DNA from: an uncultured cyanobacterium
GTDB taxonomy: Bacteria > Cyanobacteriota > Cyanobacteriia > PCC-6307 > Cyanobiaceae
Reading direction: 5' to 3'
DNA: 64,000 nt
Assembly (NCBI GenBank): GCA_903858015.1
Contig: CAIOGZ010000023.1
Span: 1-64,000 of the forward strand
Positions 1 through 64,000 of the stretch are shown here, one piece after another (positions within the stretch are counted from its first letter, which is position 1; the number at the start of each line of letters is the position of its first letter). The translations under genes and the position numbers were made by a program. The notes below the pieces were generated by a model. The model did not search any database. It worked only from the letters and a program-made list of their open reading frames with translations, and was not told the DNA's origin.

Positions 1-2
1 CC

Positions 3-494
3 ACCTTGGAAGGCCATTCCGACTGGGTGATGGCCCTGGCGGTGCTCCCAGGCGGACGGCTCGCTTCGGGGGCAGACGATCGCACCATCAAGCTCTGGGA
101 TCCGGCCAGCGGCCAGCTCCAAGCCACCCTGGAAGGCCATTCCGGCAGGGTGTATGCCCTGGCGGTGCTCCCAGGCGGACGGCTCGCTTCGGGGGCAGAC
201 GATCGCACCATCAAGCTCTGGGATCCGGCCAGCGGCCAGCTCCAAGCCACCCTGGAAGGCCATTCCGACTGGGTGAGGGCCCTGGCGGTGCTCCCAGGCG
301 GACGGCTCGCTTCGGGGGCAGGTGATGGCACCATCAAGCTCTGGGATCCAACCAGCGCCAAACCCGAATCCGACCAGCCGCAATTCGTAGCCGATGCCGC
401 CATCACCGCCCTGGCCTTCCTGCCCGCTGCCTCAACCCTGGTAGCCGGCGATGCCAGCGGCCGATTGCACTGGTTGCGCCTGCCCGGGCCTTGA
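3..494 (+). CDS. WD40 repeat protein, C-terminal part (5' end outside window)
   Basis: The reading frame is already open at the left edge, so only the C-terminal part of about 163 residues is seen. It holds three 41-residue WD40 blades, each with the signatures LASGA and TIKLWDP, then a more divergent last blade ending in LHWLRLPGP. WD40 blades form beta-propellers that act as protein-interaction platforms; no catalytic domain is visible here. The three blades are almost identical at the DNA level, which points to recent duplication. The gene lies about 100 bp upstream of chlL on the same strand, but nothing shows a functional link. Partner and role are unknown. Confidence 0.85.
   Translation, partial: TLEGHSDWVMALAVLPGGRLASGADDRTIKLWDPASGQLQATLEGHSGRVYALAVLPGGRLASGADDRTIKLWDPASGQLQATLEGHSDWVRALAVLPGGRLASGAGDGTIKLWDPTSAKPESDQPQFVADAAITALAFLPAASTLVAGDASGRLHWLRLPGP
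10..378 (+). repeat. Three near-identical 123-bp WD40-coding repeats
   Basis: The segment beginning AAGGCCATTCC recurs at 10, 133 and 256, giving a 123-bp period (41 codons, one WD40 blade). Copies differ at only a few bases, for example GACTGGGTGATG against GGCAGGGTGTAT. Such identity suggests recent expansion or gene conversion, and copy number may be misassembled. Confidence 0.9.
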
Positions 495-1556
<1,062 letters not shown>

Positions 1557-1634
1557 CCCAGGGGCGAGCCAACGACAGCTGCCCCTAAACCGATTCCATC
1601 AGCTGCCCCTCAACAGCTGCCCCTACGCCTGCCT

Positions 1635-2504
1635 TTACACCTGATTATCGCTAAAGGTGTCGCACTGGTTCATGTCGCCGCTCTGCAGCCCGGTGGCAAA
1701 CCATTGCTGCCGCTGGGCCGAGCTGCCGTGGGTGAAGGTTTCTGGCCTCACCCGCCCGCTGCTTTGGCGCTGCAGCGTATCGTCGCCAATCCTGGCGGCG
1801 GCATTGAGCGCCTCCTCAATATCGCCTTGCTCCAAAGTGCCGCGCTGGGTGGCGGTGCGATGGGCCCAAACGCCCGCAAAACAATCGGCCTGCAGTTCCA
1901 GCCGCACCGAAAGTTGGTTGGCCTGGGCCTGGGGCACGCGGCGCTGCAGGCGCTGCACCTGCTGATCAATGCCCATTTGGTGCTGAACGTGGTGGCCGAT
2001 CTCATGGGCAATCACGTAGGCCTGGGCGAAATCACCCGGCGCCCCCATCTGCTGCCGTAGTTGCCGATAGAAGTTGAGGTCGATGTAGACCTTTTCATCA
2101 TTGGGGCAGTAAAAGGGGCCCATCGCGCCGGCCGCCTGGCCGCAGGCCGAAGCCACCACGCCATCAAAAATCACCAATTTTGGCGCGCGATAGCTTGCAC
2201 CATTTTCGCTGAATTCCTGCTTCCAGGTATCTTCCGTATCGGCTAGCACCACCGAAACGAAATCGGCCAACTTGTCTTCCGACGGTGCCGTTTGCCGCGG
2301 CCGGCTCACCTGGGTTTGGGCCGGCCCCAGCACCGACCCATCCCCCGAAAGCTGCTGCAGCACCACGAACGGGTCGCCGCCGAGCAGGGCCACGGCCAGG
2401 GCGAGCAGGATGCCAAGGATGCCAACGCCACCGGCTACGGCGGGCACCCCCACGCCACGGCGATCTTCCACATTCTCACTTCGCCGTCCATCGCTCCAGC
2501 GCAT
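1635..2504 (-). CDS. Neutral zinc metallopeptidase, YpfJ family
   Basis: 289-residue protein of the YpfJ/KPN_02809 putative neutral zinc metallopeptidase family. After a short basic N-terminus a single membrane helix (about residues 20-42, ILGILLALAVALL) is followed by an extracytoplasmic domain. The zinc-binding HExxH motif appears as AHEIGHHVQHQ near residue 166. The family pattern of conserved glutamines and the DCFAGVWA segment is present. It is transcribed towards chlL and its 3' end lies next to repeats. Physiological substrate is unknown. The ATG at 2504 is a plausible start because it directly precedes the membrane-anchor region. Confidence 0.88.
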   Translation of the reverse strand: MRWSDGRRSENVEDRRGVGVPAVAGGVGILGILLALAVALLGGDPFVVLQQLSGDGSVLGPAQTQVSRPRQTAPSEDKLADFVSVVLADTEDTWKQEFSENGASYRAPKLVIFDGVVASACGQAAGAMGPFYCPNDEKVYIDLNFYRQLRQQMGAPGDFAQAYVIAHEIGHHVQHQMGIDQQVQRLQRRVPQAQANQLSVRLELQADCFAGVWAHRTATQRGTLEQGDIEEALNAAARIGDDTLQRQSSGRVRPETFTHGSSAQRQQWFATGLQSGDMNQCDTFSDNQV

Positions 2505-2566
2505 GGTGGGTTCACCGGTGGGTTGGCAGGCAGTCTGACTGAGCGGATGCCTGCCGCCGCCGGCGC

Positions 2567-3454
2567 TCAGATCTCCGCCGCCGCCCGCTCCACCAACCGC
2601 CGCGCTACCGCCTGAACACCCGTATGGGCGTAGGTATCGGTGAAGGCATCGAGGAAGGTGGCCAGCTGCTCCATGCCGCCATGCCAGGGGCCAAGCGTGG
2701 TTTCCAGGGCCCGCACGGCCCGCTGGCCGCTCAGCCCCAGCTCGCCCACAAAGCCATCGGCCCAGCCCAGCCAGTGATCCACGCCCCGGCGCAAGAAGGC
2801 CAGATGGGCGGTATCGCCGCGGCCCGGCAGCAGCGAGGCCATGCCGGCATAGGAGGGCAGTTGGTGCAATTCGTGGCTGCTGACCTGGCCCAGCAGCGCA
2901 TCGAGCCGGTGCAGGGCGTTATCGCCCAGCGGCAGCAGGGCATCAAAGCAAACCAGCGCCGCCATCCGCACCCTCGCTTCCGAGGCGTACTCGGTCAGCG
3001 AAGCGCCGAAGGCGGCAAAGCTGTCGCCCGGCAAACCGTTCACCTGGGTGAAGGCCAGCATTTCGGCGCCCACCTTCAAACTCAGGTCCACGGCCTGCAG
3101 GGTCTGGCTGGCGGGGGTCAGGGTCGCCAGCCGCTTCACCAGCGGTAGCGCCCCGGCCACGTTGGCGAGCACCCGCAGGCCGCCGGCCGCCTTCTGGGAG
3201 CGATTCACGGCGTCGTAGAGGCTGAGGGCGCGGCGGTAGCCCTCATGGCGCGAAAGATTAAGGGCGTCGGCCCTGGAGCGCACCTGCGCCACCAGCTCGG
3301 GATCATCGCTGCCGAGCACATCGGCGATCAGCTCGTCCGCACTGGTCTGGTTGGTCCAGCCCCCCGGCACCAGGCTGCTGATCCCCCGCAGGGCGAGCAC
3401 GGTGAGATTGCGGCGGGGCAAATGGTCGAGGCGGTCAAGAACGGTGGCGCTCAT
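2567..3454 (-). CDS. Conserved hypothetical, mostly alpha-helical protein
   Basis: 295-residue soluble protein without a motif I recognise. The sequence is rich in Ala and Leu with predicted helices throughout and has no signal peptide or membrane segment. The ATG at 3454 overlaps the TGA of the upstream membrane protein by four bases (ATGA), which indicates translational coupling and a shared transcript. It lies between two membrane-anchored protein genes near por and chlL, a region of photosynthesis genes, but its own role cannot be inferred. The good length and tight coupling make it a real gene. Confidence 0.75.
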   Translation of the reverse strand: MSATVLDRLDHLPRRNLTVLALRGISSLVPGGWTNQTSADELIADVLGSDDPELVAQVRSRADALNLSRHEGYRRALSLYDAVNRSQKAAGGLRVLANVAGALPLVKRLATLTPASQTLQAVDLSLKVGAEMLAFTQVNGLPGDSFAAFGASLTEYASEARVRMAALVCFDALLPLGDNALHRLDALLGQVSSHELHQLPSYAGMASLLPGRGDTAHLAFLRRGVDHWLGWADGFVGELGLSGQRAVRALETTLGPWHGGMEQLATFLDAFTDTYAHTGVQAVARRLVERAAAEI

Positions 3455-4131
3455 GCGGCGGGCTCCAGGACGGCGTTGGCGCGATTCGAAAGCGATGGGC
3501 GGGATCGGTTTGGCAGCGCCTTGGCCTGGGGCGCCTCCCGGTTGAAGCGGGGCAGGCGCAGGCCAGGGGCGCGGCCAGGGGCCAGGGCCTCACGGCCAGG
3601 GGCCCGGGCCTCACGGCCGGCGGGAATCGCTGGGGCGATGGCGGGATTGAGGGCCGCCAGGGAGGCCACGTCAAAGGCCTCCAGCAAGGCATGGCGCTGC
3701 TGGCTATCCATGCCGTTGCCTTGGCCGATCACCTTCACCTGAAAGCGGTCGGCCACCAGCAAGGCGCTGGCCTGGCTGCCCTGGTCCACCAGCGGCCAAG
3801 ACCGCAGCCGTTCCTGGCTATGGATGAACTTGTTGCGGCTGGCCGGCGAGCTGGTCACATCGGAGATCGAGAGCAGCGCCACCACGTCGGAGCCGCGTTT
3901 GAGCCGGGCTTGGCTGAAACCCCGCTTCTCCTGGGTGAACACCAGTTGTTCACCGGCCTCGGGGGAGGGGAAGAGGCGGTTGAAGTTGGTGCCGTTCACC
4001 AGGGCGCGGTTGGGAATGTTGCCGACGCTGCCGCCGGGCAGCCAGGAGCGGAAGGGAAGGAACAGGAACGCCCCAAGGATCAAGCCTGCCAGCAGCAGCA
4101 GGCCAATTCCCCAGCGCAGGTTGCGGGACAT
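3451..4131 (-). CDS. Hypothetical membrane-anchored protein with repetitive tail
   Basis: 226-residue protein with one N-terminal membrane helix (about residues 7-25, IGLLLLAGLILGAFLFL) and an outside domain containing GSDVVALLSISDVTSSP. The last 60 residues are low complexity, with APGREALAPGRAPG-type repeats encoded by short GC-rich DNA repeats, so the tail is probably disordered and variable. I chose the ATG at 4131 because the upstream alternative (4155) adds only a His-rich stretch. Overlap with the following gene suggests an operon. No family was recognised. Confidence 0.65.
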   Translation of the reverse strand: MSRNLRWGIGLLLLAGLILGAFLFLPFRSWLPGGSVGNIPNRALVNGTNFNRLFPSPEAGEQLVFTQEKRGFSQARLKRGSDVVALLSISDVTSSPASRNKFIHSQERLRSWPLVDQGSQASALLVADRFQVKVIGQGNGMDSQQRHALLEAFDVASLAALNPAIAPAIPAGREARAPGREALAPGRAPGLRLPRFNREAPQAKALPNRSRPSLSNRANAVLEPAA

Positions 4132-4209
4132 CGCGTGGTGTGGATGGCTATGCAACTTGATAGCAGCGCCAACGCCCTCTGGCCCAGGGCTGCCACAACC
4201 TGAAGCCGA

Positions 4210-6041
<1,832 letters not shown>

Positions 6042-6088
6042 CGCTTGTAGCAGTTGGCGCCCGCCTTGCCAAGGTGGTGCCTCGATCC

Positions 6089-6184
6089 TCAGGCTTTGTA
6101 AAGGCTGAAGGCAAGGCGCACCGCCAGAACTCCAGCGTGGGCGGCCACCACCAGAGCGATCAGCACTTCGGTCTGGTTGATCAT
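6089..6184 (-). CDS. psaM: Photosystem I reaction centre subunit XII (PsaM)
   Basis: 31-codon gene. The product is a single hydrophobic helix, starting MINQTEVLIALVV and ending RLAFSLYKA. The segment HAGVLAVRL and the short Arg/Lys/Tyr end match, from memory, the PsaM of Prochlorococcus and marine Synechococcus (HAGVLALRL). PsaM is a one-helix thylakoid protein at the trimer-facing side of photosystem I. The ATG at 6184 is the only sensible start and TGA ends it at 6089. It is divergent from crr6, and the hypothetical membrane gene follows on the same strand. Short length is the main reason for remaining doubt. Confidence 0.85.
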   Translation of the reverse strand: MINQTEVLIALVVAAHAGVLAVRLAFSLYKA

Positions 6185-6271
6185 GGTCTGGCTTGGCAAA
6201 CGTAACGGCTCCATTGTTCCCGCTTGACTCGCTACGGTCCAGGCCCTGCCCCCGCCCTGTCACAGCTCTTG

Positions 6272-6817
6272 ATGCCCCCTCCGCCTGTGGAGCTGCCCCT
6301 GGCACTCACCATTGGCCCCGACCAGATTCGGGACCTCGATCTCAGCCCCCTGGCTCCCCTGGCGGAGGCCCCGGTGGCCAGCCTGGTCGCGGCAGCGGCT
6401 CAGCTCGATCTGGAGCTGATCTGGCCCCGCCTGGACGATGATCCCCGCGAGCTCTCCCAAGTGGCCGAGGTGCGGCTGTGGTGCCTCCGCGCCGACGCCC
6501 TCCATCCGTGGCTGCCGCTCCTGCTCGAGCGCAGCAACGGCAGCCTCACCCGCCACGCAGCGATGCTGCTGCCCCATGGTTTCAGCCGCAGCGAAGGGAT
6601 CCGCTTTGCTCCCGAGAGCCTCGAGCTTTGGATCACCCATCGCCTCTTCTGGCTCGATGCCTGGTCGATCGGCGCCGAGGTTTCCTGTCGCCAGGGCCTA
6701 GCCCAGATGGCAGCCGTGCTCGGCTTCGAGTTGGATGCAGCGTTTTGGCTACCGGCCGGCCTACCAACTGGCCTACCGGCGGGCCTACCGGCGGGCCTGC
6801 CGCTAGCGGAGAGCTGA
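6272..6817 (+). CDS. crr6: CRR6-family NdhI maturation factor
   Basis: 181-residue soluble protein matching the CRR6 family, which in plants and cyanobacteria assists assembly or maturation of NdhI in the NDH-1 complex of cyclic electron flow. Recognisable family segments are DDDPRELSQVAEVRLW, HPWLPLLLER, AAMLLPHGFSRSEGI and GLAQMAAVLGFELD. The ATG at 6272 starts a normal-looking protein; an upstream ATG at 6224 would add 16 residues. The C-terminus carries a GLPT/GLPA repeat (four 12-bp units, 6752-6799) not expected in the family, and the stop lies in a second 12-bp array. Confidence 0.88.
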   Translation: MPPPPVELPLALTIGPDQIRDLDLSPLAPLAEAPVASLVAAAAQLDLELIWPRLDDDPRELSQVAEVRLWCLRADALHPWLPLLLERSNGSLTRHAAMLLPHGFSRSEGIRFAPESLELWITHRLFWLDAWSIGAEVSCRQGLAQMAAVLGFELDAAFWLPAGLPTGLPAGLPAGLPLAES

Positions 6818-6859
6818 ATCAACAGCTGAGACAACAGCTGAATCAACAGCCCAATCCCC
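6752..6859 (+). repeat. Two 12-bp tandem arrays at the crr6 3' end
   Basis: Array one (6752-6799) has four units such as CCGGCGGGCCTA and encodes the GLP-rich tail of CRR6. Array two (6812-6859) has units AGCTGAATCAAC at 6812, 6824 and 6836 plus a degenerate copy at 6848. The crr6 TGA (6815-6817) is in the first unit, and the TGA of each of the next two units is in the same frame. Confidence 0.85.
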
Positions 6860-6898
6860 CCAATCCCCCGGTTTCGCCCCTCCGCTCCAAATCCAGCC

Positions 6899-7708
6899 AT
6901 GCAGCACAGCGAGCGCCCTGCGGTGCGCTGGATCCCCAGCCACACCCTGCCGGGGGACTGGCAGATGGCGATTGACGAACAGCTGCTGAACACGGCCCTG
7001 GACAAGCCTGAAGTTGGGGCTGTGCTGCGGCTCTATCGCTGGTCAAGACCGACGCTGTCGCTGGGTTATCACCAACGCAGCCTGCCGCCCCACTGGCAGG
7101 AGCTCGCCGCGGCGGGGGAGATTGATCTGGTCCGGCGGCCCAGCGGCGGCCGGGCGGTGCTCCATGCCGGCGACATCACCTATGCCCTGGTCTGGCCGGC
7201 CCCGCCCGGCTCCCGTCGGGCGGTCTATGGCCGGGCCTGTGGCTGGTTGTGCCGGGCCTTTGCCGAACTTGGACTGCCGCTCCGGTTCGGCAGGAGCTCC
7301 CCCAGCCGGGATCGGGCCAGTTGTTTCGCCACCAGCACCGCCGCCGACCTCGTGCATGCCAACGGGGCCAAGCGGATCGGCAGTGCCCAACTCTGGCGGC
7401 GGGGCAGCCTGCTCCAGCACGGCAGCATCCTGCTCAGCCCGCCCGCTGCGCTCTGGCAAGCGATCTTCGCGGAGAATCCCCCCGATCTCCAACCCGTTCC
7501 CCTGGCCGGGGCCGAGCTGGACCAACTGTTGCGCCGTAACGCTGAGCGCTGCCTTCCCTTCGCCCGGGGGGGCGTCGATTTGGTTAGCCAAGAGCTTGGG
7601 GCGCCGGAATGGTTAGCGATCTCTGCGGCCTTGCCCCACTACCGCCCGCTGGCTGGATCGAGGCCTTGTCCAGCCGCTCAGGAGCGCGATGCTCCCCCAC
7701 CCAGCTGA
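6899..7708 (+). CDS. Lipoate-protein ligase A / octanoyltransferase-like protein
   Basis: 269-residue member of the biotin/lipoate A/B protein ligase fold. Family signatures are WQMAIDEQLL at the N-terminus, RPTLSLGYHQ, the RRPSGGRAVLH motif around the lipoyl-AMP pocket, and ANGAKRIGSAQLWRRG. It probably attaches lipoyl or octanoyl groups to 2-oxoacid dehydrogenase E2 or GcvH; substrate choice (LplA or LipM type) cannot be settled from sequence alone. It follows crr6 by about 80 bp. The last 31 bp overlap the convergent M50 protease gene, so the C-terminal residues are Pro-rich and probably poorly conserved. Confidence 0.85.
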   Translation: MQHSERPAVRWIPSHTLPGDWQMAIDEQLLNTALDKPEVGAVLRLYRWSRPTLSLGYHQRSLPPHWQELAAAGEIDLVRRPSGGRAVLHAGDITYALVWPAPPGSRRAVYGRACGWLCRAFAELGLPLRFGRSSPSRDRASCFATSTAADLVHANGAKRIGSAQLWRRGSLLQHGSILLSPPAALWQAIFAENPPDLQPVPLAGAELDQLLRRNAERCLPFARGGVDLVSQELGAPEWLAISAALPHYRPLAGSRPCPAAQERDAPPPS

Positions 7709-9042
7709 GCTGCCGGGCTGGTTGCCTCGCCCAGCTGGACCTCCCCAGCCGCCAGCATCGATCTGGCCACCTGGGCAAGGCCAAGACCCAGCGGGTAACC
7801 GTTCTGTTGGCGCGCCACCTGCAGCAGCTGGCTGGGCAGCCGCAGGCCAATCTTTTCGAGCACCGCTTCGCCCAGATCGGGGCGCTCAAGGGTGCCGCAC
7901 GGTAGCCCGGCGGGGCCGATCACCAGCAACCTGGGCCGATCGGGATGATCAAGCAGCAACACCGCCTCCCACAGCGGCGCCGATTCGGCAATCGAGGGCA
8001 GCTCGCTGAGGGGGCGCAGATGGGCTTCCACAGTTTCCGTATCCCAGCGCTGCACCGGCAACTGCTGCAGGACAGCCGCATCGATCACCCCTCGCCAACG
8101 TCCCCTGGCGCAGACCAACAGCCAATCGGGCAGGCTCGATTGGACAGCGGCGGCGCGGCTCGCCGCGGTGGCAGGGGCAGAGGCGGGGCCCGAAGGCGGG
8201 GCTTGGGAGGCGAGCGGCGGCGCTGCGATCGGTTCGCTTCGGCTCAGCTGCCGCAGCGTGGTACCCGCCTCGATCACCCGAAATCGCCTTCGGCTCGCAT
8301 CCTTCACCCGAATCTCGCGCAGCGCCTGCTGGACCTGGAGCAGCTGGCGCTGGTTGCGGGCCGCGCCCAGTCCAAACCAGCCCAGCAGCATCAACCAGGC
8401 GCCACTGATGCCGCCGCCCCGCAGCAGCAAGACCGAGCCCAGGCCGATGGCCATAAAGGAAAGAAAGCGTCCGCAGCCGTTGGCCACCTCCAAGCCCCGA
8501 CGCCGGCTGCCGGTGAGCTGCCAGACCAGGGCCTTCACCACCAGTCCGCCATCGAGGGGCAGGCCAGGTAGGAGGTTGAACAGGGCAAGCACCAAGTTGA
8601 GCACCCCCAGTTGGGTGACCATGGCTCCCAACACGATCGATTGATGGGAAGCGCTGTGGACAGCTGCCAAGAGGAGGGTTCCAAGTGCCAGGCTGACCAG
8701 CGGACCCGCCAGCGCCACCATCAAAGCCCCGATCGCGGTCGGACAATCGCGCTCCACGCTCGCCACCCCGCCCAGCAGGAACAGGGTGATGCTGCGCACC
8801 TTGACCCCCTGGCTGATCGCCACTAAGGAGTGGCCCAGTTCATGCAGCAGCACCGAAACGAACAGCAGCACGGCCGTGGCCAGGGCCACCGCCCACAGCC
8901 CTCCCTGCGGCAGCGTCGTGGTCAAGCTGACCCGATAGTGCCGTTCGAAGACCAGGGTGGCCGCGAACAAAATCACGAACCAGGTCGGATGGATGCGCAG
9001 GGGAATCCCGCGAATTTTGAGTAGTTGCCAGCCTTCTCCCAC
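7678..9042 (-). CDS. Site-2-protease family (M50) zinc metalloprotease
   Basis: 454-residue multi-spanning membrane protein. HELGHS near residue 66 is the zinc-binding HExxH motif inside a helix, and NLLPGLPLDGG near residue 160 carries the third zinc ligand (Asp). About four to six membrane helices occupy the first 235 residues. The C-terminal half contains two degenerate segments (around DWLLVCARGRWRGV and RLLVIGPAGLPCGTL) in the position where related proteases carry CBS domains. Such enzymes cut membrane proteins within the bilayer, often in regulated signalling. The start is a GTG at 9042. Substrate unknown. Confidence 0.88.
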   Translation of the reverse strand: MGEGWQLLKIRGIPLRIHPTWFVILFAATLVFERHYRVSLTTTLPQGGLWAVALATAVLLFVSVLLHELGHSLVAISQGVKVRSITLFLLGGVASVERDCPTAIGALMVALAGPLVSLALGTLLLAAVHSASHQSIVLGAMVTQLGVLNLVLALFNLLPGLPLDGGLVVKALVWQLTGSRRRGLEVANGCGRFLSFMAIGLGSVLLLRGGGISGAWLMLLGWFGLGAARNQRQLLQVQQALREIRVKDASRRRFRVIEAGTTLRQLSRSEPIAAPPLASQAPPSGPASAPATAASRAAAVQSSLPDWLLVCARGRWRGVIDAAVLQQLPVQRWDTETVEAHLRPLSELPSIAESAPLWEAVLLLDHPDRPRLLVIGPAGLPCGTLERPDLGEAVLEKIGLRLPSQLLQVARQQNGYPLGLGLAQVARSMLAAGEVQLGEATSPAAQLGGGASRS

Positions 9043-9216
9043 GGTTCTTCCTGAACGGGTGCAGTGTTTGCTCTAGTCTCGCCTTCGCCCTGATTGGGCC
9101 TGTCAGCTCGGCCGCTCCGGTGGGAGTCGATCCTTGCTGAGCAGGTATCTCCATGGGGCCCCTGGCCGTGGCGGCAACCGTCGTCGCGCCACAATCTTAG
9201 AAACGCTCTTCGCTGA

Positions 9217-9894
9217 TTGGTTCCGATCCCCCCTCCCCTGTTGAAGGTTTGCGGTTTGCGGCAACCTGCCCAGGCTGCGGCGGTTGCAGCCCTGGGGGCG
9301 GATGCGGTCGGGGTGATCGCGGTGCCCTCTTCGCCGCGCTGGCTGGAGCCTGCCCGGCGGCCGCCGGTGTTTGCCGCCGTGCAGGCGAGCCGAGCCGATT
9401 GCCTGCGGGTGCTGGTGGTGGCCGATCCCAGCGATGACGATCTTGCCCAGCTCGAACCGGGGCGCGGCGGCCATAACGTGCTGCAGTTGCATGGTGCCGA
9501 GACCCCAGAGCGCTGTCAGGAACTAAGGCAACGGCTGCCCTCGGACCTGCGCTTGTGGAAGGCGCTGCGCATTCGTTCGCAACGCGACCTCGACCAGGCC
9601 AGCAGCTATGCCTCCGTGGTGGATGCGTTGCTGCTGGATGCCTGGGCGCCAGACCAGTTGGGCGGCACGGGCCATTGTTTGCCGTTGGCTTGGCTGGCGG
9701 ATTTCAGGAGCGACGTTCCCTGGTGGCTTGCCGGCGGCATCACGCCGGAGCGGGTCTTGCCAGTTTTGGCTGCCGTTAGGCCGGTGGGCCTCGACGCCTC
9801 AAGTGGCGTCGAGGATGCCCCGGGCCTCAAGAATCTGGATCGGGTGGCCGCCCTGGTGGAGGCGGTCGCCGCCTATGGGCAACCCAGCTTCTAG
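9217..9894 (+). CDS. trpF: Phosphoribosylanthranilate isomerase
   Basis: TIM-barrel isomerase (225 aa) of tryptophan biosynthesis, converting phosphoribosylanthranilate to CdRP. KVCGL at the N-terminus has the catalytic Cys; LQLHG, LLLDAW with LGGTG, WWLAGGI and GLDASSGVE follow in the family order. No ATG is available near the N-terminus; TTG at 9217 or 9241 must be used. The gene is divergent from the M50 protease upstream and stands alone, separated from other trp genes. Confidence 0.95.
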   Translation: MVPIPPPLLKVCGLRQPAQAAAVAALGADAVGVIAVPSSPRWLEPARRPPVFAAVQASRADCLRVLVVADPSDDDLAQLEPGRGGHNVLQLHGAETPERCQELRQRLPSDLRLWKALRIRSQRDLDQASSYASVVDALLLDAWAPDQLGGTGHCLPLAWLADFRSDVPWWLAGGITPERVLPVLAAVRPVGLDASSGVEDAPGLKNLDRVAALVEAVAAYGQPSF

Positions 9895-9958
9895 GAGAAA
9901 CTGGGTGACGCTGAGCACTAGCTGAGCAGAAATGGAGTGAATCTTGAATAGAAAATTG

Positions 9959-10720
9959 TCAGTAAGTCAGCGCTGACTCCTGCTGCTTCACCAGTTCGAA
10001 GAACTCGGCCTTGAGGCTGGGATCGTGACGGAAATCGCCCCGCACCACGGAGTTCACCATGCTGGTTTGGGGCTCCTTGACGCCCCGCCACTTCATGCAG
10101 TAGTGCTGGGCCTTGACCAGGATCGCCAGGCCGAGGGGATGGCACAGACGCTCGATCTCATCGGCAAGAATCAGCACCGCCTCTTCCTGGATGTGGGGCC
10201 TGGAGAAAACCCAATCGACGACTCGGGAAAACTTGGAAATACCGATCACTTGATCGCCGGGCTTGATGCCAATCCAGCAACTGCCTAGAATCGGCACGAG
10301 ATGGTGGGAGCAGGCGGAACGCACTGAAATCGGACCAACGGTATAAATTTCATCAAGCTTTTTGACATTCGGAAACGAGGCGATTTTGGGCTGATCTTGG
10401 TAGCGGCCCTTAAAAACCTCGTGCAGATACATGCGGGCTACCCGCTCTGCCGTTTCAGCGGTGTTGTGATCGTTATCGATATCGATAACAAGGCTGCGCA
10501 GTAGGTCACGGACCTTATCGGCAACCTCAACTTCTAACTCCTGAAGTTCACCTTCACGCAGGAAAGCCGAGATATTGTCATTGGCAAAGAAGGACGCGCT
10601 GGACTCCTCCAAGCGTTCACGCAGCCGCACGCTCACCGGCAGCGTTGCCAGCTTGGCGTTTTGCCCAGGGCTGGCCTGGATCGTGGTGGGCGTGAATGCT
10701 TGCGGGAGGGTGGAGGTCAT
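9959..10720 (-). CDS. folE: GTP cyclohydrolase I
   Basis: 253-residue enzyme converting GTP to dihydroneopterin triphosphate, the first step of folate and pterin synthesis. Zinc ligands are visible in SACSHHLVP and HYCMKWRG. Other family marks are DPxx-type N-terminal helices, GRYQDQPK and ISKFSRVVDW. It is the last gene of a leftward run and starts nine bases after the SDR gene, which suggests co-transcription. Its base composition is somewhat lower in GC than neighbouring genes. Confidence 0.96.
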   Translation of the reverse strand: MTSTLPQAFTPTTIQASPGQNAKLATLPVSVRLRERLEESSASFFANDNISAFLREGELQELEVEVADKVRDLLRSLVIDIDNDHNTAETAERVARMYLHEVFKGRYQDQPKIASFPNVKKLDEIYTVGPISVRSACSHHLVPILGSCWIGIKPGDQVIGISKFSRVVDWVFSRPHIQEEAVLILADEIERLCHPLGLAILVKAQHYCMKWRGVKEPQTSMVNSVVRGDFRHDPSLKAEFFELVKQQESALTY

Positions 10721-10729
10721 GGGGGGGGA

Positions 10730-11440
10730 TCAAAAGGTACCGACTGCCGGCTTCAAGGTGAGATCCTCCACAAATTGGTTGGAGGGCTGTTGGGCCATAA
10801 ACAGGAGGGCAGCGGCTGCCTGCTCAGCTGAAAGCATGGCACGCCGGTCAAAGCTGCTGTCGACCGTATCACTGTCCCAAAGGGGGGTATTAACCGAACC
10901 AAGGGTGAGGGTGCCAACCCTGATTCCGTGGATCCTTTCCTCTTCGGCCAGGCAGCGGCTGAAGGCGACCACGGCCGCCTTGCTGGCGCAGTAGGCCCCC
11001 CAACCGGGAAAAGCATTGGATGCGGCATGGCTGCTGACATTAAGGATCAGCCCACCTCCTTGGTGGCGTAGTTGTGGCAACAGGGCTTGGCAGACCTGGA
11101 ACATGCTGGTTAAGTTGACTTGCATCAGCCCTTGCCAGCTTTCCAACGGCATCTCGGCCAGGGGGCCTGTCCAGGCGGCACCGGCATTGTTGATCACCAC
11201 CGACGGCGCCAGACCCCGACCACAGAGTTCGAGCAGCCCCGGCTGAACCGCAGCGGGATCGCCCAGGTCAAGGTTGGTGGCCTCGACGCGGCGACCACGG
11301 GCCCGCAGCTCAGCCACCAGGCTTGACAATTGGGCACTGCTGCGGGCTAGCAGCAGAAGATCAAAGCCAGCTTCGGCAAAAAGGCGGGCAGTGGCGGCAC
11401 CAATGCCCCGGGATGCACCGGTGATCAGGGCGACGGCCAA
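10730..11440 (-). CDS. SDR family NAD(P)-dependent oxidoreductase
   Basis: 236-residue classical short-chain dehydrogenase. TGASRGIGAA is the NAD(P)-binding glycine motif, NNAGAAWTG the structural NNAG, NVSSHAAS carries the catalytic Ser and YCASKAAV the Tyr-Lys pair. The start is a TTG at 11440. It sits 30 bp after accA and 9 bp before folE, in a run that includes the alkane-synthesis genes, so a role in fatty-acyl or aldehyde metabolism is possible. FabG-like, YciK-like or pterin-linked activities cannot be told apart by eye. Confidence 0.9.
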   Translation of the reverse strand: MAVALITGASRGIGAATARLFAEAGFDLLLLARSSAQLSSLVAELRARGRRVEATNLDLGDPAAVQPGLLELCGRGLAPSVVINNAGAAWTGPLAEMPLESWQGLMQVNLTSMFQVCQALLPQLRHQGGGLILNVSSHAASNAFPGWGAYCASKAAVVAFSRCLAEEERIHGIRVGTLTLGSVNTPLWDSDTVDSSFDRRAMLSAEQAAAALLFMAQQPSNQFVEDLTLKPAVGTF

Positions 11441-11470
11441 GGCAGGCTGGGCTGGATGATAAAGATGATC

Positions 11471-12460
11471 TTAAGGATGTAAGGCCGTTTCTGTGGCTGC
11501 CCCTTCGAGAAAGCGGCCCATTTGCCTGTATTTGGTATAGCGCTGCTCCAATCGCTCCCGTTCCGAGAGGGTGCCCAGTTCGGCCAGGTTGGCCAGTAAG
11601 GCCTGCTTCAAGGTTTCGGCCGCCTCGAGGGGGGCCCAATGGTTGCCGCCGGAGGGCTCCGGCAGCACGGTGTCGAGCACGCCCAGCTGGATCAGGTCGG
11701 CGGCGGTGATCTTGAGGGCTTCGGCGGCCACCGATGCCTTGGCCGCATCCCGCCAAAGGATCGAAGCACAGGCCTCGGGGCTGGCCACTGTGTAGACACT
11801 GTGCTCGAACATCAACAGCCGGTCGGCCACGCCGATCCCAAGGGCGCCCCCCGAGCCCCCTTCGCCGATAACGGTGGCGATGATCGGCACCCGCAAGCGG
11901 AACATCTCGCGCAGATTCACCGCAATTGCTTCACCCTGACCCTGCTCCTCAGCCAGCACACCAGCATAGGCTCCGGGCGTATCGATGAAGCTAAGGATCG
12001 GTAGGCGAAACCGGTCGGCGTGCTCCATCAGGCGCATCGCCTTGCGGTAGCCGCCGGGTGAGGCCATGCCGAAATTACGGGCCACATTCTCCTTGGTGTC
12101 CCGGCCTTTCTGGTGCCCCAGCAGCACCACAGGCTGGTCCCCAATGCGGCCTACCCCCCCCACCAGGGCCTTGTCATCGGAGCCGCGGCGATCGCCATGC
12201 AACTCCAGCCAGGCATCGGTGATCAACTGGATGTAATCCAGGGTGCTGGGGCGTTGGGGATGGCGCGCCACCTTGATCTTTTGGGCCGGCGTCAGCGAGC
12301 GGAAGATCTCCTCACGACGGCGGCTGGCCAGGGTTTCCAGCTGCAACAGCTGCTGACTGACATCCACCTCGGAATCCCGGGCCAGCTGGCGAATCTGCTC
12401 GATTTGCTCCTCAAGCTCCACCAGGGGTTTCTCGAACTCCAAAAGGGCGCGGCGGGCCAT
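11471..12460 (-). CDS. accA: Acetyl-CoA carboxylase carboxyltransferase subunit alpha
   Basis: 329-residue alpha subunit of the carboxyltransferase that moves CO2 from carboxybiotin to acetyl-CoA in fatty-acid synthesis. N-terminal [36 protein letters not shown] and [17 protein letters not shown] are family hallmarks. The frame is open upstream to 12664, but the ATG at 12460 gives the standard N-terminus. It lies 34 bp after aar, a close link between malonyl-CoA supply and alkane formation that is common in cyanobacteria. Confidence 0.97.
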
Positions 12461-12494
12461 GGCAACCAGGAGAGAAGACGAAAGGGACGTGGGA

Positions 12495-13538
12495 TCAGGC
12501 GGCAGCCAGCTGGGCACCCCGGACCAGCTCAAGACCGAGGGCGCGGAAGCCGTGACGAAGGGATGCGTCGCCAATGCGTTCCATGCTGGCAAGGCTGATG
12601 TTGTTGCGCCCCCAGCTGAAGTTCGTGTGAATCCCTTCAAACTCAAGCAACATCGCTTCGGCAAAACAGGCGAACAGCTGGCGCTTTGGATTCGCCATCT
12701 CCGCTACCTGCATCATCTGCCAGCCAAGATCCTGCCAGAACTCCACAATGCCGCCTTTGATCACATGGACGTCTTCGCTCTCGACCAGGCTGTCAAGGTT
12801 TTTTGGGTAGCCCCCATCGATCATCAAGCAAGGATGGCGAAGGCTGCCTGAATCGATGCTGAGGCCCTGGGGAAGGCTGGCCACCCAGACCACCACATCC
12901 GCCTCGGCGAGGGCCTCGTTGAGCTCGAGGATGCGACCGGATCCCAGCGTGCTCTGCAGCTCGATCAAGGGCTGGGGACGGCGGGCCACCAGCAGCAACT
13001 CGCCCACGCCCTGGCGTTGCAGCCAGCGACAGACCGCACTGCCAATATCACCGCTGGCTCCGACAACAGCCACCTTGGCCTTCGCAAGCTCGATGCCCAA
13101 TCGCGGTGCATTTTGGACAACTTGCTGGCAGATCACCCAGGCGGTGTGGGTGTTACCGGTGGTGAAGCGCTCCCAATCTAGGCGCGTGTTACGGACCTGT
13201 TGCTCGTTGAGCAAGTTGAGATTTTCAAAAATAATCGACGTAAAGCCCCCCAGCGCAGTGATCGCAATGTCATTCTTCTGGGCCAGCTCCATGGCGTTGA
13301 GCACCTTGCGCTTGGCCGTTTTGAAACGGCTTAGCATTTCGGGCACAAACACAGAATCGATGTAGGCCCCTTCAATCGTTTGGCCGGTGGGGCTGGTTAC
13401 GGTCACCTTCTCCACCAACTGGGGTGGAGCTACACACCACATTTCAAACTCGCCATCCGCGTATTCGGGGTAGCCAAGTTTGCGGGCCGTAGCCCTTGCC
13501 TCGTTGAGGCTGGTGGAGTGACCGATCAGGCCGAACAT
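12495..13538 (-). CDS. aar: Long-chain acyl-[acyl-carrier-protein] reductase (AAR)
   Basis: 347-residue NADPH-dependent reductase making fatty aldehydes from acyl-ACP, the first step of cyanobacterial alkane synthesis. [11 protein letters not shown] at the N-terminus and [12 protein letters not shown] are characteristic. [12 protein letters not shown] is the dinucleotide-binding loop, and the Cys in [11 protein letters not shown] corresponds to the catalytic cysteine of this family. It lies directly downstream of ado, with accA next, in the arrangement known from many cyanobacteria. Confidence 0.97.
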
Positions 13539-13611
13539 GCGCGTAACAGCTGCAGCGGAGTGGAATCACCGACCTGGGCCGGTCGCCCATCCTGCCATGG
13601 CTGGGTGAAGC

Positions 13612-14379
13612 TCAGCCCAGCAGAGCAGCCGTGGCCAGGCGAGCGATCTCGCGGGAGCTGAAGCCAATCTCGCTGAGCACCTCCTGGTAGGAGGCCATGA
13701 AATCGGCCATCAGATCTTCCTTTTCCATGTGGAGCACGCTGGCATCGTCGGCCACCTGTTCAAGCATGCGGCGCACGTGGGGCAGGTTGGCCCGGTTGGC
13801 TTCTTCCAGTTCGCTGCGGCTGGACTCTAAATTTGCCTTGAGCCATTGTTGACCGTAATTAAGGTGGGTGTATTCGTCCTGCACCACGCCCTCGGTGATC
13901 TTGCGAGCAAAGGGATCAGCCACTGGGATGTAAATGTGGTAAGCGGCTATCGCAAAAGCTTCGATCAGGATCGACTGTATCAACAAGCACGTTACTAGTT
14001 TTTGCTCGGCTAAGGCGAGCTGAAAGTTTTCACGAAGTGGTGTAAAGAACTCGCTGGCAAACTTCATGTCAGCTGTGACACCAAGGTTGGCGGCGCAAGC
14101 TGCGAAACCTTTCTTATGTTTCATCTCCATTCGGGCTAGCCTTGCCAGCTCATCTGCTTGCTGGGGCAGTAGCTGGGCAATCGATAGGTAATTGTCGTGG
14201 GCTTCCTGCTCGCCCTCAATCACAATCCCATTGATGCGACTGTAAGCATCCTTGTAAGCGGCACTGCTGAAGTCCGGAAGGTCCGTTGCTTGCTGCTCGA
14301 GCGGCGCGGCCCCTGGAGCCACCTGGGGCGCGCCGACCAGTCCAGGCGCGGGGGAAAGCTCAGTCGGGGTGACCACCAT
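13612..14379 (-). CDS. ado: Aldehyde-deformylating oxygenase (alkane synthase)
   Basis: 255-residue non-haem di-iron protein that turns fatty aldehydes into alkanes (C n-1) and formate. All iron-ligand segments are present: [34 protein letters not shown] and [11 protein letters not shown] 30-residue Pro/Ala-rich N-terminal extension precedes the conserved core. The ATG at 14379 is clear. It is followed by aar. The middle of the gene is visibly less GC-rich than the rest of the region, consistent with strong constraint on the core. Confidence 0.97.
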
Positions 14380-14412
14380 GGAAGCCAGTGTTGCCAGTGG
14401 GTCCGAGTGTAG

Positions 14413-15237
14413 TCACAGCAACGGCGACTTCGGCGGCCAGTCACTGCGCAACAGGGATTCCAGCCGCCGCTGCCAGCCGCTCACCAACCGCTCGAACAGC
14501 TCAGATCCAAGTTCAGGACTGGCTCCAGTCGGATCGCCAACCACACCGCTGCTGCTGAGCTCGTGGCTCAGCCAGGCGCAGGGTGCCTTCCCCTCCAGGC
14601 TCCAGCCAGCTGGTGGGTCGATCGTGCGTCCATCGGCCTGCCGCGTCGAGCCCACCAGATCCGGGCAGAGATGCAGCATCAGGCTGGTTTCCGCCAGGCC
14701 GGCATGGAGGCCCTGACTGCGCTCAGGTTCGGGAATCGATTCGCCGAGGCCGTCCGCACCGCGCCACAGGAAGCAGGGCAGCACCGCCAAGGCGGGCTGG
14801 GCGGCATGCAACTGGCGCGCCGCCGCCTCCAGCAGGCCGATCTGGCCACCATGGCCGTTGAGCAAGACCAACCGCTGGAAGCCGGCGGCCGCCAGGTCGG
14901 CCCCCACCGCCTGCACCAGGGCCAGCAGCAGCTGCGGCGGCAGGCTGAGCGTGCCGGCAAAGCCAGAATGCTCAGGGGAGAAGCCAAGGCTCTGGGTTGG
15001 CAGCTGCCAAATCGGCAGTTCCGCCGCCAAACGCTCCAGCACCGCCCCACAGACCCGTTCGGCAAACATGGCATCGGTGCCCAAGGGCAGATGGGGGCCG
15101 TGCTGCTCAATCGCCCCGAAGGGCCAGATCACGGTGCTACCTGCCCTGGCGGCCCCAACCTTGACCTCGGGCCAGCTCAACTGGCTGAGCTGGCGCCGCA
15201 GGCCAGGCGCAGGGGGGGGCGGCTGGGGCTGGTGCAT
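14413..15237 (-). CDS. Creatininase family protein
   Basis: 274-residue metal-dependent amidohydrolase of the creatininase/MftE/ArfB superfamily. GAIEQHGPHLPLGTD contains the Glu-His-Asp metal ligands and NGHGGQ the second His. The frame is open to 15975, but that stretch runs antisense through the S1 gene; the ATG at 15237 gives the normal N-terminus. It is 33 bp upstream of ado on the same strand and may be co-transcribed. Members act on creatinine, formylated pterin/flavin precursors or peptides; the substrate here is unknown. Confidence 0.88.
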   Translation of the reverse strand: MHQPQPPPPAPGLRRQLSQLSWPEVKVGAARAGSTVIWPFGAIEQHGPHLPLGTDAMFAERVCGAVLERLAAELPIWQLPTQSLGFSPEHSGFAGTLSLPPQLLLALVQAVGADLAAAGFQRLVLLNGHGGQIGLLEAAARQLHAAQPALAVLPCFLWRGADGLGESIPEPERSQGLHAGLAETSLMLHLCPDLVGSTRQADGRTIDPPAGWSLEGKAPCAWLSHELSSSGVVGDPTGASPELGSELFERLVSGWQRRLESLLRSDWPPKSPLL

Positions 15238-15297
15238 GGCCGGGGTGGATCGCTGCTGGGGGGTCCCTACAGTGTGGGACCGCAGCAACCTGAGGTC

Positions 15298-15595
15298 ATG
15301 GCCGGATCCGGCACCCCCGCGCCGCGTCAACCCCGGCCCCCTGTGCAACGGCCTGGCGTGGCGGCGACTCCGCCGCCACGCAAGCCGCCCCAGGTGATGT
15401 TGATCCGCAAGGACGAAGCGGCCCAGCCCGTCGAGGCTGCCGTGCCGCCAGCCAGCCAATTGACGCCCCCCCCCCGTTGCTGGCCCATCCTCTGCCCACC
15501 CCCCGCTAGCTCCTTCCCAGGCAGGGCCTGGGCCCTCCAGTCGCCCGGTCGGCCGCTCCGATGCGGAGCTGTTTGACCTCGGGGGCCTCGAGGGC
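15298..15595 (+). other. Probable 5' coding part of the S1 gene, out of frame
   Basis: An ATG at 15298, preceded by GAGG, opens a frame reading MAGSGTPAPRQ and KPPQVMLIRKDEAAQP. A run of ten C (15466-15475) follows, after which this frame turns to nonsense and stops at 15576. The frame of the S1 gene, open from 15464 on, reads SRPVGRSDAELFDLGGLEG up to its ATG at 15596. Removing one C would join both into a 433-residue protein. Sequencing error, slippage or real mutation are all possible. Confidence 0.6.
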
Positions 15596-16600
15596 ATGAC
15601 CATGGCCGATCTGCTTGGACCCGACCCCGGCCGGGCCCGCCCAGCGGGCAACCGCAGCGCCTCGGCAGCCGCTCCAGCGGCGGCCAAGCCAGGGCCGCAG
15701 CGCACCGTGGACGAATTTGATTTTGACGAGGAGGCCTTTTTGGCTGCCCTCGATGAGAATGAGCCCGTCGGTACGACCGGCGAGGTGGTGAGCGGCACCG
15801 TGGTGGGGGTGGAAAGCGATGGCGTGTACGTCGATATCGGCGGCAAGGCCCCAGGCTTCATGCCGAAAAAGGAGGCCGGTCTTGGTGTGATCACCAACCT
15901 CAAGGAACGCTTCCCCCGGGGCCTGGCCTTGCAGGTGCTGGTGACCCGGGAGCAAAACGCCGATGGCATGGTCACGATCAGCGCCCGCGCCCTGGCCCTA
16001 CGCCAAAGCTGGGAGAAGCTGCGTCAGCTGGAGAAAGATGGCAAGGTTGTGCAGGTGCAGATCAACGGCTTCAACAGGGGCGGCGTCACCTGTGACCTGG
16101 AGGGCCTGCGAGGATTTATTCCCCGCTCCCAGCTTCAAGATGGTGAAAACCACGAAGCATTGATCGGCAAAACGATTGGCGTTACCTTTTTGGAGGTTAA
16201 TCCTGAAAGCCGCAAACTAGTCCTTTCCGAGCGCAAAGCCGCCACGGCCGCCCGTTTCGCCGAATTGGAAGTCGGGCAGTTGGTGGAGGGTCAGGTGGCG
16301 GCCATCAAGCCCTATGGCTTTTTTGTCGATCTCGGTGGCATCAGTGGCCTGCTGCACCACAGCTCCGTCAGCGGCGGTGTCCTGCGGGATCTGCGGGAGG
16401 CCTTCGAGCCCGGCGAGCGGATCAAAGCCTTGATTACCGAACTCGACCCCGGCCGGGGTCGGATCGCGCTGAATACGGCGTTGTTGGAAGGCCAACCCGG
16501 GGAGCTGCTGATCGCCAAGCAAACCGTGATGGCTGAAGCGGCCGATCGGGCTAACCGGGCCCGCTCGCTGCTGCGCCAGAAGGAACAGGACGCCGGATGA
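15596..16600 (+). CDS. S1-domain RNA-binding protein (ribosomal protein S1 paralogue)
   Basis: 334 residues are readable from the ATG at 15596. Acidic TVDEFDFDEEAFLAAL is followed by three S1 OB-fold domains: GEVVSGTVVGVESDGVYVDIGGK, QVQINGFNRGGVTCDL and GQVAAIKPYGFFVDLGG regions. This three-domain form is the cyanobacterial and chloroplast S1 type, which recruits mRNA to the 30S subunit; cyanobacteria often carry a second S1-like gene. The N-terminus probably starts at 15298, with a frameshift in a poly-C tract. The end overlaps the Tab2 gene start by four bases. Confidence 0.9.
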   Translation: MTMADLLGPDPGRARPAGNRSASAAAPAAAKPGPQRTVDEFDFDEEAFLAALDENEPVGTTGEVVSGTVVGVESDGVYVDIGGKAPGFMPKKEAGLGVITNLKERFPRGLALQVLVTREQNADGMVTISARALALRQSWEKLRQLEKDGKVVQVQINGFNRGGVTCDLEGLRGFIPRSQLQDGENHEALIGKTIGVTFLEVNPESRKLVLSERKAATAARFAELEVGQLVEGQVAAIKPYGFFVDLGGISGLLHHSSVSGGVLRDLREAFEPGERIKALITELDPGRGRIALNTALLEGQPGELLIAKQTVMAEAADRANRARSLLRQKEQDAG

Positions 16601-17517
16601 GCGGCACCAGCTTGGATAACCCCAACCCTGCGCCCGCCTGCGCAGTCGACGCCGACTGGGAACTCGACTACTACTCCAGGCCCGTGCTGGAGCCCGATGG
16701 CCGCAAGCGTTGGGAGCTGCTGATCTGCGCCACCCCGCCCCCCGGGCCGACCAGCGAGTCCTCCCCAGCCTTCCGATCGGTCACGAGCTGTCCGGCCAGC
16801 AGCGTTAATTCCGTTTGGCTGCGGGAGGCGATCGAGGCGGCCCTGGCCGAGGCTGAGGCGAGGGGGTTCGGACGTCCTCGCCGCCTGCGCTGCTGGCGCG
16901 GCTCGATGCGCACCATGGTGCAGCGGGCCGCCGAATCGCTCCAGCTGGAGCTGGTGCCCAGCCGCCGGTGCTATGCCTTGGTGGAATGGCTGCAGCAACG
17001 GCAAGCGGAGATTTATCCCGCCGACCCCGGCTACTTGGTGGGGCCCTTGGCTCCCCCAGCCGCTGCGATCCGTCCGGTGCCGGTGCCGTTACCCGAGGTG
17101 GCCCGCGGTGATCGCTGGGCCTGGGCCACCCTGCCCGTTGCCGCCCTGGCGGAGGCCAGCGAGTGGCCGATGGGCTTTTCCGGTCTGGTCCAACTGCCTG
17201 CAGGCATCGATGGCGAGGCAGCGGTGCCGGGGATCCGCTTGTTTAGTCGGCACAGGGCCCTGGCCATCGCCGGCTGGCTGGCGGGCCTGGAGCCGGTGCG
17301 GCTAGAGGTGGATGGCGATCAGCTCGTCCTGGAAGCCGGTCTGGAGGATCGCTGGTTGCTCACGGGGCTGCCCCAGGAGGAGGCCCGGCTTGCCGCCACC
17401 GCCTTCAGCGAGGCTCGCCAGCGGGCCGGCGGACTCCAGTTTCTAGCCGTCCAGGATGGCGAAGGGGACCAACGGCTTCAAGGCTTCTGGTTGTTGCGCG
17501 ATCTGCCCGATGCCTGA
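16597..17517 (+). CDS. Tab2/Atab2 family RNA-binding protein
   Basis: 306-residue protein of the Tab2 family. In plants and green algae Tab2 binds RNA and is needed for translation of photosystem I psaB (and more photosystem proteins in Arabidopsis). The diagnostic start WELDYYSRPVL with KRWELLIC and later RCWRGSMRTMVQRAAE are present. ATGA overlap with the S1-like gene makes co-translation likely and fits a shared role in mRNA handling, although the cyanobacterial function is inferred from the plant homologue. Confidence 0.9.
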   Translation: MSGTSLDNPNPAPACAVDADWELDYYSRPVLEPDGRKRWELLICATPPPGPTSESSPAFRSVTSCPASSVNSVWLREAIEAALAEAEARGFGRPRRLRCWRGSMRTMVQRAAESLQLELVPSRRCYALVEWLQQRQAEIYPADPGYLVGPLAPPAAAIRPVPVPLPEVARGDRWAWATLPVAALAEASEWPMGFSGLVQLPAGIDGEAAVPGIRLFSRHRALAIAGWLAGLEPVRLEVDGDQLVLEAGLEDRWLLTGLPQEEARLAATAFSEARQRAGGLQFLAVQDGEGDQRLQGFWLLRDLPDA

Positions 17518-17564
17518 ACGCCACCGCCGCCAGCACTGCCATCGCCGCCAACACGTCTATCGCC

Positions 17565-18374
17565 ATGGCTGAGGCCCTCGCCGCCCCCTTTGATCGGCCC
17601 GATGCCCAATTCAACGACCTTCCGGGCTGGACCTGGGTGGGTAGCTATGGGGGCACCTACCTCCAGTCGGATCTGCTCCAGGGGTTTGAGCATGCCTTCT
17701 TTACGCGCCAGTGGCAGGGCCGCGAACCAGAGCAACTGGCCGCCTACCTCAGTGCGGGCATCACGGTCCACCGTCCGCGCCAGATCCACAGCGCCAGCGT
17801 CCTCGCCGCCAGCCTGGCCTCTGGCGAGCCCTGGCCCGAAGCCGATGGCTTGGTGAGTGAGACCGGCGGCCAAAGCCTCTGGGTTTGTGGGGCCGACTGC
17901 ACGCCGGTTCTGCTGGCTGATCCCACAACGGGGCGGGTGGCCGCCTGCCACGCTGGTTGGCGTGGCGTGGCGGCTGGCATCCTGCCTGCGGCGGTGGCCC
18001 TGCTCGAGGCGGCTGGCTCAAAGCGGGGTGATTTGCTGGTCGCCCTGGGGCCGGCCGTGGGCGGCCCCGCTTACCAGGTGGAGAGGTCCGTGAGCCTGCA
18101 GGTGGCGGCGGCCCTGCGGCCAGGTTTGGATGACAGCACCGCCGCCCTCGCGGAGCTGATCCGCTCTGGCGGCCTGCTTGGCGATCCGGATCCAGATCGG
18201 GATCGGCTAGACATTCGGGCCGCGAGCGTGGCCCAGCTGGGTCACGCTGGGGTGAGCCCGGATCGAATCGCCGTCTGCCCCCTCTGTACCGTGTCGACAC
18301 CACATTTATTCCACTCCTGGCGACGTGATCGGATCAAAGCGGTCCAATGGAGCGCGATTGTGGCCCAGGGCTGA
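17565..18374 (+). CDS. YfiH/PgeF family protein (DUF152, polyphenol oxidase-like)
   Basis: 269-residue protein of the YfiH family, reported in other bacteria as peptidoglycan editing factor or purine-nucleoside-acting enzyme with laccase-like side activity. Metal ligand motifs are RQIHSAS, VCGADCTPVLL and CHAGWRG; ALGPAVGGPAYQV and CPLCTVS at the end complete the pattern. It begins 47 bp after Tab2 in the same direction; that gap contains two degenerate 18-bp copies. The exact substrate in cyanobacteria is open. Confidence 0.9.
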   Translation: MAEALAAPFDRPDAQFNDLPGWTWVGSYGGTYLQSDLLQGFEHAFFTRQWQGREPEQLAAYLSAGITVHRPRQIHSASVLAASLASGEPWPEADGLVSETGGQSLWVCGADCTPVLLADPTTGRVAACHAGWRGVAAGILPAAVALLEAAGSKRGDLLVALGPAVGGPAYQVERSVSLQVAAALRPGLDDSTAALAELIRSGGLLGDPDPDRDRLDIRAASVAQLGHAGVSPDRIAVCPLCTVSTPHLFHSWRRDRIKAVQWSAIVAQG

Positions 18375-18791
18375 AGACAGACCGGCGGGCGACCCCTAGG
18401 CCAACCGGGAACGATCACCCTGGGCTCAAGCAGCGACAGCGCTTGCCGCCAGCTCGATCCAGATTCGATCAGTTCCGAGCTTGATGGGTGATCCCAGGGT
18501 GGCTTCATCGTCGGGTCGAGCCCAAAGCCAAGTTCCGCTGATCAGATTGCCATGATGCGGTCGGTTTCCCGGCCGGGGCTCAATCTCAATCGTCCGATCG
18601 GCCTGGCGAGCACAACGATCCTGTTGGGCCGATCTTGCCTCCCGTAATCGCGGCTGAACATTGATGGGCCAAGGCTGGCGTCTGCCATTTCCTAAACCTT
18701 GGTGGAGCTTTGGAGACGGCCATTCAATGCTTGGGGGGTTGCCAATCGTCCCCTTCTGCGAGAATATGCACGTGTTGCATTTTTTCCAACC
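18375..18791. other. Gene-poor stretch between pgeF-like gene and abrB
   Basis: 417 bp without a convincing gene. On the minus strand a frame ending at about 18424 reads GNLISGTWLWARPDDEA and KLGTDRIWIELAASA, and stays open upstream for about 100 codons, but it has no ATG, GTG or TTG that I could find and runs antisense to the abrB leader. It could be a gene remnant. The abrB promoter must lie towards the right end, where the sequence is richer in A and T. Confidence 0.5.
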
Positions 18792-19154
18792 ATGCTCACT
18801 GGAGTCGAACTGCTCGCCAAGGTCAAAGAGCTGGGTGATGTCAGCAAGTCCGACCTTGTGCGGGCCTGCGGTTACGTCTCAACCAAGAAGGACGGCAGCG
18901 AACGCCTCAATTTCACGGCCTTCTATGAATCCTTGCTGAATGCCAAGGGTGTTGATTTTGGCGCCGCCCCCAAAGCCGGCAAGGCTGGCCGCAAGTTGAG
19001 CTTCAACACCAAGGTGCAGTTCAACGGCAACCTCATGGTTGGCAAGGCTTACACCGCCATGCTCGACCTCAAGCCCGGCGATGAGTTTGAGATCAAGCTG
19101 GGTCGCAAGCAAATTCGCTTGGTGCCCCTGGGTGCTGAAGATGAAGACGTTTGA
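18792..19154 (+). CDS. AbrB-like transcriptional regulator (cyAbrB)
   Basis: 120-residue member of the cyanobacterial AbrB family (cyAbrB/CalA type), global DNA-binding regulators of carbon and nitrogen metabolism. The N-terminal helical part has ELLAKVKELGDVSKSDLVRACGY. The C-terminal swapped-hairpin domain has KVQFNGNLMVGKAYTAML, LKPGDEFEIKLGRK and IRLVPL. The ATG at 18792 is preferred over an in-frame upstream ATG at 18699 because it gives the family N-terminus. The last 62 bp overlap the convergent FAD oxidoreductase gene. Confidence 0.92.
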   Translation: MLTGVELLAKVKELGDVSKSDLVRACGYVSTKKDGSERLNFTAFYESLLNAKGVDFGAAPKAGKAGRKLSFNTKVQFNGNLMVGKAYTAMLDLKPGDEFEIKLGRKQIRLVPLGAEDEDV

Positions 19155-20811
19155 GCGCTAGCGCCTCGGCCACCCGAATCCCATCGATAGCCGCCGACAG
19201 GATGCCGCCGGCATGGCCTCCACCCTCCCCAGCGGGGTGGAGGCCTGGGGTGTTCAGGCTCTCTAGGTGAATCTGATCACGCTGGATCCGCAGGGGTGAC
19301 GAGGTTCGTGTCTCCACCCCGGTGAGCAGCACCCCTTCGCCACAAAAGCCAGGGATGCGGCGTTCAAAGGCGGGCAGTGCCTGCCGAAGCGTTTCAAGCA
19401 CCCAATTGGGCAGGCAGCTGTCCAAGCTTCCCAGCCGAATGCCCGGTTGATAGGAGGGCTTGACGCCAGCTTCTGTTGTGCTCTGACTCGCTCTGCCGGC
19501 CAGGAAATCATCCACCCACTGGGCTGGAGCGCGGTAATCAGAACCGCCAGCGAGGAAGGCGCAGCGTTCCCAGTGCCGCTGGAAAGCCACCCCCGCCAGG
19601 GGATCGCCGGGTTCGCTGCCCCAGCTGTCGAGATCCTGGCGCTCCACATTCACCACCAGGGCACTGTTGGCATTGCGTTCATTACGCGAATGCTGGCTCA
19701 TGCCGTTGGTCACTACCCCCCCAGGTTCGGAGCTGGCACCCACCACCAGCCCACCCGGGCACATGCAGAAGCTCCAGGCACTGCGGGCGATCGTGCCGGC
19801 CGTCTTGGCACAATGGTGCACCAATTTGTATTCGGCTGCCCCTAGCAAGGGGTGCCCCGCCGCCGCACCCCAGCGGGCCTGATCGATCATGGGCTGGGGA
19901 TGCTCGATTCGCAGCCCAACAGCAAAGGGCTTGCTTTCCATCGCTACTCCCTGCTGCCGCAGCATCGCGAAGGTATCGCGGGCACTGTGGCCGATGGCCA
20001 GCACCACCTGATCGGCGGCGATCCAGCTGCCATCGGCCAGGTGGAGCCCTCGCACCGCCCGACTGTGGGGATCAAGCTCCAGCTGCTCCAGCCGCGCTCC
20101 GAAGCGCACCTCACCGCCGAGCGCCTCGATCCGCCGGCGCAGTCCGCGCACCACCGTGGCGAGCTTGAACGTACCGATGTGGGGGCGATGCAGGCTGAGA
20201 ATCTCCGGGTTAGCGCCGGCCGCCACCAGCTCCTCCAACACCTTGCGGATCAGGGCCTCCGACTCGCTCACCTGGCTGTAGAGCTTGCCATCGGAGAAGG
20301 TGCCGGCCCCCCCCTCGCCGAACTGGGCATTCGATTCGGGGTTGAAGGGGCTTTGGTTCCGCCAGAAACCGAAGGTGTCGGCGCTGCGTTCCTTCACCGC
20401 CTTGCCGCGTTCCAGCAACAGGGGGTTGAGGCCCATCTGGGCCAGCAGCAGGGCGGCAAAGTAACCACAGGGACCCGCTCCGACCACCACCGGCCGGGGG
20501 CCGCCCAAGGGGCCAACCGATCGGGCCACCAGCCTGTAGCGGCTGTCTGGGGCTGGGCGCAGGTGCGGGTCGCCCTCAAAGCGCCGCAGGAGGCGCCGCA
20601 GCTGGCCAGGATCCAGCTGCAGCTCCAGATCGAGGCTGTACACCAGGGAGATGGCGTCGCGGCGGCGGGCATCGACGCTGCGCTTGACCAGGCGGTAGGA
20701 GCCGAGGGCCTCGGGCAGCAGGTTCAAACGCCGGCAGATCGCCGCTTCCATATCGGCCGAACCGTGGTCGAGCGGCAGCTTCAGTTCGCTAAGTCGGAGC
20801 ACACAACCCAT
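19093..20811 (-). CDS. NAD(P)/FAD-dependent oxidoreductase (FAD-dependent dehydrogenase family)
   Basis: 572-residue flavoprotein. A helical N-terminal domain (MGCVLRLSELKLPLDH) precedes the FAD-binding loop VVVGAGPCGYFAAL. FGEGGAGTFSDGKL and AIGHSARDTFAML are typical of this family of large soluble dehydrogenases, as is CMCPGGLVVGASSE. The end, GEGGGHAGGILSAAIDG, closes the FAD site. The ATG at 20811 is chosen; the open frame upstream to 21285 is antisense noise. Its C-terminus overlaps abrB on the other strand. The physiological substrate is unknown. Confidence 0.9.
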   Translation of the reverse strand: MGCVLRLSELKLPLDHGSADMEAAICRRLNLLPEALGSYRLVKRSVDARRRDAISLVYSLDLELQLDPGQLRRLLRRFEGDPHLRPAPDSRYRLVARSVGPLGGPRPVVVGAGPCGYFAALLLAQMGLNPLLLERGKAVKERSADTFGFWRNQSPFNPESNAQFGEGGAGTFSDGKLYSQVSESEALIRKVLEELVAAGANPEILSLHRPHIGTFKLATVVRGLRRRIEALGGEVRFGARLEQLELDPHSRAVRGLHLADGSWIAADQVVLAIGHSARDTFAMLRQQGVAMESKPFAVGLRIEHPQPMIDQARWGAAAGHPLLGAAEYKLVHHCAKTAGTIARSAWSFCMCPGGLVVGASSEPGGVVTNGMSQHSRNERNANSALVVNVERQDLDSWGSEPGDPLAGVAFQRHWERCAFLAGGSDYRAPAQWVDDFLAGRASQSTTEAGVKPSYQPGIRLGSLDSCLPNWVLETLRQALPAFERRIPGFCGEGVLLTGVETRTSSPLRIQRDQIHLESLNTPGLHPAGEGGGHAGGILSAAIDGIRVAEALALKRLHLQHPGAPSEFACDPA

Positions 20812-21113
20812 GGTTGGTCCCAGTGCCGGCGTGAGAGGTTGCCTGATCTCTAGGGCAGCGGCGGTGGGGAGCGCCACCAATCCAGTACGAAGCCGCTGCT
20901 GGCATGGCCGCAATTCTGTCGGCATCGGCAGCAACTGCCATCCTGGAGAGGTACCGCTGTGTTCGGCAAGCTCGATGGGCCTCAGCCACTGTCCCCTTTG
21001 CCTGGGTCTGGCCGTACTTTGTGTGGTGCGCAGCAGTGCCCATGCCCTGTTGCTCTGGCGTTTTGTCTGAGCCAACGGGCAAGTTTTCCGTCCGGCCGGC
21101 TGCCGTTGCCCTG
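20812..21113. other. Intergenic stretch between ppsA and FAD oxidoreductase
   Basis: 302 bp with no supported gene. Several short ORFs exist in this GC-rich DNA but none shows conserved-looking features, and I found no tRNA-like T-loop or terminator-like hairpin with a T-run. It presumably carries the promoter of the FAD oxidoreductase gene. Confidence 0.5.
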
Positions 21114-23588
21114 CTACCCCCCTGGGGCCTCTACCGCTGCGCCTAACCCTGCTCTTTGCGCCTCCAGGGCCGCCACCGCCAGCCGTGTGCGCACAACGGC
21201 ATCGGGATTGAGACTGATCGAATCGATTCCCTCTGCCACCAGGAAGCGGGCGAATTCGGGATAGTCGCTGGGCGCCTGACCACACAGACCGATCTTGCGG
21301 CCACAGCGCTTCGCCGTGCGGATCGCCAGGGCGATCATCGCCAGCACACTCGGGTGGCGCTCATCGAACAGGTCGGCCACCAGGGCCGAATCCCGATCCA
21401 GGCCGAGGGTGAGCTGGGTGAGATCGTTGGAACCGATCGAGAAGCCGTCGAAGCGCTCCGCAAAGGCTTCGGCGGCGATCACGTTGCTCGGTAGCTCGCA
21501 CATCACATAAACCTCCAGCCCCTGGACACCGCGCCCTAATCCGTTCGCCGCCAGTTCGCTGAGCACCCGGTCGCCTTCCTCAGGGGTGCGACAAAAGGGC
21601 ACCATCGGGATCGCGTTCAACAGCCCCATCTCCTCCCGCACCCGTTTCAGGGCCCGGCACTCCAGGGCGAAGGCAGCCCGGAAGGCCGGGGATGTGTAGC
21701 GGGAGGCGCCTCGCCAGCCCAGCATGGGATTCTCCTCCTGGGGCTCGAAGCTGGCGCCACCGAGCAGCCGGGCGTATTCGTTGCTCTTGAAGTCTGAAAA
21801 GCGCAACAGCACCGGGCGCGGATAGAAAGCTGCAGCAATCCGTCCCATCCCCTGGGCCAGCTTGTCGACGTAATAATCGCTGGGTTCGGGGTAGGCCTCG
21901 GTGAGTGCAGCGATCTGTTGGCGCTCCTGTTCCGAATCGATGCGCCCAGGCTCCAGCAAGGCCAGCGGATGGATGCGGATGTGGTTGGCGATAATGAACT
22001 CAAGCCGGGCCAGGCCTACCCCATCGCAGGGGATCGCCGCCAGGTTGAAAGCCTGTTCCGGATTGCCCACATTCATCAAGATGCGGGTGGCTGTGGCGGG
22101 GAGATCGCTGAGGGATTGCTCCTCAACCTTGAAGGCCAGCGCCCCCGGGTAGACATGGCCCTGCTCACCTTCGCAGCAACTGAGCGTCACCGTGGTGCCA
22201 TCGACCAGGCGGCGACTGCCATCGCCACTGCCCACAATCGCGGTGATCCCCATCTCGCGGGCGATGATCGCCGCATGGCAGGTGCGGCCGCCTTGGTCGG
22301 TCACCACGCCGCTGGCCTGCTTGAGAATCGGCTCCCAGTCTGGATCGGTCCGCACGGTGACCAGCACATCACCAGAGCGGAAGCGATCGATCTCCTTGGG
22401 ATCGCGGATCACCCGCACCACGCCGCTGCCCACCGAGGCGCCGATCGCCTGACCGCTCACGATCGGCTCGGCTTGGTGCGGCTCGAGCTGCCAGCTCCTG
22501 AGCACAGCTTCACTACGGTGCGATATCACTGTCTCGGGTCTGGCTTGGAGGATGTAGATTTCACCTTCAGGTCCATCTTTAGCCCATTCGATATCCATCG
22601 GCGTTGGCATACCCCGCAGCTTGGAATAATGGGATTCAATCAAGCAAGCCCAGCGGGCCAGGGTCAGCACCTCCGGATCACTGAGGGCAAAGCGGCGCTG
22701 TTCGTGCTCGGCTACGGCTTCGAGTCGCACCGGCCTGCCAGCTTGCGCTGGCTGGCAGCGCACCATGCGGATGGCCTTGCTACCAAGTCTTCGGCTCAGG
22801 ATCGGCCGGTAGCCCTGCGCCAGGGTGGGCTTGAAGATCAGCCATTCATCCGGATTGACGGCACCTTGCACCACCGTCTCCCCAAGGCCATAGGCGGCAG
22901 TCAGAAGCACCGCATCGCGAAAACCTGATTCGGTGTCGATGCTGAACATCACGCCGGCGCAGGCGCGGTCGGCCCGCACCATCCGCTGCACTCCGATCGA
23001 GAGGGCCACCTCCAAATGGTCGAAGCCATGCAGCTGCCGGTAGGAGAGGGCCCGGTCGGTGAACAGGGAGGCGTAGCAACGACGGCAGGCCTCCAGCAGA
23101 GATGCTTCCCCCTCAATGTGCAGAAAGGTGTCCTGCTGACCGGCGAAGCTGGCATCGGGCAGATCCTCCGCCGTGGCGCTGGAGCGCACCGCCACGGCGG
23201 GGCAACCAAGCTGGCGATAGGCTTGCAAAATTGCCTCGCTGAGCAGCTGCGGGAACTCCGCTGCCAGCAACCAGCCCCGGGCGACCTTGCCAGCTGTCTG
23301 CAGCGCTAGCAGGTCGTTGGTGTCGAGCGGATCAAGCAGCTCTTTTAATCGCACCGTGAGGTTGTTGTGCTCAAGCAGCAGCCAATAGGCCGCTGCGGTG
23401 GTGGCAAATCCCCCCGGAACCCGCACGCCAGCAGCGCCAAGCTCGCTGATCAGTTCGCCTAGGGAAGCATTCTTGCCGCCGACACTCGCAATCGAGGCGA
23501 GCTTCAGCTCAGCCAAAGGAATCACAAGGCTCGCTTGCCGATCAACGGCTTTGAGCTTGGGATGATGACGGGGATGGTGCGCTGTCAA
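21114..23588 (-). CDS. ppsA: Phosphoenolpyruvate synthase
   Basis: 824-residue enzyme making PEP from pyruvate and ATP. The ATP-grasp part starts with [12 protein letters not shown] and has [19 protein letters not shown]. The phosphohistidine is in [16 protein letters not shown]. The C-terminal PEP-binding barrel has [20 protein letters not shown] and [13 protein letters not shown]. The length is normal for bacterial PEP synthase. No ATG is available before the domain, so TTG at 23588 is taken. It is a single-gene unit with about 300 bp on either side. Confidence 0.96.
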
Positions 23589-23909
23589 GGGCCATCAGGT
23601 CGCTGCTTCAACCCTGGAGACGGAAGCGCCATCAGGAGTGCTCCGATTTCAATGTGTGAAGGCGCTGCCAACAGGCTGGCCGGCCCCTGCCGATCCCAGG
23701 CCCAAGCCTGCTGGCCAAATAAGCTCATCAGCCCCGGCGGCTGAACCTGGTGAGGCAAGGGGTAGCAAACCGATAGCTTAATTCTCTATCTTCGCACCCA
23801 GTACTAAACGAAGCGTGGAGTGGGACAGCTGATCAACCAAGCGCACAGTTAGCAAGCCATCCACTAGCAAGCCATCCACTAGCAAGCAATCCTCTAGCAA
23901 GCCATCGAT
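23589..23909. other. Intergenic stretch with tandem repeats
   Basis: 321 bp without a recognisable gene between two leftward genes. It should hold the ppsA promoter. Near the other end a 15-bp tandem array (23851-23910) abuts the stop of the small membrane protein gene. The segment around 23770-23830 is the most AT-rich of the region. Confidence 0.6.
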
Positions 23910-23910
23910 T
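23851..23910. repeat. 15-bp tandem repeat next to a stop codon
   Basis: Four units of the type AGCAAGCCATCCACT start at 23851, 23866, 23881 and 23896. The first two are identical, the others differ at a few bases. The array ends at the stop codon (TTA, 23910-23912) of the minus-strand membrane protein gene. Confidence 0.9.
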
Positions 23911-24197
23911 TAGGGCGATGGTTTCTGCGTCTTGCCATTGCCCTTCGTCGCCGACCCCTGGGTGGGCTGCGGCGCTGTTGGCGGCCGGCTCCCGGTCTCG
24001 GCAGGGTCTGCGGCCGTTGTCTCCGGCAGCAGCTGGCTGAGCAGACCAGCCCCGAGCAGCACCGCCCCCAGGCCCAGGGCGAGGGGACGATTGGTGGCGG
24101 CAGGGCCATCCACCCAGGCGGCCGTAGCCAGAAAAGCGCCCCCGAGCAGCAGGGTTGGCACCAGCACGATGCCCTTGGCGGTACGGTTTAGGCCCAT
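23910..24197 (-). CDS. Small two-helix membrane protein
   Basis: 95-residue hypothetical protein with two membrane helices (about residues 9-28, GIVLVPTLLLGGAFLATAAW, and 39-58 around LALGLGAVLLGAGLLSQLL), followed by a polar Pro/Thr/Lys-rich tail. A clear ATG, sensible hydrophobicity pattern and spacing support it. The type resembles conserved picocyanobacterial membrane proteins, but I know no function. It follows the ilvB-nuclease-like genes on the same strand, 27 bp after the latter. Confidence 0.65.
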   Translation of the reverse strand: MGLNRTAKGIVLVPTLLLGGAFLATAAWVDGPAATNRPLALGLGAVLLGAGLLSQLLPETTAADPAETGSRPPTAPQPTQGSATKGNGKTQKPSP

Positions 24198-24224
24198 CGA
24201 AAGCTCAGCGGCAGGGTCGGGAGC

Positions 24225-24662
24225 TCAAAGGCAGGGTAGGGGCTTGGCCAGGCCGGCTGCCACCAGCCCGGCGGCGATGTCACCGACTCCGTTCGGATCC
24301 AGGGAGCTCACCCTGGCGACCAGCAGCCCTTGCCGCTCGCCCACGGGGCGAAGGTTGACGCGGCTATGGCGAGGCAAATGCTGCCGCAGCCAGCTCTGGG
24401 CCTCCGCTTCCAAGCCGACCTCCACCACCATGCAGCCCAGCAGCACCGGGGCGGAGCGGTTGCGATCGCCGATCAATAGTTGGTCTGGAGCGCTCACCTG
24501 CAACACCTCGGCCGCCTGCACGGCCATCGGAGCACCCCAGACGACCAGCAGCACCAGCAGCAGCGCCAGGGCCTTCCGCAGCAGGGAGCGGCTCAGAGCT
24601 TGGCGCCGCAACTCGGGCAGAAGAGGTGCGCACTGGCTGTGGTCTCGCCACAGGAGCCGCAA
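24225..24662 (-). CDS. Secreted nuclease-like (SNase-fold-like) small protein
   Basis: 145 residues with a signal-peptide-like segment ([20 protein letters not shown], cleavage probable after AQA/VQA) and a mature domain of about 95 residues. [20 protein letters not shown] followed by [17 protein letters not shown] and [15 protein letters not shown] resembles staphylococcal-nuclease-like domains in layout, but the catalytic Arg/Glu set is not evident, so this is tentative. The given ATG start lies inside the end of ilvB; a non-ATG start nearer the signal helix is possible. Confidence 0.55.
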
Positions 24663-26524
24663 TGGCGGATCGTGTCGATGGCCAACTCGGGGTGGCTGGG
24701 CAGTCCAACCATCTGGGCGTTGCTGGCTCCCGGTGGCACCATCGGATAGCAGTTTTCGTTGCGACGCACCTTCACCTCAATGAACGCAGGGCCTGGATGG
24801 GCCAGGGCCTCGGCCAGCAGGCGATGCAGGTCGGCACGTTCGCTGATCCGAACGCCCTTGACACCGAAAGCCTCGGCCAGGGCTGGGAAATCGGGCATGC
24901 CGCCGGTCATCTCGGAGGCTGAATAGCGCTCCTCATAAAAACTTTCTTGCCACTGGCGTACCATCCCCTGCCAGCCGTTATTGAGCACCACCACCTTGAC
25001 GGGTAGGTGGTACTGGCTGAGGGTTCCCAGCTCCTGGATGTTCATCAGGATGCTGGCGTCACCAGCGACGCAGATCACCTGGGCCTCGGGGAAAGCGGTT
25101 TGAACCCCCATGGCAGCGGGCATGCCAAACCCCATCGTGCCCAGGCCCGCACTGCTGATCCAGCGCCGCGGGCCGGTGGGCAGAAACTGGGCGGCCCACA
25201 TCTGATGTTGGCCGACATCGGTGGTGATATAGGCCTCCGGTGCCATCTCCCGCAGGGCCAACACCACTTCCTGGGGGGCAATTTCGCCAGTCGGGGTTGG
25301 CACGACGAGGGGGTAATGCTGTTTCCAGCTTTCAATCCGATCCAACCAGGATTCGGTGCGCCCCTGGGATTGCTCCTGGGCCGATGCCGCCAGCAACTGC
25401 TCAAGGGCCTCCCCTACATCGGAAACGATCGGCACCTCCGGCACCCGGTTCTTGCCCACTTCGGCGGCGTCAATGTCGATATGGATGACCTGGGCCCGGG
25501 GGGCGAAGCTGTCCAGCCGGCCGGTGACGCGGTCATCAAAGCGGGCCCCGACGGCGATCAGCAGATCGCATTCGGTGACGGCGAAGTTGGCGTAGGCGGT
25601 GCCATGCATCCCGAGCATGCCCACCGAAAGGGGATGGCGCTCGTCGAAGGCACCCTTGCCCATCAAGGTGGTGGTGACAGGCAGGCGGAATCGTTCGGCC
25701 AGGGCGGCCACGGCGGCATGGGCCCCGGAACTGATCGCCCCACCTCCGACGTAAAGCAGGGGACGCTGGGCCTGGCGGATCAGCTCAAGGGCCTGCTGGA
25801 TTGCCTGATGGTCAGGCTTGGGCGGTTGGCGGAAGCCGGAGGGCACGGCCGTGCCCGGCTCCACCGGCACGTAATCGAAGCGTTCGGCCCCCACATCCTT
25901 GGGCACATCAATCAGCACCGGCCCGGGGCGGCCACTGGCGGCGATCAGGAAGGCCTCGGCCACGATGCGGCCGATGTCGGCAGGATTCCGCACCACCCAG
26001 GAATGTTTCACGATCGGCAGGGTGATGCCGAAAATATCGGTTTCCTGGAAGGCGTCGGTGCCGATGGCGGCCCGGGGCACCTGACCGGTGATCACCACCA
26101 TCGGCACCGAATCCATCTGGGCGGTGGCGATCCCGGTGACCAAATTGGTGGCACCGGGCCCCGACGTGCCGAAACACACCCCCACCTTGCCGGTGGCGCG
26201 GGCGTAGGCATCGGCCGCATGGGTACCGCCCTGTTCATGCCGCACCAGGATGTGTTTCAGCCAGCCGCGGGCCTCGGCCTGGTGGAGCTCGTCGTAGATG
26301 GGAAGGATGGCGCCGCCCGGGTAGCCGAAAATGTGCTCCACCCCATGGCGGTGCAGGGCATCCATCAGGGCGTAACCGCCGCTCACCCGCAGTCCGCTGG
26401 CCGGGACAGCTGCTGGCAGGCCCCCAGAGCTAACGGCAGCCCTCGAGGAGGTGGCGCCGGCCCTGGGGTCGGCGTCAGCGCGGGTAGCGGTCGTTGCTGC
26501 GGAGGTAAGGGGCGTGGGGGTCAC
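24593..26524 (-). CDS. ilvB: Acetolactate synthase large (catalytic) subunit
   Basis: 643-residue thiamine-diphosphate enzyme of branched-chain amino-acid synthesis. After a 45-residue low-complexity N-terminal extension come [36 protein letters not shown] (catalytic Glu), [26 protein letters not shown] and the ThDP motif [14 protein letters not shown] with NNGWQGMV. The end has an unusual addition: CGSC and, 11 residues later, CPSC, a zinc-ribbon-like pair. GTG at 26524 is the start. The regulatory small subunit gene is not in the window. Confidence 0.96.
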
Positions 26525-26569
26525 GGCAGGCAGGCAGGCGGTCGGAGGGCGGAGCGGGCCGGGGTTGTC

Positions 26570-27157
26570 CTAGCGGAACCCAGCAAGCTTAGGTGGGCGG
26601 GCCAGGGCGGTCCGGGGGATGGTGCGGCTTGCAGCCATGGCCCGTAGCACCCGAGCCGGGTCGAGCCAGGCTCCGCGGTAGCGCAGCCCCCAATGCAGGT
26701 GGGGACCGGTCGTCGCCCCTGTCATACCGACATGGCCCAGGGTCTGGCCGGCGCCAACCCATTGCCCCGTCCGCAGGCGCACCGAACCGCTCCGATAGGT
26801 TCCCCCCCCCACTTCGCCGCCGAGGTGACAATAGAAGTGGTCGTAGTCGCCCGAGCGGATCACAAGGCCATGGCCGCAGCCGCTGTCGTCGATCACCTCC
26901 AGCAGCCGGCCTGCCCACCAGCTCCGCACCGCTGCCCCCAGGGGGGCGGCGATATCGATGCCGTCATGGGAACGCAGCGAGCCGGAAAGGGGATGGAGCC
27001 GCGGGCCATAGGGGCTGCTAAAGCCGGCAAAGGCGACAACGGGAAAAACGGCCCGCATCCAGGCCATCTCGCCGCGAGCCTGGGCGATTGGCGACCAGAC
27101 CAACCAGCTCGTTAGCCCCACCAGGCCAGCCGCCAGGGGCAACCTGCGGGAAGCCAT
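26570..27157 (-). CDS. M23 family metallopeptidase (LytM-type)
   Basis: 195-residue secreted or membrane-anchored peptidase. An N-terminal signal segment (LPLAAGLVGLTSWLVW ending SPIAQA) is followed by the LytM domain: GFSSPYGPRLHP, SHDGIDIAAP (His and Asp zinc ligands) and HLHWGLRY (third ligand). These enzymes cut peptidoglycan cross-bridges in wall growth or division. The ATG at 27157 is preferred, since the upstream ATG would start within hemH. It is 31 bp from hemH on the same strand. Confidence 0.88.
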   Translation of the reverse strand: MASRRLPLAAGLVGLTSWLVWSPIAQARGEMAWMRAVFPVVAFAGFSSPYGPRLHPLSGSLRSHDGIDIAAPLGAAVRSWWAGRLLEVIDDSGCGHGLVIRSGDYDHFYCHLGGEVGGGTYRSGSVRLRTGQWVGAGQTLGHVGMTGATTGPHLHWGLRYRGAWLDPARVLRAMAASRTIPRTALARPPKLAGFR

Positions 27158-27188
27158 CCGAATCGATGCGGCGGAGCGGGACGGGTCG

Positions 27189-28364
27189 TTAGAGAAGGCC
27201 GAGCGCATGCAGCGGGCCATGGCCACTGATCAGTTCCAACAGAAAAGCGGAAAACCCCACCATTGCCAAGCGGCCATTCCAGACCTCCGAACTGTTGTTC
27301 CAACCCCAGGCCCACTTGTCCTGGGGATAGAGCTTGACTTTGGTGGGCAGCTCGGCGGCCTGGTCGAGATTCACCTCGGGCCCCGCCATCGCCTCCTGCA
27401 CCAAGTCGGCCAAACCCGAGATGAAGGTGGGGTCGATGTCGAGGGCTGGCACGCGTAGGAAGTTAGTCACCCCCGATTCCGTGGCGATCTCGCGGTATTC
27501 GATGTCGATCTCCTCCAGGGTCTCGATGTGTTCGCTCACAAAACTGATCGGCACCACCACAAGATCCTTCACCCCGGCTTTGCCCAGGGCGTGCAGAGCA
27601 TCCTCGGTGTAGGGCTTGAGCCATTCCACCGGGCCAACCCGACTCTGGTAAGCCAGGGTGTGGGGGTTGGGGTGGCCCAGGTCCCGTTCGAGACGCTGCA
27701 TGATCAACCGGGTGCAGGCTTCGATTTCCCGTTGGTAAGGGTCACCGGCCTCCTCGACGTAGCTCTTGGGAACCCCGTGGGCGCTGAAGAACACATGGGC
27801 CCCGGCCGGCTCGCTAGCGACCTCGATCTGGCGGGTGATGAGAGCGGCGATTGCTTCGATGTAGCCGGGGTGGTCATACCAGCTGCGGATGCAACGGATC
27901 GGCAGGCGGCTGAAGGCGGGGTCGGCCTGGCGGAGGCGCTGCAGCTCGCGGAAGCTGGAGCCACTGGTGCTGATCGAGAACTGGGGGTAGAGCGGCAGCA
28001 CCACCACTTCTTCGATGCCATCGGCCTTGATGTCGGCCACCGCCGATTCGGTGAAGGGGTGCCAATAACGCATCGCCACATAACTGGTGGCCTCAACACC
28101 CCGCTGCCGCAAGCTGCTTTGCAACTCGCGCGCCTGCTGTTCGGTGATCCGCCGCAGGGGGGATCCACCGCCGATCGTGCGATAGGCCGCCTTGGACTTG
28201 CCGCTGCGCAGGGTGCTGATCAGCCAGGCGAGGGGTTTCTGCAGGGCTGGGATCGGCAGGCGGATGATCTCCGGATCGGAGAACAAGTTGTAGAGAAACG
28301 GTCCGACGTCCTCGATCCGTTCCGGCCCGCCGAGGTTGAGCAGCAGTACCCCGACCCTGGCCAT
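27189..28364 (-). CDS. hemH: Ferrochelatase with C-terminal CAB-like tail
   Basis: 391-residue enzyme inserting iron into protoporphyrin [40 protein letters not shown] (catalytic His) and [16 protein letters not shown] are diagnostic. Beyond the catalytic core a linker leads to a chlorophyll a/b-binding-like helix, [12 protein letters not shown], with the Glu-Asn-Arg pattern known from cyanobacterial ferrochelatases, which anchors the enzyme to thylakoids and may bind pigment. The ATG at 28364 gives the standard N-terminus; the open frame upstream is not coding. Confidence 0.97.
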
Positions 28365-28590
28365 TACCGTTTCGATCGGCGGAAAGGCAGAGCGTAACGC
28401 CAGGCCGCCGCCGGCCGCCGTTCGTGGTTGCCTGTTCGCCGCTGGCCCTGCCCAGCTGGCCGCTCCTGGCTGGCTGGGTGCGGCTGGCGGTTGATCACCG
28501 GGCTCGATATGGTCCGGCCCAGAGATCCCTGCTCCCCTGAGCGACGCCGCCCTTTCCCTGAGCACGGCCCTCGCAGCGCAGAACGCCCTG

Positions 28591-29784
28591 TTGGCGTCGA
28601 TCGGCAGTCGCTGGCGGCTGCAGGTGCGGGGTACTCGCCTCTGCCTGCGGGGGCCCTTGCCGCCCGCTGGCGGCGGGTCGGGGTTGCGGCTGCAGCGGCT
28701 CAGTTTGGGCCTTCGGGCCGATGGTCCTGGGCTGCGGCTGGCGCTTGAGCGACTGGCGCTGGTGGAGCGCCAGCTGGCCGAGAACACCTTCCAGTGGTCC
28801 AACTGGCGTCGCCAGGCCCCCCGCCGGCCAGGCCCCCTGGGCCCCGAGAGCGCCTCCGCCCCCCCTAAGGCCGCCCCGGCCGTCGGGGGGGCGCTGGGCG
28901 GCCAGCAGGAGCAACTGGCCGGCTTCGAACAGGCCTTCTTCGCCGATCCCCGCCGCCGCCGCCGGCCCGGCAGCCGCACCACCTGGAGTGCCGCCTACCT
29001 CCCCTACCTACGCCGGCTGGCCGCCCACGGCGGCGCCTCCAGCGCGGGCGCCTCCAGCGCGGGCGCCTTCAGCCTTGCCCAGCTGGAGGAGGTGGTGGAA
29101 AGCTACGAACTGGGCTCCCGCAGCCGCCAGCAGTGCGCCATCGTGCTCGCGGCCCTGGCCCGCCATCTCCAACTCGACATACCGGCCGATTGGCATCAGC
29201 GGGCGGCCGGTTACGGCCTGCATGCGGCCCGGTTCCGGCAGTTGCCCTCGGATGCGGAGATCCTCGCCCTGGTCGAGGAGATCCCCAACCCCCGCTGGCG
29301 ACTGGCCTATGGATTGATGGCCACCTATGGCCTGCGCAACCACGAGGTGTTTTTCTGCGATTGCGCCTCCCTGGCCCCCGGGGCCGACCGGGTGATCCGG
29401 GTGCTGCCCAGCAGCAAGACCGGCGAACACCAGGTGTGGCCATTTCAGCCCGATTGGATCGAGCGTTTCGAGCTGGAGCGCCTGGGCCTCGATCGCCTCG
29501 CCCTGCCCAGGGTTCGCATCGACCTGAGACACACCACCTTGCAGCAGGTGGGCCGGCGGGTGGCGGAGCAATTTCGTCGCTACGGCCTGCCGATCACCCC
29601 CTACGACCTGCGCCATGCCTGGGCCGTACGCACGATCCACATCGGCCTGCCCGACACGGTGGCGGCCCGGATGATGGGCCACTCGGTGGCCATCCATACC
29701 CGCACCTATCACCACTGGATCACCCGGCGCGACCAGCAACAGGCCGTCGATGCCGCCCTGCAACGGCGCCGCTCCGGGGCCTGA
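28591..29784 (+). CDS. Tyrosine recombinase/integrase family protein, probably chromosomal
   Basis: 397 residues. The N-terminal 130 residues include LCLRGPLPP and a coiled or low-complexity linker, the middle has SAGASSAGA repeats, and the C-terminal 170 residues form the catalytic domain: YGLRNHE (Arg I), SSKTGEH (Lys), [10 protein letters not shown] (Arg II with Tyr in the first His position), [15 protein letters not shown] (final Tyr nucleophile). No phage genes, att repeats or tRNA lie nearby. TTG at 28591 is the first standard start, but readable protein-like sequence begins earlier at about 28537, so the start is unsure. Confidence 0.82.
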
Positions 29785-29838
29785 GCCCGCGCCGATCGAT
29801 GCGGGGGGCCAGAGTGGCCCCCCACCCGGCTGCATCGC

Positions 29839-30540
29839 GTGCCTGAGATCCCTGCTGGCCCCTCCACCACGCCTGCTGGGGCCAGCGCCCTGGACCAGGT
29901 CGCCGCCGACCTGGGCCCCGGCGGTGATTTGGCCCCCGAGCAAGGGGCGGAGGCCTACCGGCTCAGGATGGCCCGCCGCCAGGAGGTGCAACGCCAGCGG
30001 GTGGGCGAGCGCAACCGGGAGAAGGGACTGGTGCTGGTGTTCACCGGCGACGGCAAGGGCAAGACCACCGCCGCCCTCGGCCTGGTGTTGCGCACCCTGG
30101 GCCATGGCGAGCGGGTGGCGGTGGTGCAGTTCATCAAGGGCGGCTGGCAACCCGGCGAAGCCAGGGCCCTGGAGCTGTTCGGGGAGGCCCTCGACTGGCA
30201 TGCCCTGGGGGAGGGTTTCACCTGGGAAACCCAGGACCGGGAGCGGGATCGGCTGCTGGTGCAACGGGCCTGGGAACGCTCCTGCTCCTATCTGGCTGAT
30301 GCTGGGCGCAAGCTGGTGGTGTTGGACGAGGTGAATGTGGCCCTGCGGCTGGGCTACCTGGGCCTGGAGCAAGTGCTGGAGGGATTGGCCCTGCGCCCGC
30401 CCCTCACCCACGTGGCCCTGACCGGCCGGGGGGCACCGCCGGGCCTGCTGGAGGCGGCCGATCTGGTCACGGAGATGCGCCTGGTTCGCCATCCCTTCCG
30501 CGAGCAGGGGGTCAAAGCCCAGGCAGGGATTGAATTCTGA
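29839..30540 (+). CDS. cobO: Cob(I)yrinic acid a,c-diamide adenosyltransferase
   Basis: 233-residue CobO/BtuR-type enzyme that adenosylates the corrin cobalt in B12 synthesis. The P-loop is GDGKGKTTAALG, followed by VVQFIKGGW, WERSCSYLA, VVLDEVNVALRLGYL and ALTGRGAPPGLLEAADLVTEM, all typical. A basic helical N-terminal segment of about 60 residues precedes the domain. The start is GTG at 29839, 54 bp after the recombinase gene. cobK occurs separately at 53 kb. Confidence 0.95.
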   Translation: MPEIPAGPSTTPAGASALDQVAADLGPGGDLAPEQGAEAYRLRMARRQEVQRQRVGERNREKGLVLVFTGDGKGKTTAALGLVLRTLGHGERVAVVQFIKGGWQPGEARALELFGEALDWHALGEGFTWETQDRERDRLLVQRAWERSCSYLADAGRKLVVLDEVNVALRLGYLGLEQVLEGLALRPPLTHVALTGRGAPPGLLEAADLVTEMRLVRHPFREQGVKAQAGIEF

Positions 30541-30624
30541 GCTGCTGCGACCAAGCGTGAACCCCCGCGGGGGGGGGCGCCGCTGCAACGGCCCTAACTG
30601 AACGGGCAGGGGGGGTTGCTACTG

Positions 30625-30660
30625 TTCGAGAGATTGAAGGTGTTCGTCAGATTGAAGGGC
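30625..30660 (+). repeat. 18-bp duplication just before pyrH
   Basis: TTCGAGAGATTGAAGGTG (30625-30642) is followed directly by a 15/18-type match, TTCGTCAGATTGAAGGGC (30643-30660), ending three bases before the pyrH ATG. Each copy has AAGG, so the second may serve as the ribosome binding site. Confidence 0.6.
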
Positions 30661-30663
30661 TCG

Positions 30664-31377
30664 ATGGCTTACCGACGCGTTCTTCTCAAGCTCAGCGGCG
30701 AAGCCCTGATGGGTGCCCAGGGCTACGGCATCGACCCGGCCATTGTTCAGTCGATCGCCACCGATGTGGCGGCGGTGGTGGCTTCCGGCACCCAACTCGC
30801 CATCGTGGTGGGGGGCGGCAACATCTTCCGCGGCCTGAAGGGTTCGGCCGCCGGCATGGACCGGGCCACCGCCGATTACGTGGGCATGCTGGCCACGGTG
30901 ATGAACGCCATCAGCCTCCAGGACGCCCTCGAACGGGCCGGCGTCCCGACCCGGGTGCAGAGCGCCATCTCGATGCAAGAGGTGGCTGAGCCCTACATCC
31001 GCCGCAAGGCGATCCGTCATATGGAGAAGGGTCGCGTCGTGATCTTTGCGGCGGGTACCGGTAACCCCTTCTTCACCACCGACACCACCGCTGCGCTGCG
31101 GGCCGCCGAGATCGGGGCTGATGTGGTGTTCAAGGCCACCAAGGTGGATGGGGTTTATGACCGGGATCCGGCCCGCTATGCCGACGCGGTTCGCTACGAA
31201 AGTCTCACCTTCCTAGACGTGCTCAGCGGTGAACTGGAGGTGATGGATGGCACCGCCATCGCCCTCTGCAAGGACAATGCCATCCCGATCGTGGTCTTTG
31301 ATTTGTTTGGCACCGGCAACATCGGCCGGGCCGTGGCCGGAGAAGCGATCGGCACCCGAATCGTTCCAGCTCGCTGA
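30664..31377 (+). CDS. pyrH: UMP kinase
   Basis: 237-residue hexameric kinase phosphorylating UMP to [61 protein letters not shown] and [12 protein letters not shown] are family motifs in order. The ATG at 30664 is right; an in-frame ATG at 30616 has no family support. It forms a pair with frr 70 bp downstream, the usual bacterial arrangement, and the FAD reductase overlaps frr. Confidence 0.97.
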
Positions 31378-31447
31378 ACTGCCTTGGGCGCCCTGCGCCC
31401 CTTCCCACCAGAACACTCCCCCCTTCGCCCCGATCCCCTCAACCGCC

Positions 31448-31987
31448 ATGGACCTGGAAGCCAGCATGCGCAAATCGGTGGAAGCCACCCAGCGCACCTT
31501 CAATACGATTCGCACCGGCCGGGCCAATCCTTCCCTGCTCGACAAGATCGTGGTCGAGTACTACGGCGCCGACACACCGCTGAAGTCGCTGGCCACCATC
31601 AGCACCCCCGATTCCCAAACCATTTCGATCCAGCCCTTCGATTCTGGCTCGATCAACCGGATCGAAAAGGCAATCGGCATCAGCGATCTTGGCCTTACAC
31701 CAAATAACGATGGCAAAGTGATCCGCATCAATATCCCTCCCCTCACCGAAGATCGTCGCAAGGATTTCTGCAAACTTGCGGCCAAATACGCTGAAGAGGG
31801 AAAGGTAGCGCTTCGCAATATTCGCCGCGACGGTATTGATCGGATCAAGAAGCTTGAAAAGGATGGCGAGTTTTCCGAGGATCAAAGTCGAGATGAACAG
31901 GACAAAATCCAGAAGCTCACCGATCGCTTCATAACCGAACTTGAAAAGCACCTGGCCGATAAAGAAGCCGACATTTTGAAGGTGTGA
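31448..31987 (+). CDS. frr: Ribosome recycling factor
   Basis: 179-residue factor that with EF-G splits post-termination ribosomes. [64 protein letters not shown] and a final three-helix-bundle segment are typical. The first ten residues are a little shorter than in most RRFs; the ATG at 31448 is the only choice. The downstream half is clearly lower in GC than nearby genes. The stop overlaps the GTG start of the next gene. Confidence 0.97.
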
Positions 31988-33123
31988 GCAGCAGCGCCTC
32001 CGCCGATGCCATCGTGCTGGGCGCCGGTCCCGCCGGTGCGGCAGCAGCCTTCCAGCTCGCCAGCGCCGGTCGGCGTGTGATCCTGCTGGAGCAGCAGGAA
32101 GCTCCAGGCCTGGCCAACCCCTGCGGTGGAGGCATGGCGGCCTCGGTGCAGCGTTGGTTCCCCTTTGATTTGACGCCGGCGGTCGATCAGGTGATCCGCA
32201 GGGTTCGCTTCACCTGGGCCCTGGAGGATCCCGTCACCGCCGAGTTACCTGGCGATGCCCCCTTCTGGATTGTGCGCCGTCGCGTGCTGGATGTCTTTCT
32301 CAGCGCCCGGGCCCAGGAAGCGGGGGCCGAACTTCGCTGTTCCGCCAGCGCCGAGGCGGTCGGCCGCGAAGGGGGTCTTTGGCACGTGCGCCTGGCCGGT
32401 GGGGAAACGCTCCGCGCCCCTGCCCTCGTGGTGGCGGAAGGTTCCGGTTCCCGCCATGCCACCGCCCTAGGCCTGGGGCCCCAGCGCCCTCGCTACGCCA
32501 GCACCATTTCAGTCGAACTGGACTGCCCCGTTGCCGAGCCGGATACGGCCCGCTTTGAATTCGGTCTGGTCCAGCACGGCTTTTGCTGGGCTTTTCCGCG
32601 CCAGGGGGGCACCAGCATCGGCGTTGGCACCTTCATCGGCCAACAGCCGGCCGATGCCGACGTCGTGCTCAATGCCCTGCTACCAAGTTTGGGGCTGGCC
32701 GCCGATGCCGGTCGGCGTCGCCAGGGCCGGCTGCGCATCTGGGATGGCCACCATCCCCTCCACCGCCAAGGCGTGGTGGTCGCCGGCGATGCCGCCTCCC
32801 TCTGCGACCCCTTTCTGGCCGAAGGCTTGCGGCCTGCGCTGATGAGTGGCTGCCGCGCCGGCGAAGCGGTGGACCGCTGGTTGGCGGGGGATGGTGAGGC
32901 CCTAGCGGGGTACAGCTTGCGCATGCGCCAAGACTGGGGTGAGTCGATGGCTTGGGGTAAGCGCATCGCCCAGGTGTTTTACCGCCTGCCGCGGGTGGGG
33001 TACCAGCTCGGCATCAAGCGCCCCACCGCACCGCAACGGATCGCCCAGATCCTTTCAGGCGAGATGGGCTACGGCGATATCGCCCAGCGGGTGATCAAGC
33101 GGTTGCTGTTCCAGCGGGGTTGA
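31984..33123 (+). CDS. FAD-dependent geranylgeranyl-reductase-like oxidoreductase
   Basis: 379-residue flavoprotein of the geranylgeranyl reductase/ChlP-like superfamily. [14 protein letters not shown] is the FAD-binding loop, [14 protein letters not shown] the family PCGG motif and [18 protein letters not shown] the second flavin-binding GD motif. It could reduce prenyl chains of quinones, lipids or chlorophyll side chains; the main ChlP is normally a longer, different gene, so this is likely a paralogue. It starts with GTG overlapping the frr stop (GTGA), showing coupling. Confidence 0.88.
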
Positions 33124-33136
33124 AGCCCGACCGGGA

Positions 33137-33514
33137 TTAGGTCCGAATGCAGTCCTTCAGATCGCGCAGGCGCTGGTCGATCGAGCCCAGCAGCTCGATC
33201 GCAAACATCGGGGATTCCTGAACAGCAAACAGAAACTTCTCGCGATTCATCAGCAGCAGCTTGCAGGGCGTCACAGCCCTGGCATTGCCGTAGCGCCGGT
33301 GGTCGTGGGTGACCAGGGCGCCAGCACCAAAGACGTCCCCCGCCTGGATGGTTTCGTGGCCCGTGTCGCCATTCCAGGTGAGTTCCACCGTGCCCTCCAG
33401 CAGCCCAAACATGCAATCACCGGCTTCCCCGGAGCGAAAGATCAAGTCTCCTGGCTCCACGTTGGTCACTTCGCCAGTGCTGGCGAGGGCGCGCATGGTT
33501 TCGAGGGCGTGCAC
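33137..33514 (-). CDS. Cyclic nucleotide-binding domain protein (Crp-like, no DNA-binding domain)
   Basis: 125-residue single-domain protein with the CNB beta-barrel: VEPGDLIFRSGEAGDCMFGLLEG, AGDVFGAGALV and a final helix. The phosphate-binding cassette that in Crp reads GExALL-R-AT is changed here (GAGALVTHDHRRYGNAR), so nucleotide binding is uncertain. No helix-turn-helix follows. GTG at 33514 is used, ATG at 33496 is an alternative. It is convergent with the FAD reductase and lies next to transaldolase on the same strand. Confidence 0.8.
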   Translation of the reverse strand: MHALETMRALASTGEVTNVEPGDLIFRSGEAGDCMFGLLEGTVELTWNGDTGHETIQAGDVFGAGALVTHDHRRYGNARAVTPCKLLLMNREKFLFAVQESPMFAIELLGSIDQRLRDLKDCIRT

Positions 33515-33592
33515 GGTTTGGCTGCTCCAAGCTGGCTTCAGTTTGTAGCAGGCTGGGCTGCTTGGCTCGGATGGCGATCAGGTTGCAGCCGA

Positions 33593-34762
33593 TCAGGTCG
33601 TTAGGGCCAGGGGGGCGCCCAGGCCACCCCGCACATCCGCAGGCACCAAACGGCCGTCGTTATCGGTGTCGAGGGCGTCGAACACCGCATCGCTGCCCAA
33701 CCACTCCTCGCGGGTGATGCAGCCGTCGCCATCGAGGTCGTTGAGCAGGAAAATCTCGTGCACCGCATGGCTGAAGGCGGCGCCACCTTCGAGCTCCGCC
33801 AGGCGATGGGCCAGCTGGGCTTCCAGCGTTTCGATCGCCTTGCTGAAGCCGCGGATGCCCTCCTCAAGCTTGTCGCTGGCCATGGGATCGGCGGCCATCA
33901 TCGCCTGGAAGCTGGCCTGGTTGATGCTGATCCGCTCCTCGCTCGCGGCGGGCTCGGAGCTGTTGAGCTTGCGCACCAGCTCGGCGTTGCTGTTGCGTAG
34001 CTCCTCCATCAGGGCCGGCGAGATCGTGAGCAGGTCGCAACCGGCCAGCTCGATGATCTCGTCGATATTGCGGAAGCTGGCGCCCATCACCTCGGTGCGG
34101 TAGCCATAGGTCTTGAAGTAGTTGAAGATGCGTGTCACCGAGATCACGCCAGGATCCTCGGGGCCCGGATAGCTGTCGCGGCCAGTGCTTTTTTTGTACC
34201 AATCCAGGATGCGACCCACAAAGGGGGAGATCAAGGTGGCACCAGCCTCGGCACAGGCCACCGCCTGGGCGAAGCCGAACAGCAGGGTGAGATTGCAGTG
34301 GATGCCGTCGCGCTCCAGCCGTTCAGCCGCCCGGATTCCTTCCCAGGTGGAAGCAATCTTGATCAGCACCCGATCCCGGCCAATGCCGGCTTGTTCGTAG
34401 AGGTTGATCAGCTTGTGGGCCTTGGCCACGGTGGCTTCGCTGTCGTAGCTGAGCCGGGCATCCACCTCGGTGGAGACGCGGCCGGGCACGATCTTCAGAA
34501 TCTCCTTGCCGAAGATCACACTGATCTCGTCGAGGGCTTCGCTCACCACAGCATCGGCTCCGGCGGCGGCGCCGATGGCCTGGCGCGATTCCCGCAGGGA
34601 GCGGTCGATCAGCTCCTGGTAGGCGGGGATCTGGGCCGCCGCCAGAATTAGGGAAGGATTGGTGGTGGCATCCCGGGGGGTAAAGCGCCGGATCGCGTCG
34701 ATGTCACCGGTATCGGCGACGACCACCGTCATCGCGGCCAGTTGATCGAGGAGGTTGGCCAT
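33593..34762 (-). CDS. tal: Transaldolase with C-terminal EF-hand pair
   Basis: 389 residues. The first about 320 form a transaldolase of the pentose phosphate pathway: [35 protein letters not shown], and [16 protein letters not shown] with the Schiff-base Lys. The C-terminal part carries two EF-hand loops, [12 protein letters not shown] and [12 protein letters not shown], with Asp at the expected calcium positions. Fusion of transaldolase with EF-hands is known in cyanobacteria; whether calcium tunes activity is not established to my knowledge. The ATG at 34762 is clear. Confidence 0.95.
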
Positions 34763-34832
34763 GGAAGCGGCGGCTCCGTTCAGGTTCTGATCGATGGCAA
34801 CTTAGCCAGCACCTCCCCCCGATCGGCCCAGC

Positions 34833-36686
34833 TCAGCGAACCGGTGCTGGTTTCGGCATGGCCGCGATCGGACGGCTCGGCGCCACCTGCTCCAGCACCA
34901 GCAGGGCTTCGACGATCTGGCGAGCCACCGGCACCGCCACGGTGGAGCCATAGGCATTGCCGCCCTGGGGCTCGTCCACCACCACGAGCACCACGTAACG
35001 AGGGTTTTCGACAGGCAGTACGGCTACGAAGCTGCAGATGCGGGCGCCGGGGATGTAGACGCCGTTGTGGGCCTTCTGGGCGGTTCCGGTCTTGCCGCCG
35101 ATCCGGTAGCCCGGAATCTGCAATCCCTTGCCGCTGCCCTTCTGCACCACCGTTTCCATCCAGTTCACCACCGTGCGGGTGACGGCGGGATCGAGCAGCT
35201 GCACCCCGGTACTCGTGGGTTGGCTGGCGAGGGCATCGCCGGAGCGCAGGCCGCGGGTGATGTGGGGGCTCACCAGCCGACCGCCATTGGCCAGCATGCC
35301 GTGCAGCTGGATCAACTTGAGCGGGGTGAGTGAAAAGCCCTGGCCGAAGGCCGCGGTGGCGGGTTCGATCGCACCACCGATGAAATCGGCCCGACTCTTG
35401 AGCTGCCCAGCCACGGCGCCGGGCAGGTCGGTATCGGGCACTTGATCAATCCCAAGCTTCTGGAGCCAGTGCCAGTAACGGCTGCGGTTGAGCTGGGCCA
35501 TCGCCTGCACCATGCCCACATTGCTGGAAACCTGCAGCACGGTGGGGAAGTCGATCTGGCCGTGGCCGCTGTGGTCGGCATTGAAAATCGGCCAGCCCCC
35601 AATCATCAGCTGGCCGCCGTCGTAGACGCTGCCATCGGGATCGATCACCTTCTCCTGCAAAGCCAGGGCCAGGTTGATCGGCTTGAAGGTGGAGCCCGGC
35701 TCGTAGAGATCCTGCACCGACCATTCGCGGAACAGGCCGGGGTCGAACTTCCAGTAGGTGTTGGGGTCGTAGCTGGGGGTGGAAGCCAGGGCCAGCAGTT
35801 CGCCATTTTGAGCATCCATGACCAGGGCCGCACCCCGCTTGGCGCTCCATTGCTTCACCTGCTTGGCCAGGGCCTGCTGGGCCACCTGCTGCAGGCGGGC
35901 ATCCAGGGTGAGTTGAAGCCGCAGGTCGTCGCCGTAGAGGGATCCCGCCACCAGGCCGTCGGGCAAGGGGGTGCCATCGGCACCGCGGCGCAGGCTGAAA
36001 CGGGATTCCTGACGGCGAAGATCGGGTTCCCGGCTCAGTTCAAGCCCTGCCTGGGGCTGCCGCTCCAGGTTCAAAAAGCCAACCACATTGGCGAACAATC
36101 CAGCCTGGGGATAGATCCGCTGGGGATAGGCCTGCAGGTCCAGTCCACTAACCCCTAGTTGGCGGACCTTGGCGGCCGTTTCAGGATCGAGGTTGGTGGC
36201 CAGCTTGACGCCGGTTTTGCGGTTGGCCATGGCCTGCAGCAGCACCTGGCGGGGCTGGGCCAGCACCACCGCCAGCAGCGTGGCCACATCGGCAGGCGGC
36301 CGAATGCGCTGGGGGGCATCGCCGGGCAGGTTGAAGTAGCGGGGGTGGGCCCAGAGGGTGAAGCGTTCTTCGTCGATCGCCACCAACCGGCCCATCCGAT
36401 CCACCACCGTCCGCCGTTCTCCGATCGGATCGACCGACTGGGTCTGGATCGCCCGGGCCCGGGCCAGCAACCGCTCCCCCTCCACCAGCTGCAGCCAGGC
36501 CAGCCGTCCGGCCAGGCCGCCCAGCAAGGCAGAGAGCAGCAAAAACACAGCGAACAGTCGCCGAGGCGAACAGGGCTGGAACTCCAGAACCCGGTGGCGA
36601 GCGGCCCGGGCAGGACGATCGGTCCTGCGTCGCAACTCCGGAGCTGCTCCCGGCGGCAGGTGGCGGCGGCTGGCTGCCTTGGCCAT
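34833..36686 (-). CDS. ftsI: Penicillin-binding protein 2 (FtsI-type transpeptidase)
   Basis: 617-residue class B PBP that cross-links septal peptidoglycan. A basic N-terminus precedes one membrane helix (LFAVFLLLSALLGGLAGRLA). The transpeptidase domain has the active-site Ser in EPGSTFKPI, the SxN motif in VSSNVGM and the KTG triad in GGKTGTAQ. The ATG at 36686 overlaps the stop of the upstream FtsL-like gene by one base. The pair forms a small division cluster. Confidence 0.95.
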   Translation of the reverse strand: MAKAASRRHLPPGAAPELRRRTDRPARAARHRVLEFQPCSPRRLFAVFLLLSALLGGLAGRLAWLQLVEGERLLARARAIQTQSVDPIGERRTVVDRMGRLVAIDEERFTLWAHPRYFNLPGDAPQRIRPPADVATLLAVVLAQPRQVLLQAMANRKTGVKLATNLDPETAAKVRQLGVSGLDLQAYPQRIYPQAGLFANVVGFLNLERQPQAGLELSREPDLRRQESRFSLRRGADGTPLPDGLVAGSLYGDDLRLQLTLDARLQQVAQQALAKQVKQWSAKRGAALVMDAQNGELLALASTPSYDPNTYWKFDPGLFREWSVQDLYEPGSTFKPINLALALQEKVIDPDGSVYDGGQLMIGGWPIFNADHSGHGQIDFPTVLQVSSNVGMVQAMAQLNRSRYWHWLQKLGIDQVPDTDLPGAVAGQLKSRADFIGGAIEPATAAFGQGFSLTPLKLIQLHGMLANGGRLVSPHITRGLRSGDALASQPTSTGVQLLDPAVTRTVVNWMETVVQKGSGKGLQIPGYRIGGKTGTAQKAHNGVYIPGARICSFVAVLPVENPRYVVLVVVDEPQGGNAYGSTVAVPVARQIVEALLVLEQVAPSRPIAAMPKPAPVR

Positions 36687-37234
36687 CAGTAGCCCGCTGG
36701 GATGCGTTGCAGAGGCAGCCCCGCCAACAGCGACAGGCCCTTGGGGGAGGCGGGCAGGGGGGGGCGGTTGAGGTGGAGCAGTTGCTTGCTGCTGGTGGGC
36801 ACCAGTTGGCCCGGCTTGCGCACGGCCGCCAGATGGTGCTGTTCGAGCAGGGCCGCGGATTCTTGCAGTTTCTGTTCGAGGCTGCGGGAGACCCGCAGTT
36901 GGGTGTAGTTGCGGGCCCATACGCCCTGCCAGTGGGCACTGAGGCTGCCCAGGACCACCACCGTCAGCCCCAGACCAGCCAGCACGCCTGAACTGATCCG
37001 ATGCAGGCCGGCCAGCAGGGGGGATTGGCGCTCCACCCTGCGGGCCGAAAAGGATCCCTGCAGCAGCTGCAGGGGTGGACGGTCCCGGCGTCGATCCGCC
37101 CGGCTGAGCCGGCGGGCGCTGCGCGGGCTCGCGGGGTTGGTCGACCCTTCGGATCGAGGGTTTCTGGAAAGGAGGGCGACCAAGAAAGGCGGAAGACGCT
37201 GCGCAAGTGAACCACCCCTCGCCCCTTCCAGCAA
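36686..37234 (-). CDS. FtsL-like division protein (putative)
   Basis: 182 residues with a basic N-terminal half, one membrane helix (GVLAGLGLTVVVLGSLSAHW, about residues 83-102) and a following coiled coil (RSLEQKLQESAALLEQHHL), the layout of FtsL. Position directly before ftsI with a one-base stop/start overlap strongly supports this, as ftsL precedes ftsI in most bacteria. Sequence similarity of FtsL proteins is always weak, so identity is inferred from layout. The start (TTG at 37234) is uncertain. Confidence 0.7.
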   Translation of the reverse strand: MLEGARGGSLAQRLPPFLVALLSRNPRSEGSTNPASPRSARRLSRADRRRDRPPLQLLQGSFSARRVERQSPLLAGLHRISSGVLAGLGLTVVVLGSLSAHWQGVWARNYTQLRVSRSLEQKLQESAALLEQHHLAAVRKPGQLVPTSSKQLLHLNRPPLPASPKGLSLLAGLPLQRIPAGY

Positions 37235-37251
37235 GCGGCAGACCCAGCCCC

Positions 37252-38673
37252 CTAACTGCCCAGTAGCAGCAGATTCACAAACGTGAGGCCATTCCAGAGG
37301 GCATGCATCAGCACGGAGGCCGCCAGACGGCCGCTGCGTAACCGCAACACCCCGAGCCCAATACCCAGCACGAACAGCGGCACAAATTCCCCCAAGCTCA
37401 AATGGGCAGCAGCGAATAAAGCGGCACTCAGCAGCACCGCTCCCCTGCTTCCCAGCCAGCGACCCACCACCGGCAGCAGCACGCCCCGGAACAGCGTTTC
37501 CTCAAATAAAGGTGCCAAGACCATGGCCGTGATGGCAAAACAGGCCAGGGTCAAGGGGTCTGAGCCGTTCAGCAACAGCTCCAGCATCGGATTGCTGCCA
37601 CCCGGATCACTCCAGATCAACTCCACCAACCAGCTGCTCAGGGCGACCAGCGGCATCACCAGCAGCAACATCAGCAGCGCCTGGCGCAGCACCGTCGTCG
37701 GCGGTAACCAGCCCCACTGGAGCCAGCCTCCGGCCGGTGCCGGTTCTGGTGCCGCCCTCAGCATCCGCCCCAGGATCGCAAGCGGGGTCAGGGTCACCGC
37801 CAGATAGAGCAGCAGTACCTGCAGGCCCTGGCCCAGGGCCGGCGAGGCCACCCAGGACCGCAAAACGCTCTGGAGCCCCGGCTGCACCAGTTGGGGCAGC
37901 AACAGCTCGCCGATCAGCACGAAGCCACCGGCAATCAACAACGTGGCATCCACCAGGGATAACGGCGGTCCCAGCAGGGGGGGCGGCGAGGGCAGCCTGC
38001 CCCGCACCAGCAACCAGAGTTCTCGAACCAGCAGCAGTGCACCGATCAGGAGCAGTAGCGCCGGAAGCAGATTCACGGCGATCAGCCGCCCCAGCCAACG
38101 GCTGCGGTGGCTGGCGGCGGGGCACTGGCTTTGGGGCCCGCCCAGCTGTTCGCAGCTGAGCTGGGCCACCAGGGGCGGGGCCTGCCAGGCCGCCAGGAGG
38201 GATTGCTGCTCGCCCGGCTCCAGCCGCTCCCCCCGGAGCAAGGCCTCAAGCAAGGGGCGGCGGCGGGCTTCCACCATCGGGATCAGCTCCCGCAGGCTGG
38301 CTGCTGGAGCGATCTCTGCCTTGCTGCCAGAGCGCTCCAGCAGGGCCAGTTCCAGCCGCCGCAGGGCAGGGGCTGGCGGATCCGCGGCGCCAATTTGCAG
38401 GCTGAGCGCCTCGGCCAGGCGGGCGCGGGGGTTATCGCCCACCAGGGCAGGGGCCAAGGCTGGCGGGACCAGGTCAGCCGCCAGGCTGGCCAGTTCCAAC
38501 TGGTGCAGCTCCAGGTCGTTCTGGACCGAGGGGCGGCTCAGGCTGCTGGCCAGCCCTGAGATCCACAGCAGGGCGCTCAACACCAAGCAGAGGAAGGCCA
38601 GCAACAGCTTCCAACCGGGTGGACCAGCCGGGGCCGGACTGGAAGGGGGCAGGCCCGCTTGGGGGTGGTTCAA
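37252..38673 (-). CDS. CPBP family intramembrane metalloprotease
   Basis: 473-residue membrane protein. One N-terminal helix, a 150-residue extracytoplasmic helical segment, then about seven membrane helices. The C-terminal Abi/CPBP core has FEETLFRGVLLP (Glu-Glu and Arg), FAAAHLSLGEFVPLF (His) and LMHALWNGLTFVN (His, Asn). Such proteins process prenylated or other membrane substrates, or act in protein maturation. TTG at 38673 appears to be the start. It is divergent from the histidine-phosphatase gene and ends 17 bp before the FtsL-like gene. Confidence 0.88.
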   Translation of the reverse strand: MNHPQAGLPPSSPAPAGPPGWKLLLAFLCLVLSALLWISGLASSLSRPSVQNDLELHQLELASLAADLVPPALAPALVGDNPRARLAEALSLQIGAADPPAPALRRLELALLERSGSKAEIAPAASLRELIPMVEARRRPLLEALLRGERLEPGEQQSLLAAWQAPPLVAQLSCEQLGGPQSQCPAASHRSRWLGRLIAVNLLPALLLLIGALLLVRELWLLVRGRLPSPPPLLGPPLSLVDATLLIAGGFVLIGELLLPQLVQPGLQSVLRSWVASPALGQGLQVLLLYLAVTLTPLAILGRMLRAAPEPAPAGGWLQWGWLPPTTVLRQALLMLLLVMPLVALSSWLVELIWSDPGGSNPMLELLLNGSDPLTLACFAITAMVLAPLFEETLFRGVLLPVVGRWLGSRGAVLLSAALFAAAHLSLGEFVPLFVLGIGLGVLRLRSGRLAASVLMHALWNGLTFVNLLLLGS

Positions 38674-38824
38674 CCGCAGCGCCTCGGCGGGATGGACGCC
38701 GCGATTCTCCCCCGTCCGGGTTCCTGCGGGCCCGGGCGGGGCCCCGCAGCCGGAGCGAAGGTTTGGCCGCTGGGCGGCGATCAGAGTGCTCCCATACGAT
38801 GGCTTTTCTTGCGGCGCAAGGCCC

Positions 38825-40168
38825 GTGCCCCTCCGGATCCTGCTGGTTCGCCATGGTCTGAGCAGTTTCAACCTTGAGCAGCGCATCCAGGGACGGGATG
38901 ACCTCTCTTCGCTCACAGACCAGGGAGCCCAGCAGGCCCGCCGCACCGGCACGGCCCTGGCCGCCGTCCCGCTGACGGCGGTCTACAGCTCCCCACTGCA
39001 ACGCGCCCGGGCCACGGCGGCCCTGCTGCTGGAGGCCCATGGCTATGGCCAGGAGCCCCTCCATGTCGATGAACTGCTGGAAATCGACCTGGCTCCCTGG
39101 AGTGGGCTGCGGCGGCAGGAGCTGCAGGAGCGCCATCCCGACCAGGAACGCTGCTGGCGCGAAGCTCCCGAAACGATGGAACTGGAGCGCTCCGATGGCA
39201 GCCGTTACAACCCCCTGGCGGAGCTGATCCAGCAGGCTGATCGCTTTGCTGGCCGGCTGCTGGAAAGCCATGCCGCCAGCCTCAACTCCGAGCGCACCGA
39301 CACGGTGCTGGTGGTTGCCCACAACGCCATCCTGCGCTGCTTGATGCTGCAGTTGCTGGGCCTGCCGCCCTCCCATTTCCGCAGGCTGCGCCTCGACAAC
39401 GCCGCCATCACCGTGCTGAACATCAGCCGGGCTGAAAACCAGGGGCTCCAGGTGCAGATCGAATCCCACAACGGCACCAGTCACCTGGAGCAGGCCCTGC
39501 CGCCCAAGGGCCCAGGCCCCCGGTTGCTGCTGGTGCGCCATGGCGAAACCGACTGGAACCGCCAGGGACGCTTCCAAGGCCAGATCGACATCCCCCTCAA
39601 CGCCCATGGCCTGGCCCAAGCAGAGGCGGCCCGGGCCTTCCTGGCTGCGGTGCCGATCCAGCGGGCTTACACCAGCTCGATGGCGCGGCCCCGCCAGACC
39701 GCCGAGGCCATCCTGGCCTCCCATCCTGGCGTTCCCCTCACCAGCAGCCGCGGGCTGATGGAAATCGGCCACGGACTTTGGGAGGGATGCCTGGAAAGCG
39801 AAATCGCCGCTGGCTGGCCCCAGCTGCTGGCTGATTGGAAACGGGCTCCCCAGACCGTGCAGATGCCGGAGGGCGAAACGATCCAGCAGGTTTGGGATCG
39901 CTCGCTGACCACCTGGAACCGCATCGTGGCCGGTCTGGATGCCGAGGAAACCGCTTTGGTGGTCGCCCACGATGCCGTCAACAAAACCATTCTCTGTGCC
40001 CTGCTCGGCCTCAGTCCAGCCGATATCTGGGCCGTGAAGCAGGGCAATGGCGGCGTCACGGTGATCGACTACCCCAACGGAGCCCAAAGCACCCCCGTGC
40101 TGGCTTGCCTCAACCTCACGGGTCACCTCGGCGGTGTGCTCGATCAAACCGCCGCTGGCGCCCTCTGA
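38825..40168 (+). CDS. Two-domain histidine phosphatase (phosphoglycerate-mutase-like)
   Basis: 447 residues made of two tandem histidine-phosphatase domains. Domain one starts LLVRHGLSSFN and has VVAHNAILRC; domain two starts LLVRHGETDWN and has VVAHDAVNKTI. Each contains the RHG catalytic His and the second His. Such tandem proteins are known in cyanobacteria, where they are often labelled phosphoglycerate mutase without proof. The start is GTG at 38825; the frame upstream is antisense to the CPBP gene. The dihydroorotase-like gene follows 8 bp later. Confidence 0.92.
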   Translation: MPLRILLVRHGLSSFNLEQRIQGRDDLSSLTDQGAQQARRTGTALAAVPLTAVYSSPLQRARATAALLLEAHGYGQEPLHVDELLEIDLAPWSGLRRQELQERHPDQERCWREAPETMELERSDGSRYNPLAELIQQADRFAGRLLESHAASLNSERTDTVLVVAHNAILRCLMLQLLGLPPSHFRRLRLDNAAITVLNISRAENQGLQVQIESHNGTSHLEQALPPKGPGPRLLLVRHGETDWNRQGRFQGQIDIPLNAHGLAQAEAARAFLAAVPIQRAYTSSMARPRQTAEAILASHPGVPLTSSRGLMEIGHGLWEGCLESEIAAGWPQLLADWKRAPQTVQMPEGETIQQVWDRSLTTWNRIVAGLDAEETALVVAHDAVNKTILCALLGLSPADIWAVKQGNGGVTVIDYPNGAQSTPVLACLNLTGHLGGVLDQTAAGAL

Positions 40169-40176
40169 CCATTCCC

Positions 40177-41469
40177 ATGAGCCCAACCCTGCTGCTGCGG
40201 CGGGTCAACCTGCTGGAGGGCCCTGGCCTGCCGGCCCGCAGGGCCGATGTGCTGCTGGCGGGCCGCCGCATCTTGGCGATCGATGCAGCTGCCGATGCCC
40301 CAGCCGATCAGCAGGGCGCCATCAGCCTGGACGCCGCCCAACTGTGGATCGGTCCGGCCCTGGTGGATCCCCACAGCGTGCTGGAGGACCCGCAGCTAGG
40401 CCGGGCCGAGACCCTCACCAGCCTGGCGGAGACTGCCCGGATCGGGGGCTATGGCAGCGTGGCCCTGCTGCCTTGGTCGACTCCCTGGCGCGATCGGCCG
40501 GACCGTTTCGATCTGAGTTGGCCAGCGCCGTTGCGCCTGCTGCTCTGGGGCGCCTTCAGCCAGGCGGGCGAAGACAAGGACCTTGCCCCCCATGCCGACC
40601 AACTGGCCGGCGGTGCCTGCGGCCTGGCCTGCGGCCCTTCCCTGCCGCCCCTTGCCCTGCTCGAACGGGGCCTGCGGCTGGGGGAGATGGGCCAGCAGCC
40701 GCTGCTGGTGGCCCCCTGGGACCCCTCCCTCAGCCAGCAAGGATTTGTGCGGGAGGGGGTGGAAGCCCTGCGGGGCGGGTGGCCGATGGATCCTCCCCTG
40801 AGCGAACTGCTCCCCCTCCAGAGCCTGCTCACCCTTGCCGATGCCCTGCCGGAGGCGCCGCTGCGGCTGATGAATCTGTCCACGGCTGGGGCCGTGGAAC
40901 TGCTGCGGCGTTGCCCTGGCCCTGGCCGGCCGCTGGCCACGGTGGGTTGGTGGCATCTGCTGGCCGACAGTGGCAACCTCGATCCAGCCGCAGAAGGTTG
41001 GCGGCTGCGGCCCTCCCTGGGGGGACCCAGCGATCGGGAGGCCCTGATCGATGCCCTGGCCGAGGGCAGCCTCAGCGCCGTGGCCGTGCATCATCAAGCC
41101 CTTGATGCCGAAGAATGCCTGCTACCGCTGGACCAGCGTCGGCCTGGACTGGCTGGCCATGGCCTGGTGTTGCCCATGCTGTGGCAGGAACTGGTCGAAC
41201 GGCGAGGCTGGCCTCCATCCCTGCTCTGGCATGTGCTGTGCTGGGGCCCTTGCCAATTTTTGGGGATTGCCCCGTCCCGGCTCAGCCAGGGGAGCAGCGA
41301 CTGGATCCTGTTCGATCCCACGGCAGCGGCCGGTTTCAGCCCCGGCCGGGATCCCTCCCTGGCCAGCAACCGCCCTGTCCAGGGGCTTGACGCGCTGCGC
41401 GGCTGGGTGGTGGCGGCGGGGATTAGCGCTCCGGAGTGCTGGTCGCTCCCACTGATCCGATCGCATTGA
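40177..41469 (+). CDS. Dihydroorotase-like amidohydrolase lacking metal ligands
   Basis: 430-residue protein with amidohydrolase-fold layout: a small beta-sandwich start (LLLRRVNLLEGPGLPARRADVLLAGRRI) and GPALVDPHSVLEDP where active dihydroorotases have the metal-binding HxH. Here the second His is Ser. The later His and Asp positions also seem poorly kept. It is thus probably a non-catalytic dihydroorotase homologue, perhaps a structural partner as the PyrC' proteins that support aspartate transcarbamoylase. It follows the phosphatase gene closely and its end overlaps lepB. Confidence 0.8.
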   Translation: MSPTLLLRRVNLLEGPGLPARRADVLLAGRRILAIDAAADAPADQQGAISLDAAQLWIGPALVDPHSVLEDPQLGRAETLTSLAETARIGGYGSVALLPWSTPWRDRPDRFDLSWPAPLRLLLWGAFSQAGEDKDLAPHADQLAGGACGLACGPSLPPLALLERGLRLGEMGQQPLLVAPWDPSLSQQGFVREGVEALRGGWPMDPPLSELLPLQSLLTLADALPEAPLRLMNLSTAGAVELLRRCPGPGRPLATVGWWHLLADSGNLDPAAEGWRLRPSLGGPSDREALIDALAEGSLSAVAVHHQALDAEECLLPLDQRRPGLAGHGLVLPMLWQELVERRGWPPSLLWHVLCWGPCQFLGIAPSRLSQGSSDWILFDPTAAAGFSPGRDPSLASNRPVQGLDALRGWVVAAGISAPECWSLPLIRSH

Positions 41470-42187
41470 AGGGATAAAAGCGGTAGAAGGCCCGGCCGAT
41501 CAGTTCGTTGCGGGGCAGGAAGGGACCGCCGGGCCAAAACCGTCCATCCCAGCTATTGGCACGGTTGTCGCCAAGAACGACGACGTGATCGGCAGGAACC
41601 ACCACGTTGAGGGTGCGGCAGGGGCCCATGCCCCGTTGGTCCACCGGACAGGGGGATTTCATGTAGGGCTCCTGCAGCGGCTTGCCATCAATGCTCACCC
41701 GGCCGCGGGGATCGACCACGACCCGTTCGCCCGGCAAGCCGACCACCCGTTTGATGAAGGCGTCACAGGCAGGTTGTTGAACCCCGGGCAGGGATCCAAT
41801 CAGCGGCAGGTTCACCAGCAGGCACTGCAGGGGCCCCCCCCCACCTTCGCCCTGGGCGAGCAGAACGGGATCAAAATGGTGGGGGGCATGAAAGACCACG
41901 ATCTCGCCCCGCTTCGGCAGCCGGCTGCGGTACGTGAGCTTCTCCACGAGCAGCCGGTCCTGCAACTGCAGGCCAGGCAGCATCGAACCGGAGGGAATGT
42001 ATCGGGCCTCTACGATAAAATGGCGAATCCCGAGCGCGATTGCCAGGGTGATCAACACGCTGCGCCAGAAATCCCCAGGGGTTTCGGAGCGGGCCTCGAC
42101 GGGATCGCGGCGGCCAGGCTGGGGGTGCGGTTCGCCAGGCCTGGGATCACTTGCGCTTGGATCCGTTGGCGTCTTGGTTGGCGTCAA
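41423..42187 (-). CDS. lepB: Signal peptidase I
   Basis: 254-residue membrane serine protease that removes signal peptides. A polar Pro-rich N-terminus leads to one membrane helix (SVLITLAIALGIRHFIVEA). The catalytic Ser is in IPSGSMLPGL and the Lys in FIKRVVGLPGE; LGDNRANSWDGRFW closes the active site. TTG at 42187 is the likely start. The last 47 bp overlap the convergent dihydroorotase-like gene. It is divergent from the large membrane protein gene. Confidence 0.95.
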   Translation of the reverse strand: MTPTKTPTDPSASDPRPGEPHPQPGRRDPVEARSETPGDFWRSVLITLAIALGIRHFIVEARYIPSGSMLPGLQLQDRLLVEKLTYRSRLPKRGEIVVFHAPHHFDPVLLAQGEGGGGPLQCLLVNLPLIGSLPGVQQPACDAFIKRVVGLPGERVVVDPRGRVSIDGKPLQEPYMKSPCPVDQRGMGPCRTLNVVVPADHVVVLGDNRANSWDGRFWPGGPFLPRNELIGRAFYRFYPFNAIGSVGATSTPER

Positions 42188-42251
42188 AGCACTCCTGCGG
42201 CGGCGACCGGTTCGCCAGGCAGATTAGACGCACCCTGAGGGATTCCCCGCG

Positions 42252-43790
42252 ATGGCCAGGCCCCGCTGGCACCAGAGTCCCTCCCCCAAGGCCAACCGGA
42301 TCGCTCGGATCTGGGACCGGTCCGTGGCGCTCTGGGCGGTTCTCAATCTGGTGTTGGTGGGTTTCGACCTCACTTACGTGCCGCTGCGCACCTTCTGGCT
42401 GCAGCGCAATCTGTACCCCCTGCCCTCGGTGCCGCTGGCGATCCCCCTCACCCTTTTGCCGGACATCACCCCCTGGGTGGATCCGATCAAGGGGATCGAG
42501 CCCCATCCCGAAACCAGCGCCTATTTGCGCCGGTTTGGGCAGCTCGATGGGGCGATGGGGGCGGGCTCCGGCCCCAGGGAAGGCAGCAGCAGCCTGCTTC
42601 AACGGGCTTTGCTGCGGCAGCAGCTGGAGGCCACCCTCCAGATGATCGATACCAACCCATTTCAGGCCTCGGGAGCTAGCGGCACCCTCGAAAAGATCAA
42701 TGCCCGCCTGCGTCAGCGCGCCCAGCTGGATTCCGCCAGCCAGGCCGCCGAGCGGCTGCTGAGCCCCAGCTGGCTTGCCTCCCACCCCTGGAGCGGGGAG
42801 CGCCAATTCTGGCGGGAGCAGGTGTTGCCCCTGGTGGCAACGAACTACTGGCGTTCGATCGATGAAAACGGCCGCCCCACCGACCACTTCTGGCGTTACG
42901 ACCTGCTGCTATTCCAGAGCGTCTTCGCCCTCGACATCCTGATCCGGGTGGTACGGCTGCGCCGTCGCCTACCGGGGCTGCGCTGGCGGGATGCCTGCTT
43001 GCGCCGCTGGATCGACCTCCCCCTGTTGCTTCCCTTCTGGCGCTGGTTGCGGCTGGCACCGGTGCTGGAGCGCCTCCAGAGCAGTGGCCTGATCTCGATT
43101 GAACCGCTCCGCGCTGTGGTGAGCCGCGGCGTGGTGGCCCTGCTGGCGGTGGAGTTGTTTGAGGTGCTGGCCCTGCAGCTCCTCGATGGCCTGCAACAAC
43201 TGATCCGTTCCCGCCGCTGGCCAAGTCGAATCCGCTCCCTGCGCTCCCATCAGACGGTGGTCAGCCCTGAGCAGCGGGAGCTTGTGGAATTGATTCGGAT
43301 TTGGGCGCCGCTGCTGCTCGTGCAGGTGGCGCCCCGGCTGGCACCGGAGCTGGAGGGCGTGCTCCGCCACGCCCTCCAGCAGAGCCTGCAGACCACGATC
43401 GTGCCGCCGCCGCTGCGCCAAATCCAACCGCTGCTGGGCATGGAGAGGGGGGTGAGCCGCCAGGTTGCCGCTGGTTTGGTGGAAAGCCTGCTCGACCTGA
43501 CCCGCAGCACCGGCGCGCGCCTGGGCCGGCGGGATGATGAACAACTGGTCCTGCTGCAGCGGTTCATCGACCGTTTCTGGGAGGAGCTGGCGGTGGCGCT
43601 CGAATCGGGGCCGGCCCTGGAACGCTCCCAAGAGCTGGTCTGTGCCTTGCTGGAGGAGGTGAAGCGCACCTACCTGGGCCAGCTGAGCCGCACCGGCGTC
43701 GGCGGTTTGATCGAGGAACTCGACCTGATCATGGTGCGCGAAGGTCTCGCCGGCGGGGAGCTCACCCCCCCGGCTCCGCCCCAGGCTTGA
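42252..43790 (+). CDS. Large cyanobacterial membrane protein, voltage-sensor-like segment
   Basis: 512-residue protein I cannot name. One helix lies at about residues 24-46 (LWAVLNLVLVGFDLTYVPL). A 150-residue soluble part follows, then a membrane pair at about 214-275: LLLFQSVFALDILIRVVRLRRR and WIDLPLLLPFWRWLRLAPVLE. The order acid/aromatic helix, Arg cluster, WID-LPLLLPF and Arg-spaced helix recalls S2-S4 of ion channels, though no pore is seen. The C-terminal 240 residues are helical and soluble. It is divergent from lepB; the end overlaps the arsC-like gene. Confidence 0.75.
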   Translation: MARPRWHQSPSPKANRIARIWDRSVALWAVLNLVLVGFDLTYVPLRTFWLQRNLYPLPSVPLAIPLTLLPDITPWVDPIKGIEPHPETSAYLRRFGQLDGAMGAGSGPREGSSSLLQRALLRQQLEATLQMIDTNPFQASGASGTLEKINARLRQRAQLDSASQAAERLLSPSWLASHPWSGERQFWREQVLPLVATNYWRSIDENGRPTDHFWRYDLLLFQSVFALDILIRVVRLRRRLPGLRWRDACLRRWIDLPLLLPFWRWLRLAPVLERLQSSGLISIEPLRAVVSRGVVALLAVELFEVLALQLLDGLQQLIRSRRWPSRIRSLRSHQTVVSPEQRELVELIRIWAPLLLVQVAPRLAPELEGVLRHALQQSLQTTIVPPPLRQIQPLLGMERGVSRQVAAGLVESLLDLTRSTGARLGRRDDEQLVLLQRFIDRFWEELAVALESGPALERSQELVCALLEEVKRTYLGQLSRTGVGGLIEELDLIMVREGLAGGELTPPAPPQA

Positions 43791-44145
43791 GCAGCTCCAG
43801 CCACTCTTCAACGCGAAAGCCTGTGGTGATGCGGCCCTCGGCGGTGATCAGAAAGGGCCGCTTGATCAACTTGCCATCGTTGGCCAGGGCATCGAGGGCA
43901 GCGGCATCGTCCATCGATCGCACCCGTTCGGCCCCCAAGCTGCGGTAACTCTGGCCGCTGGTGTTAAACAGGCGTGAGCGAGAACCAAGTTGGCTCAACG
44001 CTGCCGCCAACAGCTCGCGGCTGGGGGGTGTCTGGCTGATGTCGATCAGCTCGGCACTGATCTGCTGCTGTTGCAACCAAGCCAGGGCCTTGCGGCAGGT
44101 GCCGCAAGGCCCGTAGCTGTAGATCCGGATCGTGGGGCCGGCCAA
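43762..44145 (-). CDS. ArsC/Spx-family protein
   Basis: 127-residue thioredoxin-fold protein of the arsenate reductase ArsC/Spx/MgsR family. IYSYGPCGTCRKALAWLQQ has the CxxC redox motif. ELIDISQTPPSRELL, RLFNTSGQSYR and KLIKRPFLIT are family segments; the CxxC form is nearer to Spx/YffB than to classic one-Cys ArsC. It may act as a redox protein or a regulator. TTG at 44145 is the start. It follows the ferredoxin gene by four bases, so both are probably one transcript. Confidence 0.88.
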   Translation of the reverse strand: MAGPTIRIYSYGPCGTCRKALAWLQQQQISAELIDISQTPPSRELLAAALSQLGSRSRLFNTSGQSYRSLGAERVRSMDDAAALDALANDGKLIKRPFLITAEGRITTGFRVEEWLELLKPGAEPGG

Positions 44146-44149
44146 GGGT

Positions 44150-44512
44150 TCAGCTGCGGCCCACCAGGGATTTCAGGGCTCCGACGAGGCTGTTGGAACC
44201 CTTGCCCACGCCATCGCTGGGGCGGGTGCGGATGGTCACATCGCCATTGACACTGGTGCGGCAGCTGAGGCGATAATTGGCTGGACGATCGGCAAGGTAG
44301 ACCTGCTCCACATCACTGCGGGGGGAGAGGTTACGGGCGCCTTCTATTACTTCCACAACGCAGGTGCCGCACTGGCCGAGGCCACCACAGTTGTTGAAGT
44401 TGTTGAGGCCTTTGTAGGGGTTGATGCCCGCATCGAGCGCCGCCTTGCGGAGGTTGGCGCCTTCGATGCAACCTACCTGCTGGCCTTCCTGCTCGAAACG
44501 GATGGTGGGCAC
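44150..44512 (-). CDS. [2Fe-2S] ferredoxin-like protein
   Basis: 120-residue ferredoxin. Cysteine spacing C-x5-C-x2-C (NNCGGLGQCGTCVVEV) and a distant fourth Cys (YRLSCRTSV) make a [2Fe-2S] site of the adrenodoxin/putidaredoxin-like type rather than the plant-type PetF. The last 20 residues are a polar/basic tail. GTG at 44512 is the start. The arsC-like gene follows by four bases, which suggests a shared redox function. Confidence 0.9.
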   Translation of the reverse strand: MPTIRFEQEGQQVGCIEGANLRKAALDAGINPYKGLNNFNNCGGLGQCGTCVVEVIEGARNLSPRSDVEQVYLADRPANYRLSCRTSVNGDVTIRTRPSDGVGKGSNSLVGALKSLVGRS

Positions 44513-44577
44513 GGTCGGTCGGGGGGGATGGCGCAGCCCAACTTAGGGCACACCGGCGCCGCCCGGAACCGCCCCGC

Positions 44578-45408
44578 TTGCGGCGCTGCTGCAGGCCGCC
44601 CGCTTTCAGCGCTGCTGCAGGCCGCCCGCTGGTCGCCAGGCGCTGCGAACTCCCCAGTGTCTTAACTAGGCTGGCTTATCTGCCGAACCGCTGCGTGGCC
44701 CTGGAAGACGAGAGCTACGACCGCGTCGTCCCTCGGTTGATCCCGGGGTACAGCAGCCTGGCCCGTCTCGGCGTGGCCTTGTTGGCGGCCTCGCCCCTGG
44801 CCTCAGCCCCAGGCAGCTCCGTGCTGGTGGCCGGTTGTGGCAGTGGGGCCGAGTTGCTTGAAGCCCGCGCCCAGCGGCCCGACTGGTGTCTCACCGGCCT
44901 GGATCCCTCCGCTGCCATGCTGCAACTTGCCCAGCGGCGGCTGGGGGATACGGCGGCGATCCAGTGGCGGCAGGGCACCGTAGAAGGCCTCGACGCCAAC
45001 GGCAGTTTTGATGGCGCCCTGGCCGTGCTGGTGCTCCAGGCGCTGCCGGATGATGGCAGCAAGTTGGCGTTTCTCTCGGCCTTGGCCAAGGGTCTTCGCC
45101 CCGGGGGCCAGCTGGTGCTGGTCGACCTGATGCAACCGGAGCGCTCGCCCCTGCAGCAGCAACTGCGGCAGGCGCGGCTGGGATTTCAACGGGCCAGTGG
45201 CCTGGCTGCGGCCGCGACAACCGCTGCGGAGCTCACCCCCGTGCCCCAGACGGTTACGGACCAAACCGTGACAGCCCTGACCACCGGGCTCTACCCGATC
45301 GGGCTGTCCAGGCTGGCCGCCCTCGTGGCTGCGGCCGGTTTTGGTGATCCTGCCCCGGTCTTCCAGGCCCTCGATGTGGAGGGATTCCTGTTGCAGCGTC
45401 GCGCCTGA
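44578..45408 (+). CDS. Class I SAM-dependent methyltransferase
   Basis: Up to 276 residues with a Rossmann methyltransferase domain. VLVAGCGSGAELLEA is the SAM-binding motif I, followed by LTGLDPSAAMLQLAQRRLG (motif II) and LVLQALPDDGSKLAFLSALAKGLRPGG. It lacks features that identify a substrate. TTG at 44578 gives the longest form; the GTG at 44695 (VALEDESYDR) gives a more family-like start and 237 residues. It is divergent from the ferredoxin gene. Confidence 0.85.
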   Translation: MRRCCRPPAFSAAAGRPLVARRCELPSVLTRLAYLPNRCVALEDESYDRVVPRLIPGYSSLARLGVALLAASPLASAPGSSVLVAGCGSGAELLEARAQRPDWCLTGLDPSAAMLQLAQRRLGDTAAIQWRQGTVEGLDANGSFDGALAVLVLQALPDDGSKLAFLSALAKGLRPGGQLVLVDLMQPERSPLQQQLRQARLGFQRASGLAAAATTAAELTPVPQTVTDQTVTALTTGLYPIGLSRLAALVAAAGFGDPAPVFQALDVEGFLLQRRA

Positions 45409-45435
45409 GGGGCCTCGCCCTATGGGGTGGCGCGC

Positions 45436-45467
45436 CTAGGGGGGCGCGGGGCTAGGGGGGCGGGCCT
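45436..45467. repeat. 16-bp duplication over the ppa stop codon
   Basis: CTAGGGGGGCG occurs at 45436 and 45452, a 16-bp spacing, with GC-rich filler. The ppa stop (CTA, 45452-45454 on the minus strand) is the first triplet of the second copy. The repeat also encodes the Pro/Gly-rich last residues of Ppa. Confidence 0.6.
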
Positions 45468-46009
45468 GGAGGCGGGCCGCCGCTGGCGACGGGGCGATCA
45501 GCAGCGGCGGCGGCGATGCAACGCTCCAGCAGAGCCGGAACCGACTCCTGGTCAAGCCAGCCCAAGATGGTGGTGCTCTGGCCGTCCAGGCTGCGGTAGG
45601 TGCGAAAGAATTCCTTCACGTCCGCAAGCTGGGTTGGGGAGATCTGGCGGATGCTGACCACGTGCTGCTTGCGCTGGTCAGCAATGGGAACGCACAGCAA
45701 CTTGCCGTCGCGGCAGCCACCATGAAGAAGGTCGAGCACGCCGATCGGCCGGGCGCGGATCAGGCAACCAGGAAAAGTGGATTCATCCATGATCACCATC
45801 CCATCGAGGGGGGCACCGTCCTCGGCGAAGGTGTTGGGAACGAAGCCGTAATCGAAGGGGTAGCGAACCGAGGAGTGGAGCACCCTGTCGAGAACCATCA
45901 CACCGGCCTCAGCATTGTATTCGTATTTATTACGACTACCGGCTGGAATCTCGACGACGAGATTAACCTCGCCCGGAGCGGGTGATGCCGGCAACTGGCG
46001 GAGGTCCAT
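45452..46009 (-). CDS. ppa: Inorganic pyrophosphatase
   Basis: 185-residue soluble family I pyrophosphatase. EIPAGSRNKYEYN, YPFDYGFVPNT, DGMVIMDESTFPGC and DLLHGGCRDGKLLCVP match the active-site segments with their Asp, Lys and Tyr residues. The ATG at 46009 gives the usual N-terminus. The C-terminal ASGGPPPGPPP is a non-conserved tail encoded by a short repeat. The upstream hypothetical gene overlaps the first 47 bp in another frame. Confidence 0.95.
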   Translation of the reverse strand: MDLRQLPASPAPGEVNLVVEIPAGSRNKYEYNAEAGVMVLDRVLHSSVRYPFDYGFVPNTFAEDGAPLDGMVIMDESTFPGCLIRARPIGVLDLLHGGCRDGKLLCVPIADQRKQHVVSIRQISPTQLADVKEFFRTYRSLDGQSTTILGWLDQESVPALLERCIAAAAADRPVASGGPPPGPPP

Positions 46010-46454
46010 GGCGCACGCTGGATGCAGGCAGCGTAGGCAGCCTGGTGGGCGTCGAAGCAGGATCACGGCGATCCAACACCACACTGGCTAGGGGCACCAG
46101 CAGGGTGAGCAAGGCGATGCCCATGCCACAGGCAAACCCGAGGCCGGGCCCAAAGGCCTCGCCAAGGCCAGGCTCATCGCGGCGCAGCCTGGCTTCCAAC
46201 GCCATGCTGTTGCCGCCGAAGCTGGGCCGCGATCGATCAGGAGCCGCCTGGACGGCCACGGCCCGACCGGGGGGCTTGGCGGGCCAGGCGGCCAGCAGGC
46301 TCGAGGTCCCTGGGCTGCCCAGGTCCCAACTGGGGGGATCCCCATCGCCCTCCCCGCCGGTTTCGACGGGACCAGGCAGATCAGCACTGGCGGCGGGATC
46401 CTGGGGGACCAGGGGGGCGGTGCACTGGGGGGGGGCTGGGTAGACAGGGGCCAT
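45963..46454 (-). CDS. Hypothetical protein with one membrane helix
   Basis: 163 residues. The first about 85 are Pro/Ser/Ala-rich and look disordered. Then EARLRRDEPGLGEAFGPGLGF leads to a membrane helix (CGMGIALLTLLVPLASVVL) and a short polar end. The end overlaps the start of ppa by 47 bp in a different frame. A conserved-looking segment before the helix supports it, but the start is unclear and GC bias could make such a frame by chance. No function is inferred. Confidence 0.5.
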   Translation of the reverse strand: MAPVYPAPPQCTAPLVPQDPAASADLPGPVETGGEGDGDPPSWDLGSPGTSSLLAAWPAKPPGRAVAVQAAPDRSRPSFGGNSMALEARLRRDEPGLGEAFGPGLGFACGMGIALLTLLVPLASVVLDRRDPASTPTRLPTLPASSVRHGPPPVAGITRSGRG

Positions 46455-46562
46455 AGAAGGGTGGTCCGCCTGGACGAACCACGGAGGACGGCGCCTCTGG
46501 CGCCGATTGAAACACGAACGATCAGTTTGACATTTCCGACCAGCTAGCCGGCGCTTGGCCCA

Positions 46563-47099
46563 TCATGCCGCGGGACGAGAGTGGTTATGGAGTTGTCGCT
46601 GGGCGTCGAGGCTGGGGGGAGCGGCATCGAAGGAATCGAGCCGCAGCCGGATCGCCCTGAGCTCTTCAAGGATCGATCCCAGCAGCTGTTGGGTGGCCGT
46701 GGAGGGGGAGTTCAGCACCTCAACGGTGACCTCTTTGATGCGCAAAACATCGCGGGCAAAGCGGGCCACCTCATTGGGGTGAAACAGCAGAGGTTCCTTC
46801 TGGTCGCTTCGATACTCCGGATTCAGCTTGCGGGGATGGAAGGGTGGATTGAGGTTGCGGGGGTCGGTGTTGGTGTAGCGGTAAACCGAGGCGCGCGAAC
46901 GGTTGAGGGCTTTCTGAACCTCTTCAATGGCAATCAGCGGCTCGCCGGCGGTTGGGCCGCCTTCCCCCAGCAAGCCACTGCTGCCCAGGGCTTCGCCCAG
47001 CTCGCGCAGATCGAAACCGCCGCCGCTGGCCGGCCCGTGCTGACCCTGGGGTCCTGGCTGCCCAGGACCGGACTGGACAGGACCGGACGGGGAAACCAT
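46563..47099 (-). CDS. Putative DNA-binding protein with MerR-like helix-turn-helix
   Basis: 178 residues. A disordered Gly/Pro/Gln N-terminus of about 55 residues precedes IAIEEVQKALNRSRASVYRYTNTDP, which reads like a helix-turn-helix of the resolvase/MerR type. NPEYRSDQKEPLLFHPNEVARFAR and a final coiled coil (TQQLLGSILEELRAIRLRLD) follow. The gene is conserved-looking and lies upstream of, and divergent from, proS, which is a common place for it in picocyanobacteria as far as I recall. Target sites are unknown. Confidence 0.7.
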   Translation of the reverse strand: MVSPSGPVQSGPGQPGPQGQHGPASGGGFDLRELGEALGSSGLLGEGGPTAGEPLIAIEEVQKALNRSRASVYRYTNTDPRNLNPPFHPRKLNPEYRSDQKEPLLFHPNEVARFARDVLRIKEVTVEVLNSPSTATQQLLGSILEELRAIRLRLDSFDAAPPSLDAQRQLHNHSRPAA

Positions 47100-47250
47100 G
47101 AGACTCCAGTGGGACTACTTGGATAGATCCGGGACCTTAGCAGAGGTTTTTGGGCGCCCTGGTTGCGCCAGAAACCTCCACCCAGGGAGCCTCTGACGCT
47201 GCTGCGAAGCTGTGGATGGTAGCGTCCCTGGGCCGCCCGTTCGACCGTTC

Positions 47251-49191
47251 ATGCGCGTCTCCTGCCTGATGCTGGTGACGCTGAGGGATGACCCGGCGGA
47301 GGCCGAAATCCCCTCCCATAAGTTGCTGATCAGGGCCGGCTACATCCGTCGCCTCGGGCCGGGAATCTACGCCTATTTGCCGTTGCTCTGGCGCGTACTG
47401 CAAAAGATCTCCGCCATCGTGCGCCAGGAGATGGATGCCACCGGCGCCCTGGAGACCCTCCTGCCCCAGCTGCAACCGGCCGATCTCTGGCAGCGCAGTG
47501 GTCGCTGGGCTGGCTATACCGCGGGTGAAGGGATCATGTTCCATCTCCGCGATCGCCACGGCAGGGAACTGGGGCTAGGCCCCACCCACGAAGAGGTGAT
47601 CACGGCCCTCGCCGCAGACCTGCTGCGCTCCTATCGCCAGCTGTCGGTCAATCTTTACCAAATCCAAACAAAGTTCCGCGATGAGATTCGGCCCCGCTTC
47701 GGTTTGATGCGCGGCAGAGAATTTATCATGAAGGATGCCTATTCCTTTCATGCCAATGAGGGTTCACTCCGTAAAACCTATGCCGCCATGGATAGCGCCT
47801 ATCGGCGCATTTTCCGCCGCTGCGGGCTGCGCACCGTCGCCGTTGAGGCCGATAGTGGCGCCATCGGCGGCTCCGCCAGCCAGGAGTTCATGGTCACTGC
47901 CGATGCCGGTGAAGATCTGATTCTCACCAGTAGTGATGGCAGCTATGCGGCCAACCAGGAGCGGGCCGTCTCCCTGGCGCCTGAAGCGATCGCCCTGCCC
48001 GGGGGCCTGCGGGCCGCTGGAGCCGGCGAGCTGCTGGCCACGCCTGGCCAGACCACGATCGAACAGCTCAGCGCCGCCCATGGTTTCGACCCCAGCCAAC
48101 TGGTGAAGGTGCTGTTGCTGTTGGCCCGCTTCGAAGCTGGGCTGCGCCAGCCGCTGCTGGTGTGCCTGCGGGGCGACCAGCAGCTCAATGCGGTGAAACT
48201 GGCCAATGCCGTTTCGGCCCGGCTGGCGCCGCAGCACGGTGTTCTGCTGGGGATCGAGCCCTTGAGCCGCGAACTGGCCAGCGAACTGGCCAGCAAGGAA
48301 GGGCTGCAGCTGGATCTAGATGCCATCCCCCTGGGCTACCTCGGCCCCGACCTCGAAGATGCGGTGCTGGCCCAGCCGAAGATTTCCTTGGGGCTGGATC
48401 CGAGCGCAGCCAGTTCTGGGACTGCCACTGGCGGGGCCGCCAGGGCCGCGGCCCCGCTCCCTGCTGCTGCCCCCCACTTGGCGCGGAGCTTCCTGCGCCT
48501 CACCGACCCCACCGCCGCCGAGCTGGCGGCCTTCGTGGCTGGTGCCAACAAGCTGGATCAGCATCGCCTCGGCGCCAGCTGGAAGGGCCTCAAGCTGCAG
48601 CCCGAAATCGTCGACCTGCGGGCCGCCCAGCCCGGCGACCGCTGCCAGCACGACCCCAGCCAGACCCTCGCGGCGGCCCGGGGGATCGAGGTGGGCCACA
48701 TCTTCCAGCTTGGCCGTAAGTACTCCGAGGCGATGCAGGCTCGCTTCACCAACGAGGCCGGCGCTGAAGAAAGCCTCTGGATGGGCTGCTACGGCATCGG
48801 GGTGTCGCGGCTGGCCCAGGCGGCGGTGGAGCAGAACCACGACGCCGATGGCATCCGTTGGCCCCTGGCAATCGCGCCCTTTGAGGTGATCGTGGTCAGC
48901 GCCAGTGCCCAGGATCCGATCCAGGTGCAGCTGGCGGAGCAGCTCTACCAGCGGCTTCGGGACGCCGGCATCGATGCGCTCCTCGATGATCGCGATGAAC
49001 GGGCCGGGGTGAAGTTCAAGGATGCCGACCTGATCGGCATTCCCTGGCGCCTGGTGGTAGGTCGGGGCGCCGCCCAGGGCCAGGTGGAGTTGGTCGGCCG
49101 CTCCGATCGCCAGCGGCGGGATCTGGCCGTCGAAGCAGCTGTGGCGGCTCTGCTCGACCTGATCCCCCCCGCCCGCTGCGGCCTGCAGTAA
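47251..49191 (+). CDS. proS: Prolyl-tRNA synthetase
   Basis: 646-residue class II aminoacyl-tRNA synthetase of the bacterial (editing-domain-containing) type. Motif 1 area SHKLLIRAGYIRRLGPGIYAY, GLGPTHEEVITALAAD, QTKFRDEIRPRFGLMRGREF (motif 2), the inserted editing domain with an Ala-rich stretch (near 48.45 kb), MGCYGIGVSRL (motif 3) and the anticodon-binding end are in order. The ATG at 47251 is chosen. It is followed by a 15-bp repeat array. Confidence 0.96.
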   Translation: MRVSCLMLVTLRDDPAEAEIPSHKLLIRAGYIRRLGPGIYAYLPLLWRVLQKISAIVRQEMDATGALETLLPQLQPADLWQRSGRWAGYTAGEGIMFHLRDRHGRELGLGPTHEEVITALAADLLRSYRQLSVNLYQIQTKFRDEIRPRFGLMRGREFIMKDAYSFHANEGSLRKTYAAMDSAYRRIFRRCGLRTVAVEADSGAIGGSASQEFMVTADAGEDLILTSSDGSYAANQERAVSLAPEAIALPGGLRAAGAGELLATPGQTTIEQLSAAHGFDPSQLVKVLLLLARFEAGLRQPLLVCLRGDQQLNAVKLANAVSARLAPQHGVLLGIEPLSRELASELASKEGLQLDLDAIPLGYLGPDLEDAVLAQPKISLGLDPSAASSGTATGGAARAAAPLPAAAPHLARSFLRLTDPTAAELAAFVAGANKLDQHRLGASWKGLKLQPEIVDLRAAQPGDRCQHDPSQTLAAARGIEVGHIFQLGRKYSEAMQARFTNEAGAEESLWMGCYGIGVSRLAQAAVEQNHDADGIRWPLAIAPFEVIVVSASAQDPIQVQLAEQLYQRLRDAGIDALLDDRDERAGVKFKDADLIGIPWRLVVGRGAAQGQVELVGRSDRQRRDLAVEAAVAALLDLIPPARCGLQ

Positions 49192-49214
49192 CTGCCCCTG
49201 CGAACCTGGGCTCC

Positions 49215-49273
49215 AGACCCAGGGGCCAAGACCCAAAGGGCCAAGACCCAAAGGGCCCAGACCCAACGGGCCA
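49215..49273 (+). repeat. 15-bp tandem repeat downstream of proS
   Basis: Units of the type AGACCCAAAGGGCCA start at 49215 (14 bp), 49229, 49244 and 49259. The array begins 23 bp after the proS stop and ends about 100 bp before psb27, so it occupies much of that intergenic region. Confidence 0.85.
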
Positions 49274-49374
49274 AGACCATCGCGACCCAGTCGCTCGGGC
49301 TGAGCTCGCCCAATCCCTGGCCGCAACTCGGCGGGGGGGCGCAGCCTAGAATTCAACTAACTGCGTTTGCGTCC

Positions 49375-49827
49375 ATGGCCGCCCTCCTTAGCCGGATCAC
49401 CGCCTGGGCCCGGCCCTTGAGCGCTGTCCTTGCGGCAGCTGGGCGGCCGCTTCTGGCCCTGGGCCTCTGCCTCTGCCTCTCGCTCACCGCCTGCTCGGCT
49501 GCCTCCGATGGCCTCACGGGCAGTTATGTCGACGACACGGTGAGCGTCGCCCAAACCTTGCTCACCACGATCGCGATTCCCCAGGACGACCCGGCCCATG
49601 CCGAGGCCGAGGCCGAGGCTCGCCGCTTGATCAACGACTACACGGCCCGTTATCGCCCCCGCCGCGATGTCAATGGGCTGGGCTCGTTCACCACCATGCA
49701 GACCGCCATCAACTCCCTGGCGGGCCACTACACCAACTACGCCAACCGCCCCCTGCCCGACGCCTTGCGCAGCCGCTTGGAGAAGGAGCTGCAACGGGCC
49801 GCCACCAATGTGGTGCGCGGCGCCTAA
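49375..49827 (+). CDS. psb27: Photosystem II assembly lipoprotein Psb27
   Basis: 150-residue thylakoid-lumen lipoprotein that binds PSII (via CP43) during assembly and repair before the manganese cluster forms. A signal peptide (LALGLCLCLSLTACS, with lipobox LTAC) precedes the four-helix mature domain: YVDDTVSVAQTLLTTI, EARRLINDYTARYR, GLGSFTTMQTAINSLAGHY and SRLEKELQRA. The ATG at 49375 is correct. It precedes purA and follows proS, an order familiar in picocyanobacteria. Confidence 0.96.
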   Translation: MAALLSRITAWARPLSAVLAAAGRPLLALGLCLCLSLTACSAASDGLTGSYVDDTVSVAQTLLTTIAIPQDDPAHAEAEAEARRLINDYTARYRPRRDVNGLGSFTTMQTAINSLAGHYTNYANRPLPDALRSRLEKELQRAATNVVRGA

Positions 49828-49870
49828 GCGGCTTGCCGCCCTTCCTTCCCCCCAAGCCGTGAGGTTTGAC

Positions 49871-49922
49871 TGGGGCCCATGGCTGGGGCCCATGGCTGGG
49901 GCCCATGGTTGGGGCGCTTGGC
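49871..49922 (+). repeat. 13-bp tandem repeat downstream of psb27
   Basis: TGGGGCCCATGGC occurs at 49871 and 49884, TGGGGCCCATGGT at 49897 and a degenerate copy at 49910. The array starts 43 bp after the psb27 stop. Each unit contains the palindrome GGGCCC and CCATGG, so the RNA could form alternative small hairpins. Confidence 0.85.
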
Positions 49923-50080
49923 TGCCGGGCCCCGGGGTTGCGCTCCCGCTCGGCCCGTGCTGCCTACGGATTTGGCAGGCTTCGGGCTTGATGGGACAAC
50001 GTTTCCGCCCGGGCCTTTGACGAACGGGCCTCCGATCTGAGAACCTTCTTCATTGTGCTTCCAAGCGGCTTCGGGCCGCT

Positions 50081-51400
50081 GTGTCCTTGGCCAACGTTGT
50101 CGTCATCGGTGCGCAGTGGGGCGACGAAGGAAAGGGCAAGATCACCGATCTGCTGAGCCGCTCCGCCGATGTTGTGGTGCGCTATCAGGGAGGCGTCAAT
50201 GCCGGTCACACCATCGTTGTCGATGATCGTGTCCTGAAGCTCCACCTGATTCCCTCCGGCATTCTTTATCCGGAAACCACCTGCCTAATCGGTTCTGGCA
50301 CGGTGGTCGATCCCAAGGTGATGCTCCAGGAGCTCGACATGCTCCAGGGCTACGGCATTGATGTGTCCGGCCTGAAACTGGCCAGCACCGCCCACGTCAC
50401 GATGCCCTACCACCGCCTGCTCGATCTGGCGATGGAGCAGCGCCGCGGCGAGCGCCGCATCGGTACCACCGGCCGCGGCATCGGTCCCACCTATGCCGAT
50501 AAGTCGGATCGCAATGGCATCCGGGTGCTCGACCTGCTCGATGAAGGCCGGCTGCGCGAACGCCTCCAATCCCCCCTGGCCGAAAAGAACGAGCTGCTTG
50601 AGAAGGTCTACGGCCTCGATCCGCTCGATCCCGAAACCGTGATTGCTGAATATGCCGCCTACGGCCGCAGGTTGGCGCCCCACGTGGTGGATTGCACCCG
50701 CACCATCCATCAGGCGGCCCGGGCCCGCAAGAACATTCTGTTTGAAGGCGCCCAGGGCACCCTGCTCGACCTTGACCACGGCACCTATCCCTACGTCACC
50801 TCCTCCAACCCCGTATCCGGCGGCGCCTGCATTGGCGCCGGGGTCGGCCCCACCCTGATCGACCGCGTGATCGGCGTGGCCAAGGCCTACACCACCCGGG
50901 TTGGCGAAGGGCCCTTCCCCACCGAATTGGAGGGCAGCCTCAACGACCATCTGTGCGACCGAGGTGGTGAATACGGCACCACCACCGGCCGCCGCCGCCG
51001 CTGTGGCTGGTTTGATGGGGTGATTGGCCGCTATGCGGTGCAGGTGAATGGCCTCGACTGCCTGGCGATCACCAAGCTCGATGTGCTCGATGAGTTGGAT
51101 GAAATCCAGGTCTGTGTGGCCTATGAGCTCAATGGGGAACGCATCGACCACTTCCCCAGCAGCGCTGAAGATTTTGCCCGCTGCCGCCCAATTTTTGAAA
51201 CCCATCCCGGCTGGATGTGCTCCACCGCCGCCTGTCGCAGCCTGGAGGATCTGCCCGCCACTGCCCGGGCCTACCTCCACTCCCTCGCCGAGATGATGGA
51301 GGTGCCGATCGCGATTGTGTCGCTCGGGGCCCAGCGCGACCAGACCATCGTGGTGGAGGATCCGATCCACGGTCCGAAGCGGGCCCTGCTCTATGGCTGA
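50081..51400 (+). CDS. purA: Adenylosuccinate synthetase
   Basis: 439-residue enzyme joining IMP and aspartate in AMP synthesis. [12 protein letters not shown] is the GTP-binding loop with catalytic Asp, GGVNAGHT has the catalytic His, and [30 protein letters not shown] and [18 protein letters not shown] follow. The GTG at 50081 is the start, matching the family N-terminus. It is a stand-alone gene with a 250-bp upstream region that includes a 13-bp tandem array. Confidence 0.97.
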
Positions 51401-51501
51401 GCTTGCAGCGCAGCCCTGAACCAACTGGACGCGCTGCCGGCAGCTGCCGCGGCGCTACCGGCTCCGATCACGCCCACCCCCTCCCTTCGCCATCGCCCTG
51501 C

Positions 51502-52500
51502 GTGACATCCCCCCTCAAAACCTTGGATGTGGTTGGTATTGGCAATGCCATCGTGGATGTGCTGGTCCAAGCCGACGACAACTTCCTCGCCGACCATGCC
51601 CTCAGCAAGGGCAGCATGGCCCTGGTCGATGAGCAACAGGCCGACCGCCTCTATGCCAGCGCCGGCCCTGGCCTGGAAACCTCCGGCGGCTCGGCGGCCA
51701 ATACCCTGGCCGGCATTGCCCAGCTGGGCGGCAGGGCCGGCTTTATCGGCCGGGTCAGGAATGACCAGCTCGGCGCCATTTTTGCCCACGACATCCGCGC
51801 CGTAGGGGCCCGTTTTGAAACGCCCGCCGCCGTCAGCGGCCCCTCCACAGCCCGCTGCCTGATCCTGGTCACCCCGGATGCCCAGCGCACGATGTGCACC
51901 TACCTGGGGGCCTCGGTGGGCCTGGATCCCGCCGACCTTGATCTGGAGCTGGTGCGCCAGGCCAAGGTGTTGTACCTGGAGGGCTATCTCTGGGACAGCG
52001 AGGAGGCCAAGCGGGCCTTCATCGCCGCCGCTGAGGTGATGCGTGACAGTGGCGGCCAGGTCGCCCTTTCCCTTTCCGATGCCTTCTGCGTCGATCGCCA
52101 CCGCCAGAGCTTCCAGGAGCTGGTGGACGGCCATGTGGATGTGGTGTTTGCCAACGAGGCGGAAATCTGCTCCCTCTATCAGTCGGAAAGCTTTGAGGCT
52201 GCGGCCGACCAGGTTCGCGGCCGTTGCCGGGTGGCTGCCCTCACCCGCAGCGAGCTGGGTTCGGTGGTGCTGAGCGGCTCCGAAAGCTTCAGGATCCCGC
52301 CCTACCGGCTCGGCGAGCTGGTCGATACCACCGGCGCAGGCGATCTGTATGCGGCGGGCTTTCTGTTTGGCTACACCCGCGGTGACGACCTGGTCCGTTG
52401 CGGCCAGCTCGGTTCCCTCTGCGCTGGCCAGGTGGTCACCCAGCTCGGCCCCAGGCCCCAAGCCTCCCTGCCCGATCTGGTGGCCAACCACCTGGGCTGA
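51502..52500 (+). CDS. PfkB-family carbohydrate/adenosine kinase
   Basis: 332-residue ribokinase-fold kinase. GIGNAIVDVLVQADD, ETSGGSAANTLAGIAQLGG (substrate site) and LVDTTGAGDLYAAGFLFGYTRG (catalytic Asp in GAGD) are the family motifs. The adenosine kinase-like start and TYLGASVGLDPADLD resemble the group annotated as adenosine or sugar kinase in picocyanobacteria; substrate identity is not proved. The GTG at 51502 is taken. It follows purA by about 100 bp, in keeping with a purine role. Confidence 0.88.
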   Translation: MTSPLKTLDVVGIGNAIVDVLVQADDNFLADHALSKGSMALVDEQQADRLYASAGPGLETSGGSAANTLAGIAQLGGRAGFIGRVRNDQLGAIFAHDIRAVGARFETPAAVSGPSTARCLILVTPDAQRTMCTYLGASVGLDPADLDLELVRQAKVLYLEGYLWDSEEAKRAFIAAAEVMRDSGGQVALSLSDAFCVDRHRQSFQELVDGHVDVVFANEAEICSLYQSESFEAAADQVRGRCRVAALTRSELGSVVLSGSESFRIPPYRLGELVDTTGAGDLYAAGFLFGYTRGDDLVRCGQLGSLCAGQVVTQLGPRPQASLPDLVANHLG

Positions 52501-52512
52501 AGGCCCCCGCCT

Positions 52513-52550
52513 GCGCTCTCCTAAGCCAGCGGCGCTCTCCTAAGCCAGCT
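52513..52550. repeat. 19-bp duplication over the cutA stop codon
   Basis: GCGCTCTCCTAAGCCAGC starts at 52513 and 52532, a perfect 18 of 19 bp copy. The minus-strand cutA stop (CTA, 52540-52542) is in the second copy. The 3' end of the convergent PfkB kinase gene is 13 bp away. Confidence 0.75.
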
Positions 52551-52920
52551 GCGCCGCCAACCAGGCGCCGTAATCACCCCACGTGCTGCCGCTCAGCAGG
52601 ATCCATTCTGGCGTCTGGTAGCTGTGCAGGGCATGCAGCGCCTGGTGCAGGGGTTCGAGCTGCTCAGGACTGGTCTTGAGCAGCAGTTTGACCTCGTCGG
52701 CAGTTTCGAGCTTGCCTTGCCAGCGGTACAGGGAGCGCACCGGCAGCAGGCTGACGCAGGCCACGAGCCCCCGCTCCAGGAGTGCCCGGGCGAGGGCCTC
52801 GGCCCGCTCAGGCGTCGATTCGGAGCTGAGCACCACGCAAACGGGCTGTGGGCTCTGATCCCTGCTTGGCTCCTTGCTCTGATCGGCGTCGCCCGTTCGG
52901 TTGCTACCGGTTGCCCCCAT
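52540..52920 (-). CDS. cutA: Divalent-cation tolerance protein CutA
   Basis: About 126 residues, of which the last 98 are the CutA1 domain: VVLSSESTPERAEALARALLE, GLVACVSLLPVRSLYRWQGK, DEVKLLLKTS and LHALHSYQTPEWILL. CutA is a small trimeric protein linked to copper/divalent cation tolerance in Escherichia coli; its role is unclear elsewhere. The ATG at 52920 gives a Gly/Gln/Ser-rich lead of 28 residues and lies inside cobK; a GTG near 52848 would skip it. Probably co-transcribed with cobK. Confidence 0.88.
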   Translation of the reverse strand: MGATGSNRTGDADQSKEPSRDQSPQPVCVVLSSESTPERAEALARALLERGLVACVSLLPVRSLYRWQGKLETADEVKLLLKTSPEQLEPLHQALHALHSYQTPEWILLSGSTWGDYGAWLAAQLA

Positions 52921-53737
52921 CGGCCTTCCCCCCTGGCAGCTGCCACTCTGGCGCCCCCAGCCGATCGAGCAGCTGTTGCCAGGCGAGGCATTCGACAGCG
53001 GCCGGTTCGGCGGGACGATCCAGCAGCAGCAGTTGGAGGTCGAGGTCAGCGGCCAGCTGATGCCAGAGCTGCTCACCGCATCCCCCGGAGCGCCGACAGA
53101 GCACCACCTCAATCCGCCAGCGCCGGCAGAGGGCCGCTTCGATCTGGCCCTCCAAGCTGGGCCGTAGACAGGCGAGCCGATCGGCGGCCAGTCCGGCCGC
53201 CATCGCCTGGGCCAGGGCGGTGGCGTTGGGCAGGATCCGGGCATGGTGGCAGGCCGTCGCACTGAGGCCCACGACCCGGGCCAGTTGCCTGGCCCCGATC
53301 GCCAGCAGCAGGCGGCGGCCTGCCAGGGGCAGGGTTTGCAGGTCCGCGAGCTGGGGCAGCAGGATCGCCCTGCCAGCTGGGAGCTGGGGGCGATGCAGTC
53401 GCAGCAACGGTTGGCGATGCAGCCGGCAGGCCTCGGCTAGGTCAGCGCTGATCCGGCTGGCAAACGGATGGGTGGCATCCACCACCCAGCTGGGGCTTGT
53501 CCCAGCCAGGGCAAACTGCTCCAAGGCCTGGGCTACCGCTGCCGCGTCGCCGATCGCACCCACCGCCAGCTCAAGCCCGGCCGCCGCGGGATAGGCCCGG
53601 CCAGCGGCAGCACTCACCACCGACACCCGCACCTGCCAGCCCCGCTCCAGCAGCGCGCTGGCCAGGGGCGGGCCTTCGCCCGTGCCGGCCAGGATCCAGA
53701 TCCGCTGGCCCCGGGGCCCTAGGGCGCCGGCGTGCAT
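52904..53737 (-). CDS. cobK: Precorrin-6A reductase
   Basis: 277-residue NAD(P)H-dependent enzyme of cobalamin biosynthesis (CobK/CbiJ). WILAGTGEGPPLASAL is the nucleotide-binding start, WVVDATHPFASRISADLAEACR the family signature, and LLLAIGARQLARV and LVV-type core strands follow. Its end overlaps the cutA start by 17 bp. cobO, at 29.8 kb, belongs to the same pathway, so B12 genes are scattered in this genome, as they commonly are in cyanobacteria. Confidence 0.9.
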   Translation of the reverse strand: MHAGALGPRGQRIWILAGTGEGPPLASALLERGWQVRVSVVSAAAGRAYPAAAGLELAVGAIGDAAAVAQALEQFALAGTSPSWVVDATHPFASRISADLAEACRLHRQPLLRLHRPQLPAGRAILLPQLADLQTLPLAGRRLLLAIGARQLARVVGLSATACHHARILPNATALAQAMAAGLAADRLACLRPSLEGQIEAALCRRWRIEVVLCRRSGGCGEQLWHQLAADLDLQLLLLDRPAEPAAVECLAWQQLLDRLGAPEWQLPGGKADGGNR

Positions 53738-53763
53738 CAGGATGGTTGCTCCAATCCGTGGGT

Positions 53764-54333
53764 ATGGGTGTGAATCACTGCTTGCTTGAGGTGGAGGTGC
53801 TGGAGGCGCCCCAGCTTCGCTACACCCAAGACAACCAGACGCCGGTCGCGGAGATGACCGTTCGCTTTGATGGGTTGCGGGTCGATGATGCCCCTGGCCA
53901 GATCAAGGTGGTGGGTTGGGGAAGCTTGGCCCAAGATCTCCAGAATCGGGTCCAGATTGGACAGCGGCTGCTGCTGGAGGGACGGTTGCGGATCAATTCC
54001 GTGGGCCGCCCCGATGGGGTGAAGGAGAAACGAGCCGAATTCACCCTGGCACGGCTCCATCCGATCGCCGCTGGGGCCCCAGCTGCCGATCCATTCGCTG
54101 GGGAATCCAGGCAGCCGAGCAGCGGTTCGGCCGCCCCCGGTTTGGCCGCCCCAGCCCCGGCGGCCCCAGCCAGGCGCTCCTCCCCCGCCGGGGCCCCCAC
54201 CCGCCCGATGGGCAGTGGCCCAGCGGCAACCCCTAGCCGGCCGCCGGCAGAGCAGGCTCCCCCCGTCTGGAACACCTCGCCGCTGGTGGCCGATCCCGAG
54301 GGCTTCCAGGACGAGGACGACATCCCGTTCTGA
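53764..54333 (+). CDS. ssb: Single-stranded DNA-binding protein
   Basis: 189-residue SSB-like protein. The OB-fold has MGVNHCLLEVEVLEAPQLRY, TPVAEMTVRFDGL, IKVVGWGSLAQDLQNRVQIGQRLLLEGRL and EFTLARL. A Pro/Ala/Ser-rich linker (about 70 residues) ends in DEDDIPF, the acidic tail that recruits partner proteins in bacterial SSBs. The ATG at 53764 is clear. It is divergent from cobK. The first OB strands resemble cyanobacterial forms rather than the Escherichia coli one. Confidence 0.9.
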   Translation: MGVNHCLLEVEVLEAPQLRYTQDNQTPVAEMTVRFDGLRVDDAPGQIKVVGWGSLAQDLQNRVQIGQRLLLEGRLRINSVGRPDGVKEKRAEFTLARLHPIAAGAPAADPFAGESRQPSSGSAAPGLAAPAPAAPARRSSPAGAPTRPMGSGPAATPSRPPAEQAPPVWNTSPLVADPEGFQDEDDIPF

Positions 54334-54378
54334 ACCGCTAGCCAACCCCTCGATTGGGCGGAGCGGCCAGCGGCGGAT

Positions 54379-54627
54379 TCAGCCCTTCGCCTGCTGATCA
54401 GCCAGTTGGTCGAGCAGCAGGCCGAGTTCCCGTTCGAGGGCGGCGAGGTCGAGCCGCCACTCCGGCCAGCGGCCGGAATCGATTTGGCGCAGCAGGCCAA
54501 GCCGATCCCGACGCAGCTGTTGCACCAACGCCTCGGTGCTGAGGCCGGCAGGATCCTGATCACGCGGATCGGTATCACTGCCGATGGCAGCGGCTTCCGA
54601 GCGCTGATCTGGGGGATGGGAGACCAT
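54379..54627 (-). CDS. Small hypothetical protein
   Basis: 82 residues from the ATG at 54627 (a longer form begins at 54660). Polar N-terminus, then LSTEALVQQLRRDRLGLLRQI and DLAALERELGLLLDQLADQQ, likely two helices or a coiled coil. Placement is convergent with ssb, 45 bp from it, and it is divergent from the DUF2854 gene. The helix pattern looks real, but I have no family name. Confidence 0.5.
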   Translation of the reverse strand: MVSHPPDQRSEAAAIGSDTDPRDQDPAGLSTEALVQQLRRDRLGLLRQIDSGRWPEWRLDLAALERELGLLLDQLADQQAKG

Positions 54628-54689
54628 GGCAAAGGGTGAGGGGCAGGCCTGGCTCCCCATCCTGACCCGCGCTGCTGGATCATGGAGCC

Positions 54690-55253
54690 ATGCAAGCCCT
54701 TCTTTCCTCCCGCCGCTTCTCCCCCGGCAGTCTGGTCACCGTGGTCGGCGCCCTGCTCACCGTGGTGGGATCGATCGCCTACTTGGGGGACAATGCCAAC
54801 TTGAGCCTGCCCACGATCTTCTACGGGATCCCGATCCTGCTGGGCGGCTTGGCGCTGAAATCATCAGAGCTGCCGCCGCCGCTGCTGCTGACCCCGACGC
54901 AAGCCCTGCGCGAGCAGCGCCTCAGGCCGGAAAACGCCGACCTGCGACGCCTGCTGGCCGATGTGAGCCGCTGGCGCTACGGCCAAAAGGCCCATCTGGA
55001 AAGTTCCCTCGAGGCCCTAAAGCTCTGGGATGACGACGATCCTCCCCAGCTGGTGAGTGTGGAGGAACTCGATCGGCTCGGGGCCTACGGCTTACGGCTC
55101 CGCTTCCGTTGCCAGGGGGTTCCCCTGCAGCGCTGGCAGGATCTGGAGAATCGACTCGGCCGCTTTTTTGGAACCAGCCTCCGGGCCGAGATCAGCCAGC
55201 CCTCCCCCGCCCAGGTGGATCTTGTGCTGATCCAGGCAGAACAGGACACCTAA
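54690..55253 (+). CDS. DUF2854 domain protein
   Basis: 187-residue protein of the DUF2854 family, conserved in cyanobacteria and plastids. Two membrane helices near the N-terminus (SLVTVVGALLTVVGSIAYLG and IFYGIPILLGGLALKSSEL) with DNANLSLPTIFYGIP between them, then a soluble part, RRLLADVSRWRYGQKAHLESSLEALKLW. The function is not known to me. The ATG at 54690 is clear. argB follows in the same direction after about 117 bp. Confidence 0.9.
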   Translation: MQALLSSRRFSPGSLVTVVGALLTVVGSIAYLGDNANLSLPTIFYGIPILLGGLALKSSELPPPLLLTPTQALREQRLRPENADLRRLLADVSRWRYGQKAHLESSLEALKLWDDDDPPQLVSVEELDRLGAYGLRLRFRCQGVPLQRWQDLENRLGRFFGTSLRAEISQPSPAQVDLVLIQAEQDT

Positions 55254-55370
55254 GTTCAATTCGATCCGTTCATTCCGATTCATTTCCCACGGCACAGCTG
55301 CTGCGTCAGCCACCGCGGCGTCAGCCACCAGCGCATCGCCCCCCAGCCAACCCTGCCGTTCCTTGCCGCC

Positions 55371-56267
55371 TTGAGTTCCGATCCCCGAGTCAGTAGCGAA
55401 GACACCCTGCGGGTGTCCGTGCTCAGTGAGGCCCTGCCCTACATCCAGCGCTTTGCTGGTCAGCGCATTGTCGTCAAGTACGGCGGGGCCGCCATGGTGC
55501 GTGAAGACCTCCGCGAGGCCGTGTTTCGCGATCTGGCCCTGTTGGCTTGCGTCGGGGTTCAACCCGTGGTGGTGCACGGCGGCGGACCTGAAATCAACCA
55601 GTGGCTAAAGCGGTTGGCGATCGAACCCCAGTTCAGCAACGGCCTGCGGGTCACCGATGCCGCCACGATGGAGGTGGTGGAAATGGTGCTGGTCGGCCGC
55701 GTCAATAAACAGATTGTCAATGGCCTTAACCAAGTGGGCGGGCGGGCCGTTGGGCTTTCCGGCAGCGACGGCGGCCTAGTGCGGGCTCGCCCCTGGGCTG
55801 AGGGGGCCAACGGGCTGGTGGGAGAGGTGGAATCGGTGGATCCGAGTGTGCTGACCCCGCTGCTGGAGCTCGGCTACATCCCCGTGATTTCCAGCGTGGC
55901 CCCCGATCAATACGGCAAGGCCCACAACATCAACGCCGACACCGTGGCCGGTGAGCTGGCGGCCTCCCTCCAGGCGGTGAAGTTGATCCTGCTCACCGAT
56001 ACCCCCGGCATCCTGCGGGACCGCCACGATCCCACCTCCCTGATCCGCCAGCTGAGCCTCTCCCAAGCCCGCGAGTTGATCGCCGAGGGCGTGGTGGCGG
56101 GGGGCATGACCCCGAAGACCGAATGCTGCATTCGTGCCCTGGCCCAGGGGGTGGCGGCGGCCCACATCGTCGATGGACGCCACCCCCATGCGCTGCTGCT
56201 GGAGGTGTTCACCGATGCCGGCATCGGCACGATGGTGGTGGGCCGCTCGCCCTATCGACCCCACTGA
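55371..56267 (+). CDS. argB: Acetylglutamate kinase
   Basis: 298-residue amino-acid kinase of arginine synthesis. Motifs: [76 protein letters not shown] and [14 protein letters not shown]. The last two regions match the arginine-sensitive, PII-controlled type of cyanobacterial NAGK, although PII regulation cannot be seen directly. The start is TTG at 55371. A 10-bp tandem array follows three bases after the stop. Confidence 0.97.
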
Positions 56268-56270
56268 TCA

Positions 56271-56330
56271 TTCTAATTAGTTCCGAATAGTTCCAATTAG
56301 TTCCGATTCGTTCCAATTAGTTCCAAGCAG
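56271..56330 (+). repeat. 10-bp tandem repeat after argB
   Basis: Six 10-bp units, TTCTAATTAG, TTCCGAATAG, TTCCAATTAG, TTCCGATTCG, TTCCAATTAG and TTCCAAGCAG, run from 56271 without gaps. The array begins three bases after the argB stop, contains most of the A/T bases of this stretch, and ends 19 bp before the DUF3153 gene start. Confidence 0.9.
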
Positions 56331-56349
56331 GCTATAGCCCACCGCCGCC

Positions 56350-57498
56350 ATGGTGCACCAGGAAGGTCAACAGGAAGGTCAACAGGAAGCCGATCTGCAG
56401 GTCGCCCTGGCGGTCGCTAACGGCGCCCTGGAGCGGGGGGATTACGGCAGGGTGCGGCAGCTGCTCGAACCCCTGGCCGAGCAGCACGCCGCCGCATCCA
56501 AGGCCGGTGCCGAATTGCGCTTGCTCCTGGCCACGGCCCTGATGGGCCAGGGGCAGGCCGAAGCCGCCGCCCACTGGTGCCGGAGCCTGAACCAATGCCT
56601 CGACCCCGAACTGCGGGCCAGGGGCCGGGAGTTGCTGCTGGTGCTGGAGGCGCCCGCCCTGGAGCGCCCGCGGGAATGGTCGCTGACGCTTCCCAACCTC
56701 GCTGCCAGCGCCCAGCTGGAATCGCTGGGTGCTCCAAGCGCCAGCTTGCGGCGCAAGCGGGTGCCGGATCCGCCGCCGCCGCCGCCACCGCCGGTAGGGC
56801 CCACCCGGGCGCCGCTCGGCTTCGCCACCGTTGCAGCCCTGGTTCTGGTGCTGATGGTGCTGGCCTCCCTGCTGGGGGGCTGCATGGACGTGCGCACCGA
56901 CCTGCAGTTCGCTGGGCCTGGCCGCCTCCGCATCACCCACCACCTGCGCAGCAGCGCCGCCAACCCGACGCCATGGCAACGGCGCTATGTCGAGACCCTC
57001 AGCCATGAAGGCTTCCGCAGCCATCGAACCAGCCAGGAAACAATCCTCCAGACCGCCGTGCTGCCGATCGACCAAGCCCGCGCTGCCCTGGTGGCCAGCT
57101 TCAAGGCGGCGGCTGCCCTGGGGGTGGAACCGCTGCCCGAGCCCCGCTTGGTGCTGCGGGAACGCAACTGGCTGGTGGGGGTGCGCCAGAGGTTGTGGCT
57201 GGATCTCGACCTGGAGGGCCTGGCCCCGTTGCCGGGCGTTGATCTCTCGTTGGGGCTGGAGCCCGTCCGTAGCGGCGCCGTGCGGCGTGCCGAACCACTG
57301 GCGCTGTTGGACAGCGCCGACGGGCACTTGATCTGGCCGTTGCGGCTCGGAGAGGCCAATCACCTCGAACTCAGCTGCTGGCGTTGGAGTCCCCTGGGGC
57401 TCGGTGCCATCGCCATCGCCCTGCTGCTGCCCTTGGTGTTTGGCCTGCAACGGCTGCGGCGCCAGCTGGGTTTTGGTTTACCGGAGTTACCGGCCTAA
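56350..57498 (+). CDS. TPR-like and DUF3153 domain membrane protein
   Basis: 382 residues. The first about 110 form helical pairs (ALAVANGALERGDYGRVRQLLEPLAEQ; LLLATALMGQGQAEAAAHWCRSL) like tetratricopeptide repeats. A Pro stretch leads to a membrane helix (VAALVLVLMVLASLLGGC), then the DUF3153 domain (MDVRTDLQFAGPGRLRITHHL onwards) and a second helix (LGAIAIALLLPLVFGLQRL). DUF3153 proteins normally start with a lipoprotein signal; here the lipobox-like LLGGC is internal. The ATG at 56350 is used. Confidence 0.8.
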   Translation: MVHQEGQQEGQQEADLQVALAVANGALERGDYGRVRQLLEPLAEQHAAASKAGAELRLLLATALMGQGQAEAAAHWCRSLNQCLDPELRARGRELLLVLEAPALERPREWSLTLPNLAASAQLESLGAPSASLRRKRVPDPPPPPPPPVGPTRAPLGFATVAALVLVLMVLASLLGGCMDVRTDLQFAGPGRLRITHHLRSSAANPTPWQRRYVETLSHEGFRSHRTSQETILQTAVLPIDQARAALVASFKAAAALGVEPLPEPRLVLRERNWLVGVRQRLWLDLDLEGLAPLPGVDLSLGLEPVRSGAVRRAEPLALLDSADGHLIWPLRLGEANHLELSCWRWSPLGLGAIAIALLLPLVFGLQRLRRQLGFGLPELPA

Positions 57499-57526
57499 GC
57501 GCCCCAAACGCCACGCCCCCAGCGCC

Positions 57527-59869
57527 TCAGAGCTCCAGCGGATCGGGGTCGATGGCCAGGCTGACGCCCTTCGGCAGCAGCCCATGCAGGTCGCGGCCGG
57601 CGGCGAGGGGCAGCGGTGTGCCCGCCGGACCATGCAACAGCAGCTGCCAGCGGCTGCGGCCGGCGACCCTGGCCACCGGAGCTGGGGCGGGCCCGATCAG
57701 CTCCCAACCGGCCGACCGCACGTCCGCCGCCAGCAGGCTGGCCAAAGCGGCGGCGGCGGTGGCCGTGCCGCTGGCCGAGGCTCCCGCCAGCCGCAGCAGG
57801 CAGGCCCGGCTGAAGGGCACCAACCCTCCCCTCTGGCGCAGGCAGGCCTCCGCCTCAAGGAAGGCCCCGTAGTTGCCATCGACCAGATGGCGAATCACCG
57901 GATGTTCAGGGCTGTAGGTCTGTACCAGCACTTCACCGGGTTGCTCGCCCCGGCCGGCCCGGCCCGCCAACTGCAGCAGCAGCTGCAGGCAGGTTTCGGC
58001 AGAGCGCAGGTCGGGTCGGTGCAGCAGCCCATCGGCGGCCAGCACCGCCGCCAGGGTCACCCGCGGTAGGTCCATCCCCTTCGCCAGCATCTGGGTACCG
58101 ACCAGCACATCGGCTTCGCCAGCCGCGAAGCGCTCGAGCAGGCCCCGATGCCCATCACGACCGCGGGTGGTGTCGGCATCAAACCGGAGCAGGCGCAGGC
58201 CCTCCAGCTGCTCCCCCAGCTGCTCGAGCACCCGCTGGGTTCCAGAGCCGAAGGCCTTGAAGGCCGTCGATCCGCAATGGCGACAGTGGTGATCCGCCTG
58301 CTGCCGGTGGTCGCACCAATGGCAGCGCAACCACTCCCGCCCGCTGGTTTGGCGATGCACCGTCAGGGCCACATCGCAATGGGGACAGAGCACCGCCTCG
58401 CCGCAGCTGCGGCAGCTTTGGAAGGTCCGATAGCCCCGCCTTGGCACCAACACCACCCCCTGTTCGCCCCGCTCCGGCAGCTGGCGCAGGCGCTGGAGCA
58501 GGGCGCGACTGATCAACTGGCGGTTGCCCTCGGCCAGTTCTAAGCGCATGTCCACCACCCGCACCGGTGGCAGCGGCCTTTGGGCAATCCGTTCGGGCAG
58601 CCGCAGCAACTGGGTATCAGCCCCTGGACCCTGACAGCGAAGCCAGGATTCCAGCGATGGGGTGGCGCTACCCAGCACCAGCCGGGCCCCCTCCAGCCGG
58701 GCTCGGTGCCTGGCCACGGCGCGGGCGTGGTAGCAAGGCATCGGACTGTCTTGCTTATAGGAGCCGTCGTGTTCCTCATCCAGCACGATCAAACCCAGCT
58801 GGCCCAACGGCAGGAAGACCGCTGAGCGGGTGCCCACCGCCAGCAGGGGCTCGCCCCGGGCCGCCGCATCGAGGCAGCGCCGCCAGGCCCGCACCCGTTC
58901 GGCCTCCCCCAGGCCACTGTGGTACTCGATCACGGCATCGCCAAAGCGGGCCCGGCAGCGATCGAGCAACTGGGGAATCAGGCCAATCTCCGGGGCCAGC
59001 ATCAGCACGCTTCGACCGCAAGTGTGTTGGTGGCTAGCGGCCTGGAGATACACCTCCGTCTTGCCGGACCCCGTCACCCCCCACACCAGCAGCACGGTGC
59101 CGGCAGCGGCGCTATCGATCGCGCCAATGGCCCGCTGCTGGGCTGCGCTGGCTAGGCGCGGTTGTTCCAGGGGGCTGGGGTTTCGATCAGCCCGCTGCAG
59201 CCCCTGCCCGCGCCAGGCAGTGCCTCCAGCGACCGCTTCGGGTGGGATCAGGCGGCGGCAGATCAGGCCGCTGCGTTCGGCGCTGGCCACCAGGCTGCGG
59301 CTGAATCCGTCGCTGATCAGCTCCCGCAGCAGGCGGCCCTGGCCATGGGCCTCCAGGTGGTCGAGTAGGGCCTGCTGGCGTCCGCTGGGGGTCGCCCCGC
59401 TGGACTGCTGCTGCCCAGATGCAGGCAGTTCGATCAGGATCCGTTCCCGCCCAGCGGTGGCGACGCGCTGGGCGCGATGGCCCAGCCAACCCGGCGGCAG
59501 GGCACTTTTGAGACAACGGAACAGGCTGGTTTGGCAATCGCGGGCAACCGCTTCGATCAGGTTGCGCCAACTGGCATCGACCGCCGCCGGTTGGAGGATG
59601 GCTTCGATGGGCTGAGCTGTCTTGCCAGCCAGCTCGGGCGGCCGCTCCAGGGCCGTGGCCACGACCAGCCCCGTGTGGGGCCGGCCCTGGAGCCTGACCC
59701 GCACCAGATCACCCGCTCCCGTCGCTAGGCAGGAGGGATTGGCGTAGGTGAAGACCTGGCCCTCCCGGCCCGCCTCAACCCAGACGTGCAGCCAGGGAGG
59801 AGCTTCCTGCAGGTCTGGGCGCCTGGATGTGGTGACCTTGGCCCCCAATCTTGCGAACGTCTCAACCAA
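57527..59869 (-). CDS. priA: Primosomal protein N' (replication restart helicase PriA)
   Basis: 780-residue helicase that reloads the replisome at stalled forks. The N-terminal DNA-binding part leads to GVTGSGKTEVY (Walker A), DEEHDGSYKQD (Walker B) and GSATPSLESW. A zinc module (CRSCGEAVLCPHC, then CHWCDH and CRHCGS) follows, and VLVGTQMLAKGMDLPRVTLAA and LAGRAGRGEQPGEVLVQTY mark the second helicase domain. The TTG at 59869 is the start since a stop precedes it. It is convergent with DUF3153 and divergent from rpoD. Confidence 0.96.
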   Translation of the reverse strand: MVETFARLGAKVTTSRRPDLQEAPPWLHVWVEAGREGQVFTYANPSCLATGAGDLVRVRLQGRPHTGLVVATALERPPELAGKTAQPIEAILQPAAVDASWRNLIEAVARDCQTSLFRCLKSALPPGWLGHRAQRVATAGRERILIELPASGQQQSSGATPSGRQQALLDHLEAHGQGRLLRELISDGFSRSLVASAERSGLICRRLIPPEAVAGGTAWRGQGLQRADRNPSPLEQPRLASAAQQRAIGAIDSAAAGTVLLVWGVTGSGKTEVYLQAASHQHTCGRSVLMLAPEIGLIPQLLDRCRARFGDAVIEYHSGLGEAERVRAWRRCLDAAARGEPLLAVGTRSAVFLPLGQLGLIVLDEEHDGSYKQDSPMPCYHARAVARHRARLEGARLVLGSATPSLESWLRCQGPGADTQLLRLPERIAQRPLPPVRVVDMRLELAEGNRQLISRALLQRLRQLPERGEQGVVLVPRRGYRTFQSCRSCGEAVLCPHCDVALTVHRQTSGREWLRCHWCDHRQQADHHCRHCGSTAFKAFGSGTQRVLEQLGEQLEGLRLLRFDADTTRGRDGHRGLLERFAAGEADVLVGTQMLAKGMDLPRVTLAAVLAADGLLHRPDLRSAETCLQLLLQLAGRAGRGEQPGEVLVQTYSPEHPVIRHLVDGNYGAFLEAEACLRQRGGLVPFSRACLLRLAGASASGTATAAAALASLLAADVRSAGWELIGPAPAPVARVAGRSRWQLLLHGPAGTPLPLAAGRDLHGLLPKGVSLAIDPDPLEL

Positions 59870-60388
59870 TTCCTAAGATGGATGGGTTGGCGGTCCTCCG
59901 GGCTGCTGTCGGAACCGGACAGAGTTCCGTCCAGAGGGAAGACCCATTGAGTGAGTTCCAGGTTTTTTCCTGGGCCCTCAGGTCTGCGACCACCCCTGAC
60001 TGCACTGTCTCGGCGCCGGCCCACTCCTGGCACCGGCCGAACCCCACGGCTCCTGCCACCGATCCCAGGCTTTGGCCCCCCGGCCCTAGGCCTGTGCTTC
60101 CTCCAGACCATTTGTGCTGCCCCATGGCCGGCGAATCCTCTCCGGTATGGCCCAACACTGATCTGGAAGCTCGCCGCTGGATAACCGAACCACCTGCCGG
60201 AACCTGAAGGGCAGGCACCCTGCCCATTGGCGCAGGGTTTCCAAAACCAGCGGCCCAGCGGTTGGAAGCTGAGCAACGTTGAAGTCGTTCCTTTCAATTC
60301 GTTTCATTCCATTTCATTCCCTTCAAACGCCAGGGCGCTATCAGCCTGGTCCCACCCCACCCCGCTTCCTCTCCTGTTGTCCGTAGCC
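59870..60388. other. Divergent promoter region and long leader of rpoD
   Basis: 519 bp between priA and rpoD with no supported gene; several open frames reflect GC bias only. It should hold promoters for both genes. A perfect 7-bp stem with 8-base loop (ACCCTGC/GCAGGGT, 60217-60238) lies about 150 bp before the rpoD ATG, and the last 100 bp are pyrimidine-rich with TTCATTCCATTTCATTCC-type repeats. Confidence 0.55.
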
Positions 60389-61834
60389 ATGAGTCCTGCT
60401 GCCACCAAGCGTGTTCTCCCCAAGGTTGAGCCAGAGATCCTGGCCACGGTGACGAGCACCGGGGAGATCAAGCCGATGGTGCCCGCCATCAAGCCCAGCC
60501 TTGGCAAGCCCGCCAAGCCCGCCAAAGCGGTTAAAGCGGAAACGGACAGTACCGCTAAGAGTGCCAAGACCAGCGTCGCCAAGAGCAGCGCCGCCAAGAC
60601 CAGTGGCGCCAAGGCTGCAGGCCCAAAGACGAGTGGCGCCAAGGCTGGGGGCAAAGGGGCTGCTGGTAGCAAGAAACCAGAGGTTGTGGCCTTGGATGTC
60701 AACGCCGAAGCCAGCCTTGATGATGCAGCCGACAGCCTGTTGGCCGCCGCCGATGCGATCCCAGGACTTGAGGACGGCGACGCCCTCGATCTCGACGTTG
60801 ACGACAAGGATGAAAAACTAGACAAAGATGCCAAGAAGGATGCCAAAGCCAAGGCCCTGGCTGGCATCAAGATTGGTCCGAAGGGAGTTTATACCGAGGA
60901 TTCAATCCGGGTCTATCTGCAGGAAATTGGTCGGATACGTCTATTGCGGCCTGATGAGGAAATTGAACTAGCCCGCAAGATTGCCGATTTATTGCAACTT
61001 GAAGAACTGGCCACCCAGTTCGAGGCCGATAAGGGGCACTACCCCGACAACAAGGAATGGGCAGCCCTGGTGGAGATGCCCTTGATCAAGTTCCGCCGCC
61101 GCCTAATGCTAGGCCGGCGGGCTAAGGAAAAGATGGTGCAATCAAACCTTCGCCTCGTGGTATCGATTGCTAAGAAATATATGAATCGTGGCCTCTCTTT
61201 CCAGGACCTTATTCAAGAAGGAAGCCTGGGCTTGATTCGGGCGGCCGAGAAATTTGACCATGAAAAAGGGTATAAGTTTTCAACCTATGCAACCTGGTGG
61301 ATCCGCCAGGCAATTACCCGCGCGATCGCTGACCAGAGCCGTACGATTCGGCTGCCAGTTCACCTCTACGAAACGATTTCAAGGATCAAGAAAACAACCA
61401 AGACCCTCTCCCAGGAATTCGGCCGCAAACCCACCGAAGAGGAGATCGCCGAAAGCATGGAGATGACGATCGAAAAGCTGCGGTTCATTGCAAAATCAGC
61501 CCAGTTGCCAATTTCGCTGGAAACTCCAATCGGCAAGGAAGAAGATTCGCGCCTTGGTGACTTCATTGAGGCCGACATTGAGAACCCTGAGCAGGACGTT
61601 GCCAAAAATCTTTTGCGTGAAGATCTTGAAGGCGTGCTTGCCACCCTCAGCCCCCGCGAACGCGACGTGCTGCGACTGCGCTACGGCCTCGACGATGGCC
61701 GTATGAAAACCCTCGAGGAGATCGGTCAGATTTTTGATGTGACGCGGGAGCGGATCCGCCAAATTGAGGCCAAGGCACTGCGGAAGCTGCGTCACCCGAA
61801 TCGCAATGGTGTACTAAAAGAATATATCAAGTAG
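60389..61834 (+). CDS. rpoD: Primary RNA polymerase sigma factor (RpoD/SigA)
   Basis: 481-residue group 1-type sigma-70 factor. The first 150 residues are low-complexity, Ala/Lys/Ser rich with KTSGAKA repeats, then an acidic stretch. Region 1.2 starts [14 protein letters not shown]; region 2 has [32 protein letters not shown] and [13 protein letters not shown]; region 3 [12 protein letters not shown]; region 4 [28 protein letters not shown]. It directs general transcription. The ATG at 60389 is chosen over an open upstream frame. Confidence 0.96.
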
Positions 61835-61886
61835 ATTTAGTTGTGCCTATAGCCAGCATAAAGAACCACAATCCTAGCCTCCTATC

Positions 61887-62993
61887 GTGACTGCCCCTCG
61901 TCAGCAAAGACTGTCAATTGTCCTGCCAACATACAATGAAAAGCTAAATGTTTCGCCTATTGTCGAGCAGTTGCTGCCCCTTGGCGAAGATTACGACCTT
62001 GAAATACTCTTTGTTGATGACGACTCTACTGATGGTACGGCTGATGCCGTAGTTGCCCTGGCCCATCGTTACCCGTTTGTTCGCTTGATTCGGCGGGTCG
62101 GCCGTTTTGGCCTTTCCAGCGCCATCAAGGAAGGTGTGCTTAATGCAACCGGAGATGTGGTTGTCGTCATGGATAGTGATGGACAGCATCAACCTGTTGC
62201 CGTAGCTACGGCAGTACAAAATCTGCTGTCGACTAATGCTGATCTCTTGATCGGCAGCCGCTTCCATGAGCATGCTGACATTCGTGGCCTAAGTGCCAAG
62301 CGTGAGCGCAACTCCACCTGGGCCAACAATGTTGCCCGTTTTAGTTTGCCACGATACCGTCAGCTTACCGATTACATGAGCGGTTTTTTTGCATTGCGTC
62401 CGCAAAAATGCCTGCCATTTGTTAGGCAGGTTGACGTCAGCGGCTTCAAGTTTCTTTATGAGCTGTTGGCGATCAGCCATGGTCAGCTTCAGGTGGCAGA
62501 AATCCCGCTTCAGTTTCAGCCACGCATCAGCGGTGAATCAAAGCTAAATCTAGCTGTTATTTGGGATCTTGGTATCTCAATTCTTCATACTCTGCTGCGT
62601 CGCAGCGTCCCGCGTCGTGCCCTGAGCTTCGCCCTAGTTGGAAGCAGCGGTATCGTCACGCACTTGCTATTGTTTAGCCTGGCGACTAATCTGTTGTCCT
62701 TCAGTTTTGAACATGCTCAAATTCTAGCCGTTGTTTGTGCTGCAAGTACCAACTTCTTGATTAATAATGTGCTTACTTTTCGGTCTCAGCAGCTGAAGGG
62801 CAAGGCTCTGCTGGTTGGTCTAGTGAGATTTTTGATCGTTACATCACTTGGGATGATTGCCAACGTTGGCGTTTCTTCTGCTTTTTACCATAATGTAAGC
62901 GACCAGCCTCTGTTCGCCCTGCTATCTGGTATTGCAGTTGATTTTGTATGGAAATATGCGGCATCTTCCCGCTTCGTTTGGAATACACCTTGA
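61887..62993 (+). CDS. GT2 glycosyltransferase (polyprenol-phosphate type) fused to GtrA-like domain
   Basis: 368 residues. Residues 1-235 form a GT2 domain like dolichol-phosphate mannose synthase: LSIVLPTYNEKLNV, ILFVDDDSTDGTAD, VVVMDSDGQHQP and GSRFHEHADIRG. Residues about 245-368 have four membrane helices of the GtrA type (ALVGSSGIVTHLLLFSLA, FLINNVLTFRS, VRFLIVTSLGMIANV). It probably makes and flips a polyprenyl-phosphate sugar used by GT39-type enzymes, one of which follows. GTG at 61887 starts it. The gene is clearly lower in GC than others in the window. Confidence 0.9.
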   Translation: MTAPRQQRLSIVLPTYNEKLNVSPIVEQLLPLGEDYDLEILFVDDDSTDGTADAVVALAHRYPFVRLIRRVGRFGLSSAIKEGVLNATGDVVVVMDSDGQHQPVAVATAVQNLLSTNADLLIGSRFHEHADIRGLSAKRERNSTWANNVARFSLPRYRQLTDYMSGFFALRPQKCLPFVRQVDVSGFKFLYELLAISHGQLQVAEIPLQFQPRISGESKLNLAVIWDLGISILHTLLRRSVPRRALSFALVGSSGIVTHLLLFSLATNLLSFSFEHAQILAVVCAASTNFLINNVLTFRSQQLKGKALLVGLVRFLIVTSLGMIANVGVSSAFYHNVSDQPLFALLSGIAVDFVWKYAASSRFVWNTP

Positions 62994-63332
62994 TGCTGGG
63001 ACAAACGCTTGAGGCCTCATCGGGGAGGCTGCAAAAAAAGCTAAATCACCAGAGCGGGTTGGCAACCGGAAAAAAGAGAATGCACCCTGCCGATGATGGA
63101 CTCGATTGAGCAGGGCCACCATTTGCGGAAGGACCGGACTGTGTCCTTGGGCATTGATTGGGTCAAAATGGATCAACTTCACGCAGTCGCGTTACGGTTG
63201 ATTGCGAAGTAAGCCTCCGGCTTTCGAGTAATTGCATCGCTACGAATGGGGAAAATTCTTTCCAGGCCTGAGCGCTTCGATTCCGATCGCGGCGCTTGGG
63301 CTTTAATAAGCTCGGGTCGTGATCCAAAATCA
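62994..63332. other. Intergenic stretch before GT39 gene
   Basis: 339 bp with no recognisable gene or RNA. It holds several A-rich patches (AAAAAAAGC, GGAAAAAAGAG) and a weak GCCTC/GAGGC hairpin at about 63013-63030. No promoter motif could be fixed. It may contain the transcription start of the GT39 gene. Confidence 0.5.
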
Positions 63333-64000
63333 ATGCAGCCGTCGTACTTGCCCAAATCCTTGGCTCAAGATCACCCCAACCCCCCTGCCCCTGCCGCAGG
63401 GTGGTGGGGCCTCAGCTTGCTATGGCTTGGTCTGATCTGCTGGCTGGCCTTTTTCAACGGCGTTGGGATTCTCGGTCTGATGGACAAGACCGAGGCTCTG
63501 TTCGTGGAGGTAGGGCACCAGATGCTGCAGCGCGGCGATTGGGTTACGCCTTGGTGGAACGGCAAGCCGTTTTTTGACTATCCAGTCTGGGGCTACTGGA
63601 TGGTGGCTTTGAGTTTCCGGCTGTTCGGGGTCTCCCCCTGGGCGGCGCGTTTGCCCGTGGCGATCGCCGCCACTGCCGTGGTGGTGGCCAGCTTCCTGCT
63701 GCTCTGGTTATTGGCGCCCCAGGGCGAAGCATGGCGGGCCCGCTGGTTCCGGGCTGCCTTGGGGGCTGGTGTGCTGGCCACCACACCGGGCTGGATCGGC
63801 TGGGGCCGAAGTTCCACCACGGACATGTTTTTAGCCAGTGCGATCGCCCTGAGCCTCTACAGCTTTCTGCTGGCCCATCGGCTGCCGACCCGAACCCCCG
63901 CAGCGGCCCTGGCCCGGGCGGGGATGGCCTTGTTTGCCGGCATCGCCGTACTAGCCAAGGGCCCGGTGGGACTGCTGCTGCCGCTGCTGGTGGTGCTGGC
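63333..64000 (+). CDS. GT39 (ArnT/PMT-like) membrane glycosyltransferase, N-terminal part
   Basis: The window cuts this gene after about 222 codons. It starts MQPSYLPKSLAQDHP, has a first membrane helix (WGLSLLWLGLICWLAFFNG), then LMDKTEALFVEVGHQMLQRGDWVTPWWNGKPFFDYP, which matches the conserved outer-loop Asp/Glu segment of ArnT/PMT enzymes (DE-type acidic pair, here DKTEA). Further helices follow and IGWGRSSTTDMFLASAIAL is typical. It would transfer a sugar from a polyprenyl phosphate to lipid or protein. The GT2-GtrA gene upstream could supply its donor. Confidence 0.88.
   Translation, partial: MQPSYLPKSLAQDHPNPPAPAAGWWGLSLLWLGLICWLAFFNGVGILGLMDKTEALFVEVGHQMLQRGDWVTPWWNGKPFFDYPVWGYWMVALSFRLFGVSPWAARLPVAIAATAVVVASFLLLWLLAPQGEAWRARWFRAALGAGVLATTPGWIGWGRSSTTDMFLASAIALSLYSFLLAHRLPTRTPAAALARAGMALFAGIAVLAKGPVGLLLPLLVVL

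Follow-up and report, generated by a model that had tools for sequence, protein, structure and literature searches.

A ten-cytosine tract divides an S1-domain gene of a picocyanobacterial assembly between two reading frames, most likely through a one-base error in tract length

We found that an S1-domain gene in the assembly of an uncultured picocyanobacterium is carried in two reading frames that meet at a run of ten consecutive C (C10). The break at this tract is private to the source genome, and relatives conserve the two halves as a single protein. Most likely, with a probability of roughly 0.55, the gene is one uninterrupted S1-paralogue frame, as it is in its relatives, and the C10 of the assembly is one base off through a miscount. 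The tract length would in that case have been misread by library PCR, sequencing or consensus error, and we infer that the miscount is technical and does not lie in the cell's DNA. For annotation, the locus would then be one gene with a tract-length problem, neither a truncated S1 paralogue nor a pseudogene. The window analyzed here, a stretch of 64,000 nucleotides, is part of contig 23 (CAIOGZ010000023.1) of a 3.84 Mb genome in 100 contigs. The genome is 99.93% complete, and its relatives are Cyanobium/Synechococcus-type picocyanobacteria. See Table 1 for the coordinates of all features.

Table 1. Features of the S1-paralogue locus, in window positions
Feature	Position	Strand	Basis
5' part of the S1-paralogue (putatively Rps1b-like) gene, N-terminal extension MAGSGTPAP...KPPQVMLIRKD..., first 56 codons	15298..15465	+	Same-frame similarity to orthologue N-termini; dN/dS
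C10 tract, frame-switch site	15466..15475	+	Sequence; switch-point likelihood
Out-of-frame continuation of the upstream frame, ends at TGA 15574-15576	15476..15576	+	Translation; Cys and Trp present, absent from all 66 orthologous linkers
Second-frame remainder of the gene, with the Pro/Ala-rich linker, the three S1 domains and the stop codon	15476..16600	+	Pfam S1 x3; orthologues up to 88% identical
Possible internal restart ATG (MADLLG...), GAGGG at 15590-15594	15602..15604	+	ATG in 86/86 loci
Downstream overlapping gene, Tab2/Atab2-like RNA-binding protein	16597..17517	+	PF06485, PF20429

The tract is the longest homopolymer in the window, which also holds nine further C/G runs of 8–9. The upstream frame (15298+3n) starts with ATG 15298 and remains open until the TGA listed in Table 1. 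The S1 frame (15596+3n) opens no earlier than 15464, with a TGA at 15461–15463 immediately before it, and runs to the end of the gene. The initial annotation had placed the frame change at the ten-C run and had stated that nine C would give a single frame of 433 residues. Coordinate arithmetic confirms the latter, and the extent of the open frames together with a switch-point scan confirms the former. In the scan, every possible switch point was scored by a likelihood that takes its amino-acid composition from 66 orthologous linkers. The optimum is flat, extends over 15463–15480, and contains the C10 tract. Placing the switch from 15481 on loses at least 8 log units, and placing it upstream of 15463 loses at least 16, which rules out a switch elsewhere, such as at the C6 near 15499.

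Both frames belong to the same ancestral gene. The orthologue set comprises 88 distinct loci, including the window. In 81 of the 87 others, the MAG-type start and the KPPQV-type motif are complete and share the frame of the S1 domains. Five more (L025, L061, L081, L086, and L089) are cut by the end of the sequence and are open over what remains. At L051, the motif and linker are in frame, and the start of the contig (1–60) is an inverted copy of its own sequence; it had first seemed to be another orthologue whose extension contains a stop, but we rejected this reading because the inverted copy looks like an artefact of the assembly edge. The shifted frame architecture was found in none of the 87 other orthologous loci. 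Since the extension is whole and in the S1 frame in 81 of them and shifted in none, the upstream frame is ancestral. An unrelated upstream open reading frame that overlaps by coincidence is ruled out, as both the MAGSG start and the KPPQV motif match the orthologues. The initial annotation had also considered that orthologues might begin at the internal ATG and have no similarity to the upstream frame. This was not the case in the orthologues compared, and the conservation of the upstream frame rules out the internal ATG as the true gene start.

Apart from the break, the gene is under constraint. NG86 dN/dS for the S1 part is ~0.07 against the two closest relatives, a rough value with dS near saturation. 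For the extension, it is ~0.36–0.44 against the same two relatives and 0.2–0.37 against others, likewise rough at 44–49 codons. We saw no further decay of the S1 gene, which has no stops and retains its gene order. The C tract itself is absent from the closest relatives, which are 88% identical. Other orthologues carry scattered C7–C9 runs in the Pro/Ala-rich region, all of them in frame. We found no other genome of this species. The break is private to one assembly, lies at a homopolymer, and interrupts a gene that is otherwise constrained, which is the pattern of a homopolymer length error. We therefore favor a miscount on three counts from the locus itself, namely that 81 of 87 other loci are whole, that the switch point coincides with the window's longest homopolymer, and that the gene is otherwise undecayed.

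Furthermore, another conserved gene of this assembly, ppc, loses its frame at a run of ten C. It encodes PEP carboxylase, a central anaplerotic enzyme, and the tract lies at G000:C42:22099-22108 (L159 1501-1510). The gene is single-copy in the source genome and whole in 12 of the 12 relatives sampled, and its offset is opposite in sign to that of the S1 gene. A like break at C10 in the opposite direction, in a gene that is whole in every relative sampled, supports a miscount in the S1 gene as well.

Runs of this length are not rare in the assembly. Of 94 C/G runs at least nine bases long, 33 reach ten or more (derived from match counts); overlapping C9 matches number 144 in the source genome and 11 to 268 in each of its congeners. 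A C10 tract is ordinary for this genome. We audited the neighborhoods of all 33 runs of at least ten and of about 45 runs of exactly nine. Tracts within genes were called by codon scoring in wide windows plus inspection, and the numbers are small; scoring over 180 bases was too weak. Most audited tracts lie at gene ends or between genes. Two of the seven genes that span runs of at least ten are broken (the S1 paralogue and ppc), versus about 15 genes that span C9 runs, which are intact with no clear break. Apparent breaks at C9 runs in L191, L195, L202, L206, L209, L212, and L217 were, on inspection, gene boundaries or intact genes. As a separate observation, a C9 at L190 1001-1009 (G000:C9:7330-7338) lies near the end of a dioxygenase-like gene and is followed by an unusual C-terminal tail, which may be a further frame problem.

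The difference between runs of nine and runs of at least ten argues for a miscount. Because ppc and the S1 gene are both broken at C10 while genes with C9 are intact, we take C10 length to be unreliable, by miscount or by a slippage indel, and do not see phase variation or recoding in this pattern. The paired ppc defect means that C/G runs of at least ten in this assembly need checking before genes are called broken. However, five coding tracts of 10–11 C/G (L145, L160, L163, L164, and L174; by sequence, L164 resembles thioredoxin reductase and L174 resembles ThiL) keep their frame, so tract lengths are not miscounted throughout, and an indel truly present in the cells sequenced would give an identical sequence. 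A miscount also agrees with the GeneTack survey, in which singleton frameshifted genes that have an intact homologue are expected to reflect sequencing errors and not genuine indels (PMC3711429). Like those singletons, the S1 gene has a lone break and is whole in relatives. Unlike them, its break coincides with a homopolymer, and ppc in this assembly has the same type of defect.

The main alternative, less likely than a miscount, is a genuine slippage event during replication that inserted an extra C into the clone or population sequenced, whether fixed or as a mixture, so that the full-length protein is lost or reduced. At phase-variable loci of C. jejuni, rates of change for C/G runs ten bases long are ~0.0004 per division for gains and ~0.0018 for losses (PMC8224891), which makes such an event conceivable. 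However, the MutS gene of this genome scores over its family cut-off, which may hold slippage below the C. jejuni rates, and a parallel fixed break in the single-copy ppc would be costly. In eight genomes from other cyanobacterial families, the counterparts of the S1 protein consist of the core with no such long extension, which suggests that a short form may be functional. If the break is real, a 92-residue upstream product would end at 15576, and restart at ATG 15602 could yield a core with all three S1 domains. This codon stands 25 nt past the stop of the upstream frame, is ATG in all 86 loci in which the motif was found, and has GAGGG 7 nt upstream, although this Shine-Dalgarno-like element doubles as coding sequence. 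An internal start had been proposed at ATG 15596, which is ATG in 34 of the same 86 loci; ATG 15602 is the better candidate. The GAGG noted ahead of the start ATG 15298 is indeed present, but with a gap of 2 nt it has poor Shine-Dalgarno spacing. We think it very unlikely that the C10 tracts in the S1 paralogue and ppc truly vary in the population of this high-GC cyanobacterium. Such variation would yield full-length proteins mixed with others shortened at the N-terminus, and would thereby make translation and carbon metabolism noisy from cell to cell. If confirmed in cells, it would be an unusual example of core cytoplasmic genes being unstable in a cyanobacterium.

Evolved phase variation, with the C tract maintained to turn the S1 paralogue on and off, is more improbable still. 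The tract is within the length range of known poly-C/G switches and, as in the phase-variable genes of Campylobacter and Neisseria, the frame is set by a C/G tract of about ten. Unlike in those genes, the tract is unconserved, the product is not a surface protein, and there is no evidence of switching. A phase-variable gene would be expected to keep its tract, or to have it recur at the same place, in relatives; the closest relatives lack it, the scattered C7–C9 runs elsewhere leave the frame intact, and no other locus is out of frame. The tract is also one of 33 in the genome that are this long or longer, and phase-variable proteins are mostly exposed to the cell's environment (PMC3711429). 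We found no report of poly-C/G switches in cyanobacteria in the literature searched.

The least probable account is programmed recoding, in which +1 ribosomal frameshifting at CCC-C, or transcriptional slippage, would produce the full-length protein from the ten-C gene. The sequence CCC CCC CCC CGT is a possible +1-prone proline run and would suit the former. However, a recoded gene should show conservation of the shifted architecture, which none of the 87 other loci share, and the RNA downstream of the tract is ordinary, being no more structured than shuffled sequences (z 0.19). Transcriptional slippage is further disfavored by data from E. coli and Buchnera transcripts, in which insertions at homopolymer runs were seen only in A/T runs; G/C was under-represented in E. 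coli transcription deletions, and the study's conclusion is that runs of G or C do not tend to slip (PMC5574713). The initial annotation had offered error, slippage or phase variation for the tract. A one-base difference in tract length fits, by error or by ordinary slippage, whereas phase variation and programmed slippage are unsupported for an unconserved, singleton tract with no unusual RNA structure.

The encoded protein belongs to the S1-domain (Rps1-type) proteins, with three PF00575 (S1) stretches at E 7.4e-29 in Pfam. Its nearest NCBIfam model is 30S ribosomal protein S1, NF005639, at 224 bits, below the cut-off of 460, and the genome has a second S1 gene at G000:C86:3867-4784. We therefore regard the window gene as a paralogue that is probably Rps1b-like, a name based on architecture that refers to Synechocystis slr1984 by likeness only. 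Like Rps1B of the slr1984 type, it is an S1-domain RNA-binding protein encoded in a genome that also has a more canonical S1 gene. Unlike it, the Cyanobium/Synechococcus/Prochlorococcus members have a Pro/Ala-rich N-terminal extension (window 15298–15595), which is found across the picocyanobacterial family. Rps1A and Rps1B have been described as acting in Shine-Dalgarno-independent initiation (PMC12475003).

The Tab2/Atab2-like gene directly follows the S1 paralogue with an ATGA overlap in all 84 loci with enough sequence. The two genes form a strongly conserved pair for RNA-binding, translation-type proteins. A scan of the locus for promoters and terminators found nothing. Upstream, a creatininase-family gene is divergent from the S1 paralogue in 81 of 81 loci. 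Genes for acyl-ACP reductase and aldehyde-deformylating oxygenase, an alkane synthesis pair, adjoin on the minus strand at window 12495–14379.
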